NCBI GenBank assembly: GCA_009783705.1 | Contig: WRCX01000009.1 | Span: forward strand, 1 to 48,732 | Direction: 5' to 3' | From: Candidatus Bathycorpusculum hydrogenotrophicum | Lineage (GTDB): Archaea > Thermoproteota > Bathyarchaeia > Bathyarchaeales > Bathycorpusculaceae | Length of the DNA: 48,732 bases | In this document: piece after piece, positions 1 to 48,732 of the stretch | Position numbering within the stretch: the stretch's first letter is position 1 | How the letters are laid out: every line of letters begins with the position of its first letter | Program-made: the position numbers and the translations under genes | The notes under the pieces: model-generated | Told to the model about the DNA's origin: nothing | Databases searched by the model: none | What the model saw: the letters and a program-made list of their open reading frames with translations, nothing else

Positions 1-2
1 GA

Positions 3-200
3 AAATCTTCATTATCCGAAGACATACAACCACCTGTGGTATGTGAGTTTTCCAAACCAATAAATTTATTGCAAGAACAATCAACAACCGTTGGAGATAG
101 ATTGTCTGTTTTCAGCAAACAAGTAACAGATAAACCGCATTTTTACCAGAGTATACATCAAAATAGTCATCTAAAGCTTGTTAGCAATAAATCAAAATGA
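3..200 (+). CDS. possible 3' end of a truncated gene, unknown
   Basis: Frame 3 is open from the window edge to a TGA at 198-200, about 65 codons with no internal start that must be used, so it could be the tail of a gene whose beginning lies outside the window. The translation is hydrophilic, ending in LVSNKSK, and I recognise no family. An open frame of this length in AT-rich DNA is only weakly improbable by chance, and frame 1 also stays open for 20 codons. I see nothing else in the first 290 bases. Confidence 0.22.
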   Translation, partial: KSSLSEDIQPPVVCEFSKPINLLQEQSTTVGDRLSVFSKQVTDKPHFYQSIHQNSHLKLVSNKSK

Positions 201-292
201 TTAAACCACAATCTACCTTGTTCACAGGAATATATCATGAGGCAGGTTTTTTAAACTAAAAAATAATAAGTACATTCAGCCTACGGTATAAC

Positions 293-322
293 GTGATACT
301 ATTGGTTAAATAACTGTATCAC
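293..322. promoter_or_regulatory. inverted repeat upstream of GH57 amylase (operator candidate)
   Basis: A perfect 7-base inverted repeat, GTGATAC at 293-299 and GTATCAC at 316-322, is separated by a 16-base AT-rich spacer and sits 29 bases before the amylase start. The two half-sites are about two helical turns apart (23 bases start to start), as expected for a dimeric repressor operator. That role is inference; a hairpin in the 5' leader is the alternative. No second copy was seen in front of the glycogen-synthase genes. Confidence 0.35.
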
Positions 323-350
323 TTTATTTAATTCTGTTTGAGGTACGGTT

Positions 351-1874
351 ATGACGGATGTTGCGTTTGTTTTTGAAGTTCATCAGCCCCATAGGCTTCG
401 GCGGAGTTTGTTTTGGGAGGGGAAACTGTTTCGGAGGCAACCCAAAGAGGAGCTTTTTAACTATTATTTTGACACTGAGGTTGATCGGGAGATTTTTAAG
501 CGTGCGGCAAAGAAGTGTTATTTGCCCTCAAATCAAATAATTCTAAAGGTTATTGATGAGCATAAGCGTAGCCGTAAACAAGCGAAATTCTCGTTTAGTG
601 TTTCAGGGGTTTTTCTTGAGCAGTGTGAAATGTTTGATAAAGATCTACTGGAAACGTTTCGTCAGCTTGCCAAGTCGGGGCGTGTGGAGTTTTTAAACCA
701 AACGCACTATCACTCGATTGCCAGCCTCTATCCAAACAAAGAGGAATTCGTGGCTCAAGCGCAGATGCATAAACAGACCATAAAAGATCTTCTTGGATAT
801 ACTCCTGTGATTTTTGAGAACACTGAATTACTATATAACAACGCCATAGCTAAAACTGTTGAGGATATGGGGTATCGGGGTATCTACACTGAGGGGGTGG
901 AGAGGATTTTAGGTGGAAAATCGCCCAACTATCTCTACACGCCCAAGGGTAACAAGAAGATTCGTGTGTTGCTTCGCAACTACAAGTTGACTGATGATAT
1001 CGGTTTTCGTTTTTCGGCAAGATGGTGGTCTGAGTGGCCGCTTACGGCAGATAAATATGCACATTGGTTGGCAACAACCAAAGGTGAAGTTATCAATATC
1101 TTTCCTGACTATGAAACCTTTGGGGAACATCACTGGCCTGAGACGGGCATTCATGGGTTTCTTCAGCATCTTCCCGATGAAATTCTAAAGCAGGATCATC
1201 TAAAGATGGTAACACCCACAGAGGTTGTTGAAAAACATGCTTCATCAGGAGAAATCGATGTACCAGAAGCTAAAGGCAGTGTCTCGTGGGCCGATGTGCA
1301 ACGTGATCAGTCGGGGTGGTTGGGTAATGTGATGCAGTGGGCATACTATACGGTGTTGCATCGATTAGAACCCCTGGTTTTAGAAGCGAGAGATGAGGTG
1401 GTTTTGCGGTTGTGGCGCAATTTTCAAACAAGCGACCACCTCTACTACATGTTTACCTCAGGTGGCGGCCCTGGTGAGGTACATAGTTATTTTAGCCCCT
1501 ACGAATCACCCATGGACGCTTTTGTCGCAGCCCAGACACTTATTAACGATTTTGAAGCGCGACTAAGGCAGATGATTTTGGCGGCAAATGAACCGTTTTT
1601 GTTCTACACAGACAACGGCGAAAAATACTATACCGGCAGAAAGGCGTGGAGTCTATTGGGTTTTATAAGTGCCCTAGGTGAGGTGCCGGTTAGAGCAATT
1701 GAGTTTCATGCCGATAAGGATGATTTTGAGAGGTGGGCACGTTTTTCACTGCGAGACAACAAACTAGCCGAGAACATTAAAGCGCTAAAAGTACAAAAAG
1801 GCGAAACGCTACGCAAATCCCTTATCGCCACCACCAAAGAACATTTCACGACACAGAACCAACAAGTGATGTAG
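351..1874 (+). CDS. glycoside hydrolase family 57 (alpha-amylase type)
   Basis: Retaining GH57 enzyme acting on alpha-glucans such as glycogen or maltodextrin, presumably in the cytoplasm because there is no signal peptide. The 507-residue protein has the GH57 landmarks in order: HQPHR at residues 11-15, the NQTHYHS region near 116-122, FENTELLYN with candidate nucleophile E159, and FPDYETFGEHHW with candidate acid/base D253. The C-terminal third (about 330-500) is helical, as in the family. The overall pattern resembles the archaeal MJ1611-like alpha-amylases rather than branching enzymes or 4-alpha-glucanotransferases, but substrate preference cannot be read from sequence. It lies 2.1 kb upstream of a glycogen-synthase-like pair on the same strand, fitting storage-polysaccharide turnover. 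ATG start; an inverted repeat lies just upstream. Confidence 0.9.
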   Translation: MTDVAFVFEVHQPHRLRRSLFWEGKLFRRQPKEELFNYYFDTEVDREIFKRAAKKCYLPSNQIILKVIDEHKRSRKQAKFSFSVSGVFLEQCEMFDKDLLETFRQLAKSGRVEFLNQTHYHSIASLYPNKEEFVAQAQMHKQTIKDLLGYTPVIFENTELLYNNAIAKTVEDMGYRGIYTEGVERILGGKSPNYLYTPKGNKKIRVLLRNYKLTDDIGFRFSARWWSEWPLTADKYAHWLATTKGEVINIFPDYETFGEHHWPETGIHGFLQHLPDEILKQDHLKMVTPTEVVEKHASSGEIDVPEAKGSVSWADVQRDQSGWLGNVMQWAYYTVLHRLEPLVLEARDEVVLRLWRNFQTSDHLYYMFTSGGGPGEVHSYFSPYESPMDAFVAAQTLINDFEARLRQMILAANEPFLFYTDNGEKYYTGRKAWSLLGFISALGEVPVRAIEFHADKDDFERWARFSLRDNKLAENIKALKVQKGETLRKSLIATTKEHFTTQNQQVM

Positions 1875-1887
1875 GTCTAGTTGTTAG

Positions 1888-1935
1888 TAACTCCTTGAAC
1901 GGATCCCCGTTAACCAATGCGGGTACATGGAGTTA
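1888..1935. other. hairpin-forming sequence after the amylase gene
   Basis: TAACTCC at 1888-1894 can pair with GGAGTTA at 1929-1935, and inside it CCCG can pair with CGGG, giving a two-part stem beginning 14 bases after the amylase stop. A T-rich stretch follows at about 1940-1957. This could mark the 3' end of the amylase transcript. The rest of the 276-base gap before the next stop codon shows nothing I recognise. Confidence 0.3.
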
Positions 1936-2150
1936 TCGACTTTGTTTTCGTTTTAATTAAGTCCCGGAACTATTGACTTGCAAACAAGATGGACATAAAG
2001 AGGCTGTTGAATATCGTTATTTGTAGTGTTATCCTCTCAAACCATTGAAAGAGACCCAAAAAGTTTGATAAACACTAAAAAACAAAAAAGGTACCAAGAG
2101 GTACTGGAGAGAGGCATAATTTTGAAGCTCCCCAGGTATTAGGAGGTAGC

Positions 2151-3218
2151 TCAGCCAAACCAATAAGTGGTATCTAGCTTATGGTTACCCGCTGAAATGA
2201 TGTTTCTACTTGTCGCTAACAAACATATGTTTCCATCTGGTGCAACTCGGACGCCTGCACCCCAACGGAAATGTGTTCCATCGACTCCACTTATTCCGCC
2301 TTCATTTTGGAAATGTCTAGATTTGATGTTATTTGTTTCTGCCTTAATATTGCCCGTGCTATCTATGTAAAGTTTAGTTAGATATCCCCAATCAGCATAT
2401 GTAGTTCCTGAACCGCGACTGTGAAGCGCAATCATATAAACGCTACCATCCACATCTGCCACAAGTCCAATTCCCTGACAATCAAGTTTTTCAACATCGA
2501 CAACAGATCCATAAGTACCTTTATTCAAAGAAAAGGAACCTATGTTAGAAAAACGCAGAACCGCATTTGATGGTAATGGGGGCAATGGGGTGTGTGGTTT
2601 GGCAGGGGTAAATTTCTCAAACATCCGTTTTGTCAATGCCTCAGAATATGCTTGTCTTACCTTGGATATCTCTTCATCAGAAAGTATGTTTGAAACATAT
2701 GCGTAATATTTATCCTGATCACCGATGATTAATAAATAAGAATCCTTACCGCCATACTTAAAATCCACTATACCAAGGCAACCTGCCTTATGATTAAAAG
2801 AGTGGGATTCCAAAACATCCGAATCTATTTTTGTCACATCGTATACATTAACGATCGATTTATTATCTTTTTCAAAAGGAACAAATAAAAACTTCCCGAC
2901 ACATTGACAACCACCCGGGTGCTTCCAAGTGGGCTTAATTTCCACATGACCAATCTTTTCCTTCGTATTCTTTGCATTTGTATTATACGCTACTTGTATT
3001 CGCCCAGTTTCTCTAAGGGCACCCATACTATGGGTAAACACATAATACATTTTATTATCGCCGTCTTGATATTGCGCATAACCTTGAACATGGTGAACAC
3101 CGATATTTGGATAATAGTTTAAATGGGTAAATTTTTCATGAAAGCCTCTTTCAGATATATTGTTAAAATGCGCCGGCACACCCTTTACTTTCACCGATTT
3201 TGCTGATTGTTGTGTCAT
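2151..3218 (-). CDS. uncharacterised protein, possibly beta-propeller-like
   Basis: I do not recognise a named family. The 355-residue protein is rich in beta-strand patterns, aromatic residues and glycine pairs. Segments such as HPGGCQCVGKFLFVPFEK (about residues 99-116) and SNIGSFSLNKGTYGSVVDV (about 225-243) recall blades of propeller proteins that report a stored value. There is no signal peptide or membrane segment, so it appears cytoplasmic. It is a single gene on the minus strand between two plus-strand glucan-metabolism genes, with long non-coding flanks on both sides, which fits an independently acquired gene. The ATG start is the only reasonable one and the ORF is intact. Function unknown. 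Confidence 0.7.
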   Translation of the reverse strand: MTQQSAKSVKVKGVPAHFNNISERGFHEKFTHLNYYPNIGVHHVQGYAQYQDGDNKMYYVFTHSMGALRETGRIQVAYNTNAKNTKEKIGHVEIKPTWKHPGGCQCVGKFLFVPFEKDNKSIVNVYDVTKIDSDVLESHSFNHKAGCLGIVDFKYGGKDSYLLIIGDQDKYYAYVSNILSDEEISKVRQAYSEALTKRMFEKFTPAKPHTPLPPLPSNAVLRFSNIGSFSLNKGTYGSVVDVEKLDCQGIGLVADVDGSVYMIALHSRGSGTTYADWGYLTKLYIDSTGNIKAETNNIKSRHFQNEGGISGVDGTHFRWGAGVRVAPDGNICLLATSRNIISAGNHKLDTTYWFG

Positions 3219-3664
3219 TTTTTACACCTTTTCAATAATTTTAAATAAAAAGGAATTTTTCCACCTAAACTCAGATACAGATTTAATGATTTCTAACAAC
3301 ATAACTCAATTCCCAACTATTTTTTCATCTTTACCATTTATGCAATATTTTGCTACAATTAATCACCACTGTTTTTAGAAAAATTTAAGCTAAGCGAGGG
3401 GTTTACGAAACAACTCTTAGAAACAGGTATACACTCTTACAGTCATACAATCAGAAATACGCCAAATCAGGTAAAAAATCCGCCTGCATCTTATAGACCC
3501 ACGTCATAATCCTCCAAGACAACCCATAAACGATCAAACAGGGCTCACCACACAACACCAGCCAAACCCCACAAAAGGGCAAAATATATAGGCAATAGTC
3601 AAAAAACTAAACACATGCAGTAAAACAACTCATAGCGTTTATAAGACGTTAAACTAACTATTGG
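3219..3664. other. 446-base intergenic region, divergent promoters
   Basis: This AT-rich gap separates the divergently transcribed unknown gene (minus) and the small winged-helix-like gene (plus). The only element I can support is the TATA box at 3638-3645. No RNA gene, small ORF with coding character or repeat was seen. Confidence 0.4.
3638..3645 (+). promoter_or_regulatory. TATA box, probably leaderless transcript
   Basis: TTTATAAG lies centred about 25 bases before the ATG at 3665, the spacing expected when an archaeal transcript begins at the start codon itself. This favours 3665 over the internal ATG at 3683 as the start of the following gene. Confidence 0.5.
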
Positions 3665-3934
3665 ATGATACGGTGCATTAGAATGCGTGAAGAGCTTCCG
3701 TTTCCAGATAAAGTTTTGCAGACCCTCCACAACCTCTGTGCTACCGCCGCGGATTTAGCCAGACGTGGCGAAGAAGTGGCTCGGTTGTTGCAGAAGGATT
3801 CCTTCGAAATTGAAAGTATTTTGGATCACTATAAATCGGAGGGGTTTGCGGAGAGTTTCACAGATAGCGAAGGTAAGAAACGCTACTATCTCAACGGTCG
3901 AGGAATAATCAAGGTCTGTTCGTTGTTTACATAG
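3665..3934 (+). CDS. small winged-helix-like protein next to glycogen genes
   Basis: An 89-residue protein with a helix-rich first part (about residues 15-60) and an end that reads like a winged-helix wing (FTDSEGKKRYYLNGRGIIKV, 65-84). It is probably a small DNA-binding protein. It precedes the half-glycosyltransferase by only 12 bases and is very likely co-transcribed with it and the full glycosyltransferase, so it may be a local regulator. That role is inferred from position and fold guess only. An internal ATG at 3683 would shorten it by six residues; the TATA spacing favours 3665. Confidence 0.65.
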   Translation: MIRCIRMREELPFPDKVLQTLHNLCATAADLARRGEEVARLLQKDSFEIESILDHYKSEGFAESFTDSEGKKRYYLNGRGIIKVCSLFT

Positions 3935-3946
3935 TATAGTGGAAAC

Positions 3947-4570
3947 ATGCGGGCCATCATTTTTTCTTGGGAATATCCTCCACGGGTTGTAGGCCAGCTC
4001 TCTGAATACGTTAAAGCTCTAACAACCCAGTTGGCGACCAACAAAGTGGATGTGGATATTGTCACCTACGATGACAGCGCAACTGGTTTGACCCAAGAGC
4101 CCAGTGGGGTAAAAACCATGCGTGTCAGTAACCCTGTGAAAACCCACATCGGAGTCTTAACGTGGGTGCTTACTCTAAATCAAGAAGTTGAACGGGCCGC
4201 AACCAACATCTATTATGACGCCGACAAAAAAATTGATTTAATCGATGTTTATGATTGGCACTTTATCCCTGCAGCAGTTACGCTCAAAAACGGGTTGGAT
4301 ATACCCTTTATCTACTCAGTAGAGAGTTTAGAGGACCATCGCTCTCCAACGGCGCAGTCCTCCTATAATATGGCGATTAAGAGCATCGAGTGGCTGGGTT
4401 TCTATGAGGCGGCTAGGGTGAATGTGAAGTCTCAGTGGATGAAAGAGGAAGTTATGCGTATATACAAGGTGCCTTCAGAGAAGATAGCGATTGTTTCAGC
4501 CGATCCAGACACTTGGATAGGAGATATCTTGGAGCTATACAGCTCAGCTGTTGTGGAGGCTACTAAGTAG
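3947..4570 (+). CDS. half glycosyltransferase: N-terminal GT4/GT5-like domain only, degenerate
   Basis: This 207-residue protein is a paralogue of just the first half of the next gene's product. It opens with the same SWEYPPRV signature (residues 7-14) and keeps the fold landmarks through about residue 190, then stops before the nucleotide-sugar-binding C-terminal domain. Residues that matter in active family members differ: the glycine-glycine loop after SWEYPPRV reads VGQL where the neighbour has IGGI, and the neighbour's HAHDW is VYDW. It should therefore be unable to transfer sugar on its own. It abuts the full enzyme with no spacer (stop 4568-4570, ATG 4571), so a stable partner or glucan-binding subunit is the simplest idea. 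No frameshift leads into a lost second half. Confidence 0.8.
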   Translation: MRAIIFSWEYPPRVVGQLSEYVKALTTQLATNKVDVDIVTYDDSATGLTQEPSGVKTMRVSNPVKTHIGVLTWVLTLNQEVERAATNIYYDADKKIDLIDVYDWHFIPAAVTLKNGLDIPFIYSVESLEDHRSPTAQSSYNMAIKSIEWLGFYEAARVNVKSQWMKEEVMRIYKVPSEKIAIVSADPDTWIGDILELYSSAVVEATK

Positions 4571-5770
4571 ATGGATAAGTTATCTGTTTTGATGCTTAGC
4601 TGGGAGTATCCGCCTCGAGTTATCGGCGGGATATCGCCTCATATCTATTTTCTCTCCAAATACTTAGCCAAACAAGACATCAAAGCCTACGTGTTTACCT
4701 GTGATTTTCCAGGTGCTCCAGCCCATGAAGTTATTGATGACGTAGAGGTGTATCGAGTGGACTCCTACAAAAGTCCTTCACCAGATTTTGCCTCGTGGGT
4801 TTATCTGATGAATATGAACATGCAAAAAGAAACCGCTACGCTCATAAAAAAAATCGGTGGCAAAATTGATGTTATTCACGCACATGACTGGCTGGTTGCT
4901 AACGCCGGTATTGGATTGAAGCATATCTTTCGTAAACCCCTCTTAGTAACGATGCATTCAACCGAGATGGGTAGACGCGACGGACTGCATGCCACTGGAG
5001 AGAAGATGATTCATGAAACTGAAGCGTGGCTTACCTATGAAGCCTGGAAAGTTATCTGTTGCAGCGACTATATGATAAATCACGTCAAATACGTGTTTGG
5101 TTTACCAAACGACAAATTGGTGATGGTTCCAAACGGCGTTAACAGCCACGGTTATATCGCAGACAAAGACTGCCAAACTTTTCGCAGTAAATTTGCTTTG
5201 CCTGAGGAGAAAATTGTGCTCTTTGTTGGGAGACTGGTCTATGAGAAAGGTATTCATATTCTCATAAATGCGGTACCCAAAATACTTAGCAAAGTTAACG
5301 CGAAATTCATCATCGTAGGAAGCGGCTATATGAAAGAACAACTCCTAAACATTGTGCGCAGTATGGGTTTGGAGCACAAAGTACTCTTTGAGGGTTTCCT
5401 CGATAACGATAACTTGGCGAAACTACAGAAATGTGCTGATGTCGCGGTTGTGCCTTCACTGTTTGAACCCTTTGGCATTGTGGCATTGGAGGCTATGGCC
5501 GCAGGAAGCCCTGTTGTCGTCTCAGACACGGGCGGATTGGCAGAAATTGTTGAACATGACCTCACCGGCGTCAAAGTTTACCCCAACAATCCTGACTCGC
5601 TGGCATGGGGTATAACCAAAGTCCTTCTAAACACAACCTATGCCCAGTCGCTTCGCAACAATGCATACCGCCAAATAAAGGAGAAATATGATTGGGAAAA
5701 AATTGCTCAAGATACTAAACGTATCTACGAAGAAGTCTTGGGCGAGTATTCAAAAAGTTTCTGGGCCTAA
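4571..5770 (+). CDS. GT4-family glycosyltransferase, glycogen-synthase-like
   Basis: Retaining GT-B glycosyltransferase that probably extends alpha-1,4-glucan from a nucleotide-glucose donor. The 399 residues include the N-terminal SWEYPPRVIGGIS loop (10-22), HAHDW (103-107), the FVGRL start of the C-terminal domain (218-222) with K226, and the family E-x7-E motif FEPFGIVALEA with E299 and E307. It is a complete enzyme, unlike its upstream half-length paralogue with which it is contiguous. Together with the GH57 gene upstream it suggests synthesis and breakdown of a storage glucan. Sucrose-type or lipid-glycan GT4 enzymes share the fold, so the polymer is inferred from N-terminal motif and context. 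Confidence 0.87.
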   Translation: MDKLSVLMLSWEYPPRVIGGISPHIYFLSKYLAKQDIKAYVFTCDFPGAPAHEVIDDVEVYRVDSYKSPSPDFASWVYLMNMNMQKETATLIKKIGGKIDVIHAHDWLVANAGIGLKHIFRKPLLVTMHSTEMGRRDGLHATGEKMIHETEAWLTYEAWKVICCSDYMINHVKYVFGLPNDKLVMVPNGVNSHGYIADKDCQTFRSKFALPEEKIVLFVGRLVYEKGIHILINAVPKILSKVNAKFIIVGSGYMKEQLLNIVRSMGLEHKVLFEGFLDNDNLAKLQKCADVAVVPSLFEPFGIVALEAMAAGSPVVVSDTGGLAEIVEHDLTGVKVYPNNPDSLAWGITKVLLNTTYAQSLRNNAYRQIKEKYDWEKIAQDTKRIYEEVLGEYSKSFWA

Positions 5771-5851
5771 CCAAGAAGGAAACATCAAGCGCAGAGTGGT
5801 TCCCGCTAAATAGGGGGTGTAGTAGGCACCGTCAGTACCATACAGAGTGTT

Positions 5852-7222
5852 TTATTTGCCTATGATTTTCATACCCTCAGCTAAAACCCAGGGTGCGATT
5901 ATGGAGCCCATTTGTCGTTCATTAGCGCCGATTATGGTGATGTTTTTTAGGAGTTCAAAGATGTTGCCGGCTAGCATGATGGCGTTGCAGGGATGGGTTA
6001 TTTCGCCGTTTTTGATTTTCCAGCAGGGGTTGGCTACTACGCTAAATTCGCCGCTGACAGGGTTGCTACTGTGTGCACCTTGGAGGTAGGATATGATAAA
6101 GCCCTCTTCGGTTTCGCTTAGTAGTTGTTGGGGTGTTTTGTTTCCGGGGAGGATGTGGAAGTTTGAGGGGGTAATGTTTGGGGTGGAGAGGTATGCGGCT
6201 CGTGCGGCGTTGCCGGTGCTTTCTTTGTTGGTTTTTTTGGCAGAGTAGGTATCATAGAGGAAGTTTTGTAGAATGCCTTTTTCGATTATTGGAGGTTTTT
6301 GTTGGGGGACGCCTTCACCGTCAAAGACTGCTGTTCGTAGGCCTCCGGGGTATAGGCCGTCGTCGTAAATTGTGAGGTTTTCGGATGCTACTTGTGTGCC
6401 GAGTTTGTCTTTGAATGGGGATTGGTTACGCTGGACGCTGTCGGCTTTGATTGCAGACATGAGTGTATATGCAAAGAGGTCTTGGAGGGCTAAGGGGGTG
6501 AGGATGACTTTGGAGGTTTGGGTTGGGACGGGTTTTGGTTTGAGGGCTGAGAGGGCGAGTTTGGCGGCTTCTTTTCCTACCCAGGCGGGGTTGAGGTGGT
6601 GGTTTCTTGATGCGTCAAATTCGAAACAGACTGGAGTGGTAGTGTTGGCGTCTTTTGCCAGTGTTGCCAAGCTGCACTCTGTTATGGTTCCTCGGTCGAA
6701 GGCGGCTATGCCGTTAGAGTTGGCTATGGCGTTGGCGGCGTATCCGCTACCGACGCCTCCTTCGATGGGCAGTACTTGTTGGTTCACCTCAGATGCGGCG
6801 TCTAGCATAGTGACAGTTATTTTAACGAGGTCTTCGGGGCTTAGGTCAACTATTTTTTGGTCAAAGGTGCCCTGGGTTGTGTTGTAGGGTTTGTTTTGGG
6901 GGAGGCCGTGCCAGTCAGGGTCGGGTTTGCTGGCTTTAGCTGCGCTTAGTGCTTGTGCAGCGGTGGCCTCAATGGCTTGGGGGTCACCGATAATGTTTGT
7001 GTAGGCAAAGCCTATGGCTTTGTTTAGGGTGATGCGTATGCCTATGCCGCGGTCGATGATGCGGTTGGTTTTGCTTATTTGGCCCAATTCGATACCGATA
7101 TTGGTTGTTTGTCCATCGTAGACGTAGGCTTCTGCCTCAGAGGCGCCTAGTTTTAGGGCTGATTTAACGGCGTTCTCTGCTAGGCTGATTAAAAAGTTTT
7201 TTTCAAGCACTGCCACCGACAA
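5852..7222 (-). CDS. tldE: TldE/PmbA-type subunit of TldD/TldE protease
   Basis: Non-catalytic partner of the TldD/TldE metalloprotease, which in bacteria processes peptides such as microcin B17. The 456-residue protein aligns in design with TldD (N-terminal VYDGQTTNIGIELGQ region, central helical domain, C-terminal beta domain ending with NIFELLKNITIIG) but lacks the HExxxH zinc motif, which is the mark of TldE. It starts with TTG at 7222 inside the end of tldD, a 20-base overlap, so the two are translated together; GTG codons at 7216 and 7210 are alternative starts. The natural substrate in archaea is not known. Confidence 0.9.
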   Translation of the reverse strand: MSVAVLEKNFLISLAENAVKSALKLGASEAEAYVYDGQTTNIGIELGQISKTNRIIDRGIGIRITLNKAIGFAYTNIIGDPQAIEATAAQALSAAKASKPDPDWHGLPQNKPYNTTQGTFDQKIVDLSPEDLVKITVTMLDAASEVNQQVLPIEGGVGSGYAANAIANSNGIAAFDRGTITECSLATLAKDANTTTPVCFEFDASRNHHLNPAWVGKEAAKLALSALKPKPVPTQTSKVILTPLALQDLFAYTLMSAIKADSVQRNQSPFKDKLGTQVASENLTIYDDGLYPGGLRTAVFDGEGVPQQKPPIIEKGILQNFLYDTYSAKKTNKESTGNAARAAYLSTPNITPSNFHILPGNKTPQQLLSETEEGFIISYLQGAHSSNPVSGEFSVVANPCWKIKNGEITHPCNAIMLAGNIFELLKNITIIGANERQMGSIIAPWVLAEGMKIIGK

Positions 7223-8588
7223 TTACCTCGCTGACTCGTATATGTGGTCCGCCGTCGCAGATAAAGGCTGTTTGGCCTTTTCCACAGCGACCGGGATCTA
7301 GAGCAAAATCTTTGCCGACGCCATCGACTTTGTGGAGTGTTTCAAGGGTGTTGCCGCTTATGGATGCGGTGCGTACCGGGGTTTGGATTTCGCCGTTTTT
7401 AATTTCATATCCTTCTTGTATGCCCACCTGAAAAGTTCCATCAAGACTGGCTTGTCCGTCGCGAAAACTCTTGAAGTAGTAACCTTCTTTGATGCCTTCG
7501 AGGAGTTCGTCTAGGGTTTGGTCTTTGGGTTCCATGTAGGTGCATCGCATGCGGATAATGGGCTCTACGCGAAAGTCCTCAGCGCGTGCGTTGCCGGTGG
7601 GGTGGGTGTTGAATTTTTGGGCGGTTTCTCGATTGTGCATCAAGCCTGAGACGACACCGTCTTTTATGAGCAGGGTTTTGTGACTGGCGACGCCTTCGTC
7701 GTCATATTTGAATGCGCCAAATGCACCCTCGATGGTGCCGTCGTCGTAAAATGTAACAAGATCAGAACCGATTTTTTTGCCCATGTTGCTATCAAGTAAT
7801 CCGCTTGATAGTGCAAGGTCAGCCTCTGCGAGATGGCCAAAGGCTTCGTGTACAAACACGCCAACCACATTTGGTCCAAGTACCACCGGAGCTTTGCCGC
7901 CTTTGGGGGGTTTAGCGCTTATTTGCTCAATAGCGCGCTGAGCTACTTTTTGTCCCAGCTCCTCGGAGGGCTGAGTGTCAAATAGTTCATAGCCTGAGGT
8001 GGAGCCAATTTCTTCTCGACTAAAGGTGAAGGTGCCCTCAGTTTGTGCAGAGGCGGTGATGCGGGCCCAAACATAGAGTTTGTCTTGCTCAATGTTTGTA
8101 CCTTCGCTGTTGACAAAAAAGCTTGTACCCATCAAATCCATGTAATCCAATCCACAGCTCTTTATGCGCGGATCAAAGCTCAAACTGGCTTTGGTGATAT
8201 CGAGGGCATTTTTTATTTTGTCCTCCATGGCGATGTCTTTGGGGTTCTTTTTGGGTTTAGCGCTCACATGATCCTCCACAATGGGTGCAGAAGCCAGTTT
8301 TATTGGGGTTTTGAGACGTTGGCTTACTAGTTTTGCCATGCGACAAGCATCAGAGATGGCTTCTTCTAGAATTGTGCTGTCTAGTGAACCCGCAGAAGCA
8401 AACCCCCATGCGCCGTTGACTAAAACGCGGATAGCCACGCCTGATTCTATGCCTTGTTTGGCGGCTTCTACGCGTTCTTCTTTGAGGGTAAACATGGTTT
8501 TGGTTAGTTGTTGTGCGCGTGCTTCGGCATAGTTTGCGCCGAATTTGGTGGCTGCTGTGGTAGTGATTTTCTGCAAAATATCCTTCAA
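7203..8588 (-). CDS. tldD: TldD zinc metalloprotease subunit
   Basis: Catalytic subunit of the TldD/TldE heterodimeric zinc protease, which degrades unfolded peptides threaded into its cavity. The HExxxH zinc motif is HEAFGH at residues 247-252. The conserved end around CGKGQTAFICDGGPHIRVSE (about 434-453) is present, and the 461-residue length is typical. It begins with TTG at 8588 (MKDILQK) and overlaps tldE downstream, forming a two-gene operon. Nothing in the sequence suggests loss of function. A peptide-modification cluster whose product it might process is not visible in the window. Confidence 0.92.
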   Translation of the reverse strand: MKDILQKITTTAATKFGANYAEARAQQLTKTMFTLKEERVEAAKQGIESGVAIRVLVNGAWGFASAGSLDSTILEEAISDACRMAKLVSQRLKTPIKLASAPIVEDHVSAKPKKNPKDIAMEDKIKNALDITKASLSFDPRIKSCGLDYMDLMGTSFFVNSEGTNIEQDKLYVWARITASAQTEGTFTFSREEIGSTSGYELFDTQPSEELGQKVAQRAIEQISAKPPKGGKAPVVLGPNVVGVFVHEAFGHLAEADLALSSGLLDSNMGKKIGSDLVTFYDDGTIEGAFGAFKYDDEGVASHKTLLIKDGVVSGLMHNRETAQKFNTHPTGNARAEDFRVEPIIRMRCTYMEPKDQTLDELLEGIKEGYYFKSFRDGQASLDGTFQVGIQEGYEIKNGEIQTPVRTASISGNTLETLHKVDGVGKDFALDPGRCGKGQTAFICDGGPHIRVSEVIVGGSA

Positions 8589-8657
8589 AGTATTTGACCT
8601 ATAGAGAGTAGGTTTGAGTGGGAATTAAACCATGCGGCGTTTTAATTGGTAACTTGG

Positions 8658-9959
8658 TTAGCAGAAATCGCTCATGCTTCGTTGTTGTACCCGTGGAGTT
8701 GCCAGAGGTTTGGCTTTGATTACTGATACTGAGACATCGAGGGTAAGTTGTCCATATACGCCATCGTATCCTGGTATGACTTTTGCTGAGCCGTTGCGTA
8801 CTTTTATGATTGCTTGTGCAAAGGGAACATCCACCACGGATGCTATTTCTTCAAATGGTGCATCCATAAGCACGGTGTATTCGTCACCGAATTTTGCTAT
8901 AAGGGCGTTGTAGATTTTCCAGACGGCTTGGATAGCAGGGGAGTCGGTTCCAATGACGGCGGCGATGACTTCGCTTAGGGGGAGGAGACATTTAAAACCG
9001 GGAGCGTTGGGGCGTTTGTAGTCTGAGGGGCGGTCGGAGAGTTCTTCTACGCGTTGTTCAACGCCTTTGACGAGTTTTCTGCGGCAGACCGGGCAGGTGT
9101 TGCCAAATTTTATAGCTTCGGGGGGTGAGAGACTGACTTTGCAGTTGCGGTGTCCTGTCCAGTGGTATTTGCCATAGGCGGGATCGGTTTCGATGGTGAA
9201 TTTGAAGCGCTCAGGGTCATTGTCAGATATGGCAGAAATCACATGGTCATAAGTACAGCGGGGGAGGTCAAATGCGTTGGCTTCTCGGCCAATGCGCCAG
9301 GGCCAAAAGCTGTGGCAGTCACTGTTTGAGATTAGGGCGTATTTATCTAATCCGCTTAGGCGCCAGTTCATTGCTGGATCTGAGGATAAGCCTGTTTCGA
9401 GGGCGTGAATGTGTTTGGTCATGTCTTGGTAGCAGTCCTCAACTGTGTCAAATCCGCTAGAAGCACCAAAAAGGCTAAACCAAGGGGTCCAAACATGCGC
9501 GGGAAAAACCATATTATCTGCATTAACAGCCATGACTTCTTCGACTAGCTGCGGTGCAGTACAATCAAGAATGGGACGGCCATCAGAGGCTAAATCACCA
9601 AAGCGTGCAAGCCGCTCGTTAATTTGGTCAGCTGACTCGAGATTGGGGGTTAATATGACATGATGTATCTTTTTGGATGCCCCTTTGTAGTCAAAGATTG
9701 TACAAACCTCAGTTTGAAGCATAAAATACACAGGTGAATCGACATTAGCAAGTTTGAATAAGCCTGTGTCTGCTTCGGGGGCAAGGTTTTCACGGATCTC
9801 TTTTAGCCACAGTGGATGAGTAAAGTCGCCTGTACCCACCAAGTTAAGCCCCTTAATTTTTGCATACTTGGCTATTTCACCCAAACTCATCTGTTCGCTG
9901 GTCGCACGACTGTATCGACCGTGAATATGAAGATCAGCCATTACTCGAATTGCCAACAT
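8658..9959 (-). CDS. endonuclease Q (EndoQ), deaminated-base repair nuclease
   Basis: Archaeal EndoQ nicks DNA 5' of uracil, hypoxanthine, xanthine or abasic sites. The 433-residue protein starts with a PHP metal motif, ADLHIHGRYS (D9, H11, H13), has TGDFTHP (about 43-49) and ISNSDCHSFWP, then a zinc-binding segment with HRNCKVS and CPVCRRKL, and a C-terminal helix-hairpin-helix-like region, the order known for Thermococcales EndoQ. The last residues, QRSMSDFC (426-433), fit a PCNA-interacting box (Q-x-x-M-x-x-F). EndoQ is known to cooperate with PCNA in Thermococcales. The start could also be the internal ATG seven codons in, directly before ADLHIH. Confidence 0.9.
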   Translation of the reverse strand: MLAIRVMADLHIHGRYSRATSEQMSLGEIAKYAKIKGLNLVGTGDFTHPLWLKEIRENLAPEADTGLFKLANVDSPVYFMLQTEVCTIFDYKGASKKIHHVILTPNLESADQINERLARFGDLASDGRPILDCTAPQLVEEVMAVNADNMVFPAHVWTPWFSLFGASSGFDTVEDCYQDMTKHIHALETGLSSDPAMNWRLSGLDKYALISNSDCHSFWPWRIGREANAFDLPRCTYDHVISAISDNDPERFKFTIETDPAYGKYHWTGHRNCKVSLSPPEAIKFGNTCPVCRRKLVKGVEQRVEELSDRPSDYKRPNAPGFKCLLPLSEVIAAVIGTDSPAIQAVWKIYNALIAKFGDEYTVLMDAPFEEIASVVDVPFAQAIIKVRNGSAKVIPGYDGVYGQLTLDVSVSVIKAKPLATPRVQQRSMSDFC

Positions 9960-10153
9960 CCCCTATAACTGCTTAAAGCTTGTTTAAAGCTGGGGTTATA
10001 GGTTGATTGTGATAAATTAAGTTTGCCCGATACACCTACTACAGTCTTTTCCCAAAACCAGTTCTTAAACAACTCAGAAAATATGACCGACATCTATTCA
10101 GTTATAGCACATTACGAAGTAGGCTGATAACCTTGCGTTTGACCAAAAACAGG

Positions 10154-10627
10154 TCAAACAAGGGTAAAATCAGCAGATATGTCGTAATCGTCATAATCTC
10201 CCGGGGAGCGTATGTAACTAAACCCTTTGGTGATACGATAATACCCCGAACTCAGCTCTCCATAGTACCAAGTCCAATCTATTTCTATTTCTCTTGTGCT
10301 GTTGCCCTCTAAGATATAGCCTATTGAAGTCCAGCCAATATTTTCGGTAACACAGGGGAGTTGATACCACTCGCCGTTGACTTGCTTTTCAATAGTATAT
10401 TCTGAACCAAACATGTATTCATCTGGAGCAATATTTTTTATTATTAGGGTAAGTTTAGTATTGGAAATAGAGTCTGCTTTTACTTCCAAAATTACAGCTT
10501 CTGAAGCAGGGATTGGACCTGGATCAGAATTAAGTTCATTGTTACGACTAATAATAGATAGACAAACCACACAACCCGCGATTGTTATAGCGAACAGAAT
10601 TATAGCCGCAAACACTTTTGCGTTCAT
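10154..10627 (-). CDS. putative lipoprotein with Ig-like (Big_14-type) domain
   Basis: A 157-residue exported protein. Residues 4-18 are a hydrophobic signal with a lipobox-like IAGC ending at C19, so it may be lipid-anchored on the outer face of the membrane. The remainder (about 45-157) looks like a bacterial Ig-like domain: NTKLTLIIKNIAPDEYMFG, then VNGEWYQLP, then IGYILEGNSTREIEIDWTW and GYYRITKGF. These words are typical of small Ig-like domains found mostly in Firmicutes, so transfer from gut or soil bacteria is possible. It stands alone with non-coding DNA on both sides. Function unknown; a surface or periplasm-like binding role is a guess. Confidence 0.7.
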   Translation of the reverse strand: MNAKVFAAIILFAITIAGCVVCLSIISRNNELNSDPGPIPASEAVILEVKADSISNTKLTLIIKNIAPDEYMFGSEYTIEKQVNGEWYQLPCVTENIGWTSIGYILEGNSTREIEIDWTWYYGELSSGYYRITKGFSYIRSPGDYDDYDISADFTLV

Positions 10628-10858
10628 AACTATTTGGCTCCTCTAAGAATACGACTTATGTTTTTGTTTATGACATCTTCCACATTAGATCCCGCCTGTA
10701 TATCTTTCACAAGTTAGCTTTAGTTCTAAGTATTAGAACATCTAATTTCACCACTAGAACGGTATGCTCTGAGCTGTTTGTTGATCGATTGGGATCTATA
10801 CGACATATCAATGAAGGTTTGCAGGTAAAAAAAGGGCAGAATCGAAAGAGAGAGTTGG

Positions 10859-11431
10859 TTATTGTTGTGGGGATTTGGTTTGGAGCCTGAGTGTCCAGGC
10901 CGCCAAGGATTCTAAGAGTTGGCTGATGAGTTGGCGGGTTTGGGGGTTAGTTAGGTTACCTTTTTCATCTACGTTGTTTTGGGCGTCTGAGAGCATAACT
11001 TCGGGACGGTTAATCGGATACATATCAAGAAAAACAAAAATTTGCCGTAGATGATATTGGGCTCTGGCGCCGCCGAATTTTCCGATCGAGGCGCTCATGA
11101 TGGCAACGGGTTTGCCCTCTAAGGGGTTGCCTTGGGGGGGTCGACTGGCCCAGTCTATGGCGTTTTTGAGTACACCAGAGAGGGAATAGTTGTATTCGGG
11201 GGTAGCAATAAGCAGGGCGTTGGCAGCGCGTAGTTTTTGCTTGAACTCTACAACTTTTAGGGGCAAATTGTCATCTAGGTCGGAGTTGTATAGGGGAATG
11301 CCCTCTAAATCATATGTTTCTATGGTCATCGTTGGGGGTGCTACTTCGACGGCGGCGCGAACTAGGGCCTTGTTGTAGGAACCCGCACGTAGACTCCCTG
11401 CAAAAGCTAGAACCTTGATTTTATCTGTCAA
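10859..11431 (-). CDS. NAD(P)H-dependent FMN reductase family protein
   Basis: Flavodoxin-fold reductase using FMN and NAD(P)H to reduce quinones, metals or free flavin. The 190-residue protein shows the phosphate-binding GSLRAGSYNKAL (about residues 12-23), ATPEYNYSLSGVLKNAIDW (about 76-94) that shapes the flavin site, and SIGKFGGARAQYHLRQI (about 114-130). It is of the SsuE/ChrR-like group; the electron acceptor cannot be assigned. It is divergent from hypA with about 100 bases between the starts, so the two may share a promoter region. Likely a monocistronic housekeeping or stress gene. Confidence 0.88.
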   Translation of the reverse strand: MTDKIKVLAFAGSLRAGSYNKALVRAAVEVAPPTMTIETYDLEGIPLYNSDLDDNLPLKVVEFKQKLRAANALLIATPEYNYSLSGVLKNAIDWASRPPQGNPLEGKPVAIMSASIGKFGGARAQYHLRQIFVFLDMYPINRPEVMLSDAQNNVDEKGNLTNPQTRQLISQLLESLAAWTLRLQTKSPQQ

Positions 11432-11537
11432 AAAAACACCATAAAAATTAGGTGAACTATTGATTTAAAGGTACTGATGAACCAGAATCTTGAAGGTTTA
11501 CAATATTTTTTTATTGCGCTGTGGTGCACCTACAGTT

Positions 11538-11945
11538 ATGCATGAATGGGCTTTAGCTGAATCTATACTTGTTTCTGCACAGCAAATCGCAGAACAGGAA
11601 CACTTAGTGTCAGTTTCAGAAGTTACCATTCGGGTCGGGGAACTACAGCAAGTGGAACCTCCGATTCTGCGCTTTGCTCTAAAACAGATGCGCCAAGGCC
11701 TGCTATTGGGCGCTAAATTTCGGATTCTAAAAGCAAAAACTACTCTGAAATGCCGAGTCTGTGGCGCTACTTGGCTATACAGTGCCAAAAAGCTTGACAA
11801 AGCTACAGCTGAGGCTATTCATTTTGTACCGGAGGTTGCCCATAGTTATATCAAGTGCCCCAAATGCGGCAGTCCTGACTTTGAGATCGTAAACGGCCGC
11901 GGGGTGTGGCTTGAGGATATAAAAGGAGTTAAACGCAGTGATTGA
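11538..11945 (+). CDS. hypA: hydrogenase nickel chaperone HypA
   Basis: Nickel metallochaperone that delivers Ni to the large subunit of [NiFe] hydrogenase. I set the start at the ATG of MHEWALAE, because HypA binds nickel through its N-terminal Met-His-Glu; an upstream ATG at 11490 would bury it. The zinc site has two CxxC pairs, C72/C75 and C107/C110, separated by the longer loop typical of archaeal HypA. The final codons overlap the following hypB by eight bases, so both are translated from one message. No hydrogenase structural gene is in the window. Confidence 0.92.
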   Translation: MHEWALAESILVSAQQIAEQEHLVSVSEVTIRVGELQQVEPPILRFALKQMRQGLLLGAKFRILKAKTTLKCRVCGATWLYSAKKLDKATAEAIHFVPEVAHSYIKCPKCGSPDFEIVNGRGVWLEDIKGVKRSD

Positions 11946-12681
11946 TCCCCGTGCGAGCATATTCGGAGAACGCCTAGCAAAAACAGGGCGAGTTGTTGCA
12001 GTTTCCAGCGGTAAAGGCGGCGTGGGTAAAAGCATGGTTGCAACAGCGCTAGCACTTGGGCTTGCTAGACAGGGGTTTAGGGTTGGATTGTTTGATGTGG
12101 ATTTTACAGGTCCCTCAACACACATAATTCTGGGGGTTTCGCAAGATGTACAACCCAAAGAGGATCGGGGATTGGTTCCAGCGAAGGTAGAGGGTTTATG
12201 CTATATGTCACTGGTTTATTTTATCGGAAATAGACCAGCACCTCTGCGGGGTGTGGATGTTTCAAATGCACTTATCGAGCTACTAGCAGTCACCCAGTGG
12301 GGTAAGTTGGATTTTCTCATAGTAGATATGCCGCCCGGTATTGGGGATGCGGTGCTGGATTTGGTGCGCTTAGTTAAAAAAATTGAGTTCTTAATCATTA
12401 CTACACCTTCACTTTTGGCGTTTGAGGTTGTGAAAAAGCAGGCGGCATTACTTGAGGAATTGGGGATGCCTATAATTGGGGTAGTTGAGAACATGAAACA
12501 AGACAACAACAGCCGGGTCATTGAGGAGCAAACTAAACAGTTGGGACTAAGATATCTTAGTGCGGTTGCGTTTGATCCAAACATCGAGAAAGCCATTGGC
12601 GACCCAGCAAAACTCTTAGATACCGCTCTTGGAGAACCCATAGCCAACCTAGCAAAGGTTCTCTTGGGCAACAAAATGTGA
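11938..12681 (+). CDS. Mrp/MinD-type HypB (archaeal mmHypB), P-loop ATPase
   Basis: ATPase that helps HypA load nickel during [NiFe] hydrogenase maturation. It is not the usual GTPase HypB but the Mrp/MinD-like form described in Thermococcus kodakarensis, with a deviant Walker A SGKGGVGKS (about residues 24-32), DVDFTGPSTH, and the RPAPLRG and DMPPGIGD motifs. The GTG start is preceded by an AAGGAG ribosome site and overlaps the end of hypA. The adjacency to hypA is the main reason to prefer this role over a general Mrp/NBP35 iron-sulfur carrier; the absence of the C-terminal CxxC of NBP35-type carriers agrees. Confidence 0.85.
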   Translation: MIDPRASIFGERLAKTGRVVAVSSGKGGVGKSMVATALALGLARQGFRVGLFDVDFTGPSTHIILGVSQDVQPKEDRGLVPAKVEGLCYMSLVYFIGNRPAPLRGVDVSNALIELLAVTQWGKLDFLIVDMPPGIGDAVLDLVRLVKKIEFLIITTPSLLAFEVVKKQAALLEELGMPIIGVVENMKQDNNSRVIEEQTKQLGLRYLSAVAFDPNIEKAIGDPAKLLDTALGEPIANLAKVLLGNKM

Positions 12682-13418
12682 TTTTGATGGTTTGTCGAGC
12701 AGTTATTTTTGATTTTATTGGTACTTTGGTTTATTGTAAGAACTACAGTATGGTTGACTCTGAGATCAAGCTTTACTCTGCGTTGGTATCGCAGGGGTTT
12801 GAGCTGGAAAAAGAACAGTTTTTGGAGGCCTACAAAGAAGCACATCAAAAGTACCGCAAAATCAGATACGAGCAGTTTAGGGAGGTAACTAATGCAGTGT
12901 GGGTTTCTGATGCACTGTGTAACTTGGGATTTAGAACAACTCCTGAGCACAGCGGGGTAAAGGAGGCGCTTAACATATTTTTCCAAGACTTCCTAAACAC
13001 GGTTGAGCTCTGCGAGGGCGCTAAGCAACTGCTAACCCAGATTGCTCAGCAGTATCGAGTGGGTTTAATTAGCAACTTTACCTACGCACCTGTTATCTAC
13101 AAATGTCTTCAAAAAACCGGCATACACAGCTATTTCAATGCGATTGTTATCTCTGAGGAGGTAGAGTTGCGAAAACCCAGCCCAAAAATTTTCCACGATA
13201 CCCTAAATCGTCTGGGTATTCAAGCGCATGAAGCGGTGTTTATCGGAGACAGCCCCCTAGAAGATATCAAAGGGGCCAAAGAGGCAGGATTGAGAACCGT
13301 ATTTAAGCCCTCGCAGTTCAACAGTATAGCTGATTTAGTCCAAAGCAATCAGACGCCCGATCAGATTGTAGAAAAACTTGCAAGTATTCCTCAAAAAATT
13401 AGCCAAATTTTTACCTGA
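12678..13418 (+). CDS. HAD-superfamily hydrolase with altered motif I
   Basis: A 246-residue HAD-fold phosphatase-like or dehalogenase-like protein with a helical cap (about residues 20-100). Motif III/IV are intact: ELRKPSP supplies the lysine and FIGDSPLEDIKGA the acidic pair. Motif I reads FDFIGTL, so the nucleophile D12 is kept but the second aspartate, the acid/base of phosphatases, is isoleucine (I14). Dehalogenase-type HADs also lack this aspartate. The GTG at 12678 overlaps the hypB stop; ATG at 12687 is an alternative start. It is co-transcribed with hypA-hypB, though no link to hydrogenase maturation is known. Confidence 0.85.
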   Translation: MILMVCRAVIFDFIGTLVYCKNYSMVDSEIKLYSALVSQGFELEKEQFLEAYKEAHQKYRKIRYEQFREVTNAVWVSDALCNLGFRTTPEHSGVKEALNIFFQDFLNTVELCEGAKQLLTQIAQQYRVGLISNFTYAPVIYKCLQKTGIHSYFNAIVISEEVELRKPSPKIFHDTLNRLGIQAHEAVFIGDSPLEDIKGAKEAGLRTVFKPSQFNSIADLVQSNQTPDQIVEKLASIPQKISQIFT

Positions 13419-13611
13419 ATCTAATTTTGAGACTTAACCGCTACAGCGAACAAATCAAGAGTAAAGCAGAGCGGAGCATACTGCAGAGAAAAAACGAGAA
13501 ATCAGTAATATATGAAGGCGCATATTGAAATGGATGTTTTCAGACAACAACAAAGTAATTGCATGCTTCCATAGTGTTATAATAAATTAATATCCACTGC
13601 TGTATAGTTAG

Positions 13612-13887
13612 TTGTGGCGGCTCAAAGTGACTGAAGCGGTTTTTACAGCAAAAGATAAAGCAAATCTTGAAACGTTAACCGAAGAGATACCCAAAATCAG
13701 AGAGATACTTGAAGGCTTTCCTAAATTAGTATCACATATGGAGAGTTTAGAGGAAACCTTGGAGATTTTAAGCGATAAAGAAGCAATGCGAAATATCCGA
13801 GCGGCACAAAAAGATGTTGAAGAAGGTCGTGTGTATAGCTGGGAAAAAGCCTTAAAAGAATTGAATATTGATGAAAAAGACCTCTAA
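13612..13887 (+). CDS. RelB-like antitoxin
   Basis: A 91-residue, charged, mostly helical protein upstream of and overlapping a RelE-type toxin frame by 20 bases, the normal antitoxin-toxin layout. The C-terminal part, DVEEGRVYSWEKALKELNI (about residues 66-84), resembles the toxin-wrapping segment of archaeal RelB-like antitoxins. The N-terminal part is a long helix likely to dimerise. The start is TTG at 13612 or, three residues shorter than a second option, GTG at 13627. A TATA-like AT-rich stretch (TATAATAAATTAATA) lies at about 13578-13592. It remains open although its partner is broken. Confidence 0.65.
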   Translation: MWRLKVTEAVFTAKDKANLETLTEEIPKIREILEGFPKLVSHMESLEETLEILSDKEAMRNIRAAQKDVEEGRVYSWEKALKELNIDEKDL

Positions 13888-14163
13888 ACTGGTTCTAACC
13901 AAAAAGGTTCTCAAACAGTTAAACCGGTTAGATAAGTCGATAAAGCTCAGACTTACCCGCGAAATACAATTTCTATCGATCGATCCTATGGTGGGTAAAC
14001 CATTGACTGATTGTTTAAACGGGTTACGGTCTCTACGGGTGGGTAAATATCGCGTTGTTTATCAATTTTAGAAGGTAGTGTTATAGTTCATACAATGGAA
14101 CTTCGTAAAAAGTCTATGACAAATAAAGTCAGCGTTATTTTTGATGCGTTACCACCGTTTTGA
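13868..14163 (+). pseudogene. RelE/ParE-type toxin, frameshifted near its C-terminus
   Basis: The frame gives a RelE-like start (LVLTKKVLKQLNRLDKSI) and core (GLRSLRVGKYRVVYQF), then meets a TAG at 14069-14071, about 25 residues before a RelE should end. Shifting one base within the TTTT run at 14066-14069 restores EGSVIVHTMELRKKSM, which matches the final beta-strand and basic end of RelE proteins, and runs to a TGA at 14161. A single lost T therefore explains the truncation. The terminal catalytic-type residues are also degenerate, so decay is likely. A consensus error in the T run is the alternative. Confidence 0.65.
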
Positions 14164-14372
14164 GGACGCGCAGTATAATTTAGTGCCTTTGAGTATAATT
14201 GTCAGTTACTGTTTTAGTTTTAATACAGTATTTTGGACAACACAACATATTGGTAAATCATGAGGAGTATCTTGTATTGCTGTGTGAGTTGTAGTGTTAA
14301 GAGGGTTGGAGAAAAATTTGTTGATTCGGTAGGTTTTTACGTTTAGAAGCTGATTGCTTGTTGTGAACTATC

Positions 14373-15599
14373 TTGACTGGAAAGCTTTTGACGTTTGAGG
14401 AGGCTAAACGTGCTGTTGAGATCAGCTTTAAGCCTCAGCTACCAGATACCGAAGTGACGGTGTTGTTGGAGGCCTACAATCGGGTATTGGGTATTGATGT
14501 TGTGGCACCGCAAGATATGCCGGGTTCTAACACTGCAACGGTTCAAGGTTATGCCCTAAACGCCAAAGACACTGCAACGGCAAGTGAGGATAACCCAGTC
14601 GCATTGAAGGTCTGTGGAACCATAGCCGTTGGGGAGACATCCCAAGTTAGTCTCTTAGGTGGGGAAGCGATAGAAGTTTCTGTGGGCGCGGTTCTGCCGC
14701 AAGGTGCAGATACAGTTATAGCCGCCCAAGATGGTGAGCGGGAAGATGATACCCTGCAGGTTTATGGTGAGGTTTTCTCAGGGGAAAATATGCATCAAGC
14801 GGGTTCAGATATCCAAAAAGGTGCTGTTGTGCTTCGAAGGGGACAGGTTTTGGGTTCTGCAGAAATTGGCGTTTTGGCGGCTTTGGGGTTCATGGAGGTT
14901 ACGGTGCTAAGAATGCCTATGGTTGCTGTTTTCTCAGTCGGTGCTGAGATAGGTGAGCTGGGCAAGCCGTTGCCAGCGGGAAAAGTCTTTGATGCGGCGG
15001 CCTACAGTGTGTATACGGCCATTATGGAATGTGGAGCCAAACCGGTTTGCTTAGGTGTGGTTGCAGAGGATAAATTAGCAATTACACAGATGCTTAAAAC
15101 AGCAACCGCTGTGGCAGATATGGTTGTGGTTTGTTCAAGTGTGGATATTACAGAGATTGCAGATACAGTAGATAAACCCGGAATTGTTGTTAACGGCGTT
15201 GCGATAAAGCCAGGCAGACAAACCGCAGTTAGTTTCATCGGCGAAAAACCTGTTTTCATACTACCCAGCAATCCGTCTGCAGCGTTGTTAGTGTTTCAGT
15301 TGTTTGCGCGGTCGTTGGTGCAACGTTTAGGCGGCAGACCCGTTGCGGGCTTAAAAACCGTGATGGCATATGCGGGTTCAAAGATGTTTAGTGCGAAAGG
15401 CAGTCGTAGTTATGGGTTAGTTGAACTCAAGTTTGATGAAAACTGTCGGTTAATCGCAGATCCACTTCAAACCACAGGTGCTGTATCGGCTCTAGTAAAT
15501 GCAGAAGGGTTTGTAGAGATCCCAGAAAACGAACAACACATAGAGGCAGATCAAGAAGTTGCGGTTAGACTATTTCGCGGTTCAGCAGGCAAAAGTTAA
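14373..15599 (+). CDS. MoeA-family protein with lost catalytic motifs
   Basis: A 408-residue protein with the full MoeA domain order (N-terminal domains, molybdopterin-binding Rossmann-like domain, C-terminal beta domain). MoeA normally inserts molybdate into adenylylated molybdopterin. Here the conserved motifs are eroded: SAMDGYA is TATVQGYA (Q58 for the key Asp), MTGA is SVGA, STGDE is SVGAE (residues 188-192), SSGGVSxG is CSSVDITE, and GLPGNP is ILPSNP. Fold-supporting parts such as QGADTVI, GSDIQKGAVV and AIKPGRQT are kept. It is probably not an active molybdenum insertase and may have another ligand or a regulatory role. TTG start. No other cofactor gene is nearby. Confidence 0.82.
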   Translation: MTGKLLTFEEAKRAVEISFKPQLPDTEVTVLLEAYNRVLGIDVVAPQDMPGSNTATVQGYALNAKDTATASEDNPVALKVCGTIAVGETSQVSLLGGEAIEVSVGAVLPQGADTVIAAQDGEREDDTLQVYGEVFSGENMHQAGSDIQKGAVVLRRGQVLGSAEIGVLAALGFMEVTVLRMPMVAVFSVGAEIGELGKPLPAGKVFDAAAYSVYTAIMECGAKPVCLGVVAEDKLAITQMLKTATAVADMVVVCSSVDITEIADTVDKPGIVVNGVAIKPGRQTAVSFIGEKPVFILPSNPSAALLVFQLFARSLVQRLGGRPVAGLKTVMAYAGSKMFSAKGSRSYGLVELKFDENCRLIADPLQTTGAVSALVNAEGFVEIPENEQHIEADQEVAVRLFRGSAGKS

Positions 15600-15901
15600 G
15601 TCTTTTTCTTAATCAGTAGCAACGCAGTCACTATCCAAGTAGACACTGGATATAGTAGCATGCTTAGGGCAACAAGTGTGTTGCTAAATCCCACAAAATA
15701 GAGTGTATATAGCGAAAACACTGTAATTGTAACTAGCAAGATAAACCCTAACCAAGGTGCCCAAGCACGTTTGAATAGAAGACTATAGGCAGTTATGAGA
15801 CTAAATATACCCAGAAAACCTACATGTGGCGGGAAGCGGGTAAGCGGCAAGGAAATAAACAAAAGTACCCCTGTAGAGACATAGAAAACCAGGGCTACCA
15901 A
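15596..15901 (-). CDS. small integral membrane protein, unknown
   Basis: A 101-residue very hydrophobic protein with about four membrane helices (roughly residues 3-20, 27-44, 48-68 and 72-96) and a basic C-terminal end, LLIKKKT. No family is recognised. It converges with the MoeA-like gene and overlaps its stop by four bases. The TTG at 15901 is the first usable start; the frame is open for about 20 more codons upstream without ATG or GTG. The 230 bases upstream, up to the DUF488 gene on the other strand, hold no other gene I can support. Confidence 0.55.
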   Translation of the reverse strand: MVALVFYVSTGVLLFISLPLTRFPPHVGFLGIFSLITAYSLLFKRAWAPWLGFILLVTITVFSLYTLYFVGFSNTLVALSMLLYPVSTWIVTALLLIKKKT

Positions 15902-16132
15902 CTGGTTACGGCTAAGACTCCTAAGTTTGGCCGCTATGGACAGGACATATTCGCCTCAGCCATATGCAGTAGAAATAATTAATAATTTTTGCGGCTGGTT
16001 AAGCTGTACTTTGACCTACTTAAGTCAAGAGCTTGAGCATAAAACTAAAATTAAGTGCCTATCAAAAATATTTAATGCGCTGGATTGTATATCTTTGAGT
16101 TAATAAAAGCGTGAAATCTCCGGTAATGGGAT

Positions 16133-16714
16133 ATGTGTTTGAACCAAAAATCAGAGTTGGCGGTGTTCACGATTGGGTATTCCACGCGATCACTAGAAGA
16201 ATTCACAGAGTTACTCCAAATCTATGGCATCACATTATTGGCAGATATTCGTGCGGTTCCTCAAAGCCGCTATAATCCGCAATTTAACAAAGAAGCGCTT
16301 CCAGATAGTCTCAAACGTAGTGGCATAAAGTATCTTCATATCCCCGAGCTTGGGGGTCTGCGCCATCCTAAACCCAACAGTAGTAACCTTGCATTGGAGG
16401 GTCAACTCCGCGGTTATGCCGACTACATGCAGACCAAAGAATTCACTGATCAACTCCTAAAAATATTGGCGCTGGCACGAGAGAACCGTTTGTCATTGAT
16501 GTGCACAGAGGCTTTGCCCTATAATTGTCACCGGATACTGGTCAGTGATGTATTAACAGCGCGGCATGTGCAGGTGTTACATATCATAAGCAAAGAAAAC
16601 ACCGTTACGCATAAAATTAACGAGCTTGCGCAGGTGGAGGGCATAAGAGTGACATATATGCTCTATACTAAGGAGTCCCCTCAGAGGACCCTAAGTGATT
16701 TTGGAACCACATAA
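16133..16714 (+). CDS. DUF488 family protein with PIP-like C-terminus
   Basis: DUF488 proteins are small cytoplasmic proteins of unknown activity. The 193 residues carry the family signature words: FTIGYSTRSLEEF (11-23), ADIRAVPQSRYNPQF, IPELGG, and the cysteine-histidine motif MCTEALPYNCHR (about 126-137). The last residues, QRTLSDFGTT (184-193), fit a PCNA-interacting box (Q-x-x-L-x-x-F) and closely resemble the end of the endonuclease Q in this window (QRSMSDFC). This hints at a DNA-replication or repair role, which is inference. ATG start at 16133; monocistronic. Confidence 0.85.
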   Translation: MCLNQKSELAVFTIGYSTRSLEEFTELLQIYGITLLADIRAVPQSRYNPQFNKEALPDSLKRSGIKYLHIPELGGLRHPKPNSSNLALEGQLRGYADYMQTKEFTDQLLKILALARENRLSLMCTEALPYNCHRILVSDVLTARHVQVLHIISKENTVTHKINELAQVEGIRVTYMLYTKESPQRTLSDFGTT

Positions 16715-16742
16715 AATAGGCTCAGAGTTGATAGTGGGTAAT

Positions 16743-16750
16743 TTTATAAG
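16743..16750 (+). promoter_or_regulatory. TATA box of the broken membrane-protein gene
   Basis: TTTATAAG-type box (TTTTATAAG) centred about 26 bases before the ATG at 16773, the spacing of a leaderless archaeal transcript. It supports the idea that the interrupted frame that follows was a real gene. Confidence 0.4.
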
Positions 16751-16772
16751 AAATCAAAGATAGGAATAGTTG

Positions 16773-17081
16773 ATGGGGCTGAGCATGCAAACAAACCACA
16801 AACAAACAAATACGCCTCAACTAAACCTTGTTACAGCCCATGGAAAACAGAATCGATCAATCAGATTCTTTGTTAGTTTTCCGGGCTTTTTTGGGTTTAG
16901 CGGTTTTTAAGGCTTCGCCGCTTTTGGATACCATAATCCGTGGTTTCTATTTTTATTTTGCCTGTTTTTGCTCTTCAAAGAATTTAGACACTGGAACCCA
17001 AAACTCAAATATCTAGGCGCTTTAGGAATAATAGGATTAATAGTGGGCCCGCTTGGAGCAACAGGCATAATTGTTGTGTAA
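16773..17081 (+). pseudogene. small membrane protein interrupted by one stop codon
   Basis: From ATG 16773 (or 16785) one frame runs to a TAA at 17079-17081, interrupted only by a TAA at 16908-16910. Both sides look like one protein: the part before the stop ends FPGFFGFSGF and the part after reads GFAAFGYHNPWFLFLF, then a membrane helix, WNPKLKYLGALGIIGLI and a second glycine-rich helix. The glycine-rich GFxGF style and KLKYLG word resemble DUF3796-like small membrane proteins. TAA is not a recoded codon in archaea, so a nonsense mutation or sequencing error is likeliest. A TATA box at the right distance suggests the gene was once expressed. Confidence 0.55.
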
Positions 17082-17559
17082 TAAAACAGGCATGACAACT
17101 ACCAGTGATTATTAATTTTTGAAAGCATATTGGAAATGGCGTAACACTACACTATCAGGATAAACAGGGTTGCGTAGGTTGAGGTTGTGTTTGTTGCCAC
17201 TTGGACTTAAAACAAAACAGGCAATATACTGATGGATAACTTTAAGGAGATATTATGTACGTCTTCTGTTAAACTTATTTGACAATTTACCAGTACATAT
17301 GAGATTATTAATTTTAAGGGGACATGGTTTAAGAATGTACGAGAAACGGAAATATTTTCGGAAAAAGATATGGAACTATTGATATAGCAATCTTATTATA
17401 TTGCAAATGAATAATAATTTAAGACTTTGGAAAGAAAGCGGTTGACCTAATGGCGAAAGTAAAGGTAATGAGGACACAAAAGAGAGTAATTTGTTTATTT
17501 TTTAGCAATCAAGTCCCCGTGCTAAAACATAAACATATACCGTGAGGGAAGTGGAGATT
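17082..17559. other. AT-rich non-coding DNA before the NACHT gene
   Basis: About 480 bases with no convincing gene. A 31-codon ORF at 17450-17545 reaches into the alternative GTG start of the next gene but looks random. AAACATATAC at 17531-17540 could be the TATA box of the NACHT gene, with a leaderless start at 17560. Together with the pseudogene to the left it marks the edge of an accessory segment. Confidence 0.4.
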
Positions 17560-20500
17560 ATGGGCACTATAAAATGGGTGCAGTTGGCAGATGTTCATTT
17601 TGGGTCTCCGGATTCACATAGTGTAAAAACTATGCGAGCTTGTTTTCTTGATTGTTGTCGCAAATTACAGGGGATCGATTATCTCTTTATCACCGGTGAT
17701 TTGCGCTTTGGGAAAAATTATCCTGAAAAATATCCAGATGGTACCGTTAAATTTTTGCAAGATGTACAACAAGCTCTAGGAATTTCTCCTGACGACACTT
17801 TTATGGTTCCTGGAAATCATGATGTTCTAAGTGGTGATGGACTAAAAGGAACTATCAACGCAATTATGGCGCAATATTCTGGAAATAACACAATTTCGAA
17901 GAAACACTTGCAAGAATTGGAGATTGGAAGACAAGAATATCTGAAAGTATATAAACAAATTTGTGGCAAAAAAGAAATAAAGCACCATTTTTATATCAGC
18001 AAAAACGATGTAAATGTCATACATATCAATACAGCCATATTGTGTGGCGGAGATAGAAGAGATGGGAGTTTAGTTATTGGCATGCATACATTGGCGCAGT
18101 CTTTGGAAGGCATTGATAAGCATAAACCTGCGATTGTTATTGCTCATCACCCTTTCGATTGCCTAGAAGACCATGAGCAAGGACAACTTGAAATGTTGTT
18201 AAAAAGGAACAATGCGATCCTCTATCTTTGCGGTCATAAACATTTTATGCGTTGTAAAAATATCAAAGTAAATAGAACAGATGTCGATTTGTGGGAATAT
18301 GTTTGTGGGTCAAACATGGATAATCCACCCAATACAGAGCCTGCAGTAAAAGGCTTTTTTATAGGAGAACTTGATACAGACATAAAAAGTGGTTATGTAG
18401 AGGGTTTTAAGTGGAGCAAAACATGTGAAGCGTGGCTTCCAAACGGTGAATTTTCTTTTCCTCAAGATTGTGCTATCGATGGCAGATATTATTTTCCAAA
18501 ACGTCCGACATGTAGCGAAAATTTTGTTAAGGCAGCTTATAATAAATATGTAGAATATCTTGGCTATGAGTGTAAAATTAGGTTGGATGGTCTTCCTCCT
18601 GTGGATAATGAATCAGGGAGCAAAGCATTTGAACTGGAAAAATTGTTTGTTCCCATGCGCTTTTCTAAACCATGTCCGCTACATCAGGATAACTTGAAAC
18701 TAAAATCTTCATATAAATCTCATGTTGAAAAAATGTTATGGGATGATCGTTTTGAGCAGTTTCGCTGGAGCTGGGATGAAATCGATAAGCCGATTATCCC
18801 CGCCAAAGGGCGTGTTCGATTTGTGATTTTTTCCGGACCCGGTGGCGGTAAAACTACCTTGATGAAAAGGTTGGCGTCGTTTTATGGACTTGGAAACTGC
18901 GAGAGCATCGGTGACAATCTTCCTGACCGACCCTTTTTACCCATATGGATCAAATGTAGGCAATTCAGGGAAAACACAGATTTATCCATAAGTGAAATTA
19001 TTCGCGAAATTCCGGAGCGGGCTGGGTTTGCAGCTGAATTGAACTTAAAAAATGCATTTTACGAATTGGTGAGCGAACACATCCAAAATGGGACCGCTTT
19101 GCTATTGGTTGATGGTTTGGATGAAATCGGAAACGACTCAAGTCGCAAGACTTTTATAGATAACTTGAACGTCTTTGCAGCGATGAATAAAAATGTCAAC
19201 ATTATAATGTCATCGCGTATAGTAGGTTATGGGTTAATTGTCCGTCGTTTATCCAATGATTTTTACCCCTATAAAATTCAACCATTTAATTCAGTCGATA
19301 TTGCACGCCTATGTACCGGTTGGTATAAAATCGTATTTGGGGATGTGGAAGAGACGGATGAAGCTGCACAAAAACTTGTCTGCACTATTTTGGAAAACGA
19401 GAAAATATATAATTTAGCGCAAACTCCGGTGTTATTGATGACTTTGTTATTGGTACATCTGTGGATTGGAGCACTACCTACAAAGAGAGTAGAGTTGTAT
19501 GGAAGTACCATAGATGTTCTGCTACGTACATGGAATGTGGAAGGATTCCCGCCACTTAATCATATGGAGGCATTGCCACAACTATCTTATTTGGCATACA
19601 ATATGATGTTTGTTGGCAAAATGCGGCAAACCATCGGAAGAGCAGAATTAGAGCAAATTTTGTTGTGTTCTCGTAAAAACTTACCGCATTTTTTTTCTCC
19701 TAACTCTGAAACAGTTTATCAGTTTATCGAAAGAGTTGAAGAGCGTAGTGCCATATTGACAAAACGAGGATTATGTGCAGTTGATGGTCACAGCGGCAGG
19801 CTTGAGGCAGAATACGAGTTTTCTCATCTTACCTTTCAAGAATATTTGGCCGCCTATGCTATAGTAACGAAAGCTTATCCTAACGCTACTAGAACTGATG
19901 ATGTTGTAGACAAACATCTTAAAGGCTTATTTGATGTTGAGGGCCTGAGAGAAACTATCCTTTTGACAGCAGTTCTAGCGAATAGGTGGGAAGCCGAAGA
20001 TATCGCAAAAGCACTACTTGATTTGTTAACAAGTATCCGTGAGCAACGTCACCATAATAGAGAGGTTAGAATTTCCTATGTAGTCAATTTGCTTATGCAA
20101 ATAATTGCTGATGAAGCGCCATTAACGCCTGATCTGCGCAAGTCTATTTACAGAGCGTGTTTTGATGACCCTTTGTACAAAAGTTCGGTGGATGGTATTG
20201 AGGTTGTTTATGGTTCCAAGTATGGTCAAGAATTACAGAATTCATTACCGCTCAGCGATAAGGAAAGGTCAATTAAAATATATGCACCTTTGCTTAAGTT
20301 GATTGAACTACGTAAACAAAAAGAGTTTTCTGTTTTTGACTATTTTATAGAGAATATAGATTCAAATAATATTTTGGATGCGTTGCAAGTGCTTGAAATG
20401 GCTGTTTGGCTTGGTGGGGATTGGCAAGGGACAGTTTCCGATCCTGAACAAATTTATGAGTTAAAAAAGAGGTTAGCTTCTTTATGCGCTAACGAGGATA

Positions 20501-21021
20501 AGCAAATAGTGATGCATGCTTTCGATGCGTTGGATGCGTTTAGTGATGAATATGCAGACGAGGATATTTTGACAGAGAAATTGCTACAAGATCTTTTGAG
20601 CTTATTTGATGTGCGACTTAGTAATATGCGCATTGCCGGCAGGTTTCCTGTTAGACGAGACAATATTCCTCACCTCCAAGGAATAAAGCTTACTACGCTA
20701 CAAAAAGAACAACTTGAAGTGCATATGCGTAATGTGAACGATAGCTTTGAAATGTTCAGTTTTTTCTGGTTTGGGGTTATTTTTGGTGCATGGAGTGTGG
20801 AACATGTAGTACAAAGGGCCAAGGCTTTTCTGGATTCGGATTGGTTCAGCGAAGTTGTCGCAGAAAGATTGAGAAAAAATATGTGGAAATATTTGTCGAT
20901 TTTACAAGAATTAGATGCTGTACCGGCAGAAAGCAACGCTTTGGTTAACACGTATTTGGGTGAACTAGAACAATATGAGAAACAGAGGGAAAAAGAGGAA
21001 GAGAGAATAAACTTTGATTAG
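17560..21021 (+). CDS. metallophosphoesterase-NACHT NTPase fusion, probable antiviral NLR-like protein
   Basis: A 1153-residue STAND protein from ATG 17560 (1159 from GTG 17542; residue numbers use the longer form). The N-terminal calcineurin-like phosphoesterase is complete: ADVH (D17, H19), TGD (53), GNHD (91-94), AHH (201-203) and GHKH (231-234). A linker (about 300-420) leads to a NACHT NTPase with Walker A GPGGGKTT (432-439), Walker B LLLVDGLDE (520-528) and SSR (557-559), then winged-helix and helical parts with the typical FSHLTFQEYLAAY (760-772), and a helical C-terminal sensor ending in a charged coiled coil. By analogy with bacterial NACHT defence proteins, the phosphoesterase would be the effector, switched on when the C-terminal region senses a virus. 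It stands alone, flanked by 400-500 base gaps, as acquired defence genes often do. Confidence 0.88.
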   Translation: MGTIKWVQLADVHFGSPDSHSVKTMRACFLDCCRKLQGIDYLFITGDLRFGKNYPEKYPDGTVKFLQDVQQALGISPDDTFMVPGNHDVLSGDGLKGTINAIMAQYSGNNTISKKHLQELEIGRQEYLKVYKQICGKKEIKHHFYISKNDVNVIHINTAILCGGDRRDGSLVIGMHTLAQSLEGIDKHKPAIVIAHHPFDCLEDHEQGQLEMLLKRNNAILYLCGHKHFMRCKNIKVNRTDVDLWEYVCGSNMDNPPNTEPAVKGFFIGELDTDIKSGYVEGFKWSKTCEAWLPNGEFSFPQDCAIDGRYYFPKRPTCSENFVKAAYNKYVEYLGYECKIRLDGLPPVDNESGSKAFELEKLFVPMRFSKPCPLHQDNLKLKSSYKSHVEKMLWDDRFEQFRWSWDEIDKPIIPAKGRVRFVIFSGPGGGKTTLMKRLASFYGLGNCESIGDNLPDRPFLPIWIKCRQFRENTDLSISEIIREIPERAGFAAELNLKNAFYELVSEHIQNGTALLLVDGLDEIGNDSSRKTFIDNLNVFAAMNKNVNIIMSSRIVGYGLIVRRLSNDFYPYKIQPFNSVDIARLCTGWYKIVFGDVEETDEAAQKLVCTILENEKIYNLAQTPVLLMTLLLVHLWIGALPTKRVELYGSTIDVLLRTWNVEGFPPLNHMEALPQLSYLAYNMMFVGKMRQTIGRAELEQILLCSRKNLPHFFSPNSETVYQFIERVEERSAILTKRGLCAVDGHSGRLEAEYEFSHLTFQEYLAAYAIVTKAYPNATRTDDVVDKHLKGLFDVEGLRETILLTAVLANRWEAEDIAKALLDLLTSIREQRHHNREVRISYVVNLLMQIIADEAPLTPDLRKSIYRACFDDPLYKSSVDGIEVVYGSKYGQELQNSLPLSDKERSIKIYAPLLKLIELRKQKEFSVFDYFIENIDSNNILDALQVLEMAVWLGGDWQGTVSDPEQIYELKKRLASLCANEDKQIVMHAFDALDAFSDEYADEDILTEKLLQDLLSLFDVRLSNMRIAGRFPVRRDNIPHLQGIKLTTLQKEQLEVHMRNVNDSFEMFSFFWFGVIFGAWSVEHVVQRAKAFLDSDWFSEVVAERLRKNMWKYLSILQELDAVPAESNALVNTYLGELEQYEKQREKEEERINFD

Positions 21022-21431
21022 TGGAAAGATGCTATGCCGAGTTTTGTTACTGCTCAGCAGGTATAGGCGTTTGGGTTCTGTGCAATTAATTTTTTCGCTG
21101 TTGCTATCTTGATTTCTAAGGAATCAAAATATTGGCATAAATAGAACATTGGTTCATTGTGGCTTATGTACAAACAACATGCAAAACTAACGCTAGAAAG
21201 TGCTTAACTAAAGGAAGAAAAAAAGCATACTATCATAAAACAAAAAACTCAACCATGCCCAAATTAAATTTAGACAAAACGTCTAGAAATGGTTAGTTTT
21301 AACTGATTGGCCGTACTTCCTCAAATTTAATATTAATTCATCAAATTTCCGAATTATTCATTATTTCAATTACCAGCAGATAATTAGCGAATGATAGATT
21401 GCCAAAAGTCTGGATGGTTTAACTTTGATTA
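21022..21431. other. 410-base intergenic region, nothing recognised
   Basis: The DNA between the NACHT gene and the convergent rRNA methyltransferase gene is AT-rich. I see no ORF with coding character, tRNA, clear inverted repeat or remnant of a second defence gene here. Confidence 0.35.
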
Positions 21432-22787
21432 TTATGTTGGTGAGGTTTTTTGGAGTTTGGCTATGAAGAAGCCGTTGCATTGATGGATGTGGGGGTAGAG
21501 GCGTCGGCATTCTGTTAGGCCTGCTAGTCCGGGTGAGCCGAATTCGGGGGTTATTGGGATTAGTTTAAAGTTGGGGTGTTCTTTTAGGAATTGTGCGATT
21601 ACGCCTTCGTTTTCTTCTAGGGTTATGCTGCAGGTGGAGTATGTTAGGATGCCTCCGGTTTTGACTTTTTGGGCGGAGTTGTTGATCATTTGTTGTTGGA
21701 TTTGGCTCATGTTGGCTATGGATTTTGGGCTCAGACGCCATTTTGCTGAGGGTTGTTTAGCAAATACGCCGGAGCTGGTGCAGGGTGGGTCGAGAATAAC
21801 TATATCGGCTTCGCCTGTAAGTGGAATTGATATGCGGGCGTCTGTGACTAGGGGTTGGGCGATTTTGGCTTTCATGCGGTTTGTTTCTTTTTGCCAGGTA
21901 TGCATACGTTTAGCTGAGAAGTCTATGGAGATTATGCTACCTTGGTTTTGCATGAGTTGGGCAAGAAAAGTTGTTTTGGCTCCGGGGGCTGCGCAGATGT
22001 CAAATACGGTGTTGTTAGGGGTGGGGTTTGCGGCTTGAGCGGCAAAGCAGCTGGCTTTGTCTTGTACATAGAGTAGGCCGGCTTTGAGGCTTGGGGAGGT
22101 GTTTAGGGGGGTTTTTTGGTCTATGACTTGGTAGGTGTAGTTTAGGGGTTGGGCTTTTTCGAGTTTGATGTTCTCTGCTGTGAGTTTTTTTAGAATGTCT
22201 GCTTCGGATGCAATTAGGGTGTTTAGGCGGATGTAGGTTGGCGGTGGGGTGAGACTTCCTTTGAGAAAGGTGTCTGCTTCTTGTTTGCCAAAGAGGTTGA
22301 TGCAGTAATCTACAAACCAGGTTGGATGGTAGGTTTCAAGGGCGATGCGCTCAGTTTCGTTGGTGGTTTCTATGATTGGGGTAAGTGGGCGGGTTAGGAG
22401 AAAGCCCAAGATGGATTCGGCTTCGCGTATGGTTTGCCAGCCCAGTATTGAGCGGCCCATGCTTGCGATGGATTCGGCTTCTTTTATGGGGAGTTTGTTC
22501 CAGTTTTTAACAACTCGGGTTTGATATACGTAGAGGCGTAGAAATGCCTGCAGACCCTGGTTGTATTCGCCGATTTTTTTGGGTGAGATTATAGAGTTTA
22601 TGAATTTGTCGATGAGGTTTTTGCGGCGGGTGGTTTCAACGACAAGACCATATGCTAGGCGGATGGCTCCAGCGTCTTTTATGCCTAGTTGTTTTGTGGT
22701 ACGCATTAGTGCGGAGCGTTCATTTAGCCGGCGGATCTCCATCCAGCTTAGGGTTTCGATTGCAATGGTCCAAGCTTCCCGTAGCAA
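21432..22787 (-). CDS. RsmB/NOL1/NOP2/Sun family RNA cytosine-C5 methyltransferase
   Basis: Transfers a methyl group from S-adenosylmethionine to C5 of a cytosine in rRNA or tRNA. The 451-residue protein has a NusB-like RNA-binding N-terminal domain (about residues 1-140), then the methyltransferase: DICAAPGAKTTFLAQLM (SAM motif I), ILDPPCTSSGVFAKQPS with the release cysteine and TYSTCSI with the catalytic cysteine. The NusB-fused form is the RsmB type in bacteria, but archaeal members may act on other positions or on tRNA, so no gene symbol is given. ATG start at 22787; the end, FFIAKLQK, is normal for the family. Monocistronic and convergent with the NACHT gene. Confidence 0.9.
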   Translation of the reverse strand: MLREAWTIAIETLSWMEIRRLNERSALMRTTKQLGIKDAGAIRLAYGLVVETTRRKNLIDKFINSIISPKKIGEYNQGLQAFLRLYVYQTRVVKNWNKLPIKEAESIASMGRSILGWQTIREAESILGFLLTRPLTPIIETTNETERIALETYHPTWFVDYCINLFGKQEADTFLKGSLTPPPTYIRLNTLIASEADILKKLTAENIKLEKAQPLNYTYQVIDQKTPLNTSPSLKAGLLYVQDKASCFAAQAANPTPNNTVFDICAAPGAKTTFLAQLMQNQGSIISIDFSAKRMHTWQKETNRMKAKIAQPLVTDARISIPLTGEADIVILDPPCTSSGVFAKQPSAKWRLSPKSIANMSQIQQQMINNSAQKVKTGGILTYSTCSITLEENEGVIAQFLKEHPNFKLIPITPEFGSPGLAGLTECRRLYPHIHQCNGFFIAKLQKTSPT

Positions 22788-22987
22788 ATTTTCATCACAC
22801 TCAAAGCAAAGACGGCGTCCTAAATAAGGGAATTCTCAGAATCTGTTACTTCAGGTCATCAGCCACATATGTTTATGAATTTTCCGTGGTGTTGTGTTGT
22901 GTTCTTGGACGAGCTCCATAATTGGATGGAGGTGACATGTAGTTGTCAAAAAGGATTCGAGAAGAAACGGACTTGAATAGAGGAAAA

Positions 22988-23092
22988 ATGACGGTTCAAG
23001 AAGCAGGCAAAAGAGGCGGCGCTAAGGGTGGTCCCCGTGTCCGTGAACTCATAAGGGAAGGCAAAGAATTCGAACAAGAAGAAGAAAGATAA
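22988..23092 (+). CDS. 34-residue KGG-type small hydrophilic protein
   Basis: The ATG at 22988 opens a 34-codon frame beginning MTVQEAGKRGGAKGG and ending in a run of Glu, which resembles the small KGG/Em-like hydrophilic proteins common in archaea and bacteria, often linked to stress or spore desiccation. The repeated K/R-G-G words and the strongly charged remainder argue for a real gene despite its size. GAGG lies ten bases upstream and may serve as ribosome site. Function in archaea is unknown. Confidence 0.55.
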   Translation: MTVQEAGKRGGAKGGPRVRELIREGKEFEQEEER

Positions 23093-23324
23093 CTGCTGGC
23101 AACCACAAGCAGTAAGCTGAAACTCGCATACGGTGGAGGACTAAACTTTGTGCTGATCAGTCATGAGCATGTTGTGCAGTAAAATCCCGTTTCTTTTCTA
23201 TTCAGGTCTATAGTTTTAGGTCGGGGTTAATTTTATTTTTTTGTAGTTTTATCAGATTGTTTGGGGTTTATTTGTCACTAGACATTTTAGTCTCTTTGTA
23301 ACATATTTGGCAAGGGAAAACGGG

Positions 23325-26099
23325 ATGGCGACACCACTAGACAATTGGTTTGGTCCGGTAGTTAAATCGCCGCAGAAAGAAAGCGTTAAAACAGAAGCGC
23401 CCCCCATAGTGCCCCAAGCGCCAATCGAGGCACCTAAAGAAGAGATTGTTGAGGCAACTATACCTAAGGAGAGAAAACCTCGCCAGTTTCCGCCTTTGGC
23501 TCCGCAGAATTTGGAGCTTGCTTATTTTGTTTCAGCATCCTATGATGGGAGACAGAAAAAAGCTGTTGTAAAGTTGTATGATCCCAAGTCGGGGCAACTT
23601 TACTTTTGGTATGATAACACAGATCATAAACCGTACTGTTTAACCAGCCTCCAAAAAGAAGACCTAGAAAAGTTTGAGCGCGTCACCAGTCATGAGGGGT
23701 TTGAGCGCTTTGAAACTGAGACCCGAGAGGATCCCCTAAACGATAGAACTATCCAAGTTACAAAAATTGTTGTTAAAGATCCCCTAGCCATTGGAGGCCG
23801 AGCCTCAGGAACCATACGCGACATCATCCCCGAGGATTACCCCAAAGTTATAGGGGGCAATATTCGAGATAGCGACACCAAAATCTGGGAATCCAAGATT
23901 AAGTATTATCAATCCTACATCTACGACAACCACCTTTTGCCAGGTATGCCCTATAAAATCCAAGATGGCACCCTTGTTCCAGTTGTTGATGAGCAAGCCA
24001 CAGAAAATTTAAACAAAATCAGGGAGCTCTTCAAAGACTGCCGCACACAAGCTGAGCAAGAATATGCGCAATATGCTATGATGTGGGCTCAACTGCTTGA
24101 GACCTCAGCACCTAGTTTTCGCCGGGCCGCTATAGACATTGAAGTGTACTCTCCTCTTGTTAATCGAGTGCCAGATGCACGCGAAGGGGCCTGTCCGGTT
24201 ATTGCCTGCTCCATCTATAGCAGCGATGGCGAAAAAAGAGTACTCATACTTAAACGCGAAGACCACCAACAAGGCGATCCCGAATTAACTAGGGGCATAA
24301 CAGTTGAGTACTGTGAAACCGAAGAAGAGTTGCTACGCAAGGTCTTTGAAGTTCTAAACGATTACCCCTTCATTCTAACCTTTAACGGCGATGACTTTGA
24401 TCTGCGCTATCTTGCTCATCGCGCCTACAACTTGGGATCACAAAGAAAAGAGATCCCCATAGATATCAGCAAACGCGTGTGTATGATTCGTTATGGTATA
24501 CATGTGGATCTCTACAAGTTTTTCTTCAACCGCTCAGTACAGATTTATGCTTATGGCGGTAAATACAAAGACGTCAGCCTAGACGACGTCGGCACTGCCT
24601 TAATTGGCACCCAAAAAATTCATCTCGACAAAAATTTTGGCGATCTCAACTATAGTGAGCTTGCAGCGTATTGTTTACGGGACAGTGAAATCACCTACAA
24701 ACTCACAAGCCACGACAATGACTCAGCAATGAAGCTGATCTTGGTGTTAGCCCGAATCGCAAGCATGCCCATCGAAGACGTCAGCCGCCAAGGAGTTAGC
24801 CGCTGGATACGCAACTTTTTGCAACGCGAACACCGCAACCGCGGCATGCTCATCCCAAACGCAGAAGACATCCTCACCAAAAAAGGCAAAACCAGCACCA
24901 CCGCAGTCATCAAAGGCAAAAAATACAAAGGCGCCATAGTCGTCGAACCCACCCCAGGGGTTCACTTCAATGTTGCTGTGATGGACTTTCCCAGCCTATA
25001 CCCCTCAATCATCAAAGTCTGGAACCTAGGCTACCAATCCATCTGCTGCAACCACCCCAACTGCCGCACACGCACCATCCCCGACACCCAACACTGGGTA
25101 TGTACCGAAAAAAGAGCCCTAGAAAGCCTCCTAATTGGCTCTTTACGTGACCTACGAGTAAACTGGTACAAAAACCGAGCCAAAGACAAAACCCTGCCCC
25201 CGGAATTGCGCAGCTGGTATGGCATCGCCCAAGGAGCACTCAAAGTCATCTTAAACGCCAGCTATGGCGTATTTGGAGCCGATAGCTTTGATCTCTACTG
25301 TCCCCCAGTCGCCGAAGCAACCGCAGCTATCGGACGCTACAGCATCACCCAAATACTCAACCACTGCCACACCGTTGGGATCCAGGTTCTCTACGGCGAC
25401 ACCGACAGCTTATTTCTCAAAAACCCTACAAAAGAACAAATCGATGAAGTCATGCGCTACACCGAACAAGAATTAGGCATGGGCATCGACGTAGACAAAA
25501 CATATCGCTATGCCGTGTTTAGTTCTCGCAAAAAAAACTATTTAGGGGTACTCGAAAACGGCATGGTGGATGTCAAAGGCCTAACAGGCAAGAAAAAACA
25601 CATCCCGTTGTTTATAAAAGACGCCTTTAACCAAATGAAAGAACGGCTCGCACAAGTCAAAACCCCCGAGGATTTCGAGAAAGCACGAAAAGACATCGCC
25701 GCCATCGTTCGAGAGCGCCATCAAACCCTCAAACGCAGAGAATGGAAAGACAACAGCGAACTTGCCTTCCATGTAGTTTTAGGCGACGACCTATCACACT
25801 ACACCAAAACAACCCCCCAGCATGTAAAAGCCGCGCGTATTTTGCAGAAAAGCGGCAAAGACCTCCGAGCAGGCGATCTCATCAGTTTTGTTAAAGTTAT
25901 CAAGTCCTCATCTGTTCGCCAGGGAAGCGAAGATAATTCAGGCGTAAAACCCGTCGAACTAGCAAGCCGCAACGAAGTAGACACAGAGAAATACATCGCC
26001 TACCTCCAATCCACCTTTGACCAAGTCCTAGACGCGCTAGGCCTAAATTATGAAGAAATCATCGGATTAACCAGACTGGCAAGCTTCTTAGGTGCTTAG
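23325..26099 (+). CDS. polB: family-B DNA polymerase (replicative type)
   Basis: Archaeal B-family DNA polymerase with proofreading. I start it at ATG 23325 because AAGGG lies nine bases upstream; a TTG at 23307 would add six residues. In the 924-residue form the exonuclease motifs are DIE (271-273), FNGDDFD (353-359) and YCLRD (449-453). The polymerase motifs are DFPSLYPS (554-561), KVILNASYG (640-648), YGDTDS (690-695) and KKNYLG. All catalytic acids are present. A proline/glutamate-rich, probably disordered segment (about 12-55) precedes the fold. The C-terminus LTRLASFLGA is a weak PCNA-box-like end. A small acidic protein gene follows at 118 bases. Confidence 0.95.
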   Translation: MATPLDNWFGPVVKSPQKESVKTEAPPIVPQAPIEAPKEEIVEATIPKERKPRQFPPLAPQNLELAYFVSASYDGRQKKAVVKLYDPKSGQLYFWYDNTDHKPYCLTSLQKEDLEKFERVTSHEGFERFETETREDPLNDRTIQVTKIVVKDPLAIGGRASGTIRDIIPEDYPKVIGGNIRDSDTKIWESKIKYYQSYIYDNHLLPGMPYKIQDGTLVPVVDEQATENLNKIRELFKDCRTQAEQEYAQYAMMWAQLLETSAPSFRRAAIDIEVYSPLVNRVPDAREGACPVIACSIYSSDGEKRVLILKREDHQQGDPELTRGITVEYCETEEELLRKVFEVLNDYPFILTFNGDDFDLRYLAHRAYNLGSQRKEIPIDISKRVCMIRYGIHVDLYKFFFNRSVQIYAYGGKYKDVSLDDVGTALIGTQKIHLDKNFGDLNYSELAAYCLRDSEITYKLTSHDNDSAMKLILVLARIASMPIEDVSRQGVSRWIRNFLQREHRNRGMLIPNAEDILTKKGKTSTTAVIKGKKYKGAIVVEPTPGVHFNVAVMDFPSLYPSIIKVWNLGYQSICCNHPNCRTRTIPDTQHWVCTEKRALESLLIGSLRDLRVNWYKNRAKDKTLPPELRSWYGIAQGALKVILNASYGVFGADSFDLYCPPVAEATAAIGRYSITQILNHCHTVGIQVLYGDTDSLFLKNPTKEQIDEVMRYTEQELGMGIDVDKTYRYAVFSSRKKNYLGVLENGMVDVKGLTGKKKHIPLFIKDAFNQMKERLAQVKTPEDFEKARKDIAAIVRERHQTLKRREWKDNSELAFHVVLGDDLSHYTKTTPQHVKAARILQKSGKDLRAGDLISFVKVIKSSSVRQGSEDNSGVKPVELASRNEVDTEKYIAYLQSTFDQVLDALGLNYEEIIGLTRLASFLGA

Positions 26100-26217
26100 C
26101 TAACTTTTGAGTGGGTAAATTCGAATTGTGACTATTTGGGTTAGTCACATATCCATAAAAATAACAACACACTCTCCAAAAGTTGGTATAAACCGGCTAA
26201 TTCTATAGTGATGATCT

Positions 26218-26493
26218 ATGAGTAAAAAAGTAGTAGGTAAAAAAGCGCCGCCCTATTTCTACGATGGGCCGCCACCCGAAAAAGAAGACCGACTCTATGA
26301 GACCGATGATATCTACAATGCAGATGAACGTAACGAGATGCTTGATGACGATGAAATAACAGCAGCCGAAGAAGGCTTTATGCGTGGACGCCAAGAAGAA
26401 CCACCCAGCAAAAAACAAACCCTCAGAAACGCTATTAGCCACACTGATGAAACCGCAGATGAATTAGCTAAAGAAGACGCCGAGGACGACTAA
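26218..26493 (+). CDS. small acidic protein next to polB, possible polymerase accessory subunit
   Basis: A 91-residue protein with a basic, aromatic start (SKKVVGKKAPPYFYDG, 2-17), a central acidic helix (DDDEITAAEEGFMRGRQEE, about 42-60) and a strongly acidic tail (ADELAKEDAEDD). It follows polB on the same strand. In Sulfolobus, PolB1 forms a holoenzyme with two small subunits, PBP1 and PBP2, one of which has an acidic tail that limits strand displacement. Size, acidity and position make this a candidate counterpart; I cannot confirm homology from memory. It could equally be an unrelated acidic protein. Followed by a T-rich terminator. Confidence 0.65.
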   Translation: MSKKVVGKKAPPYFYDGPPPEKEDRLYETDDIYNADERNEMLDDDEITAAEEGFMRGRQEEPPSKKQTLRNAISHTDETADELAKEDAEDD

Positions 26494-26594
26494 CACGCCA
26501 ATAATAAGAAATTGTGTTCTTCACATCAATACATAGTAGTTAACATAGCGAGCGTATTTTATTTTATGATTAATGAGTAGTTAGGTATATTTTC

Positions 26595-26668
26595 TAAGGT
26601 ATTGTTTTGATGCTTTGTTGTTTTCTTTTTGCTTTTTCCAATTTGTTCTTGTTCTTTTTTATTTTTGA
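26595..26668 (+). terminator. T-rich terminator after polB-acidic protein genes
   Basis: Repeated runs of four to six T on the plus strand, broken by single G or C, make up most of 26595-26668, without a stable stem. This is the form of archaeal U-tract termination signals that work with the aCPSF1/FttA factor encoded elsewhere in the window. The opposite gene ends at 26709. Confidence 0.5.
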
Positions 26669-26708
26669 TCAGTATTGTACGTGAGGTGGGTAAAATAGAG
26701 TACATGTT

Positions 26709-27350
26709 TTAGTTCAGGGCAGGTTTGTAACTTTTTAATTTTGTTATGTTGCTATTTCTGGGCAGGGTTAGGTGTAGTGCCTTTTGGATTTGGTGTGCAA
26801 TTATCCAGCTTAGGGGTATGGTGTATAGTGCTAGTGTTGCGTTGAATAGAGCTGATAGGGGTAGAAAGGCGTTTGTGAGGACTGGGTTTAATCCAAAGCC
26901 TATTGGAGGTGGTTGGGGTAGTGCGAAGTAGTGTATTATTGTCATAAATGTTGTACGGGTTAAGATGCCTATTGTTGTTGCGGCTGTGAGCCATTTGATA
27001 CTGGCAAGGAGGCTGGTTTGGGGGTTTTTGTGGGCGTGTACTTTTTTGCCGATGACTATTGTTGCATATATGCCGGCTTGCATGGATAGGCAAGCGAGCA
27101 TATTGTAGAGTGGTCCGGTTGGGAGTGCTCCGGGAAAGAGAATAAAGAGGACACTTGTGTTTAGCAGGCATACGGCTATGCCAGATATGGGGCTGATTAT
27201 TAGAAGGGCTATGACTATTGGGATTTCCCATATTTGGTAGAAGAGTCCGGGGTCAAATGGTGCTGGGACTGAGAGATGGGTTATGGCAGGGTTTAGGGTA
27301 ATTGCTATGGCGGCAAAGACTATGGTTAGGGTAAGTTTTTTGGTGTCCAA
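26709..27350 (-). CDS. ECF transporter S component (substrate unknown)
   Basis: A 213-residue membrane protein with about six helices, of the type that binds a vitamin or precursor for energy-coupling factor importers. The opening KKLTLTIVFAAIAITLNP has the alanine/small-residue-rich first helix that contacts the ECF T subunit. FLPLSALFNATLALYTIPLSWIIA forms late helices, with a charged tail. The ATPase and T-component genes are not nearby, so it probably shares a common ECF module. The substrate cannot be told; riboflavin-, thiamine- or cobalt-type components are possible. Monocistronic; start ATG 27350. Confidence 0.7.
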   Translation of the reverse strand: MDTKKLTLTIVFAAIAITLNPAITHLSVPAPFDPGLFYQIWEIPIVIALLIISPISGIAVCLLNTSVLFILFPGALPTGPLYNMLACLSMQAGIYATIVIGKKVHAHKNPQTSLLASIKWLTAATTIGILTRTTFMTIIHYFALPQPPPIGFGLNPVLTNAFLPLSALFNATLALYTIPLSWIIAHQIQKALHLTLPRNSNITKLKSYKPALN

Positions 27351-27423
27351 GGTGTTTCAAGATTCAACATTCATGTTACTTATTTAAGAGTAATTACCCA
27401 AAAAAGCGTACGCATATTTGGGT

Positions 27424-27579
27424 ATGGTTGAACAAACCAAACAGCAAAAGAGAGGACAAACAGTGCAGGAACAAGTGCCGCCACTATACCGCAAGAGAAT
27501 AAACAAAGCAGAACATCAGCTATTTTGCCAAGACATCAACAAAAAAACTACGCTCGTGAGAGTTAAGGGAAGAGTTTGA
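27424..27579 (+). CDS. doubtful 51-residue basic ORF
   Basis: An ATG-started frame of 51 codons, rich in Gln, Lys and Arg (for example QKRGQTVQEQVPPLYRKRIN), lies between the ECF S component and the aminotransferase gene. No family is recognised and no clear ribosome site precedes it, so it may be chance. The rest of the 298-base gap shows nothing else. Confidence 0.22.
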   Translation: MVEQTKQQKRGQTVQEQVPPLYRKRINKAEHQLFCQDINKKTTLVRVKGRV

Positions 27580-27648
27580 CAGCTTAGGGGGTTTCTAGCG
27601 CATAAGGCTTATATCTTCAGAGCCGGTTTTTTTGGCTGAGGGTAAGCT

Positions 27649-28719
27649 ATGCATAAGAAACTCTTGATTCCGGGTCCTACAGAAGTTAGTAAGGAAATAC
27701 TTCAAGAACAAACCCAATATTTAATTGGTCATAGAGAAAAAGCGTTCTCAGACCTATACGGCGGAATAACCGACAAACTCTCCAAGTTCTTTGAACTGCC
27801 GGCTGAGTATAAGCCGACAGTTACCACAGGGTCAGGATCGCTTTGGTTTGATATATTGGGCCGAAGTGTTGCTAAAGAGAAAGCTCTTGCATGTGTCAAC
27901 GGAGCCTTCTCAGAGCGTTGTGCACAAACGCTGGCGGCGTGTGGTAAACAAACAGATGTTTTCAAAGTTGAGATGGGGCAAGCCATCAAACCAGAGGATG
28001 TTTTAGAAAAGCTTGCCGCAGACAAATATGATACGCTAACGGTATGTCACAATGAAACCAGTACAGGTGTGCGTAGTCCCATTGCGGAGATTGGTAAGCG
28101 TGCTAGGGAAGAGTTTCCAGAGGTCATTTTTGCGGTGGATGCAGTTTCATCTATGGCAGGGGACAAAACTTTGCCACAAGATTTCAACTGTGACATCGTA
28201 TTTGGGTCTACCCAGAAATGTTTTGCACTACCCCCGGGTTTAGCAGTTGGCTTGGTTAGTGATCGGGCCATAGAACGTGCTAAAGCGGTGCCAAACCGAG
28301 GGGCCTACACCGATTTAGTGGATATTTTTGAGTTTGAAAAGAAGCACCAAACACCTTTCACACCCAATGTATCACTGCTCTATGCACTAAACAAACGCCT
28401 AGATCTGCTTCTTGAGGAGACCTATGATAGGGTTTGTGCTCGTCATCAAGATATGGCAAACTATACCCAGACATGGGCTAAGAAGCATTTCAGTATGTTC
28501 CCCGAAGCGGGATATGAATCCATAACGGTGAGTTGCATAAACAGCGACGGCAGAGATGTTAAAGCCCTAAACCAGAAACTAGGCGAGCGGGGTTATCTTA
28601 TAAGTGCTGGCTATGGCAAATTAGCGGATAAAACCTTCCGAATCGGCCACATGGGCGAGTGGAATCTGCAGGGTATAGAAGAGGTCTTGGCACTAATCGA
28701 TGAAATATGGGAATTATAG
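27649..28719 (+). CDS. class-V aminotransferase (serine/alanine-glyoxylate type)
   Basis: PLP-dependent aminotransferase of 356 residues. The opening LLIPGPTEVS, the cofactor-binding FAVDAVSSMAG (D164) and GSTQKCFALPPGLAVG with the Schiff-base lysine K190 are diagnostic for the alanine-glyoxylate/serine-pyruvate/phosphoserine group. In archaea and Thermotogales this type can make phosphoserine from phosphohydroxypyruvate. The next gene encodes a DUF1015 protein, a frequent neighbour of serine-biosynthesis genes, which supports a role in serine metabolism. Substrate assignment is therefore contextual. ATG start 27649; a hairpin follows the stop. Confidence 0.88.
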   Translation: MHKKLLIPGPTEVSKEILQEQTQYLIGHREKAFSDLYGGITDKLSKFFELPAEYKPTVTTGSGSLWFDILGRSVAKEKALACVNGAFSERCAQTLAACGKQTDVFKVEMGQAIKPEDVLEKLAADKYDTLTVCHNETSTGVRSPIAEIGKRAREEFPEVIFAVDAVSSMAGDKTLPQDFNCDIVFGSTQKCFALPPGLAVGLVSDRAIERAKAVPNRGAYTDLVDIFEFEKKHQTPFTPNVSLLYALNKRLDLLLEETYDRVCARHQDMANYTQTWAKKHFSMFPEAGYESITVSCINSDGRDVKALNQKLGERGYLISAGYGKLADKTFRIGHMGEWNLQGIEEVLALIDEIWEL

Positions 28720-28735
28720 AGCTACAAGATCCTTG

Positions 28736-28754
28736 TCAGCGATAAAATCGCTGA
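28736..28754. terminator. perfect 8-bp hairpin after the aminotransferase gene
   Basis: TCAGCGAT (28736-28743) and ATCGCTGA (28747-28754) form an uninterrupted stem with an AAA loop, 17 bases past the aminotransferase stop. It could be a 3'-end stabiliser or terminator-like stem. No long T run follows, so classic intrinsic termination is unlikely. Confidence 0.35.
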
Positions 28755-28799
28755 TAAAGGAGATTTAGCATCGGGCAAGCATACAAATAACCCACAACA

Positions 28800-28807
28800 T
28801 TATAAAT
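28800..28807 (+). promoter_or_regulatory. TATA box upstream of the DUF1015 gene
   Basis: TTATAAAT lies about 40 bases before the TTG start at 28843, predicting a start of transcription near 28829 and a short leader. It suggests the DUF1015 gene has its own promoter apart from the aminotransferase gene. Confidence 0.45.
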
Positions 28808-28842
28808 GTGCTAGAAAAACTAACCTCAGAAAGTGACGTCTC

Positions 28843-30120
28843 TTGGTTGACATTCGACCCTTTAGAGCTCTAACCTATACACCAAAAGCAGGCAACCCCG
28901 CAGATCTTATAACTCAACCTTACGATAAAATCGACACTGCTCAACAGAGAGCCTACTATGCACTCTCACCTTACAATTTCTGTCGGCTTATCTTACCCTT
29001 AGAAGAAAACAAATACGAAATCGCTCAACAGCGAGTCAGTCAATGGTTAGAGGAGCAAGTTCTGAGCAAAGAAGAGCAACCAGCGATTTTTGTTAGCCGA
29101 CAAAAATTCCACCTAGACGGCAAACAGTATAGTCGGATTGGCATAATCGCGGCTTTGAGGCTCTATCCGTATAGTGAAAATATGGTTTATCCTCATGAAG
29201 CTACCTACAAGGCACCTAAGGCCGATCGGTTAAATATGTTGCGCAATGTACAGAAAGACTTAGAGCCAGTTTTTCTTATGTATCAAGATCCACAAGCCCA
29301 GACTATTCACTTTATGGATGAGGCAACAAAAACGGAGCCTATTGTAGAGGTTACGGATGCTTTGGGTGTGGAGCACACGATTTGGAAGGTTTCAGATCCA
29401 CAAAAAATTCAGCATCTTCAAGCTATCTTTGAGCAAAAAAGCATGGTGATAAATGATGGTCATCATCGTTATGAGAGCGCTATAGCGTATCGAGATGAAA
29501 TGCGTGCTAGGGGCAACTGGACTGAGGAAGATGCGTTTAATTTTTATATGTGCTATATGGTGCCTGTTCAGGAGGAGGGCGTGATTGTTTTGCCCACGCA
29601 TAGGCTACTAAAGAATTATAAGCTGACTCCTGAGGTGTTAGAGGGGTTTAGTTGTTTCTTTGGGATAGAGGAAATCGAGCCTACGGCAAAGGCTATTGAG
29701 GCGTTTTTGGGTAGTCGTGTTGGGGAGCATGCGTTTTGTGTTTATGATGGCAAGAAAGCCTGTGGGTTAACGCTTAAGCATGATAGCACCGTTTATGAGT
29801 TTATTGAGGCGTATGTTTCTAGGGAAACCAAGGTTTTTGATGTTATTATTCTTCGGGATATCGTTTTTAGGCAGGTTTTAAAAACGGGTCAGTTAGATCT
29901 TGATGATACCATACTCTATGAGCGCTGGACTAAGGATGCGCTTGCAAGAGTAGATAGTGGGGAGGCATCAATGGCTTTTTTGGTTAATCCAATTCCGGCG
30001 AAGACTGTGGCTGAGATTGCGGTGCAGCATGAGCTTTTGCCTGAAAAAAGTACTGATTTCTACCCTAAGCTTGTCTCGGGGTTGGTGCTTATGGATATTT
30101 CTGTTGGAGAAAAACTGTAA
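28843..30120 (+). CDS. DUF1015 family protein (serine-metabolism neighbour)
   Basis: A 425-residue DUF1015 (COG4198) protein. Family landmarks are the start VDIRPFRALTYTP, TQPYDKID (24-31) and the central NDGHHRYESA (204-213), whose paired histidines and arginine look like an active site. The family lacks an established reaction. Its recurrent association with serA/serC-type genes, and the class-V aminotransferase directly upstream here, point to serine or phosphoserine chemistry. A distant resemblance of the HHRY region to the ParB-like fold of archaeal serine kinase SerK is a guess. TTG start at 28843 with a TATA box upstream. Confidence 0.85.
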   Translation: MVDIRPFRALTYTPKAGNPADLITQPYDKIDTAQQRAYYALSPYNFCRLILPLEENKYEIAQQRVSQWLEEQVLSKEEQPAIFVSRQKFHLDGKQYSRIGIIAALRLYPYSENMVYPHEATYKAPKADRLNMLRNVQKDLEPVFLMYQDPQAQTIHFMDEATKTEPIVEVTDALGVEHTIWKVSDPQKIQHLQAIFEQKSMVINDGHHRYESAIAYRDEMRARGNWTEEDAFNFYMCYMVPVQEEGVIVLPTHRLLKNYKLTPEVLEGFSCFFGIEEIEPTAKAIEAFLGSRVGEHAFCVYDGKKACGLTLKHDSTVYEFIEAYVSRETKVFDVIILRDIVFRQVLKTGQLDLDDTILYERWTKDALARVDSGEASMAFLVNPIPAKTVAEIAVQHELLPEKSTDFYPKLVSGLVLMDISVGEKL

Positions 30121-30151
30121 GCAGTATATCCGAGTTTAGTTAGCATATATG

Positions 30152-30169
30152 TTGGCATCTATATGCCAA
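30152..30169. other. perfect 7-bp hairpin after the DUF1015 gene
   Basis: TTGGCAT (30152-30158) pairs with ATGCCAA (30163-30169) around a CTAT loop, 31 bases after the stop. It may protect or end the DUF1015 transcript. The next 300 bases to the aquaporin promoter hold nothing I recognise. Confidence 0.35.
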
Positions 30170-30467
30170 TGCCATATACGAAAATATGATAGGGCAGGTG
30201 ATTGATGTACAATATTTTTTTATTTGCATATTGTTTTGGGCGGCATGGTTTGTGGCAGGTTGTATTGGCCCTAAATACTTAGAGTAACAAGGATCTGAAT
30301 TATTTTTCACAATCCACCACGCAAAGCGTACACATCTTCAATTAATTTGTTTTTAGTTGTAATATCGTGTTTTTGCCATATTATGCGGCATACTTCAGGT
30401 ATATCGTGAGATTATCTGTTGTAGATAGTAATATTGTCCACTCAGTCAGCGCTGTTTGAGACGCTAT

Positions 30468-30477
30468 CTATATAAAA
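30468..30477 (+). promoter_or_regulatory. TATA box of the aquaporin transcript
   Basis: CTATATAAAA-type box about 42 bases before the leader ORF start (30518) and about 115 bases before the aquaporin start, predicting a leader of roughly 90 bases that contains the small ORF. Confidence 0.5.
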
Positions 30478-30517
30478 CGGATTTTGTCCGATTGTATTTT
30501 ATAATTGAGGAGAAAAC

Positions 30518-30595
30518 ATGACACATCGCAACACACCCCAACTATTTATTAAGATACATAACTTAACAGTAATAAAAATGAGGCAAAACAAATGA
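30518..30595 (+). CDS. 25-residue leader ORF coupled to the aquaporin gene
   Basis: A short frame with a strong ribosome site (GAGGAG, five bases before the ATG) ends with a TGA that overlaps the aquaporin ATG (AAATGA), the classic layout for coupled translation. Its start, MTHRNTPQLFIK, resembles the aquaporin start, MTHEETPHTPIAK. At DNA level the ribosome site plus first codons look like an older duplicate of the aquaporin initiation region. It may be a regulatory leader peptide or an upstream entry site for ribosomes. Confidence 0.45.
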   Translation: MTHRNTPQLFIKIHNLTVIKMRQNK

Positions 30596-31302
30596 CACAC
30601 GAAGAAACCCCACATACACCAATCGCAAAATACACCGCAGAACTCATCGGCACCATGATTCTAGTAATCATGGGCTGCGGTAGCGCAGTCATCGCAGGCA
30701 GCACCATAGGCAACCTAGGCGTAGCATTCGCATTTGGTCTCTCCGTCATAGCAATGGCATACGCCTTTGGCCGCATCAGCGGATGCCACATCAACCCAGC
30801 CATCACCATCTCCATGTTTGTCGCAGGCAAAATCGACGCACGCGACACCGCATTCTACATCGCATTCCAAAGCATAGGCGCAACCATAGGTGCAGGCATA
30901 CTCTATATAATCGCATCCGGCAACCCAGGCTACAACATCGCATACAATGGCCTAGGACAAAACTCCTTTTCCACATCAAACAACGGCTTTGGCCTAGTTC
31001 CAGCCCTAATTGCAGAAATCGTACTAACATTCATCTTCGTCTTAGCCGTACACGGCGCAACACATGAAAAATCACCCAAAGGCTTTGCAGGCATAGCCAT
31101 CGGCTTAACACTGACCCTTGTCCACCTAGTCGGCATACCCCTCACCGGAACATCAGTAAACCCTGCAAGAAGCTTAGGACCAGCACTCATAACGGCCATC
31201 TTTGACAGCACCACCGCACTGAGCCAACTCTGGGTATTCTGGGTAGCACCCATCATCGGCGGCATCCTAGCAGCCCTCGTCTGGAAAATCTTCAAAAAAT
31301 AA
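30592..31302 (+). CDS. MIP-family channel (aquaporin/aquaglyceroporin, AqpM-like)
   Basis: Membrane channel for water or small neutral solutes, with six membrane helices in 236 residues. Both pore motifs are present: CHINPAIT (N68-A70) and SVNPARS (N190-A192), followed by the selectivity-filter arginine R193. The sequence recalls AqpM of methanogens, which passes water, glycerol and dissolved gases poorly or moderately. The coding strand is notably rich in A and C. Translation may be coupled to a 25-codon leader ORF whose stop overlaps the ATG; the gene also has its own GAGG eight bases upstream. Confidence 0.92.
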   Translation: MTHEETPHTPIAKYTAELIGTMILVIMGCGSAVIAGSTIGNLGVAFAFGLSVIAMAYAFGRISGCHINPAITISMFVAGKIDARDTAFYIAFQSIGATIGAGILYIIASGNPGYNIAYNGLGQNSFSTSNNGFGLVPALIAEIVLTFIFVLAVHGATHEKSPKGFAGIAIGLTLTLVHLVGIPLTGTSVNPARSLGPALITAIFDSTTALSQLWVFWVAPIIGGILAALVWKIFKK

Positions 31303-31314
31303 ACAACTAACACC

Positions 31315-31327
31315 CTCTTCTTTTTTT
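31315..31327 (+). terminator. T-run terminator after the aquaporin gene
   Basis: A TCTTC stretch followed by seven T lies 13-25 bases past the aquaporin stop, a simple archaeal U-tract termination signal for this transcript. Confidence 0.5.
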
Positions 31328-31460
31328 AACTCCTAAACAACACACAAAACCAACCAACCCCCTCACAAAAGTTATTACCACACCACAAAACTTTATCCAA
31401 CAATCAGGATAAAATCTAAAATAGGGTACTAAAGCACAACAAAGTTAAAGTAAAAAATGG

Positions 31461-31607
31461 TTATTTGACGAATTTTGTGGGCTGACGCTTAAAACGTTTC
31501 TTACAGACCAAACTGCAGAAATGATAGGTATCGCCCTCATAAGATATCTTAAACTTTGCAGTATTCTCGTCGAGAACTGCACCGCAAACGGGATCACGCA
31601 TTGACAT
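31461..31607 (-). CDS. 48-residue YHS-domain metal-binding protein
   Basis: A short minus-strand gene. The product starts MSMRDPVCGAVLD, continues YEGDTYHFCSLVCKKRF (23-39) and ends QPTKFVK, the complete YHS domain pattern (DPVCG, then YHFC, then C and F, then P-x-KF). YHS domains bind metal ions through cysteines, here C8, C31 and C35, and occur alone or fused to copper/heavy-metal ATPases. The frame is open further upstream without a start codon, so ATG 31607 (or 31601) is used. It is probably a small soluble metal-handling protein. No metal transporter gene lies beside it. Confidence 0.8.
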   Translation of the reverse strand: MSMRDPVCGAVLDENTAKFKISYEGDTYHFCSLVCKKRFKRQPTKFVK

Positions 31608-32000
31608 CAGGTGTCTTAAAGCCTCAACAACTGAAGCTACTTGCCCCCTATTATGGCTAGCGGTAAACCAAGTTTAAAAACACCGACAGTAAAACAAGTT
31701 ATAAACAGACACATAAAACAAACTAATAAAAAACAAAACACAACCTAAGAAAAAACAAACACCCCCAAACAAACCACCCACATAACCATGAAAAACTGCC
31801 AGCCTAAAAAAATTACAACTACACAGAGTTTAGTTTCTGATCAAACAAATAATGACAACAATAAAGCACAAAGACATGCGTGTTAATACGCAAATCAAAT
31901 ATTGAGGGTACAACAATCTACCTATAACTAACAGAGCGAACTTGAATAAAGAAACGCTTAACTGTAGAACTATCAATAAATGAGGTTGAGAGGAAAAAGT
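31608..32000. other. A/C-rich intergenic region upstream of sepF
   Basis: Nearly 400 bases of DNA rich in A and C on the plus strand, between the divergent YHS gene and sepF. No gene or RNA is recognised. A ribosome site (GAGAGGA) for sepF lies at its right end. Confidence 0.35.
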
Positions 32001-32776
32001 ATGCCGTTCAATCTATTCCGCAAAAAAAATCCGAAGACAAACCGCTTTCCACAGCTCCCCAAGATGAAACCCAGTCGCCAGAATACACCACTCAACCCCA
32101 AGAAACCACAGAGATGCCCAACACTCAAACCACCACCAACTACGAAGAAGAAGAGGAAAACGCACCATTTGAACAATCAAACAGACAAGAAACCCTCTCA
32201 ACGCCTCAAGAACCAGAAGAACCCGAGCTACCTGCTCAAATAACAAACGTCATAGTAGATAACAATAACCCCAGCGAACCCCAAGAAACAGAGCCCGCCC
32301 CATTTGTGCAAGAAGAAAATTTTGATACACCCATAGAAGACACACAAAAGTCACAAGAACCCGAAGAGGCACTGCCTGCCCAAGAAGACCAACCACAAGA
32401 GCCCCCTGTTGCGGAGGCTCCAATTGTTGAACCGACTGCTGAGAAGCCAGAAGTTCTAGCTCCAGTAGAAGCACCAAGTAAGGCCTATCTAAAGGCTATG
32501 CCGCTAAAGGATCTCTCAGATACCGAAAAAGTCAAAGCAGAAGTCAGTGAAGGAAATATAATTATTTTACGTGTTACACCTCTGGCCGGCAAAAATATAG
32601 AAGATGTAAAAAAAGCCGTAAATGATCTTTTTGAGTTTGCAGAAACCAGCGGCGGAGACATTGCACGCCTAGGGAAAGAACGAGTAGTTGTTTGCCCTAA
32701 AAATATTAGAATTTGGCGGGAGAAAACTCCTGCGCCAGTTGGCAGTAGCAATGAACCACTGCCCACAGTAGCCTAA
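32001..32776 (+). CDS. sepF: archaeal SepF, cell-division membrane anchor for FtsZ (frameshifted at an A8 run)
   Basis: SepF tethers FtsZ to the membrane. The intact frame from 32114 gives 220 residues: an acidic proline/glutamine-rich linker, then the SepF core (about residues 125-212) with YLKAMPLKDLSD, IIILRVTPLAGK, GGDIARLGKERVVV and IRIWREK. The membrane-binding start is in another frame: ATG 32001, after GAGAGGA, encodes MPFNLFRKK and meets A8 at 32022-32029. One extra A would join it to KSEDKPLSTAPQDE in the main frame. That linker frame is open and of SepF character from the run onward. So the gene carries either a one-base deletion, a consensus error or slippery A-tract expression. 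Confidence 0.82.
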
Positions 32777-32854
32777 GATGTCTAAGGGTAGTCTAAAAAT
32801 ATTAGAAGGGGCGGGAGAAAACTCCTGCGCCAGTTGGCAGTAGCAATGAACCAC
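32697..32854. repeat. tandem duplication of the sepF 3' end
   Basis: The last codons of sepF and flank (32697-32759, 63 bases) reappear at 32793-32854 (62 bases), nearly identical except for a short difference after ATTAGAA. The second copy fills the gap between the convergent sepF and aCPSF1 stop codons and ends one base before the aCPSF1 stop. It is non-functional for coding but may carry a shared 3'-end signal. Confidence 0.85.
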
Positions 32855-32855
32855 A

Positions 32856-34799
32856 CTATAGAAGTCTAAAGGTTTCTAACGGTGCGGGAACCACTGTGTT
32901 TATGCCTGCTTTATTGTCCAGAAAACCGGCAAAGTTTATGGTTTTTTGTTTTTCGCCGTGAACAACAAAGATACGTTCAGGTTTAGGTGAGAGATGTGTG
33001 AGGTAGTTGACTAGCTGTCGGCGGTCGCTGTGACCTGAGAAGCCCTCTATGGTGTTTACGCCCATCTTGACGCTTAGGGCAACCATTTTGCCTTCGTTGT
33101 CCATCATGGTAACCTCACCTATGCCTTTCTGTACGCGTCGGCCCATGGTTCCTTCGATCTGGTAGCTGACAAAGATGATCGAGTTGCGCTCATCTGAGGC
33201 CCAGGTCTTGAAGTACTCAATGACTGGACCACCTTCGAGCATACCGCTTGTTGCCAAGACGATGCATGGGTCGCCGTCCATTATGCTTGAGCGTTGGCGG
33301 GGGTGATCAACAATGGTAAAGTAGTCGGATTGGAAGGGATTGACTTCTTCGTGAAGGATGCTGTGGCGAACTTCTCGGCCCAAATACTCGGGATAGGCTG
33401 TGTGGATGGCTGTGGCTTCGCTTATCATACCCTCGATAAATACAGGTGCTTCTTTCATCATACCACGTTTCATATAGCCATCAATGACTAGCATGATTTC
33501 TTGTGCGCGTCCGACCGCAGGGACTGGTATGAGGACTTTGCCTTTGCGTTCAAGGGTTTGATTAATGACTTTGGTTATAGCTTCTTCTGCTTCAACTCTG
33601 GAAGGTACAATGTCATCGGGTCCGCTGTAGGTAGATTCGGTTATGACGGTTTCGATGCGTGGGAATTCTGTTGCGGCAGCTTCTAGGAGCATGGTGCGTC
33701 CGAATTTGTAGTCTCCGGTGTAGACGATGTTGTGTAAACCTTCGCCTATGTGGAGGTGTACCATGGCGCCGCCTAGAATGTGGCCGCTGTTATGAAGAGT
33801 TAGTCGGATATCAGGTGCGATGTCGGTAACGACGCCAAATCTTAGGGGGATAGTATGTAGGACGCATTCGCGGACGTCTTTTTGGTCGTAGAGTTGGGCG
33901 ACGCCTTGTTTGTTGGCGACATCGAGGTAGTCGAGTTGGAGCATGGTCATCAGATTGGAGGTTGGGGCAGAACAGTAGACGGGCCCGTCATAGCCGTATT
34001 TGTAGAGAAACGGAACTAGACCGCAGTGGTCGAGGTGGGCGTGGCTGATGACTACCGCGTCAAGGGAGTCCATTTGGAATTCGGGGGAGTCAAATCTTGG
34101 GAAGGATTCAAAGGGACGGTTACTGCCGGGGTGAATGCCGCAGTCTAGAAGTACGCTACTTTCGCGGGTTTTTAGCAGAAAGCATGATCGTCCGACTTCT
34201 TGGGCACCGCCCAATACTGTGAGGCGTATGTCTCCTACGTCGTAGGTTTTGGGTCGGAAAATGCGTTCGCCCACGGTGCGCAGGATGCGTTCGCGTTCTT
34301 TACTCTCCGAGTGGAGGTAGTGACGCATATGGGTAACGATTTTGGATTTAATGGGAGGACTGCGTAGTATGTGGGGGCGCCATTTGGTTTTTTTTATGAT
34401 TTCTTGGAGAACGGCGCCGTTTCGGCCGATAACTAGGCCGGGTTTTTTGGTTTCGATTATGATTTCGCCGAGGCTGGGGTCAAAGTTTATGTCGGTTATT
34501 TCAGCTTCGGGTGCGATGAGTTCGCGGGTTATTTTTTCGGCTTCTACCTCGGGTATGCGAACAGAGGGGTCTGGCCGTATGACGATTCTTTTGCGGATGA
34601 CGCCGACGATTTCAGCTACGATGCTGCTTTGGTCGACTAAAATTTCGGGGCGTTTAGTGTAGACCGCGAGCATAGGACCTTCGTATTCTATACGGGTAAC
34701 TTCTGCTTCGCGGGGAACTTTTTGAAGGATGTATTGGCTTATTTCGATTTTGTCTTTTTCTTTTTCTTGGGTTCGTGCCACAGTTTTAACTTCCTGCAT
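32856..34799 (-). CDS. aCPSF1/FttA: KH-domain beta-CASP ribonuclease, transcription termination factor
   Basis: Archaeal homologue of CPSF73, which cuts nascent RNA at U-rich sites and ends transcription. The 647-residue protein has two N-terminal KH-like domains (about 1-150, with VIGRNG at 123-128), a metallo-beta-lactamase domain starting near 190 (LTVLGGAQEVGRSC, HAHLDHCG at 253-260), a beta-CASP insertion and the C-terminal GFSGHSDRRQL and VVHGEKQ motifs. All zinc ligands appear present. Its start overlaps the end of psmB by 14 bases, so the two are co-transcribed. U-rich 3' ends elsewhere in the window are plausible targets. Confidence 0.95.
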   Translation of the reverse strand: MQEVKTVARTQEKEKDKIEISQYILQKVPREAEVTRIEYEGPMLAVYTKRPEILVDQSSIVAEIVGVIRKRIVIRPDPSVRIPEVEAEKITRELIAPEAEITDINFDPSLGEIIIETKKPGLVIGRNGAVLQEIIKKTKWRPHILRSPPIKSKIVTHMRHYLHSESKERERILRTVGERIFRPKTYDVGDIRLTVLGGAQEVGRSCFLLKTRESSVLLDCGIHPGSNRPFESFPRFDSPEFQMDSLDAVVISHAHLDHCGLVPFLYKYGYDGPVYCSAPTSNLMTMLQLDYLDVANKQGVAQLYDQKDVRECVLHTIPLRFGVVTDIAPDIRLTLHNSGHILGGAMVHLHIGEGLHNIVYTGDYKFGRTMLLEAAATEFPRIETVITESTYSGPDDIVPSRVEAEEAITKVINQTLERKGKVLIPVPAVGRAQEIMLVIDGYMKRGMMKEAPVFIEGMISEATAIHTAYPEYLGREVRHSILHEEVNPFQSDYFTIVDHPRQRSSIMDGDPCIVLATSGMLEGGPVIEYFKTWASDERNSIIFVSYQIEGTMGRRVQKGIGEVTMMDNEGKMVALSVKMGVNTIEGFSGHSDRRQLVNYLTHLSPKPERIFVVHGEKQKTINFAGFLDNKAGINTVVPAPLETFRLL

Positions 34800-35430
34800 G
34801 CAACAGTTTAGCTTTCTCTTCGGTGGTTAACTCTGTATAACCGTGTTGGTTGATAACTATGATGTTGTAGTTGTTGCCTGAGGCTACGTCGCGTTTCATA
34901 GCGGCGTTAACAGCTCGAGCGATAATTGGCAGAGTTTCAGCTATGGTGCTGTTTTCTTTGAATTTGTCTTCCAATACACCAAGTGCAACAGGTGAGCCGC
35001 TACCGGTGGATATCATTTTTTCCTCATGTAGGCTACCATAGGGGTCTAAGTTGAAGACATGGGAGCCGGTATCGTCAATGCCGCCAACAAGAACTTGAGT
35101 TGAGAGGGGGATGTAGCGTGCGGAGAAGAGTAGATTGGCTACTAATCGTGCAGCTGAAGCCACAGGGATGGGGCGGTTCATGTTGATTTTGTATAGATGC
35201 GCATTAGCAGTTAGGATGTCTACTACGCGTTGGGCATCAGCAACTGTGCCAGCAATAGTCATGCCGATATGATCGTCGATTTTGTAGACTTTTTTGCCTG
35301 CCGTATGAGCAATATAGTAACCCATAGTTACACGGGTATCAGAGGCCAAGATCACCCCGTCTGTACAGACTACGCCTATAGTAGTTGTTCCCTTAAGGAC
35401 TAATTCATTAGCTGGATTATTTTGTGACAT
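34786..35430 (-). CDS. psmB: proteasome beta subunit
   Basis: Catalytic subunit of the 20S proteasome. I place the start at the ATG giving MSQNNPANELVLKG, a 14-residue propeptide cut before TTTIGVV, so the catalytic threonine is residue 15; the upstream ATG at 35478 would add 16 atypical residues. The aspartate of ASDTRVT, the conserved lysine of GKKVYKI and GSGSPVALGVLE are in place, so it is an active-type beta subunit. It overlaps the aCPSF1 gene downstream. The alpha subunit is not in the window. Confidence 0.94.
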   Translation of the reverse strand: MSQNNPANELVLKGTTTIGVVCTDGVILASDTRVTMGYYIAHTAGKKVYKIDDHIGMTIAGTVADAQRVVDILTANAHLYKINMNRPIPVASAARLVANLLFSARYIPLSTQVLVGGIDDTGSHVFNLDPYGSLHEEKMISTGSGSPVALGVLEDKFKENSTIAETLPIIARAVNAAMKRDVASGNNYNIIVINQHGYTELTTEEKAKLLHAGS

Positions 35431-35654
35431 AGTTTTGTGCTCCCTAAAACTCCGTTTTGCGGAATGCCATCCACTCAAGGAAGATGCACCATGTAATCTT
35501 TCTGTGAACCTAATTAATATTTCGCCAAAGAAAAACAGAGAAAGCTTTTGAGACCAGAGACCCTATCTGGGTTTTTTGCACCATCAGAACAACTAACCAC
35601 CTTTTTAGAATCGCGCTATCCTAAATGTTTTTAAGATGCCCAATCTTTGAGTCA

Positions 35655-35722
35655 GCCAATTGGCGGGTGAGTGAAGTCTCCCATCCGTTCCGCCAATAAA
35701 AATAAAACCCGGATCAGGGAGG
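35655..35722 (+). promoter_or_regulatory. structured leader of queT-queC, candidate SD-sequestering pseudoknot
   Basis: ATTGGCGG (35659-35666) and CCGCCAAT (35690-35697) form a perfect 8-bp stem. Its loop contains TCTCCC (35677-35682), which can pair with the ribosome site GGGAGG (35717-35722) through six pairs including one G-T. An A-rich link, TAAAAATAAAA, joins the two. The stem's 5' arm is also half of a 10-base palindrome, GCCAATTGGC (35655-35664), so an alternative pairing exists. This hairpin, A-rich tail and SD-pairing plan is that of preQ1 riboswitches, and the downstream gene is the preQ1/preQ0-type transporter queT. Sequence does not match a known class; function is inferred. Confidence 0.4.
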
Positions 35723-35731
35723 CAAATATAA

Positions 35732-36244
35732 TTGAAGATACAAACTAAAGATTTAGCAGTAATAGCAGTATATGGTGCCCTCTATGTGGCGCTGGCCGTT
35801 TTTTTTGAGCCTATATCTTATGGAGCCATTCAAGTTCGCGTGGCTAATGTGATGCTTGCGTCAGTGCCGCTTTTGGGCATAGCAGGGGTTTTTGGACAGG
35901 CCATGGGCGTTTTTGTTGCCAATTTGTACTCACAACTTGGCCCTATCGACCTGCTGAACACTATACCATCTTTGGCTATGTCTTTCATAGTTTTCTATGT
36001 CTATAAACGCACAAAAAATGATTACACAGTCATTGGAACCTGCATTGCCTATTCGGTGGTCTTGGGAGTGACAGTTGGGTGGATGCTCAACTATGTGTGG
36101 AACGCACCATTGCTAGCCACGATGGCATATGTTATGCTGGGAAACATCATAGCAAGTGTAGCTCTTGGATGGCCGGTGTTTATGGTTCTTAAGCGAATTG
36201 GCGTGTTTGAACAATGGTTTAACAGAGGCGAAAAATATGCGTGA
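35732..36244 (+). CDS. queT: QueT-type ECF transporter S component (queuosine/archaeosine precursor)
   Basis: A 170-residue membrane protein with about five or six helices, matching QueT (COG4708): the start KDLAVIAVYGALYVALAVFF, then YGAIQVRVANVMLASVPLLG, and a charged end. QueT binds queuosine precursors such as preQ1 or preQ0 for import through the ECF module. The TTG start has a strong GGGAGG site nine bases upstream, inside a structured leader. The gene overlaps queC by eight bases, so import and synthesis of the 7-deazaguanine precursor are made from one message; in archaea preQ0 is used for archaeosine in tRNA. Confidence 0.85.
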   Translation: MKIQTKDLAVIAVYGALYVALAVFFEPISYGAIQVRVANVMLASVPLLGIAGVFGQAMGVFVANLYSQLGPIDLLNTIPSLAMSFIVFYVYKRTKNDYTVIGTCIAYSVVLGVTVGWMLNYVWNAPLLATMAYVMLGNIIASVALGWPVFMVLKRIGVFEQWFNRGEKYA

Positions 36245-36902
36245 TAGTAAAAAGTGTGTGGTTGTGTTAAGTGGGGGTTTGGATTCGGCGGTTGTTGCGT
36301 ATTGGGCTAAAGCTCAGGGTTATCAAATCTATCCGTTGACCTTTAATTATGGTCAAATTGCACTCAAAGAAACTCTAGCCGCGCAAAAAATTGCGCAGGC
36401 GCTCAATACCACCACCAAAGTCATTGATCTCTCTGCGCTCAGAGATATCTATGGGGGTGCGTCGTCTTTGGTGAGCCGTGATATTCCCCTTACCTCAGAG
36501 TTTAGCGATTCTATCATCGTGCCTTTTCGTAATGCGATTTTTCTCTCTGCGGCTGTTGCATATGCTATAACGGTGGGTGCAGATCAGGTTTTCTATGGTG
36601 CGCAGGGTTCTGATGAGGCTTGTTATGCTGACTGCAGGCGTGAGTTCTATGAAGCTTTTGAGAAAGCCGCTCAACTGGGAACTGAGCGGAAAATTAGCAT
36701 AGAGGCCCCTTTTAGTAATAAACTCAAATCTGAGGTCATAGAGGAAGGCCGCAAGTTAGGTGTTCCGTTTGAGTTTACGTGGTCATGCTATCTTGATGGG
36801 GCCATACATTGCGGCAAATGTGAAGCTTGCGTTAATCGCAGAAAAGCCTTCACCGCAACAGGTACCGCTGACCCTACAAAATACAGAACAAGCACAGAAT
36901 AA
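36237..36902 (+). CDS. queC: 7-cyano-7-deazaguanine (preQ0) synthase QueC
   Basis: ATP-dependent enzyme turning 7-carboxy-7-deazaguanine into preQ0, the base later inserted into archaeal tRNA to make archaeosine. The start is ATG 36237 (MRDSKKCVVV), overlapping queT; a longer frame from 36165 is only queT in another frame. The PP-loop SGGLDSA (12-18), FNYGQ, the FRNAIFLSAAVAYA helix and the C-terminal zinc cysteines of SCYLDGAIHCGKCEACVNR are all present in 221 residues. The downstream gap carries a long inverted repeat. Confidence 0.93.
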   Translation: MRDSKKCVVVLSGGLDSAVVAYWAKAQGYQIYPLTFNYGQIALKETLAAQKIAQALNTTTKVIDLSALRDIYGGASSLVSRDIPLTSEFSDSIIVPFRNAIFLSAAVAYAITVGADQVFYGAQGSDEACYADCRREFYEAFEKAAQLGTERKISIEAPFSNKLKSEVIEEGRKLGVPFEFTWSCYLDGAIHCGKCEACVNRRKAFTATGTADPTKYRTSTE

Positions 36903-37025
36903 CAAGAATTAGCGCAAATATACTAAGTCAGTATAATACATCATAATTAGTACAATATACTATAGTAAGTACACCTATTTGCAAAAATATATTAACCCAC
37001 ATAGCAAATTAATACAGATATTGGA

Positions 37026-37096
37026 AATTTGGACAGAGCGGATTATTATAAATCGTCAGGTGATATGGTGAATTATGATGCCGCACTGTCCAAATT
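37026..37096. repeat. 71-base inverted repeat with 16-base arms
   Basis: The left arm AATTTGGACAGAGCGG (37026-37041) and right arm CCGCACTGTCCAAATT (37081-37096) are complementary over 16 bases with a single A-A mismatch, around a 39-base AT-rich centre. It lies in the 430-base gap between queC and the GGR gene. It may be a small structured RNA, a 3'-end hairpin of queT-queC or a miniature mobile element; no target-site duplication is evident. The rest of the gap is AT-rich and otherwise unremarkable. Confidence 0.6.
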
Positions 37097-37307
37097 GCCG
37101 ACTATAAAGACTCAATACTAACTAATAATTCTTTTGAAACCAACAACCAAACACACACGCAACCCAACAAAACACAATCAAACCAAAATAACCCACCAAT
37201 AACAACACCAACAATCAAAACACCAACCACTGTCAGAAATAACCAAGATAACAACAACAATTCACCACAAATGATCCGGCACAAAAAAACAGACAAGCAG
37301 TCTACGG

Positions 37308-37316
37308 TTATATAAG
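37308..37316 (+). promoter_or_regulatory. TATA box for the geranylgeranyl reductase gene
   Basis: TTATATAAG centred about 25 bases before the ATG at 37337, fitting a leaderless transcript and favouring that ATG over the GTG at 37334. Confidence 0.55.
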
Positions 37317-37336
37317 AAGCGGACAAAGTAAATGTG

Positions 37337-38563
37337 ATGAATACACAAAACTCCCCGCAGGTAGCAGTTATTGGCGCTGGACCTGCCGGTTCCTATACAG
37401 CACTCCAACTAGCAAAGCACGGCATAAAAACAGTAGTTTTTGAAGAACATCCCCAAATCGGGCAACCTGCTCACTGTGCCGGACATATCAGCATTCGAAG
37501 TCTCAAAACCTTGGGACTCTATCCCCTAGAGGGCATCGTTGAGAATACGTTTTGTGCAGCCAACTTTTATTCGCCACACGGCACCAAATTTACTTTACAT
37601 CTCGACTGCCCAGTCACCGCAGCCCTAAACCGAACATACCTTGATCAATACATAGCAAAACAAGCCCAAAAAGCAGGCGCCGAGTTTATACTAAATTCTC
37701 GAGTACAAACACTGCTCATACAAAAAGGCACCGTAACCGGCCTCAAAGTAAAAACAAACAACACCGACACACACCTAAGTACACCCATTGTTATAGATGC
37801 GGAGGGAATTTCATCACGACTTCTGCGCCAAACCGGTCTAACACCGCTAAAACCCAGCGGCCTTGTCTATGCCATAGAAACCGAGATGGACAACATAGAA
37901 AACATAGAGAAACACGCAGTGGAGGTTTATTTTGGCAAAGGGTATGCACCAGGATTCTATGGCTGGGTTATTCCAAAGCCCGATGGCACCGCCAAAGTAG
38001 GTCTAGCCACAAACCAAGGCGACCCACGCAACTATCTCAAACGCCTCATGACCAAACACCCCGTGGCCTCAAAACAACTCTCAAAAGCCAAAATCCTAAA
38101 CGCCAACTATCACGCAATTAGTTTGGGAGGCCCAATACCACAGGCCTGCAGCAACGGCTTTTTAGCAGTTGGAGATTGCGCATCACAAATAAAACCTACA
38201 ACAGGCGGCGGAGTCATCTTTAGTTTAACCGCGGCCAAAGAAGCCGCAAACACAGCAAACCAAGCCCTAACTAGGGGTGATGTTTCTGTAAAAACGCTGA
38301 TGAGCTATCAGAGGCGATGTACAGAGTTGTTTAGTTTTGATTTCAAAACAATGCTACAGCTGAGGCACTTTTTAGATTCACTCTCCGATGAAAAATTAGA
38401 TGCGATGTTGCGAGTATGCAGTAAACTTGGCGTCGACAAAGCCCTGCGCGGTGTCACAGAAATCGACTACCAAGGCAAAATGCTACTAAACGTTGCAACA
38501 AAACCCGCCATGATAGCCGCACTCGCATACTTTGGACTACTATACCTCCACAACCACAGCTAA
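37337..38563 (+). CDS. geranylgeranyl reductase family flavoprotein
   Basis: FAD enzyme that hydrogenates the isoprenoid chains of archaeal membrane lipids, or geranylgeranyl diphosphate. The 408 residues include the FAD-binding VIGAGPAGSYTALQLAKHG (about 11-29), a CAGH cysteine site (about 56-59), the FYGWVIPKPDGTAKVG lipid-binding motif and GDCASQIKPTTGGGV for the FAD tail. A hydrophobic C-terminus may rest on the membrane. Leaderless start at 37337 with a TATA box at the right distance. Several GGR paralogues are usual in archaea, so the precise lipid substrate is not assigned. Confidence 0.9.
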   Translation: MNTQNSPQVAVIGAGPAGSYTALQLAKHGIKTVVFEEHPQIGQPAHCAGHISIRSLKTLGLYPLEGIVENTFCAANFYSPHGTKFTLHLDCPVTAALNRTYLDQYIAKQAQKAGAEFILNSRVQTLLIQKGTVTGLKVKTNNTDTHLSTPIVIDAEGISSRLLRQTGLTPLKPSGLVYAIETEMDNIENIEKHAVEVYFGKGYAPGFYGWVIPKPDGTAKVGLATNQGDPRNYLKRLMTKHPVASKQLSKAKILNANYHAISLGGPIPQACSNGFLAVGDCASQIKPTTGGGVIFSLTAAKEAANTANQALTRGDVSVKTLMSYQRRCTELFSFDFKTMLQLRHFLDSLSDEKLDAMLRVCSKLGVDKALRGVTEIDYQGKMLLNVATKPAMIAALAYFGLLYLHNHS

Positions 38564-38716
38564 CAGCATCAACTATTATTGTTGCTACCGTTGAACAACC
38601 TGCCGTCAAATTAGACAAAAGGCACCAGAGCTGTAGCCGAGGATGAATATATTTGGGTAAGCAGTTATATGAAGGCATAAGATCATATCAGGCAGATAAA
38701 TGAAACATATCTCGTG

Positions 38717-39826
38717 ATGTTGATGACAGAAAAAGACCTGGGATATCGTCGCATCCAATGCACTGGCAGAGGTGCCTACATCATCAGCCTCCCCAAAGGC
38801 TGGGTTGAAGACATAAACTTGGAACGGGGCAGTGAAATAGCTTTCAACATTCAACCCGACAACACTCTCCTATTGACCCCGCGCAAAATCGCCGAAAAAC
38901 AAGCCCAAAACACCACCATCAAACCCAAAGAATACAGTATAAACATCGATCAAAAAGAAGATATAAAATCTGCCCTTCGTATGACCCGAGCCCTCTACAC
39001 CATAGGTGCCGACATCATCCACATCCGCTTCAAAAACCAAGAAAACACCCAAAAATACAAAACTGAAACCAAAAATTTTGTCCGCGACACCTTCCTAGGC
39101 GCAGAAATCATCGACGAAACCCCAAACCAAATCACCCTCCAGATCTTCATCAAACACACAGAGTTTGGCATAGAAAAAGCCGTCCGCCGCATGTCCATCG
39201 TGGCACTATCCGCCAACCGCAACGCCATAACCACCCTCACAGACCCCAACCCCTCACTATCAGAAAGCGTAATCCAAACCCGAAACGAAGTGAACCGACT
39301 CGGACTCTACATCATACGCCAACTCAAACACGGCATCGAACATAATCTCCACCGAGAACTCGGCCTCCAAACCCCCAAAGAGTTTTTACTCTACCGCATA
39401 GCCGTCAATGACATCGAAAACATTGCAGAAAACGCCCTCAACATCATCAACAACATAAACGCCTTCCAAAAACTCCTTGACAACCAAACCCTGTTCATAA
39501 AAGAGCCCGTAGACGAAGAAATCCATGAACCATTAACAAACTACTATGCACAAGCCCAACAACTCTATGAAGATGCAGTAAAAGCGATGTTTAAACGGGA
39601 TTACAAAGATGCAGAGAAGCTTATCTCAAAACGAGAAACATTTGTGAATCTAGAAAAGGACCTGATGATGCTGATTTCAAGCAAAAAACTGGACCCCAAT
39701 GTTTCAGCGATTCTGCGTCTAATCTTTGACAACGCTAAACGCATCATGGATTACGCTAGAAACCTATCTGAACTCACACTAAATCTCACTGCAGAAGAAC
39801 TCTGCGCAACAGTGACATATAAGTAA
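38717..39826 (+). CDS. AbrB-PhoU fusion, phosphate-uptake regulator type
   Basis: An archaeal regulator joining a DNA-binding swapped-hairpin AbrB/SpoVT domain (about residues 8-50: YRRIQCTGRGAYIISLPKGW) to two helical PhoU-like bundles (about 195-365). PhoU proteins control phosphate transport genes; the fused form is thought to act directly as a transcription factor. The middle segment (about 60-185) is an alpha/beta linker typical of these proteins. There is no phosphate transporter in the window, so its target is elsewhere. The coding strand is strongly A/C-rich. Start is one of the ATGs at 38717 or 38723. Confidence 0.87.
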   Translation: MLMTEKDLGYRRIQCTGRGAYIISLPKGWVEDINLERGSEIAFNIQPDNTLLLTPRKIAEKQAQNTTIKPKEYSINIDQKEDIKSALRMTRALYTIGADIIHIRFKNQENTQKYKTETKNFVRDTFLGAEIIDETPNQITLQIFIKHTEFGIEKAVRRMSIVALSANRNAITTLTDPNPSLSESVIQTRNEVNRLGLYIIRQLKHGIEHNLHRELGLQTPKEFLLYRIAVNDIENIAENALNIINNINAFQKLLDNQTLFIKEPVDEEIHEPLTNYYAQAQQLYEDAVKAMFKRDYKDAEKLISKRETFVNLEKDLMMLISSKKLDPNVSAILRLIFDNAKRIMDYARNLSELTLNLTAEELCATVTYK

Positions 39827-40045
39827 ACCATAAAAACATAAACCGAAATACCCAGTTTTTACAAGCAAAAATGATAAAATATCCATTCAGAGCTTGTGAT
39901 TAAATTCAACCAAGTTAAGGTCACTCAGCTTTAGCGTATTCCATTATTTAAAGGTAAAAATCCGGAGAAAAACTAAATCACCAAGTTAACGGTTTATCGG
40001 TAGATTGATAGAAAAATAGTTAGGAAAATGAAAGTCATCTGCTCA

Positions 40046-41017
40046 TTATACGCATTGTAATTTTTTATTCGCCGCCTCACGTACGTCAGTGTATTTGGAA
40101 TTTTTTGCAATATCAGCTAACGCTTGTTGATCATCGATCTTTTCAACCGCCGCCAAACACACAATAGAATATTTAGCGTTTTTAGCAATATCAACCAACA
40201 TTACTTCGTCATTACCAAACTTGTCAATAGCGGCCCTGCACACATCAGTGTATTTGGAGTTTTTTGCAATATCAGCCCACCGTGGTGCGAAAACTATCTT
40301 ATCAAGCGCAGCTATGCGTACATCAGAATATTGGGAGTTTATAGCCGCTTCAGTAAACAATGCTTCACCACTGAGGCCATCTATCTTATCAAGCGCTACT
40401 CTGCGCACATCAGAATACGGGGAGTAAAAGGCATAAAAAGACAAACACCCGGGGTCAACTAACTTATCAACAACTGCTCTAAACACCTCATAACATTCGG
40501 GGTAATAGACAGTTTCATTGGCAAGATCAGCCAACAATGTTTGGTTATCTAACTTTTTAACTGCTGCTATGCGTACGTCAGTGTATTTGGAATTTTTTGC
40601 AATATCAGCTAACGCTTGTTGATCATCGATCTTTTCAACCGCCGCCAAACACACAATAGAATATTTAGCGTTTTTAGCAATATCAACCAACCATGCTTGG
40701 TTATCTAATTTTTCAAGCGCTACTCTGCGCACATCAGAATACCTAGCGTTTTTGGCAACGTCAGCCAGTACAGTGGGTACAGATAACTTCTTAACCGCCG
40801 CTATGCACACATCAGGATCGTCATCACCTTTGGCAACATCAGCAAATCCTGTTTGTTCTTCTACCTGCTTAATCGCTACTACACGCACATCCTGAAGTGG
40901 TACGGTTTTGGCCATATTAATCAACTCTAACGGCTTTGTTTCAGCCTCAACAGCTTTTAACGCTTTGCCTTTTTCACTATCATCAATTGTCCAATCCGAA
41001 TTGAAGCTCATAATCAT
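40046..41017 (-). CDS. HEAT-like alpha-solenoid repeat protein
   Basis: A 323-residue soluble protein made almost entirely of two-helix repeats of about 26 residues, with the consensus LADIAKNSKYTDVRIAAVKKLDNQ. About eleven units are visible, one of them longer (around 165-195). The aspartate-valine-arginine turn and alanine-rich second helix resemble HEAT/PBS-lyase-type solenoids used for protein binding. Two 120-base stretches of the gene are identical at DNA level, showing recent unit duplication or conversion. It stands alone in an accessory stretch left of a tRNA gene. Binding partner unknown. Confidence 0.8.
   Translation of the reverse strand: MIMSFNSDWTIDDSEKGKALKAVEAETKPLELINMAKTVPLQDVRVVAIKQVEEQTGFADVAKGDDDPDVCIAAVKKLSVPTVLADVAKNARYSDVRRVALEKLDNQAWLVDIAKNAKYSIVCLAAVEKIDDQQALADIAKNSKYTDVRIAAVKKLDNQTLLADLANETVYYPECYEVFRAVVDKLVDPGCLSFYAFYSPYSDVRRVALDKIDGLSGEALFTEAAINSQYSDVRIAALDKIVFAPRWADIAKNSKYTDVCRAAIDKFGNDEVMLVDIAKNAKYSIVCLAAVEKIDDQQALADIAKNSKYTDVREAANKKLQCV
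40080..40691. repeat. identical 120-base direct repeats inside the HEAT-like gene
   Basis: Positions 40080-40199 and 40572-40691 read identically base for base, while the surrounding repeats are only similar at protein level. This points to a recent duplication or gene conversion that moves about one and a half solenoid units, 492 bases apart. Confidence 0.85.
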
Positions 41018-41149
41018 TCTTTAGCGTGCCCATTAATAATTCTATCACGAGTGGGTCTTTACAAAGTATTAAAATTTGCCTAAACCACCAAATTTCTTCC
41101 ACTCATTTTAACTTTGATTATACATGAAATAATTTTGAGGGAAGACAAA

Positions 41150-41392
41150 TTACAATTTATCAGACACTGTCTTTAAACGATACGACTTGTTCCTGTTCAC
41201 GCCTGAGGAGCCAAAGAATGTTTTCGCTGACAAGTTACAACAATACCCTGCGAGCGTGCTGTGCGAACGCCCGATGGTTTGCGCAGTTTGCATTGTGCTA
41301 ATCGCTCCGTTCTGCACAATGTAGACAAGAATACGCGCACGATCTTCTTTGTTATCGTTCATTTTATCGTTCAAAATTTTATCATCATTCAC
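41150..41392 (-). CDS. small helix-turn-helix protein
   Basis: An 80-residue protein. A charged start (about 1-17, with repeated DK/ND words) is followed by a helix-turn-helix: DRARILVYIVQNG, then MQTAQTIGRSHSTLAGYCCN. The end, NKSYRLKTVSDKL, could be a wing strand. No family is recognised. The words TATCGTTCA and its inverse occur several times around the start, overlapping the first codons, which could be operator sites for its own product. It may be a truncated regulator left over from an integrated element. Confidence 0.5.
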   Translation of the reverse strand: MNDDKILNDKMNDNKEDRARILVYIVQNGAISTMQTAQTIGRSHSTLAGYCCNLSAKTFFGSSGVNRNKSYRLKTVSDKL

Positions 41393-41522
41393 TTCGTTGA
41401 ACGATAAACTGAGTGTTAGATGGCTTTGAAGATGTTTCCGTCTACAGTTCGTGAACAGTTTGTTATTCTTTTATTATTGTCCAAATCAAGAAAAAATTTT
41501 TAGCCAAAACAGGAAAAAACAT

Positions 41523-41675
41523 ATGGCCAAATCCAGTAATTATTTTATTAAAGAAAATGTAAATACAGAAAAAATGGGGATGCCTTCATTTTTAGCAATA
41601 GTGACAGCAACACAAATTGCGTATCAACGTGATGATGGTATATGGGTTATTCCGCTTGGGTGTTTGAAGGATTAA
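41523..41675 (+). pseudogene. possible C-terminal remnant of a DUF4143-type AAA ATPase
   Basis: From ATG 41523 the frame gives 50 residues: MGMPSFLAIVTATQIAYQRDDGIWVIPLGCLKD makes up the end. The words AYxRxDGIxVIPxGCLKD are typical of the extreme C-terminus of DUF4143-containing archaeal and bacterial ATPases. No matching ATPase sequence lies upstream, so this seems to be the last scrap of a deleted gene, or a short stand-alone protein with the same end. It is expressed, if at all, from an unclear promoter. Confidence 0.4.
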
Positions 41676-41880
41676 AGCAAGATAAACGTCACGGACAATT
41701 GAAAGATCGAACACTTAGAGGGTCAAGGAAACTATATAACTTCACCATTTTGGAGTTGGTTGAGGCTACAATATGCTCTTGCAAAGCGTTGTTCATAGTC
41801 ATGGATTAGTTCAGTGGTTGTCATGTTCTTAGTATTTTCTGGGAATTTAAAAATTTAGGAGGTCAACAGAAGCAGAAGGA

Positions 41881-41958
41881 TGGTGCTCTGGCCGGGATTC
41901 GGGCCCGGGTCCGCGACTCGAGAGGCCGCTATACTTGACCGGACTATACTACCAGAGC
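41881..41958 (-). tRNA. tRNA-Glu (CTC anticodon)
   Basis: On the minus strand the acceptor arms GCTCTGG and CCAGAGC pair fully, followed by A73 and an encoded CCA. The D-arm has the G18-G19 pair. The anticodon stem GCGGC/GTCGC holds the loop CTCTCGA with anticodon CTC (glutamate, GAG codon). The T-stem CCGGG/CCCGG is perfect, but the T-loop reads CCCGAAT instead of TTCGAAT, so both T54 and T55 are C. No intron. It borders an accessory stretch on its 3' side. Confidence 0.9.
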
Positions 41959-42097
41959 ATAAGTTAGCCTACATACACATTTCTCCTCTATTAATTTACC
42001 GTCTCCTCTGTAGAGCATCGAACGGTAAGTTAACCGCTAAAAGTTGTGACTATTAGAAATTATAAGTCAAAAAGGGTTAAAGGTGGGGAGGAAGGGG

Positions 42098-43732
42098 TTA
42101 GTCTTCCATGCCGCCGGGTGCACCTGCGGGTGCTTTGGGTGCTTTGGCGGTTATGACGTCGTCGATGCGTAGTATGAGTGCGGCTGATTCTGATGCTGAT
42201 TTGATGGCTTGTTCTTTGACCATGATGGGTTCGATGACGCCGTTTGCGATGCTGTCTTGGAGTTTGCCTGTGAAGACGTTTAGGCCTTTGAATTTGCCGT
42301 CGTCTTTGTCGTGTATACTTCTGAGTTCGACTAGGATGTCTATGGGTTCTAGGCCTGCGTTTTCGGCTAGGGTGCGGGGGATGACTTCGACTGCGTCTGC
42401 GAAGGCTTCGACTGCGAGTTGTTCGCGGCCGCCGACTTTGGTTGCGTATTTGCGGAGTTCTTTGGCGATTTCGATTTCGATGGCGCCGCCGCCTGGGACG
42501 ATTTTGTTGTTTTCCATTACGTCAGATACGACGGAGAGTGAGTCTGTTAGGGCGCGTTCGGCTTCATCTACTAGGCGTTCTAGGCCTGCGCGTATGAGGA
42601 TGGCGACTGCGTGGGGGTCTTTGCATTTTTCGACGAAGATGAGTTTGTCGTCGCCGATTTTGCGTTCTTCCACTAGGCCTGCAAAGCCTAGGTCTTCTTT
42701 TTTGAGGTCGTCTAGGTTGCTTACGATTCTGCCGCCGGTTGCGCGTGCGAGTTTTTCCATGTCGGATTCTTTGACTCTGCGTGCGGCGATGATGCCGTCT
42801 TTTGCTAGGAAGTGCTGGACCATGTCGTCGACGCCTTTTTGGCAGAAGACTATGGTTGCGCCTGAGGCTTTGATTTTTGTGACCATGTCTTGCATCATGG
42901 TGTTTTCTTGGTCTAGGAATGCTTTCATTTGTTTGGGGTCTTTGATTCTGATTTCGGCTGAGATTTCGGTTTTTTCGATTTCTAGGGCAGAGTCAAGGAG
43001 TGCGATTTTAGCGTTTTCTTTGAGTTTGGGCATGCCGGGGTTGACGACTTCTTTATCGATGATGATGCCTTGGATTAGTTGGGTTTCTGTGAGGCTTTTG
43101 CCGGTTTTTTTGATGAGTTGGATGTTGTCTATGTCTGCGATTGTTGTTTCGCCGCGTTGTTCGGTGATTTGTTTGACTGCTTCGATGGTGATTTCGGCTA
43201 GGTGGTCACGTGCTGCACCTAGGGATTTACTGCTCATGGATGTTAGTGCGACTTTGAGGAGGAGGTTTTTGTCTTTTGTGTCGAGGGGTTGGGCGGTTTT
43301 GCCGATGATTTCGATGGCTTTTTGGCCTGCTTTTCTAAAGCCGCTTACAAGAATGGTCGGGTGGATGTTTTGTTCGAGGAGTTCTTCGGCTTTTTTGAGG
43401 AGTTCGCTTGAGAGCACCACTGCGCTTGTGGTTCCGTCGCCGACCATGTCGTCTTGGGTTTTGGCGATTTCGACCATCATTTTTGCTGCAGGATGTTCTA
43501 CGTCGATTTCTTTTAGGATGGCTGCGCCGTCATTTGTGATGGTGATGTCTCCTAGGCTGTCGATGAGCATTTTATCCATGCCTCGGGGGCCTAGAGTTGT
43601 TTTTAGCACTTCACCGATGACGCGTGCGGCCATGATGTTGTTTCGTTGGGCTTCTTTGCCTCTGCTTCGGGTTGTTCCTTCTTTTAGAATAAGGACGGGT
43701 TGTCCTGAACCTGTTGTTGTTAAATACGCCAT
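42098..43732 (-). CDS. thermosome subunit (group II chaperonin)
   Basis: ATP-driven folding chamber subunit of the archaeal cytosol. I start it at MAYLTTTGSGQPVLIL (43732); an upstream ATG at 43789 adds 19 residues that do not fit the family. The 544 residues include the nucleotide-binding TLGPRGMDKML, NDGAAIL, and GDGTTSAVVL motifs, and end with the glycine-methionine tail GAPGGMED. No key residue is missing. A very long open frame on the opposite strand is only a shadow caused by codon bias. It is transcribed alone, downstream of the cobamide genes. Confidence 0.96.
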   Translation of the reverse strand: MAYLTTTGSGQPVLILKEGTTRSRGKEAQRNNIMAARVIGEVLKTTLGPRGMDKMLIDSLGDITITNDGAAILKEIDVEHPAAKMMVEIAKTQDDMVGDGTTSAVVLSSELLKKAEELLEQNIHPTILVSGFRKAGQKAIEIIGKTAQPLDTKDKNLLLKVALTSMSSKSLGAARDHLAEITIEAVKQITEQRGETTIADIDNIQLIKKTGKSLTETQLIQGIIIDKEVVNPGMPKLKENAKIALLDSALEIEKTEISAEIRIKDPKQMKAFLDQENTMMQDMVTKIKASGATIVFCQKGVDDMVQHFLAKDGIIAARRVKESDMEKLARATGGRIVSNLDDLKKEDLGFAGLVEERKIGDDKLIFVEKCKDPHAVAILIRAGLERLVDEAERALTDSLSVVSDVMENNKIVPGGGAIEIEIAKELRKYATKVGGREQLAVEAFADAVEVIPRTLAENAGLEPIDILVELRSIHDKDDGKFKGLNVFTGKLQDSIANGVIEPIMVKEQAIKSASESAALILRIDDVITAKAPKAPAGAPGGMED

Positions 43733-43842
43733 ACTGTTATCCCTACTTAGTAGAATACCTATTTCGGAAATATGCAAAAAGTAAACCAAAATATAAACGT
43801 TAAGCTCAACTCTACCCTGTAAGCGCTAAGCTTAACGCCTAA

Positions 43843-44511
43843 TTAGCCTGCGTTAGTGTTTTCTGTGGTGTTTTGTTTTTGTTGTTGCTGTTGTTGTTGG
43901 AGGTGTAGGAGGTGTTGGGCTATTTGGAGTTCTTGGGTGGTGTTTATGTTGACGGTTAGTTCTTGGTGGTTTAGGATGCATATGGCTTGGTCTAGCCATT
44001 CATCGCCGTAGCGTTTGCTGCCATCAATTACATTAATGCCCACAGGGACTAGTTCTTGGTCTTGTTCTACAAAGGAGTAATCTACACACATTCCCAGTGC
44101 TATTTTGGTTGCTTTTGGAACTGCGACTGTTAGGGCGGGTTTTTTTGATTGGTGGTAACATTCGATGATAGTGTCGATTATTTCGGGTTTTACTAGGGGC
44201 AGGTCGGCGGCTATGGCTAAAAATACGCCTAGTTTTAGGGTTTGTACGGTGTAGCCCATGTCGGATACGTAGTCTTTGCCGGGGGTTTGGATGAGTTCTA
44301 TGTTTGGGTGGTGCTGTTGAATATGAGTAGTGGTTTTGGGGGTGATCTGGGTTGTGGCAACGATTATGCGGTCGATTTTTTTTGCGTTTTTTAGGGCTGT
44401 TAACACATATTCGATAACAGGTTTGCCGTTGACCTCGATCAGGGGTTTTTCTTGGGGGAGTTTCATGCGGGTGCCTTTTCCGCCGGCCATGACTAATGCG
44501 GTTATACCCAT
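43843..44511 (-). CDS. cobY: CobY-type adenosylcobinamide-phosphate guanylyltransferase
   Basis: Attaches GMP to adenosylcobinamide phosphate during cobamide assembly; the archaeal CobY replaces the bacterial CobU. Start at ATG 44511 (MGITALVMAGG), overlapping the end of cobS by ten bases. The NTP-transferase signature LVMAGGKGTRMKLPQEKPLIEV (first 30 residues), AADLPLV and the GINVIDG region are present. The C-terminus is unusual: seven consecutive glutamines near the end followed by a polar tail, coded by mixed CAA and CAG. Last gene of the dph6-cobT-cobS-cobY cluster. Confidence 0.88.
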   Translation of the reverse strand: MGITALVMAGGKGTRMKLPQEKPLIEVNGKPVIEYVLTALKNAKKIDRIIVATTQITPKTTTHIQQHHPNIELIQTPGKDYVSDMGYTVQTLKLGVFLAIAADLPLVKPEIIDTIIECYHQSKKPALTVAVPKATKIALGMCVDYSFVEQDQELVPVGINVIDGSKRYGDEWLDQAICILNHQELTVNINTTQELQIAQHLLHLQQQQQQQKQNTTENTNAG

Positions 44512-45296
44512 GTAATCACCGCCAGTAATACAACTGCACAAACCATTCTGGTTAGTTCGTTTGTGGCTCCAAATACGTCACCTGTGACGCCGTTAAAGTT
44601 TTTGTGGGCAATTGCAGTCATGATTAATCCGGTGAGTATGGCGGCTGCAACTACAAATAGACCGCTCCAGCCGATTAGAGGCAGGGCAATGCCAAATGAG
44701 ATGATTAATGCGGCAATTAAGCGCCAGTTGCCGCCGGTTCCATGCATGGCTGATAGAAAAGTTGAGTTCATGCCTTGGTGGACGGATTTGCCAATCCAGG
44801 CAACTGTCACCATGGAGAGCTTGGCACATACCTCAACGATGATTAATCCTGGGACAATCAAAGGTATTTGGAATCCAGCAATTGGGATGGTTTTGCCAAA
44901 CTCGGCAAAGGCAAATGCGGTAACTATGTAGGTCATAAGGGTTAGTCCGATGGCGCCTGCGCCTGTGAGTTGGTCATGCATAACCGCAATTTTTTTCTCA
45001 GCGTTGCCATGAACCATAATGCCATCTCCAAAATCTAGCAGGCCATCGGTGTGGTGGAGGCCTGTTAACCATAGCAGTAAAGCCAAGCTGATGGCTCCAA
45101 CAACTAGACTAGGAATGAATTGAAGGGCCACCCAGCCTACTGCACCCGCTAAAAGACCCAACAAAGCCCCGATGAGGGGAAACGCCCACATGTGCTTGGC
45201 GCAATCGGTGAGCATATTTTCATCCATATTAACTGGGAAAACAGTCAAGAAAGACAACAGATTCTTTAGCGGATTTAGTATGCTCAAGAGACTCAC
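44502..45296 (-). CDS. cobS: adenosylcobinamide-GDP ribazoletransferase CobS
   Basis: Integral membrane enzyme that joins adenosylcobinamide-GDP with the lower-ligand nucleoside to finish the cobamide. The 264-residue protein has the family start FLTVFPV, the metal-binding HHTDGLLDFGDGIMVHG motif (about 76-92) and about seven membrane helices. It overlaps cobT by four bases upstream and cobY by ten downstream, so all three are made from one message. All signature acids are present. Confidence 0.93.
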   Translation of the reverse strand: MSLLSILNPLKNLLSFLTVFPVNMDENMLTDCAKHMWAFPLIGALLGLLAGAVGWVALQFIPSLVVGAISLALLLWLTGLHHTDGLLDFGDGIMVHGNAEKKIAVMHDQLTGAGAIGLTLMTYIVTAFAFAEFGKTIPIAGFQIPLIVPGLIIVEVCAKLSMVTVAWIGKSVHQGMNSTFLSAMHGTGGNWRLIAALIISFGIALPLIGWSGLFVVAAAILTGLIMTAIAHKNFNGVTGDVFGATNELTRMVCAVVLLAVITWV

Positions 45297-46414
45297 TTAC
45301 TACTACTGCTGTTGCTACCGCTATTTTTGGTCTGCATCATCAGTGAGGCATAATTACGTTCTATTTCCTTAAGAAGAATTTGCTTATCAACCGCTCCACT
45401 GCTTTGGGCCATGGCCGCTATAGAGGCGCCGCCTGCGCCTACGCCTTCTTTGACTAGTCCGGTTTCATAGATTTGCAATCCCGGATACTGAGAAGTACCA
45501 AAGTTTAGATCGGCGGCTATGATGGGAACGTCGCAAAATTGGTTGACGATGCCACATATATCGCTTGTTTGGTCTTGGGTGACCCAGCGGGTGGTGCCAA
45601 TGGCTAGGTTGCATAGTGCTTTGGGTTCTAGGGCGTTTATAACTGCTAAGACGGCGGTCATTTGTGTTCCACCAGCCATCAGAACGGGGGTTTTATGTGA
45701 AGCGCCAATAACTAACCCGGCAACAGCGGCCATCATGGGGTCGCCGACTGCAGATATGGCTTTTATGGGGTCTCCCTGAAAGTTTCCAAATTTTTGGGCG
45801 GCGGCACTTAACCCGGCAGCAACCACTTGGGCTTTTAGGTCATGGGGATTGGCTGGCAGGGTACTGCTGACTTTGCCCTGAGCAACAATATTTAGAGCTG
45901 AGAGCACCCCTAATGCAGTGGTTGTGCCTCCCGGTACACTCTCACCAATGACCAAATAATCAGATGTTTTTGCTAGATGCTCACCAACAACTGTAGAACG
46001 CTCAATGACTTCCTCGACGTTGTCAACCGAGTCGCCGCTTCGAATATCGCGCCCCGGACTGCCATTGACATCTATATAGGGAACCTGCGGCTTAACTTTG
46101 ACTCCGCCGTTTACAATCAATACGGGTATATCCGCTAGATGCAATGCTGAGGTGGTTATAAGCGCAGGCGTGGGGATACCATCAGGAGTTATAGGAACAC
46201 CTTGAATGGATCTGCATTTGCCCAGCAACAGCAACTCAGCATCAGCTGGGGGAGTGAAATCGGTAAAATCGGGATTTACACCCGCCGCTGACAACCCAGG
46301 AATTTTACCCGTCTCCGTAGTAGCAATGGTTGCTATAAAGAGCGGAGTTTTACCTTTAATCTCTTGGAGAAAACGTTGAGCTTTTAGCGGATTATTTGCA
46401 ACTATGACATCCAT
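45293..46414 (-). CDS. archaeal CobT-like nicotinate-nucleotide phosphoribosyltransferase
   Basis: Activates the lower-ligand base by transferring phosphoribose, preparing it for CobS. The 373-residue protein is of the archaeal CobT-like group (TIGR00303): GLSAAGVNPDFTDFTPPAD (about 39-57), the VIGESVPGGTTTALGVLSAL motif (about 156-175) and MAGGTQMTAVLA. It ends with a low-complexity tail SGSNSSSSK. Placement directly before cobS supports the role, although the archaeal enzyme's base is not certain. Nine bases separate it from dph6. Confidence 0.88.
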   Translation of the reverse strand: MDVIVANNPLKAQRFLQEIKGKTPLFIATIATTETGKIPGLSAAGVNPDFTDFTPPADAELLLLGKCRSIQGVPITPDGIPTPALITTSALHLADIPVLIVNGGVKVKPQVPYIDVNGSPGRDIRSGDSVDNVEEVIERSTVVGEHLAKTSDYLVIGESVPGGTTTALGVLSALNIVAQGKVSSTLPANPHDLKAQVVAAGLSAAAQKFGNFQGDPIKAISAVGDPMMAAVAGLVIGASHKTPVLMAGGTQMTAVLAVINALEPKALCNLAIGTTRWVTQDQTSDICGIVNQFCDVPIIAADLNFGTSQYPGLQIYETGLVKEGVGAGGASIAAMAQSSGAVDKQILLKEIERNYASLMMQTKNSGSNSSSSK

Positions 46415-46423
46415 AAGTTACAC

Positions 46424-47092
46424 CTACTTGGGAGTTAGAGACCACTTCTTGATGTCTAAGTATCCTGAGCCATTATCTAAGCATTTCTTCTCAGCCTCAA
46501 CCAACTCTATTTTTTGCTTAAAGCTGGGACCATCAGTGATCAAAGTGTGATATTCACCACCCTCACCGCAGGGATCAACTCCGGGGAGTTTTTGAATATC
46601 AACATAGAATTGACTATCCAAGATGCGACCAAGCCAATCCACACCCAAAACTTTGTTGGTACGCACCACAGTTGCACTCAGACCAGCTTTGAGATAATTT
46701 TGATAGATTTGATGGGTATTTTTCATCCAGAGCGGTTTTATTGGGGTTAAGCCAACTTTTTGGCAGATGCGATCCAGCCAGCCGGGTTCATGTCCAGCAA
46801 CCTCACAAATATCCCCAGTAACTAACCCCTCAACCCCTTGACGTTTAAAATCAGTTAGAAGCGCTATAAAATCTGCTTCGTAGCTTTGAGCAGAAGAAAC
46901 CTGCTTTACAAACAAAACCCCCGCCGCACTAGCCTGCGCCTCGATGATATTTGCGGGAAGCATATGAAAACTAGAGGTTTCCTCACTCACCATCAAAGTA
47001 AAAAAAGAAACCACTTGGTGACCCTGCTGCTTTGCAAGACAATAAGCATAAGCACTGTCTTTGCCGCCGCTCCACGAAACAACAACTCTCAC
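46424..47092 (-). CDS. dph6: diphthine-ammonia ligase (Dph6-type ATP pyrophosphatase)
   Basis: Final amidation enzyme of diphthamide on elongation factor 2. The start that fits a ribosome site is GTG 47092: GGAGG lies seven bases ahead, inside the longer frame that begins at ATG 47116. The PP-loop reads SWSGGKDSAYAYCLA, and the family words GLVTGDI, EPGWLDRICQKVGL, and DPCGEGGEYHTLITDGP follow in order. The gene heads a minus-strand cluster with three cobamide genes; the functional link between diphthamide and cobamide genes is unclear, probably only shared transcription. Confidence 0.88.
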   Translation of the reverse strand: MRVVVSWSGGKDSAYAYCLAKQQGHQVVSFFTLMVSEETSSFHMLPANIIEAQASAAGVLFVKQVSSAQSYEADFIALLTDFKRQGVEGLVTGDICEVAGHEPGWLDRICQKVGLTPIKPLWMKNTHQIYQNYLKAGLSATVVRTNKVLGVDWLGRILDSQFYVDIQKLPGVDPCGEGGEYHTLITDGPSFKQKIELVEAEKKCLDNGSGYLDIKKWSLTPK

Positions 47093-47431
47093 TCCGCTTC
47101 CTCCATAATCATTCAACTTACCATAATACAGTTAACCAAAAAAGCATTCCTACAACCACACCACACAAATCACTAATAATGTAACTATCACCTACTTTTT
47201 GAAAAGATCACGGAGTCTATGCGGAGGCGGAGTGGTTGGGTGTGGGTTTTGTTGTTCTGTTGAGATGATGTTTATTGCTGTTAGGCTGCTATGTGACTCC
47301 AAATAAAGGTAGTTAACGCGATGTTTTTATGACGCCTAAGGTTGCAACGTGAGCATAAAATTATCCTAAAACGATCAGGGCACATTTGTCGGGTTGTAGA
47401 TTTATAGAAAAAAAAGAAAAAGGGAAGGGGT
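47093..47431. other. intergenic region between dph6 and the repeat-protein gene
   Basis: About 340 bases. The right part is the 3' flank of the InlB-repeat protein gene and the left part the promoter region of the dph6 cluster. I find no further gene, RNA or clear repeat. Confidence 0.35.
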
Positions 47432-47490
47432 TTATGGGTTTTGTTCCCAGATAGCAACCAGCAGAATATTACCAGTAGTACCAGCAGGGA

Positions 47491-48732
47491 TCACTGAACC
47501 AGACAACAATGTTGGAGAGTGTTATCATCATAGGTTATCATCCAGCCTTGGAACGTATAGTTGTCCTTAGTTGGAGAAGCTATGCTAATTGCGCCACTTT
47601 CCACATTGTATATACTGGGGTTGCCAGTATCAGGAATACCACCATCCAAATCATAGCTAATAGAGTATGAAATTGGGTTAGGGTTCCAAACTGCAGTCAA
47701 CCAAATGTTGCCAGTAGTACCATCGATAATACCTGAAGTAGGCAGCTGACGTTGAGTACCGTTTGAGTAGGTTATTACCCAGTATAGGAATTCATAGCCT
47801 GCTCTAGTTGGTGCATATACAGGTATTGGGAAGATACTTTTCACGGTATATGTTTCAGGATTACCTGGAGCATTAACACCGCCGGCCAATTCATAGATAA
47901 CATTATATGAAATTGGTGTAGGATCCCAAATTGCAACTAAGGTAACATCGCCGATTAATCCAGTAGGAATACCTGAAGTAGTCAATGTAAACATTGTACC
48001 ATTAGCATAAACTGCGGTCCAGCGTAGGAATGTATAGCCTGCCATAGTTGGAGTGCCTACAGTGTTGGTATTGATTGTTATGCTGTTTTGCACATTGTAT
48101 GTTATTGGATAGCCAGGAGCGAGATCGCCGCCGTTTAGTACGTATCTAACAGAGTATTCGGTTGGGGTGATGCTCCAAACTGCAGCTAATCTAATATTGC
48201 CAGTAGTGCCAGCGGGAATTTCACTAGTAGGTAGTTGGATCTGTGAGCCATTAGAGAAAGTTGCTACCCAATACAGGAAGGGGTAACCGGTCTTATCTGG
48301 AAGTGCAATAGACAGTGGAAGATCATCAACAGTGTATGTGCTAGGAGTCTGGGAGTGAGTGCCGCCATTTAATTCGTAGGTTATGGTAAATTGGGTCACA
48401 GTGTAGTAGAATGTAAAGACATTATTGGTAGCATTTAGCACTGCAGTCACTGAGGTAGGTTGAGCAGCAACATAGCCATCAATATTCTTTGCAGATACAG
48501 TCACAGTAGAACCCATTGTCTGAGCAGTTACGGTTTCACTTGGAGCAACAGGAGTGGATGTACCTTGTCTGTAATAATGCACTATGTATTCAACGTCAGG
48601 ATTGCGTGTGTAGTAAAGCTTCAACACCAAACTACCATTACCAGCAACTATACCACTAACAACACTACGACTATCAGTTGGATCATAAGTATAACCAGCA
48701 ATCGAAACAGCAGAAGCAACAACAGAAGAACC
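47491..48732 (-). CDS. surface repeat protein with MucBP and InlB B-repeats (partial, frameshifted end)
   Basis: The frame is open through the right window edge, so the N-terminus is missing. Visible parts: the end of one MucBP-like domain, one full MucBP-like domain (YIVHYYRQGTSTPV to FTFYYT) and four Listeria-Bacteroides InlB B-repeats of about 80 residues (ITYELNGGT, VRYVLNGGD, VIYELAGGV and ISYDLDGGI starts, each ending in a W). Such proteins are secreted adhesins. The last repeat breaks off at TYDDNTLQHCCLVQ. A one-base shift near 47514-47518 restores PTLLSGSVIPAGTTGN and VAIWEQNP to a TAA at 47432-47434, so the intact gene would end there. No anchor is seen. Confidence 0.8.
   Translation of the reverse strand, partial: GSSVVASAVSIAGYTYDPTDSRSVVSGIVAGNGSLVLKLYYTRNPDVEYIVHYYRQGTSTPVAPSETVTAQTMGSTVTVSAKNIDGYVAAQPTSVTAVLNATNNVFTFYYTVTQFTITYELNGGTHSQTPSTYTVDDLPLSIALPDKTGYPFLYWVATFSNGSQIQLPTSEIPAGTTGNIRLAAVWSITPTEYSVRYVLNGGDLAPGYPITYNVQNSITINTNTVGTPTMAGYTFLRWTAVYANGTMFTLTTSGIPTGLIGDVTLVAIWDPTPISYNVIYELAGGVNAPGNPETYTVKSIFPIPVYAPTRAGYEFLYWVITYSNGTQRQLPTSGIIDGTTGNIWLTAVWNPNPISYSISYDLDGGIPDTGNPSIYNVESGAISIASPTKDNYTFQGWMITYDDNTLQHCCLVQ

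Follow-up and report, generated by a model that had tools for sequence, protein, structure and literature searches.

Riboswitches are mostly known from bacteria. In SAM-II type riboswitches, a classic H-type pseudoknot buries the ribosome site upon ligand binding. An H-type pseudoknot is also formed by preQ1-I riboswitches (RF00522; types I–III), which stand before queT and other que genes; an A-rich loop L3 lies beside the first helix, P1 (about 5 bp), a second helix between loop and tail, P2 (about 4 bp), reaches the Shine-Dalgarno sequence, and UU and (A/U)C adjoin P1. According to a 2024 review of the preQ1 family, in which archaea are unmentioned, UC or AC stands right before the 3' strand of P1 and its C reads the ligand (PMC11625349). 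preQ1-II riboswitches (RF01054), found in the COG4708/queT leaders of Streptococcaceae and their relatives, control translation of queT by means of an HLout pseudoknot with four pairing regions and an extra P4 hairpin, the Shine-Dalgarno sequence lying wholly in the pseudoknot helix. preQ1-III riboswitches (RF02680), from queT leaders of Ruminococcaceae, are pseudoknots of about 100 nt with five pairing regions, in which the loop of P4 pairs with the Shine-Dalgarno sequence as P5.

Architecture of the queT leader and comparison with described classes

The window, i.e. the whole stretch of 48,732 nucleotides of Candidatus Bathycorpusculum hydrogenotrophicum analysed here, contains 5' of queT an H-type pseudoknot that was read off the sequence at 35659-35722. 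This leader, folding over the Shine-Dalgarno sequence, is almost certainly a conserved cis-regulatory RNA. Its parts and the genes behind it are as follows.

35628..35635, + strand: TATA box of the queT promoter (TTTTTAAG), at the pile-up of TTTWWW hexamers and AT-rich peak upstream of P1
35659..35666, + strand: 5' strand of helix P1 (ATTGGCGG), pairing with 35690-35697, with compensatory changes in relatives
35667..35677, + strand: loop L1 (GTGAGTGAAGT), starting with GTGAGT; GTGA in 124 of 141 distinct elements, the next two bases GT in 131; candidate contact to the ligand or to a groove
35678..35687, + strand: 5' strand of helix P2 (CTCCC-ATCCG; CTCCCATCCG), holding the anti-Shine-Dalgarno; strand-swap test and length covariation
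35688..35689, + strand: UU junction between P2 and P1; UU in 139 of 141 distinct elements
35690..35697, + strand: 3' strand of P1 (CCGCCAAT), pairing with its 5' strand
35698..35709, + strand: A-rich loop L3 (AAAAATAAAACC), with a conserved AAA[A/C/T]CCCGG tail
35710..35714, + strand: first part of the 3' strand of P2 (CGGAT), pairing with ATCCG at 35683-35687; CCG/CGG nearly invariant
35717..35722, + strand: second part of the 3' strand of P2, the Shine-Dalgarno GGGAGG, pairing with CTCCC at 35678-35682; TTG 9 nt further on
35732..36244, + strand: queT, ECF S-component for queuosine/archaeosine precursors (PF06177, E 2.1e-21)
36237..36902, + strand: queC, preQ0 synthase, overlapping queT (PF06508, E 1.1e-60; TIGR00364, E 3.9e-55)

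The perfect 8-bp hairpin and the A-rich tail had both been pointed out in the initial annotation and were read again as P1 and L3. The 6-base loop complement to the ribosome site that it described was also found, as five Watson-Crick pairs between CTCCC and GGGAG (35717-35721) extended by one U.G pair (35677/35722), but this is only half of P2; the pairing of ATCCG with CGGAT had been missed. P2 therefore comprises 10 bp with a 2-nt bulge, its 3' strand being CGGAT-CA-GGGAG (35710-35721), and the Shine-Dalgarno bases of queT, 9 nt before its TTG start, are buried within it. Across members the element measures about 62–75 nt and consists of two helices; P1, P2 and the AAA-rich L3 are present in all parsed elements, L3 spans 6–18 nt (6–13 nt in all members but one), and in almost all members the ribosome site is covered by P2. 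Pseudoknot-free folding of the single window sequence was unremarkable (z = −1.54) and thus uninformative, so that the case must rest on conservation.

Regarding the preQ1-I class, the element is alike in its H-type pseudoknot, in the A-rich L3 beside P1, in the position before queT and in the loop-to-tail helix that reaches the Shine-Dalgarno sequence. It differs in the lengths of P1 (7–8 bp versus about 5) and P2 (9–10 bp versus about 4), in the bases adjoining P1 (GUGA..UU versus UU..(A/U)C), in being archaeal and in having no Rfam match. In place of the UC or AC before the 3' strand of P1, UU is found in 139 of 141 elements; the C next to it is a P1 pair, replaced by G in 25 of 149 elements with compensation, and hence is not the specificity C of class I. 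With preQ1-II the element shares a Shine-Dalgarno sequence lying wholly in the pseudoknot helix and, probably, translational control of queT, and with preQ1-III the queT leader and the pseudoknot; the extra hairpins of these classes have no counterpart in its two helices and hairpin-free linker of 6–18 nt. The architecture of SAM-II type riboswitches is alike as well, while their ligand, genes and conserved bases differ. No Rfam 15 family, including RF00522, RF01054 and RF02680, matched the element at E ≤ 10. RF00522 was absent from all 21 genomes searched, with B. subtilis as positive control, a weak result given that the model is silent on the E. coli K-12 yhhQ leader too.

The initial annotation had suggested a possible preQ1-class-like riboswitch; the bases beside P1, the length of P2, the lack of an extra hairpin and the lack of an Rfam match do not support placing the leader in a known preQ1 class. 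A diverged member of class I, II or III would explain the same downstream gene, queT, and the H-type pseudoknot with its A-rich L3 and buried Shine-Dalgarno sequence. We nevertheless consider this very improbable, because neither the Rfam models nor the near-invariant UU, the C that covaries as a P1 pair and the 9–10 bp P2 fit class I, and the P4 and P5 hairpins of classes II and III do not fit into an L3 of 6–18 nt. The element probably works like a preQ1 riboswitch but belongs to no described class.

A different leader of about 45 nt, GGTAG-TTTCCGTATATAAC-CTACC-TTAAAAAACCCGGA, was observed before a diverged queT in three congeneric genomes (L027, G005:C131:62529-62563, − strand; L030, G013:C8:16013-16046, + strand; L244, G007:C2:547215-547248, + strand). 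It has a 5-bp P1 followed by UU, AC before the 3' strand of P1, an A-rich tail and a CCG/CGG helix between loop and tail. This is the set of features expected of a genuine preQ1-I riboswitch, yet RF00522 gives it no score. In one of the three genomes, G007, this leader and the new element both occur, ahead of two queT genes.

Covariation and promoter

A total of 149 elements were parsed, 141 of them distinct. In P1, 124 elements have G-C and 25 have C-G as the innermost pair, the third pair occurs as GC, AT, GT, CG and TA (133, 5, 3, 2 and 2 elements, respectively), and the fourth as GC in 148 and AT in 1. When column pairs were scored against a null in which each column's changes are scattered over a tree, the innermost P1 pair ranked first among all column pairs (its E value being below resolution) and the third P1 pair came third (E about 0.2). 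No P2 pair was significant in this column-wise test, in which most P2 positions were too invariant to score. Since P2 is nearly invariant, its strands were exchanged between sequences as a test: strands of the same sequence gave a mean of −11.48 kcal/mol against −10.58 kcal/mol for swaps, a value that none of 20,000 permutations reached (z −6.9), in a test that is conservative in one respect because the swapped partners are themselves similar. The two strands also covary in length, CTCC plus one base going with GGGAG and CTCC alone with HGGAG (74 + 33 versus 11 + 7, Fisher p 3e-14), although relatedness can inflate this figure as well as that of the strand swaps, neither test fully modelling phylogeny. 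At least 9 of the 11 exceptions have CTTCC, whose pairing with GGGAG is maintained by one U.G. Telling changes of P2 in single cases were CTCCU/AGGAG (L127, L151), CTCCG/CGGAG (L068) and UUUCCGAC/GUCGGAAA (L065). The compensatory changes in P1 and the preference of P2 for its own strands over every swap run counter to the absence of compensatory changes that the initial annotation had named as a refuting outcome, and together with the structure they uphold its claim of a pseudoknotted leader hiding the ribosome site before archaeal queT-queC.

An in-loop hairpin, GTGGG/CCCAC, was considered as a conserved alternative fold and rejected: it does not covary (z −0.4) and is missing in members with short loops. 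It may act as an anti-sequestering fold in some members.

With the ribosome site hidden by P2 in nearly all members, one could also imagine a fixed pseudoknot that sets the level of queT translation, or an RNA thermometer that adjusts it to temperature, independently of a ligand. For a thermometer pairing is needed, not the near-invariant unpaired GUGA, UU and AAA(N)CCCGG, and the restriction to genes of the preQ0 pathway would have no explanation, so that we rate this reading as improbable as a diverged preQ1 riboswitch.

In 146 aligned upstream regions, TTTWWW hexamers cluster at −34/−33 from the P1 core, with an AT fraction of 0.82 at the peak against about 0.57 around it. Judging from the position of this TATA box and the usual archaeal TATA-to-start spacing, the queT-queC transcript probably starts at or just before P1, roughly at 35655-35660, and its leader would be little more than the element. 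The prediction thus probably places the start upstream of the hairpin and not inside it, whereas a start downstream had been named in the initial annotation as what would speak against its proposal.

The 10-base palindrome described there as a competing fold is present at 35655-35664 (GCCAATTGGC); it is kept in only 3 of 141 distinct elements, and was therefore dropped from the model and rejected as a competing or operator element. That the conserved stretch is a DNA operator for a transcription factor, for which this palindrome would be the recognition site, has a negligible probability in our estimate: besides the rarity of the palindrome, the conservation lies 3' of the TATA box and tracks base pairing in the RNA, the covariation with the Shine-Dalgarno sequence included.

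Distribution and downstream genes

The element was found in Bathyarchaeia, Methanomethylicia and further Thermoproteota. It is carried by 27 queT leaders of congeneric relatives, which were gathered via queT and from which a covariance model (R1) was built with P1 as the sole structure included; loci added later, and most of those examined for their downstream genes, were retrieved using only the RNA. R1 matched the window element with E = 1.2e-22 in its own genome, typically gave one match per genome, and had matches in 125 of the 163 genomes from the order, 186 of the 257 from the class and 83 of 398 in a sample of the phylum. A broader model (R2) matched in 15 of the 40 genomes from the class to which genome G259 belongs and in 8 of 150 from that of genome G535 (the poorest match among these 8 at E = 0.006). 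When GTDB r220 contigs (84,980 species) were scanned for the exact pattern, 61 contigs were retrieved, all archaeal by record title and mostly of Bathyarchaeota and Methanomethylicota, along with Gagatemarchaeum and one labelled Asgard; the exact pattern was absent from viral contigs. Six low-scoring covariance-model matches (L073, L076, L078, L080, L086 and L089; E 1e-5 to 1e-2) were discarded as chance because no que gene lies downstream.

An element with queT was observed on one contig whose title reads Asgard group archaeon LC30 (L134), which reflects either transfer or misbinning. Variant elements with GGTGG at the loop start and CACTG in P2 were seen before queT-like genes in family f78 (L278-L281), three of them with a CGCGG/CCGCG P1.

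The element is restricted to genes for preQ0 synthesis and uptake. Behind the window element these are queT and queC, and queT is the first gene in 130 of 148 parsed elements; in a separate Pfam scan, 40 of 43 first proteins matched PF06177. Regarding the other first genes, the element is followed by queE and then queC in Gagatemarchaeum (L170), by a queE-like gene, assigned by sequence resemblance only, in G600 (L275), and by queC and then queT in G108 (L219). An unnamed membrane protein of about 230 aa, here called TM2, comes first in twelve loci of family f10, one of them ended by the contig end, and in G535, where queC lies downstream (L079; the TM2 loci are L105, L108, L079, L184-L187, L191-L194 and L197). 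These exceptions, queE-queC, queC-queT and TM2, strengthen the case: what the element marks are importers and biosynthetic enzymes belonging to a single pathway, that of 7-deazaguanines.

TM2 matched no family in Pfam or NCBIfam. An AlphaFold model from 4 sequences (pLDDT 57) was replaced by one from 13 sequences (pLDDT 80.5), whose fourteen best PDB matches were ECF S-components only, such as RibU, the biotin S-component, PanT structures and FolT (probability 0.75–1.0, E only 0.04–0.2, the match at rank 2 being titled merely 'a transporter'). With the element in front, queC downstream in G535 and this predicted fold, TM2 is a candidate new 7-deazaguanine importer. Homologues of TM2 in two other genomes (L253, L254) have no element in front.

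The same gene set bears on the possibility that the pseudoknot is the site of a protein repressor, e.g. TgtA or another regulator, which would stabilise the fold that hides the Shine-Dalgarno sequence with no metabolite involved directly. Protein-bound mRNA leaders are known in archaea, and contacts to a protein could explain the conservation in L1, UU and L3 just as well. A compact H-type pseudoknot with an A-rich loop, on transporter and biosynthesis genes, fits a metabolite-sensing leader instead; the genes include two unrelated membrane protein families as well as queE, and no linked regulator gene was noticed in an unsystematic look at linkage. We consequently regard a protein repressor as unlikely, if the least unlikely of the alternatives.

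Proposed ligand and mechanism

Translational riboswitches in general show a leader of conserved structure whose pairing takes in the Shine-Dalgarno sequence of genes from a single pathway, as is seen here. We consider it about 77% probable that the leader belongs to an archaeal class of translational riboswitches not described before, with preQ0 as the most likely ligand, where we infer ligand binding, the identity of the ligand, the off-switch direction and the binding site. The genome of the window encodes the archaeosine transglycosylase TgtA (TIGR00432, 565.7 bits), the substrate of which is preQ0. QueF, the enzyme that makes preQ1, was absent from 21 of 21 genomes by a search that was positive in 8 control bacteria. 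Because TgtA is present and QueF absent, preQ0 is most likely the ligand rather than preQ1, a preference drawn from gene content only; imported preQ1 or archaeosine base are possible alternatives. QueT elsewhere has been reported to carry preQ1 (PMC11625349), which counts against the preference for preQ0.

In the proposed mechanism, P1 would fold first after transcription has started at or just before it. A plentiful 7-deazaguanine, most likely preQ0, would then bind where P1 and P2 stack, in a candidate pocket to which the GUGA conserved in L1, the UU between P2 and P1, and the A-rich L3 would contribute. Binding would lock the 10-bp P2, so that the Shine-Dalgarno sequence is hidden and translation of QueT and QueC (elsewhere QueE) is turned off, whereas without ligand P2 would open and leave the ribosome site accessible. 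The length of P2 (mean duplex energy −11.5 kcal/mol) counts against a ligand switch, as such a helix might form even without ligand.

The element is most likely a new archaeal riboswitch with a 7-deazaguanine as its putative ligand. No prior report of it, or of an archaeal riboswitch of the queuosine/archaeosine pathway, was found in the literature searched, which covered few subscription journals and no preprints. The wider proposal has, in our estimate, even odds: a fourth, archaea-only class of 7-deazaguanine riboswitches, tuned to preQ0 and not preQ1, that would control uptake and synthesis of the archaeosine precursor across Bathyarchaeia, Methanomethylicia and further Thermoproteota such as Gagatemarchaeum, and would mark an undescribed family of ECF S-components as a second preQ0 importer. 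If so, the supply of archaeosine would be under RNA control in mostly uncultured archaea, a fourth fold recognising 7-deazaguanines would be added, possibly the first natural preQ0-selective one, and a marker would be at hand for assigning function to unnamed transporters. The riboswitch hypothesis lends itself to direct testing with an RNA of about 75 nt and small-molecule ligands that are already known. An isolate exists of Methanosuratincola petrocarbonis (PMC12244365), and a MAG of this species carries the element (L178).

Apart from the leader, an inverted repeat was observed 3' of queC in the window (37023-37099; 19-nt arms, 89% complementary, 39-nt loop), which has a single copy in its own genome. 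In a relative, G004, part of this repeat is found again on the contig that carries queT-queC (G004:C1:134621-134663).
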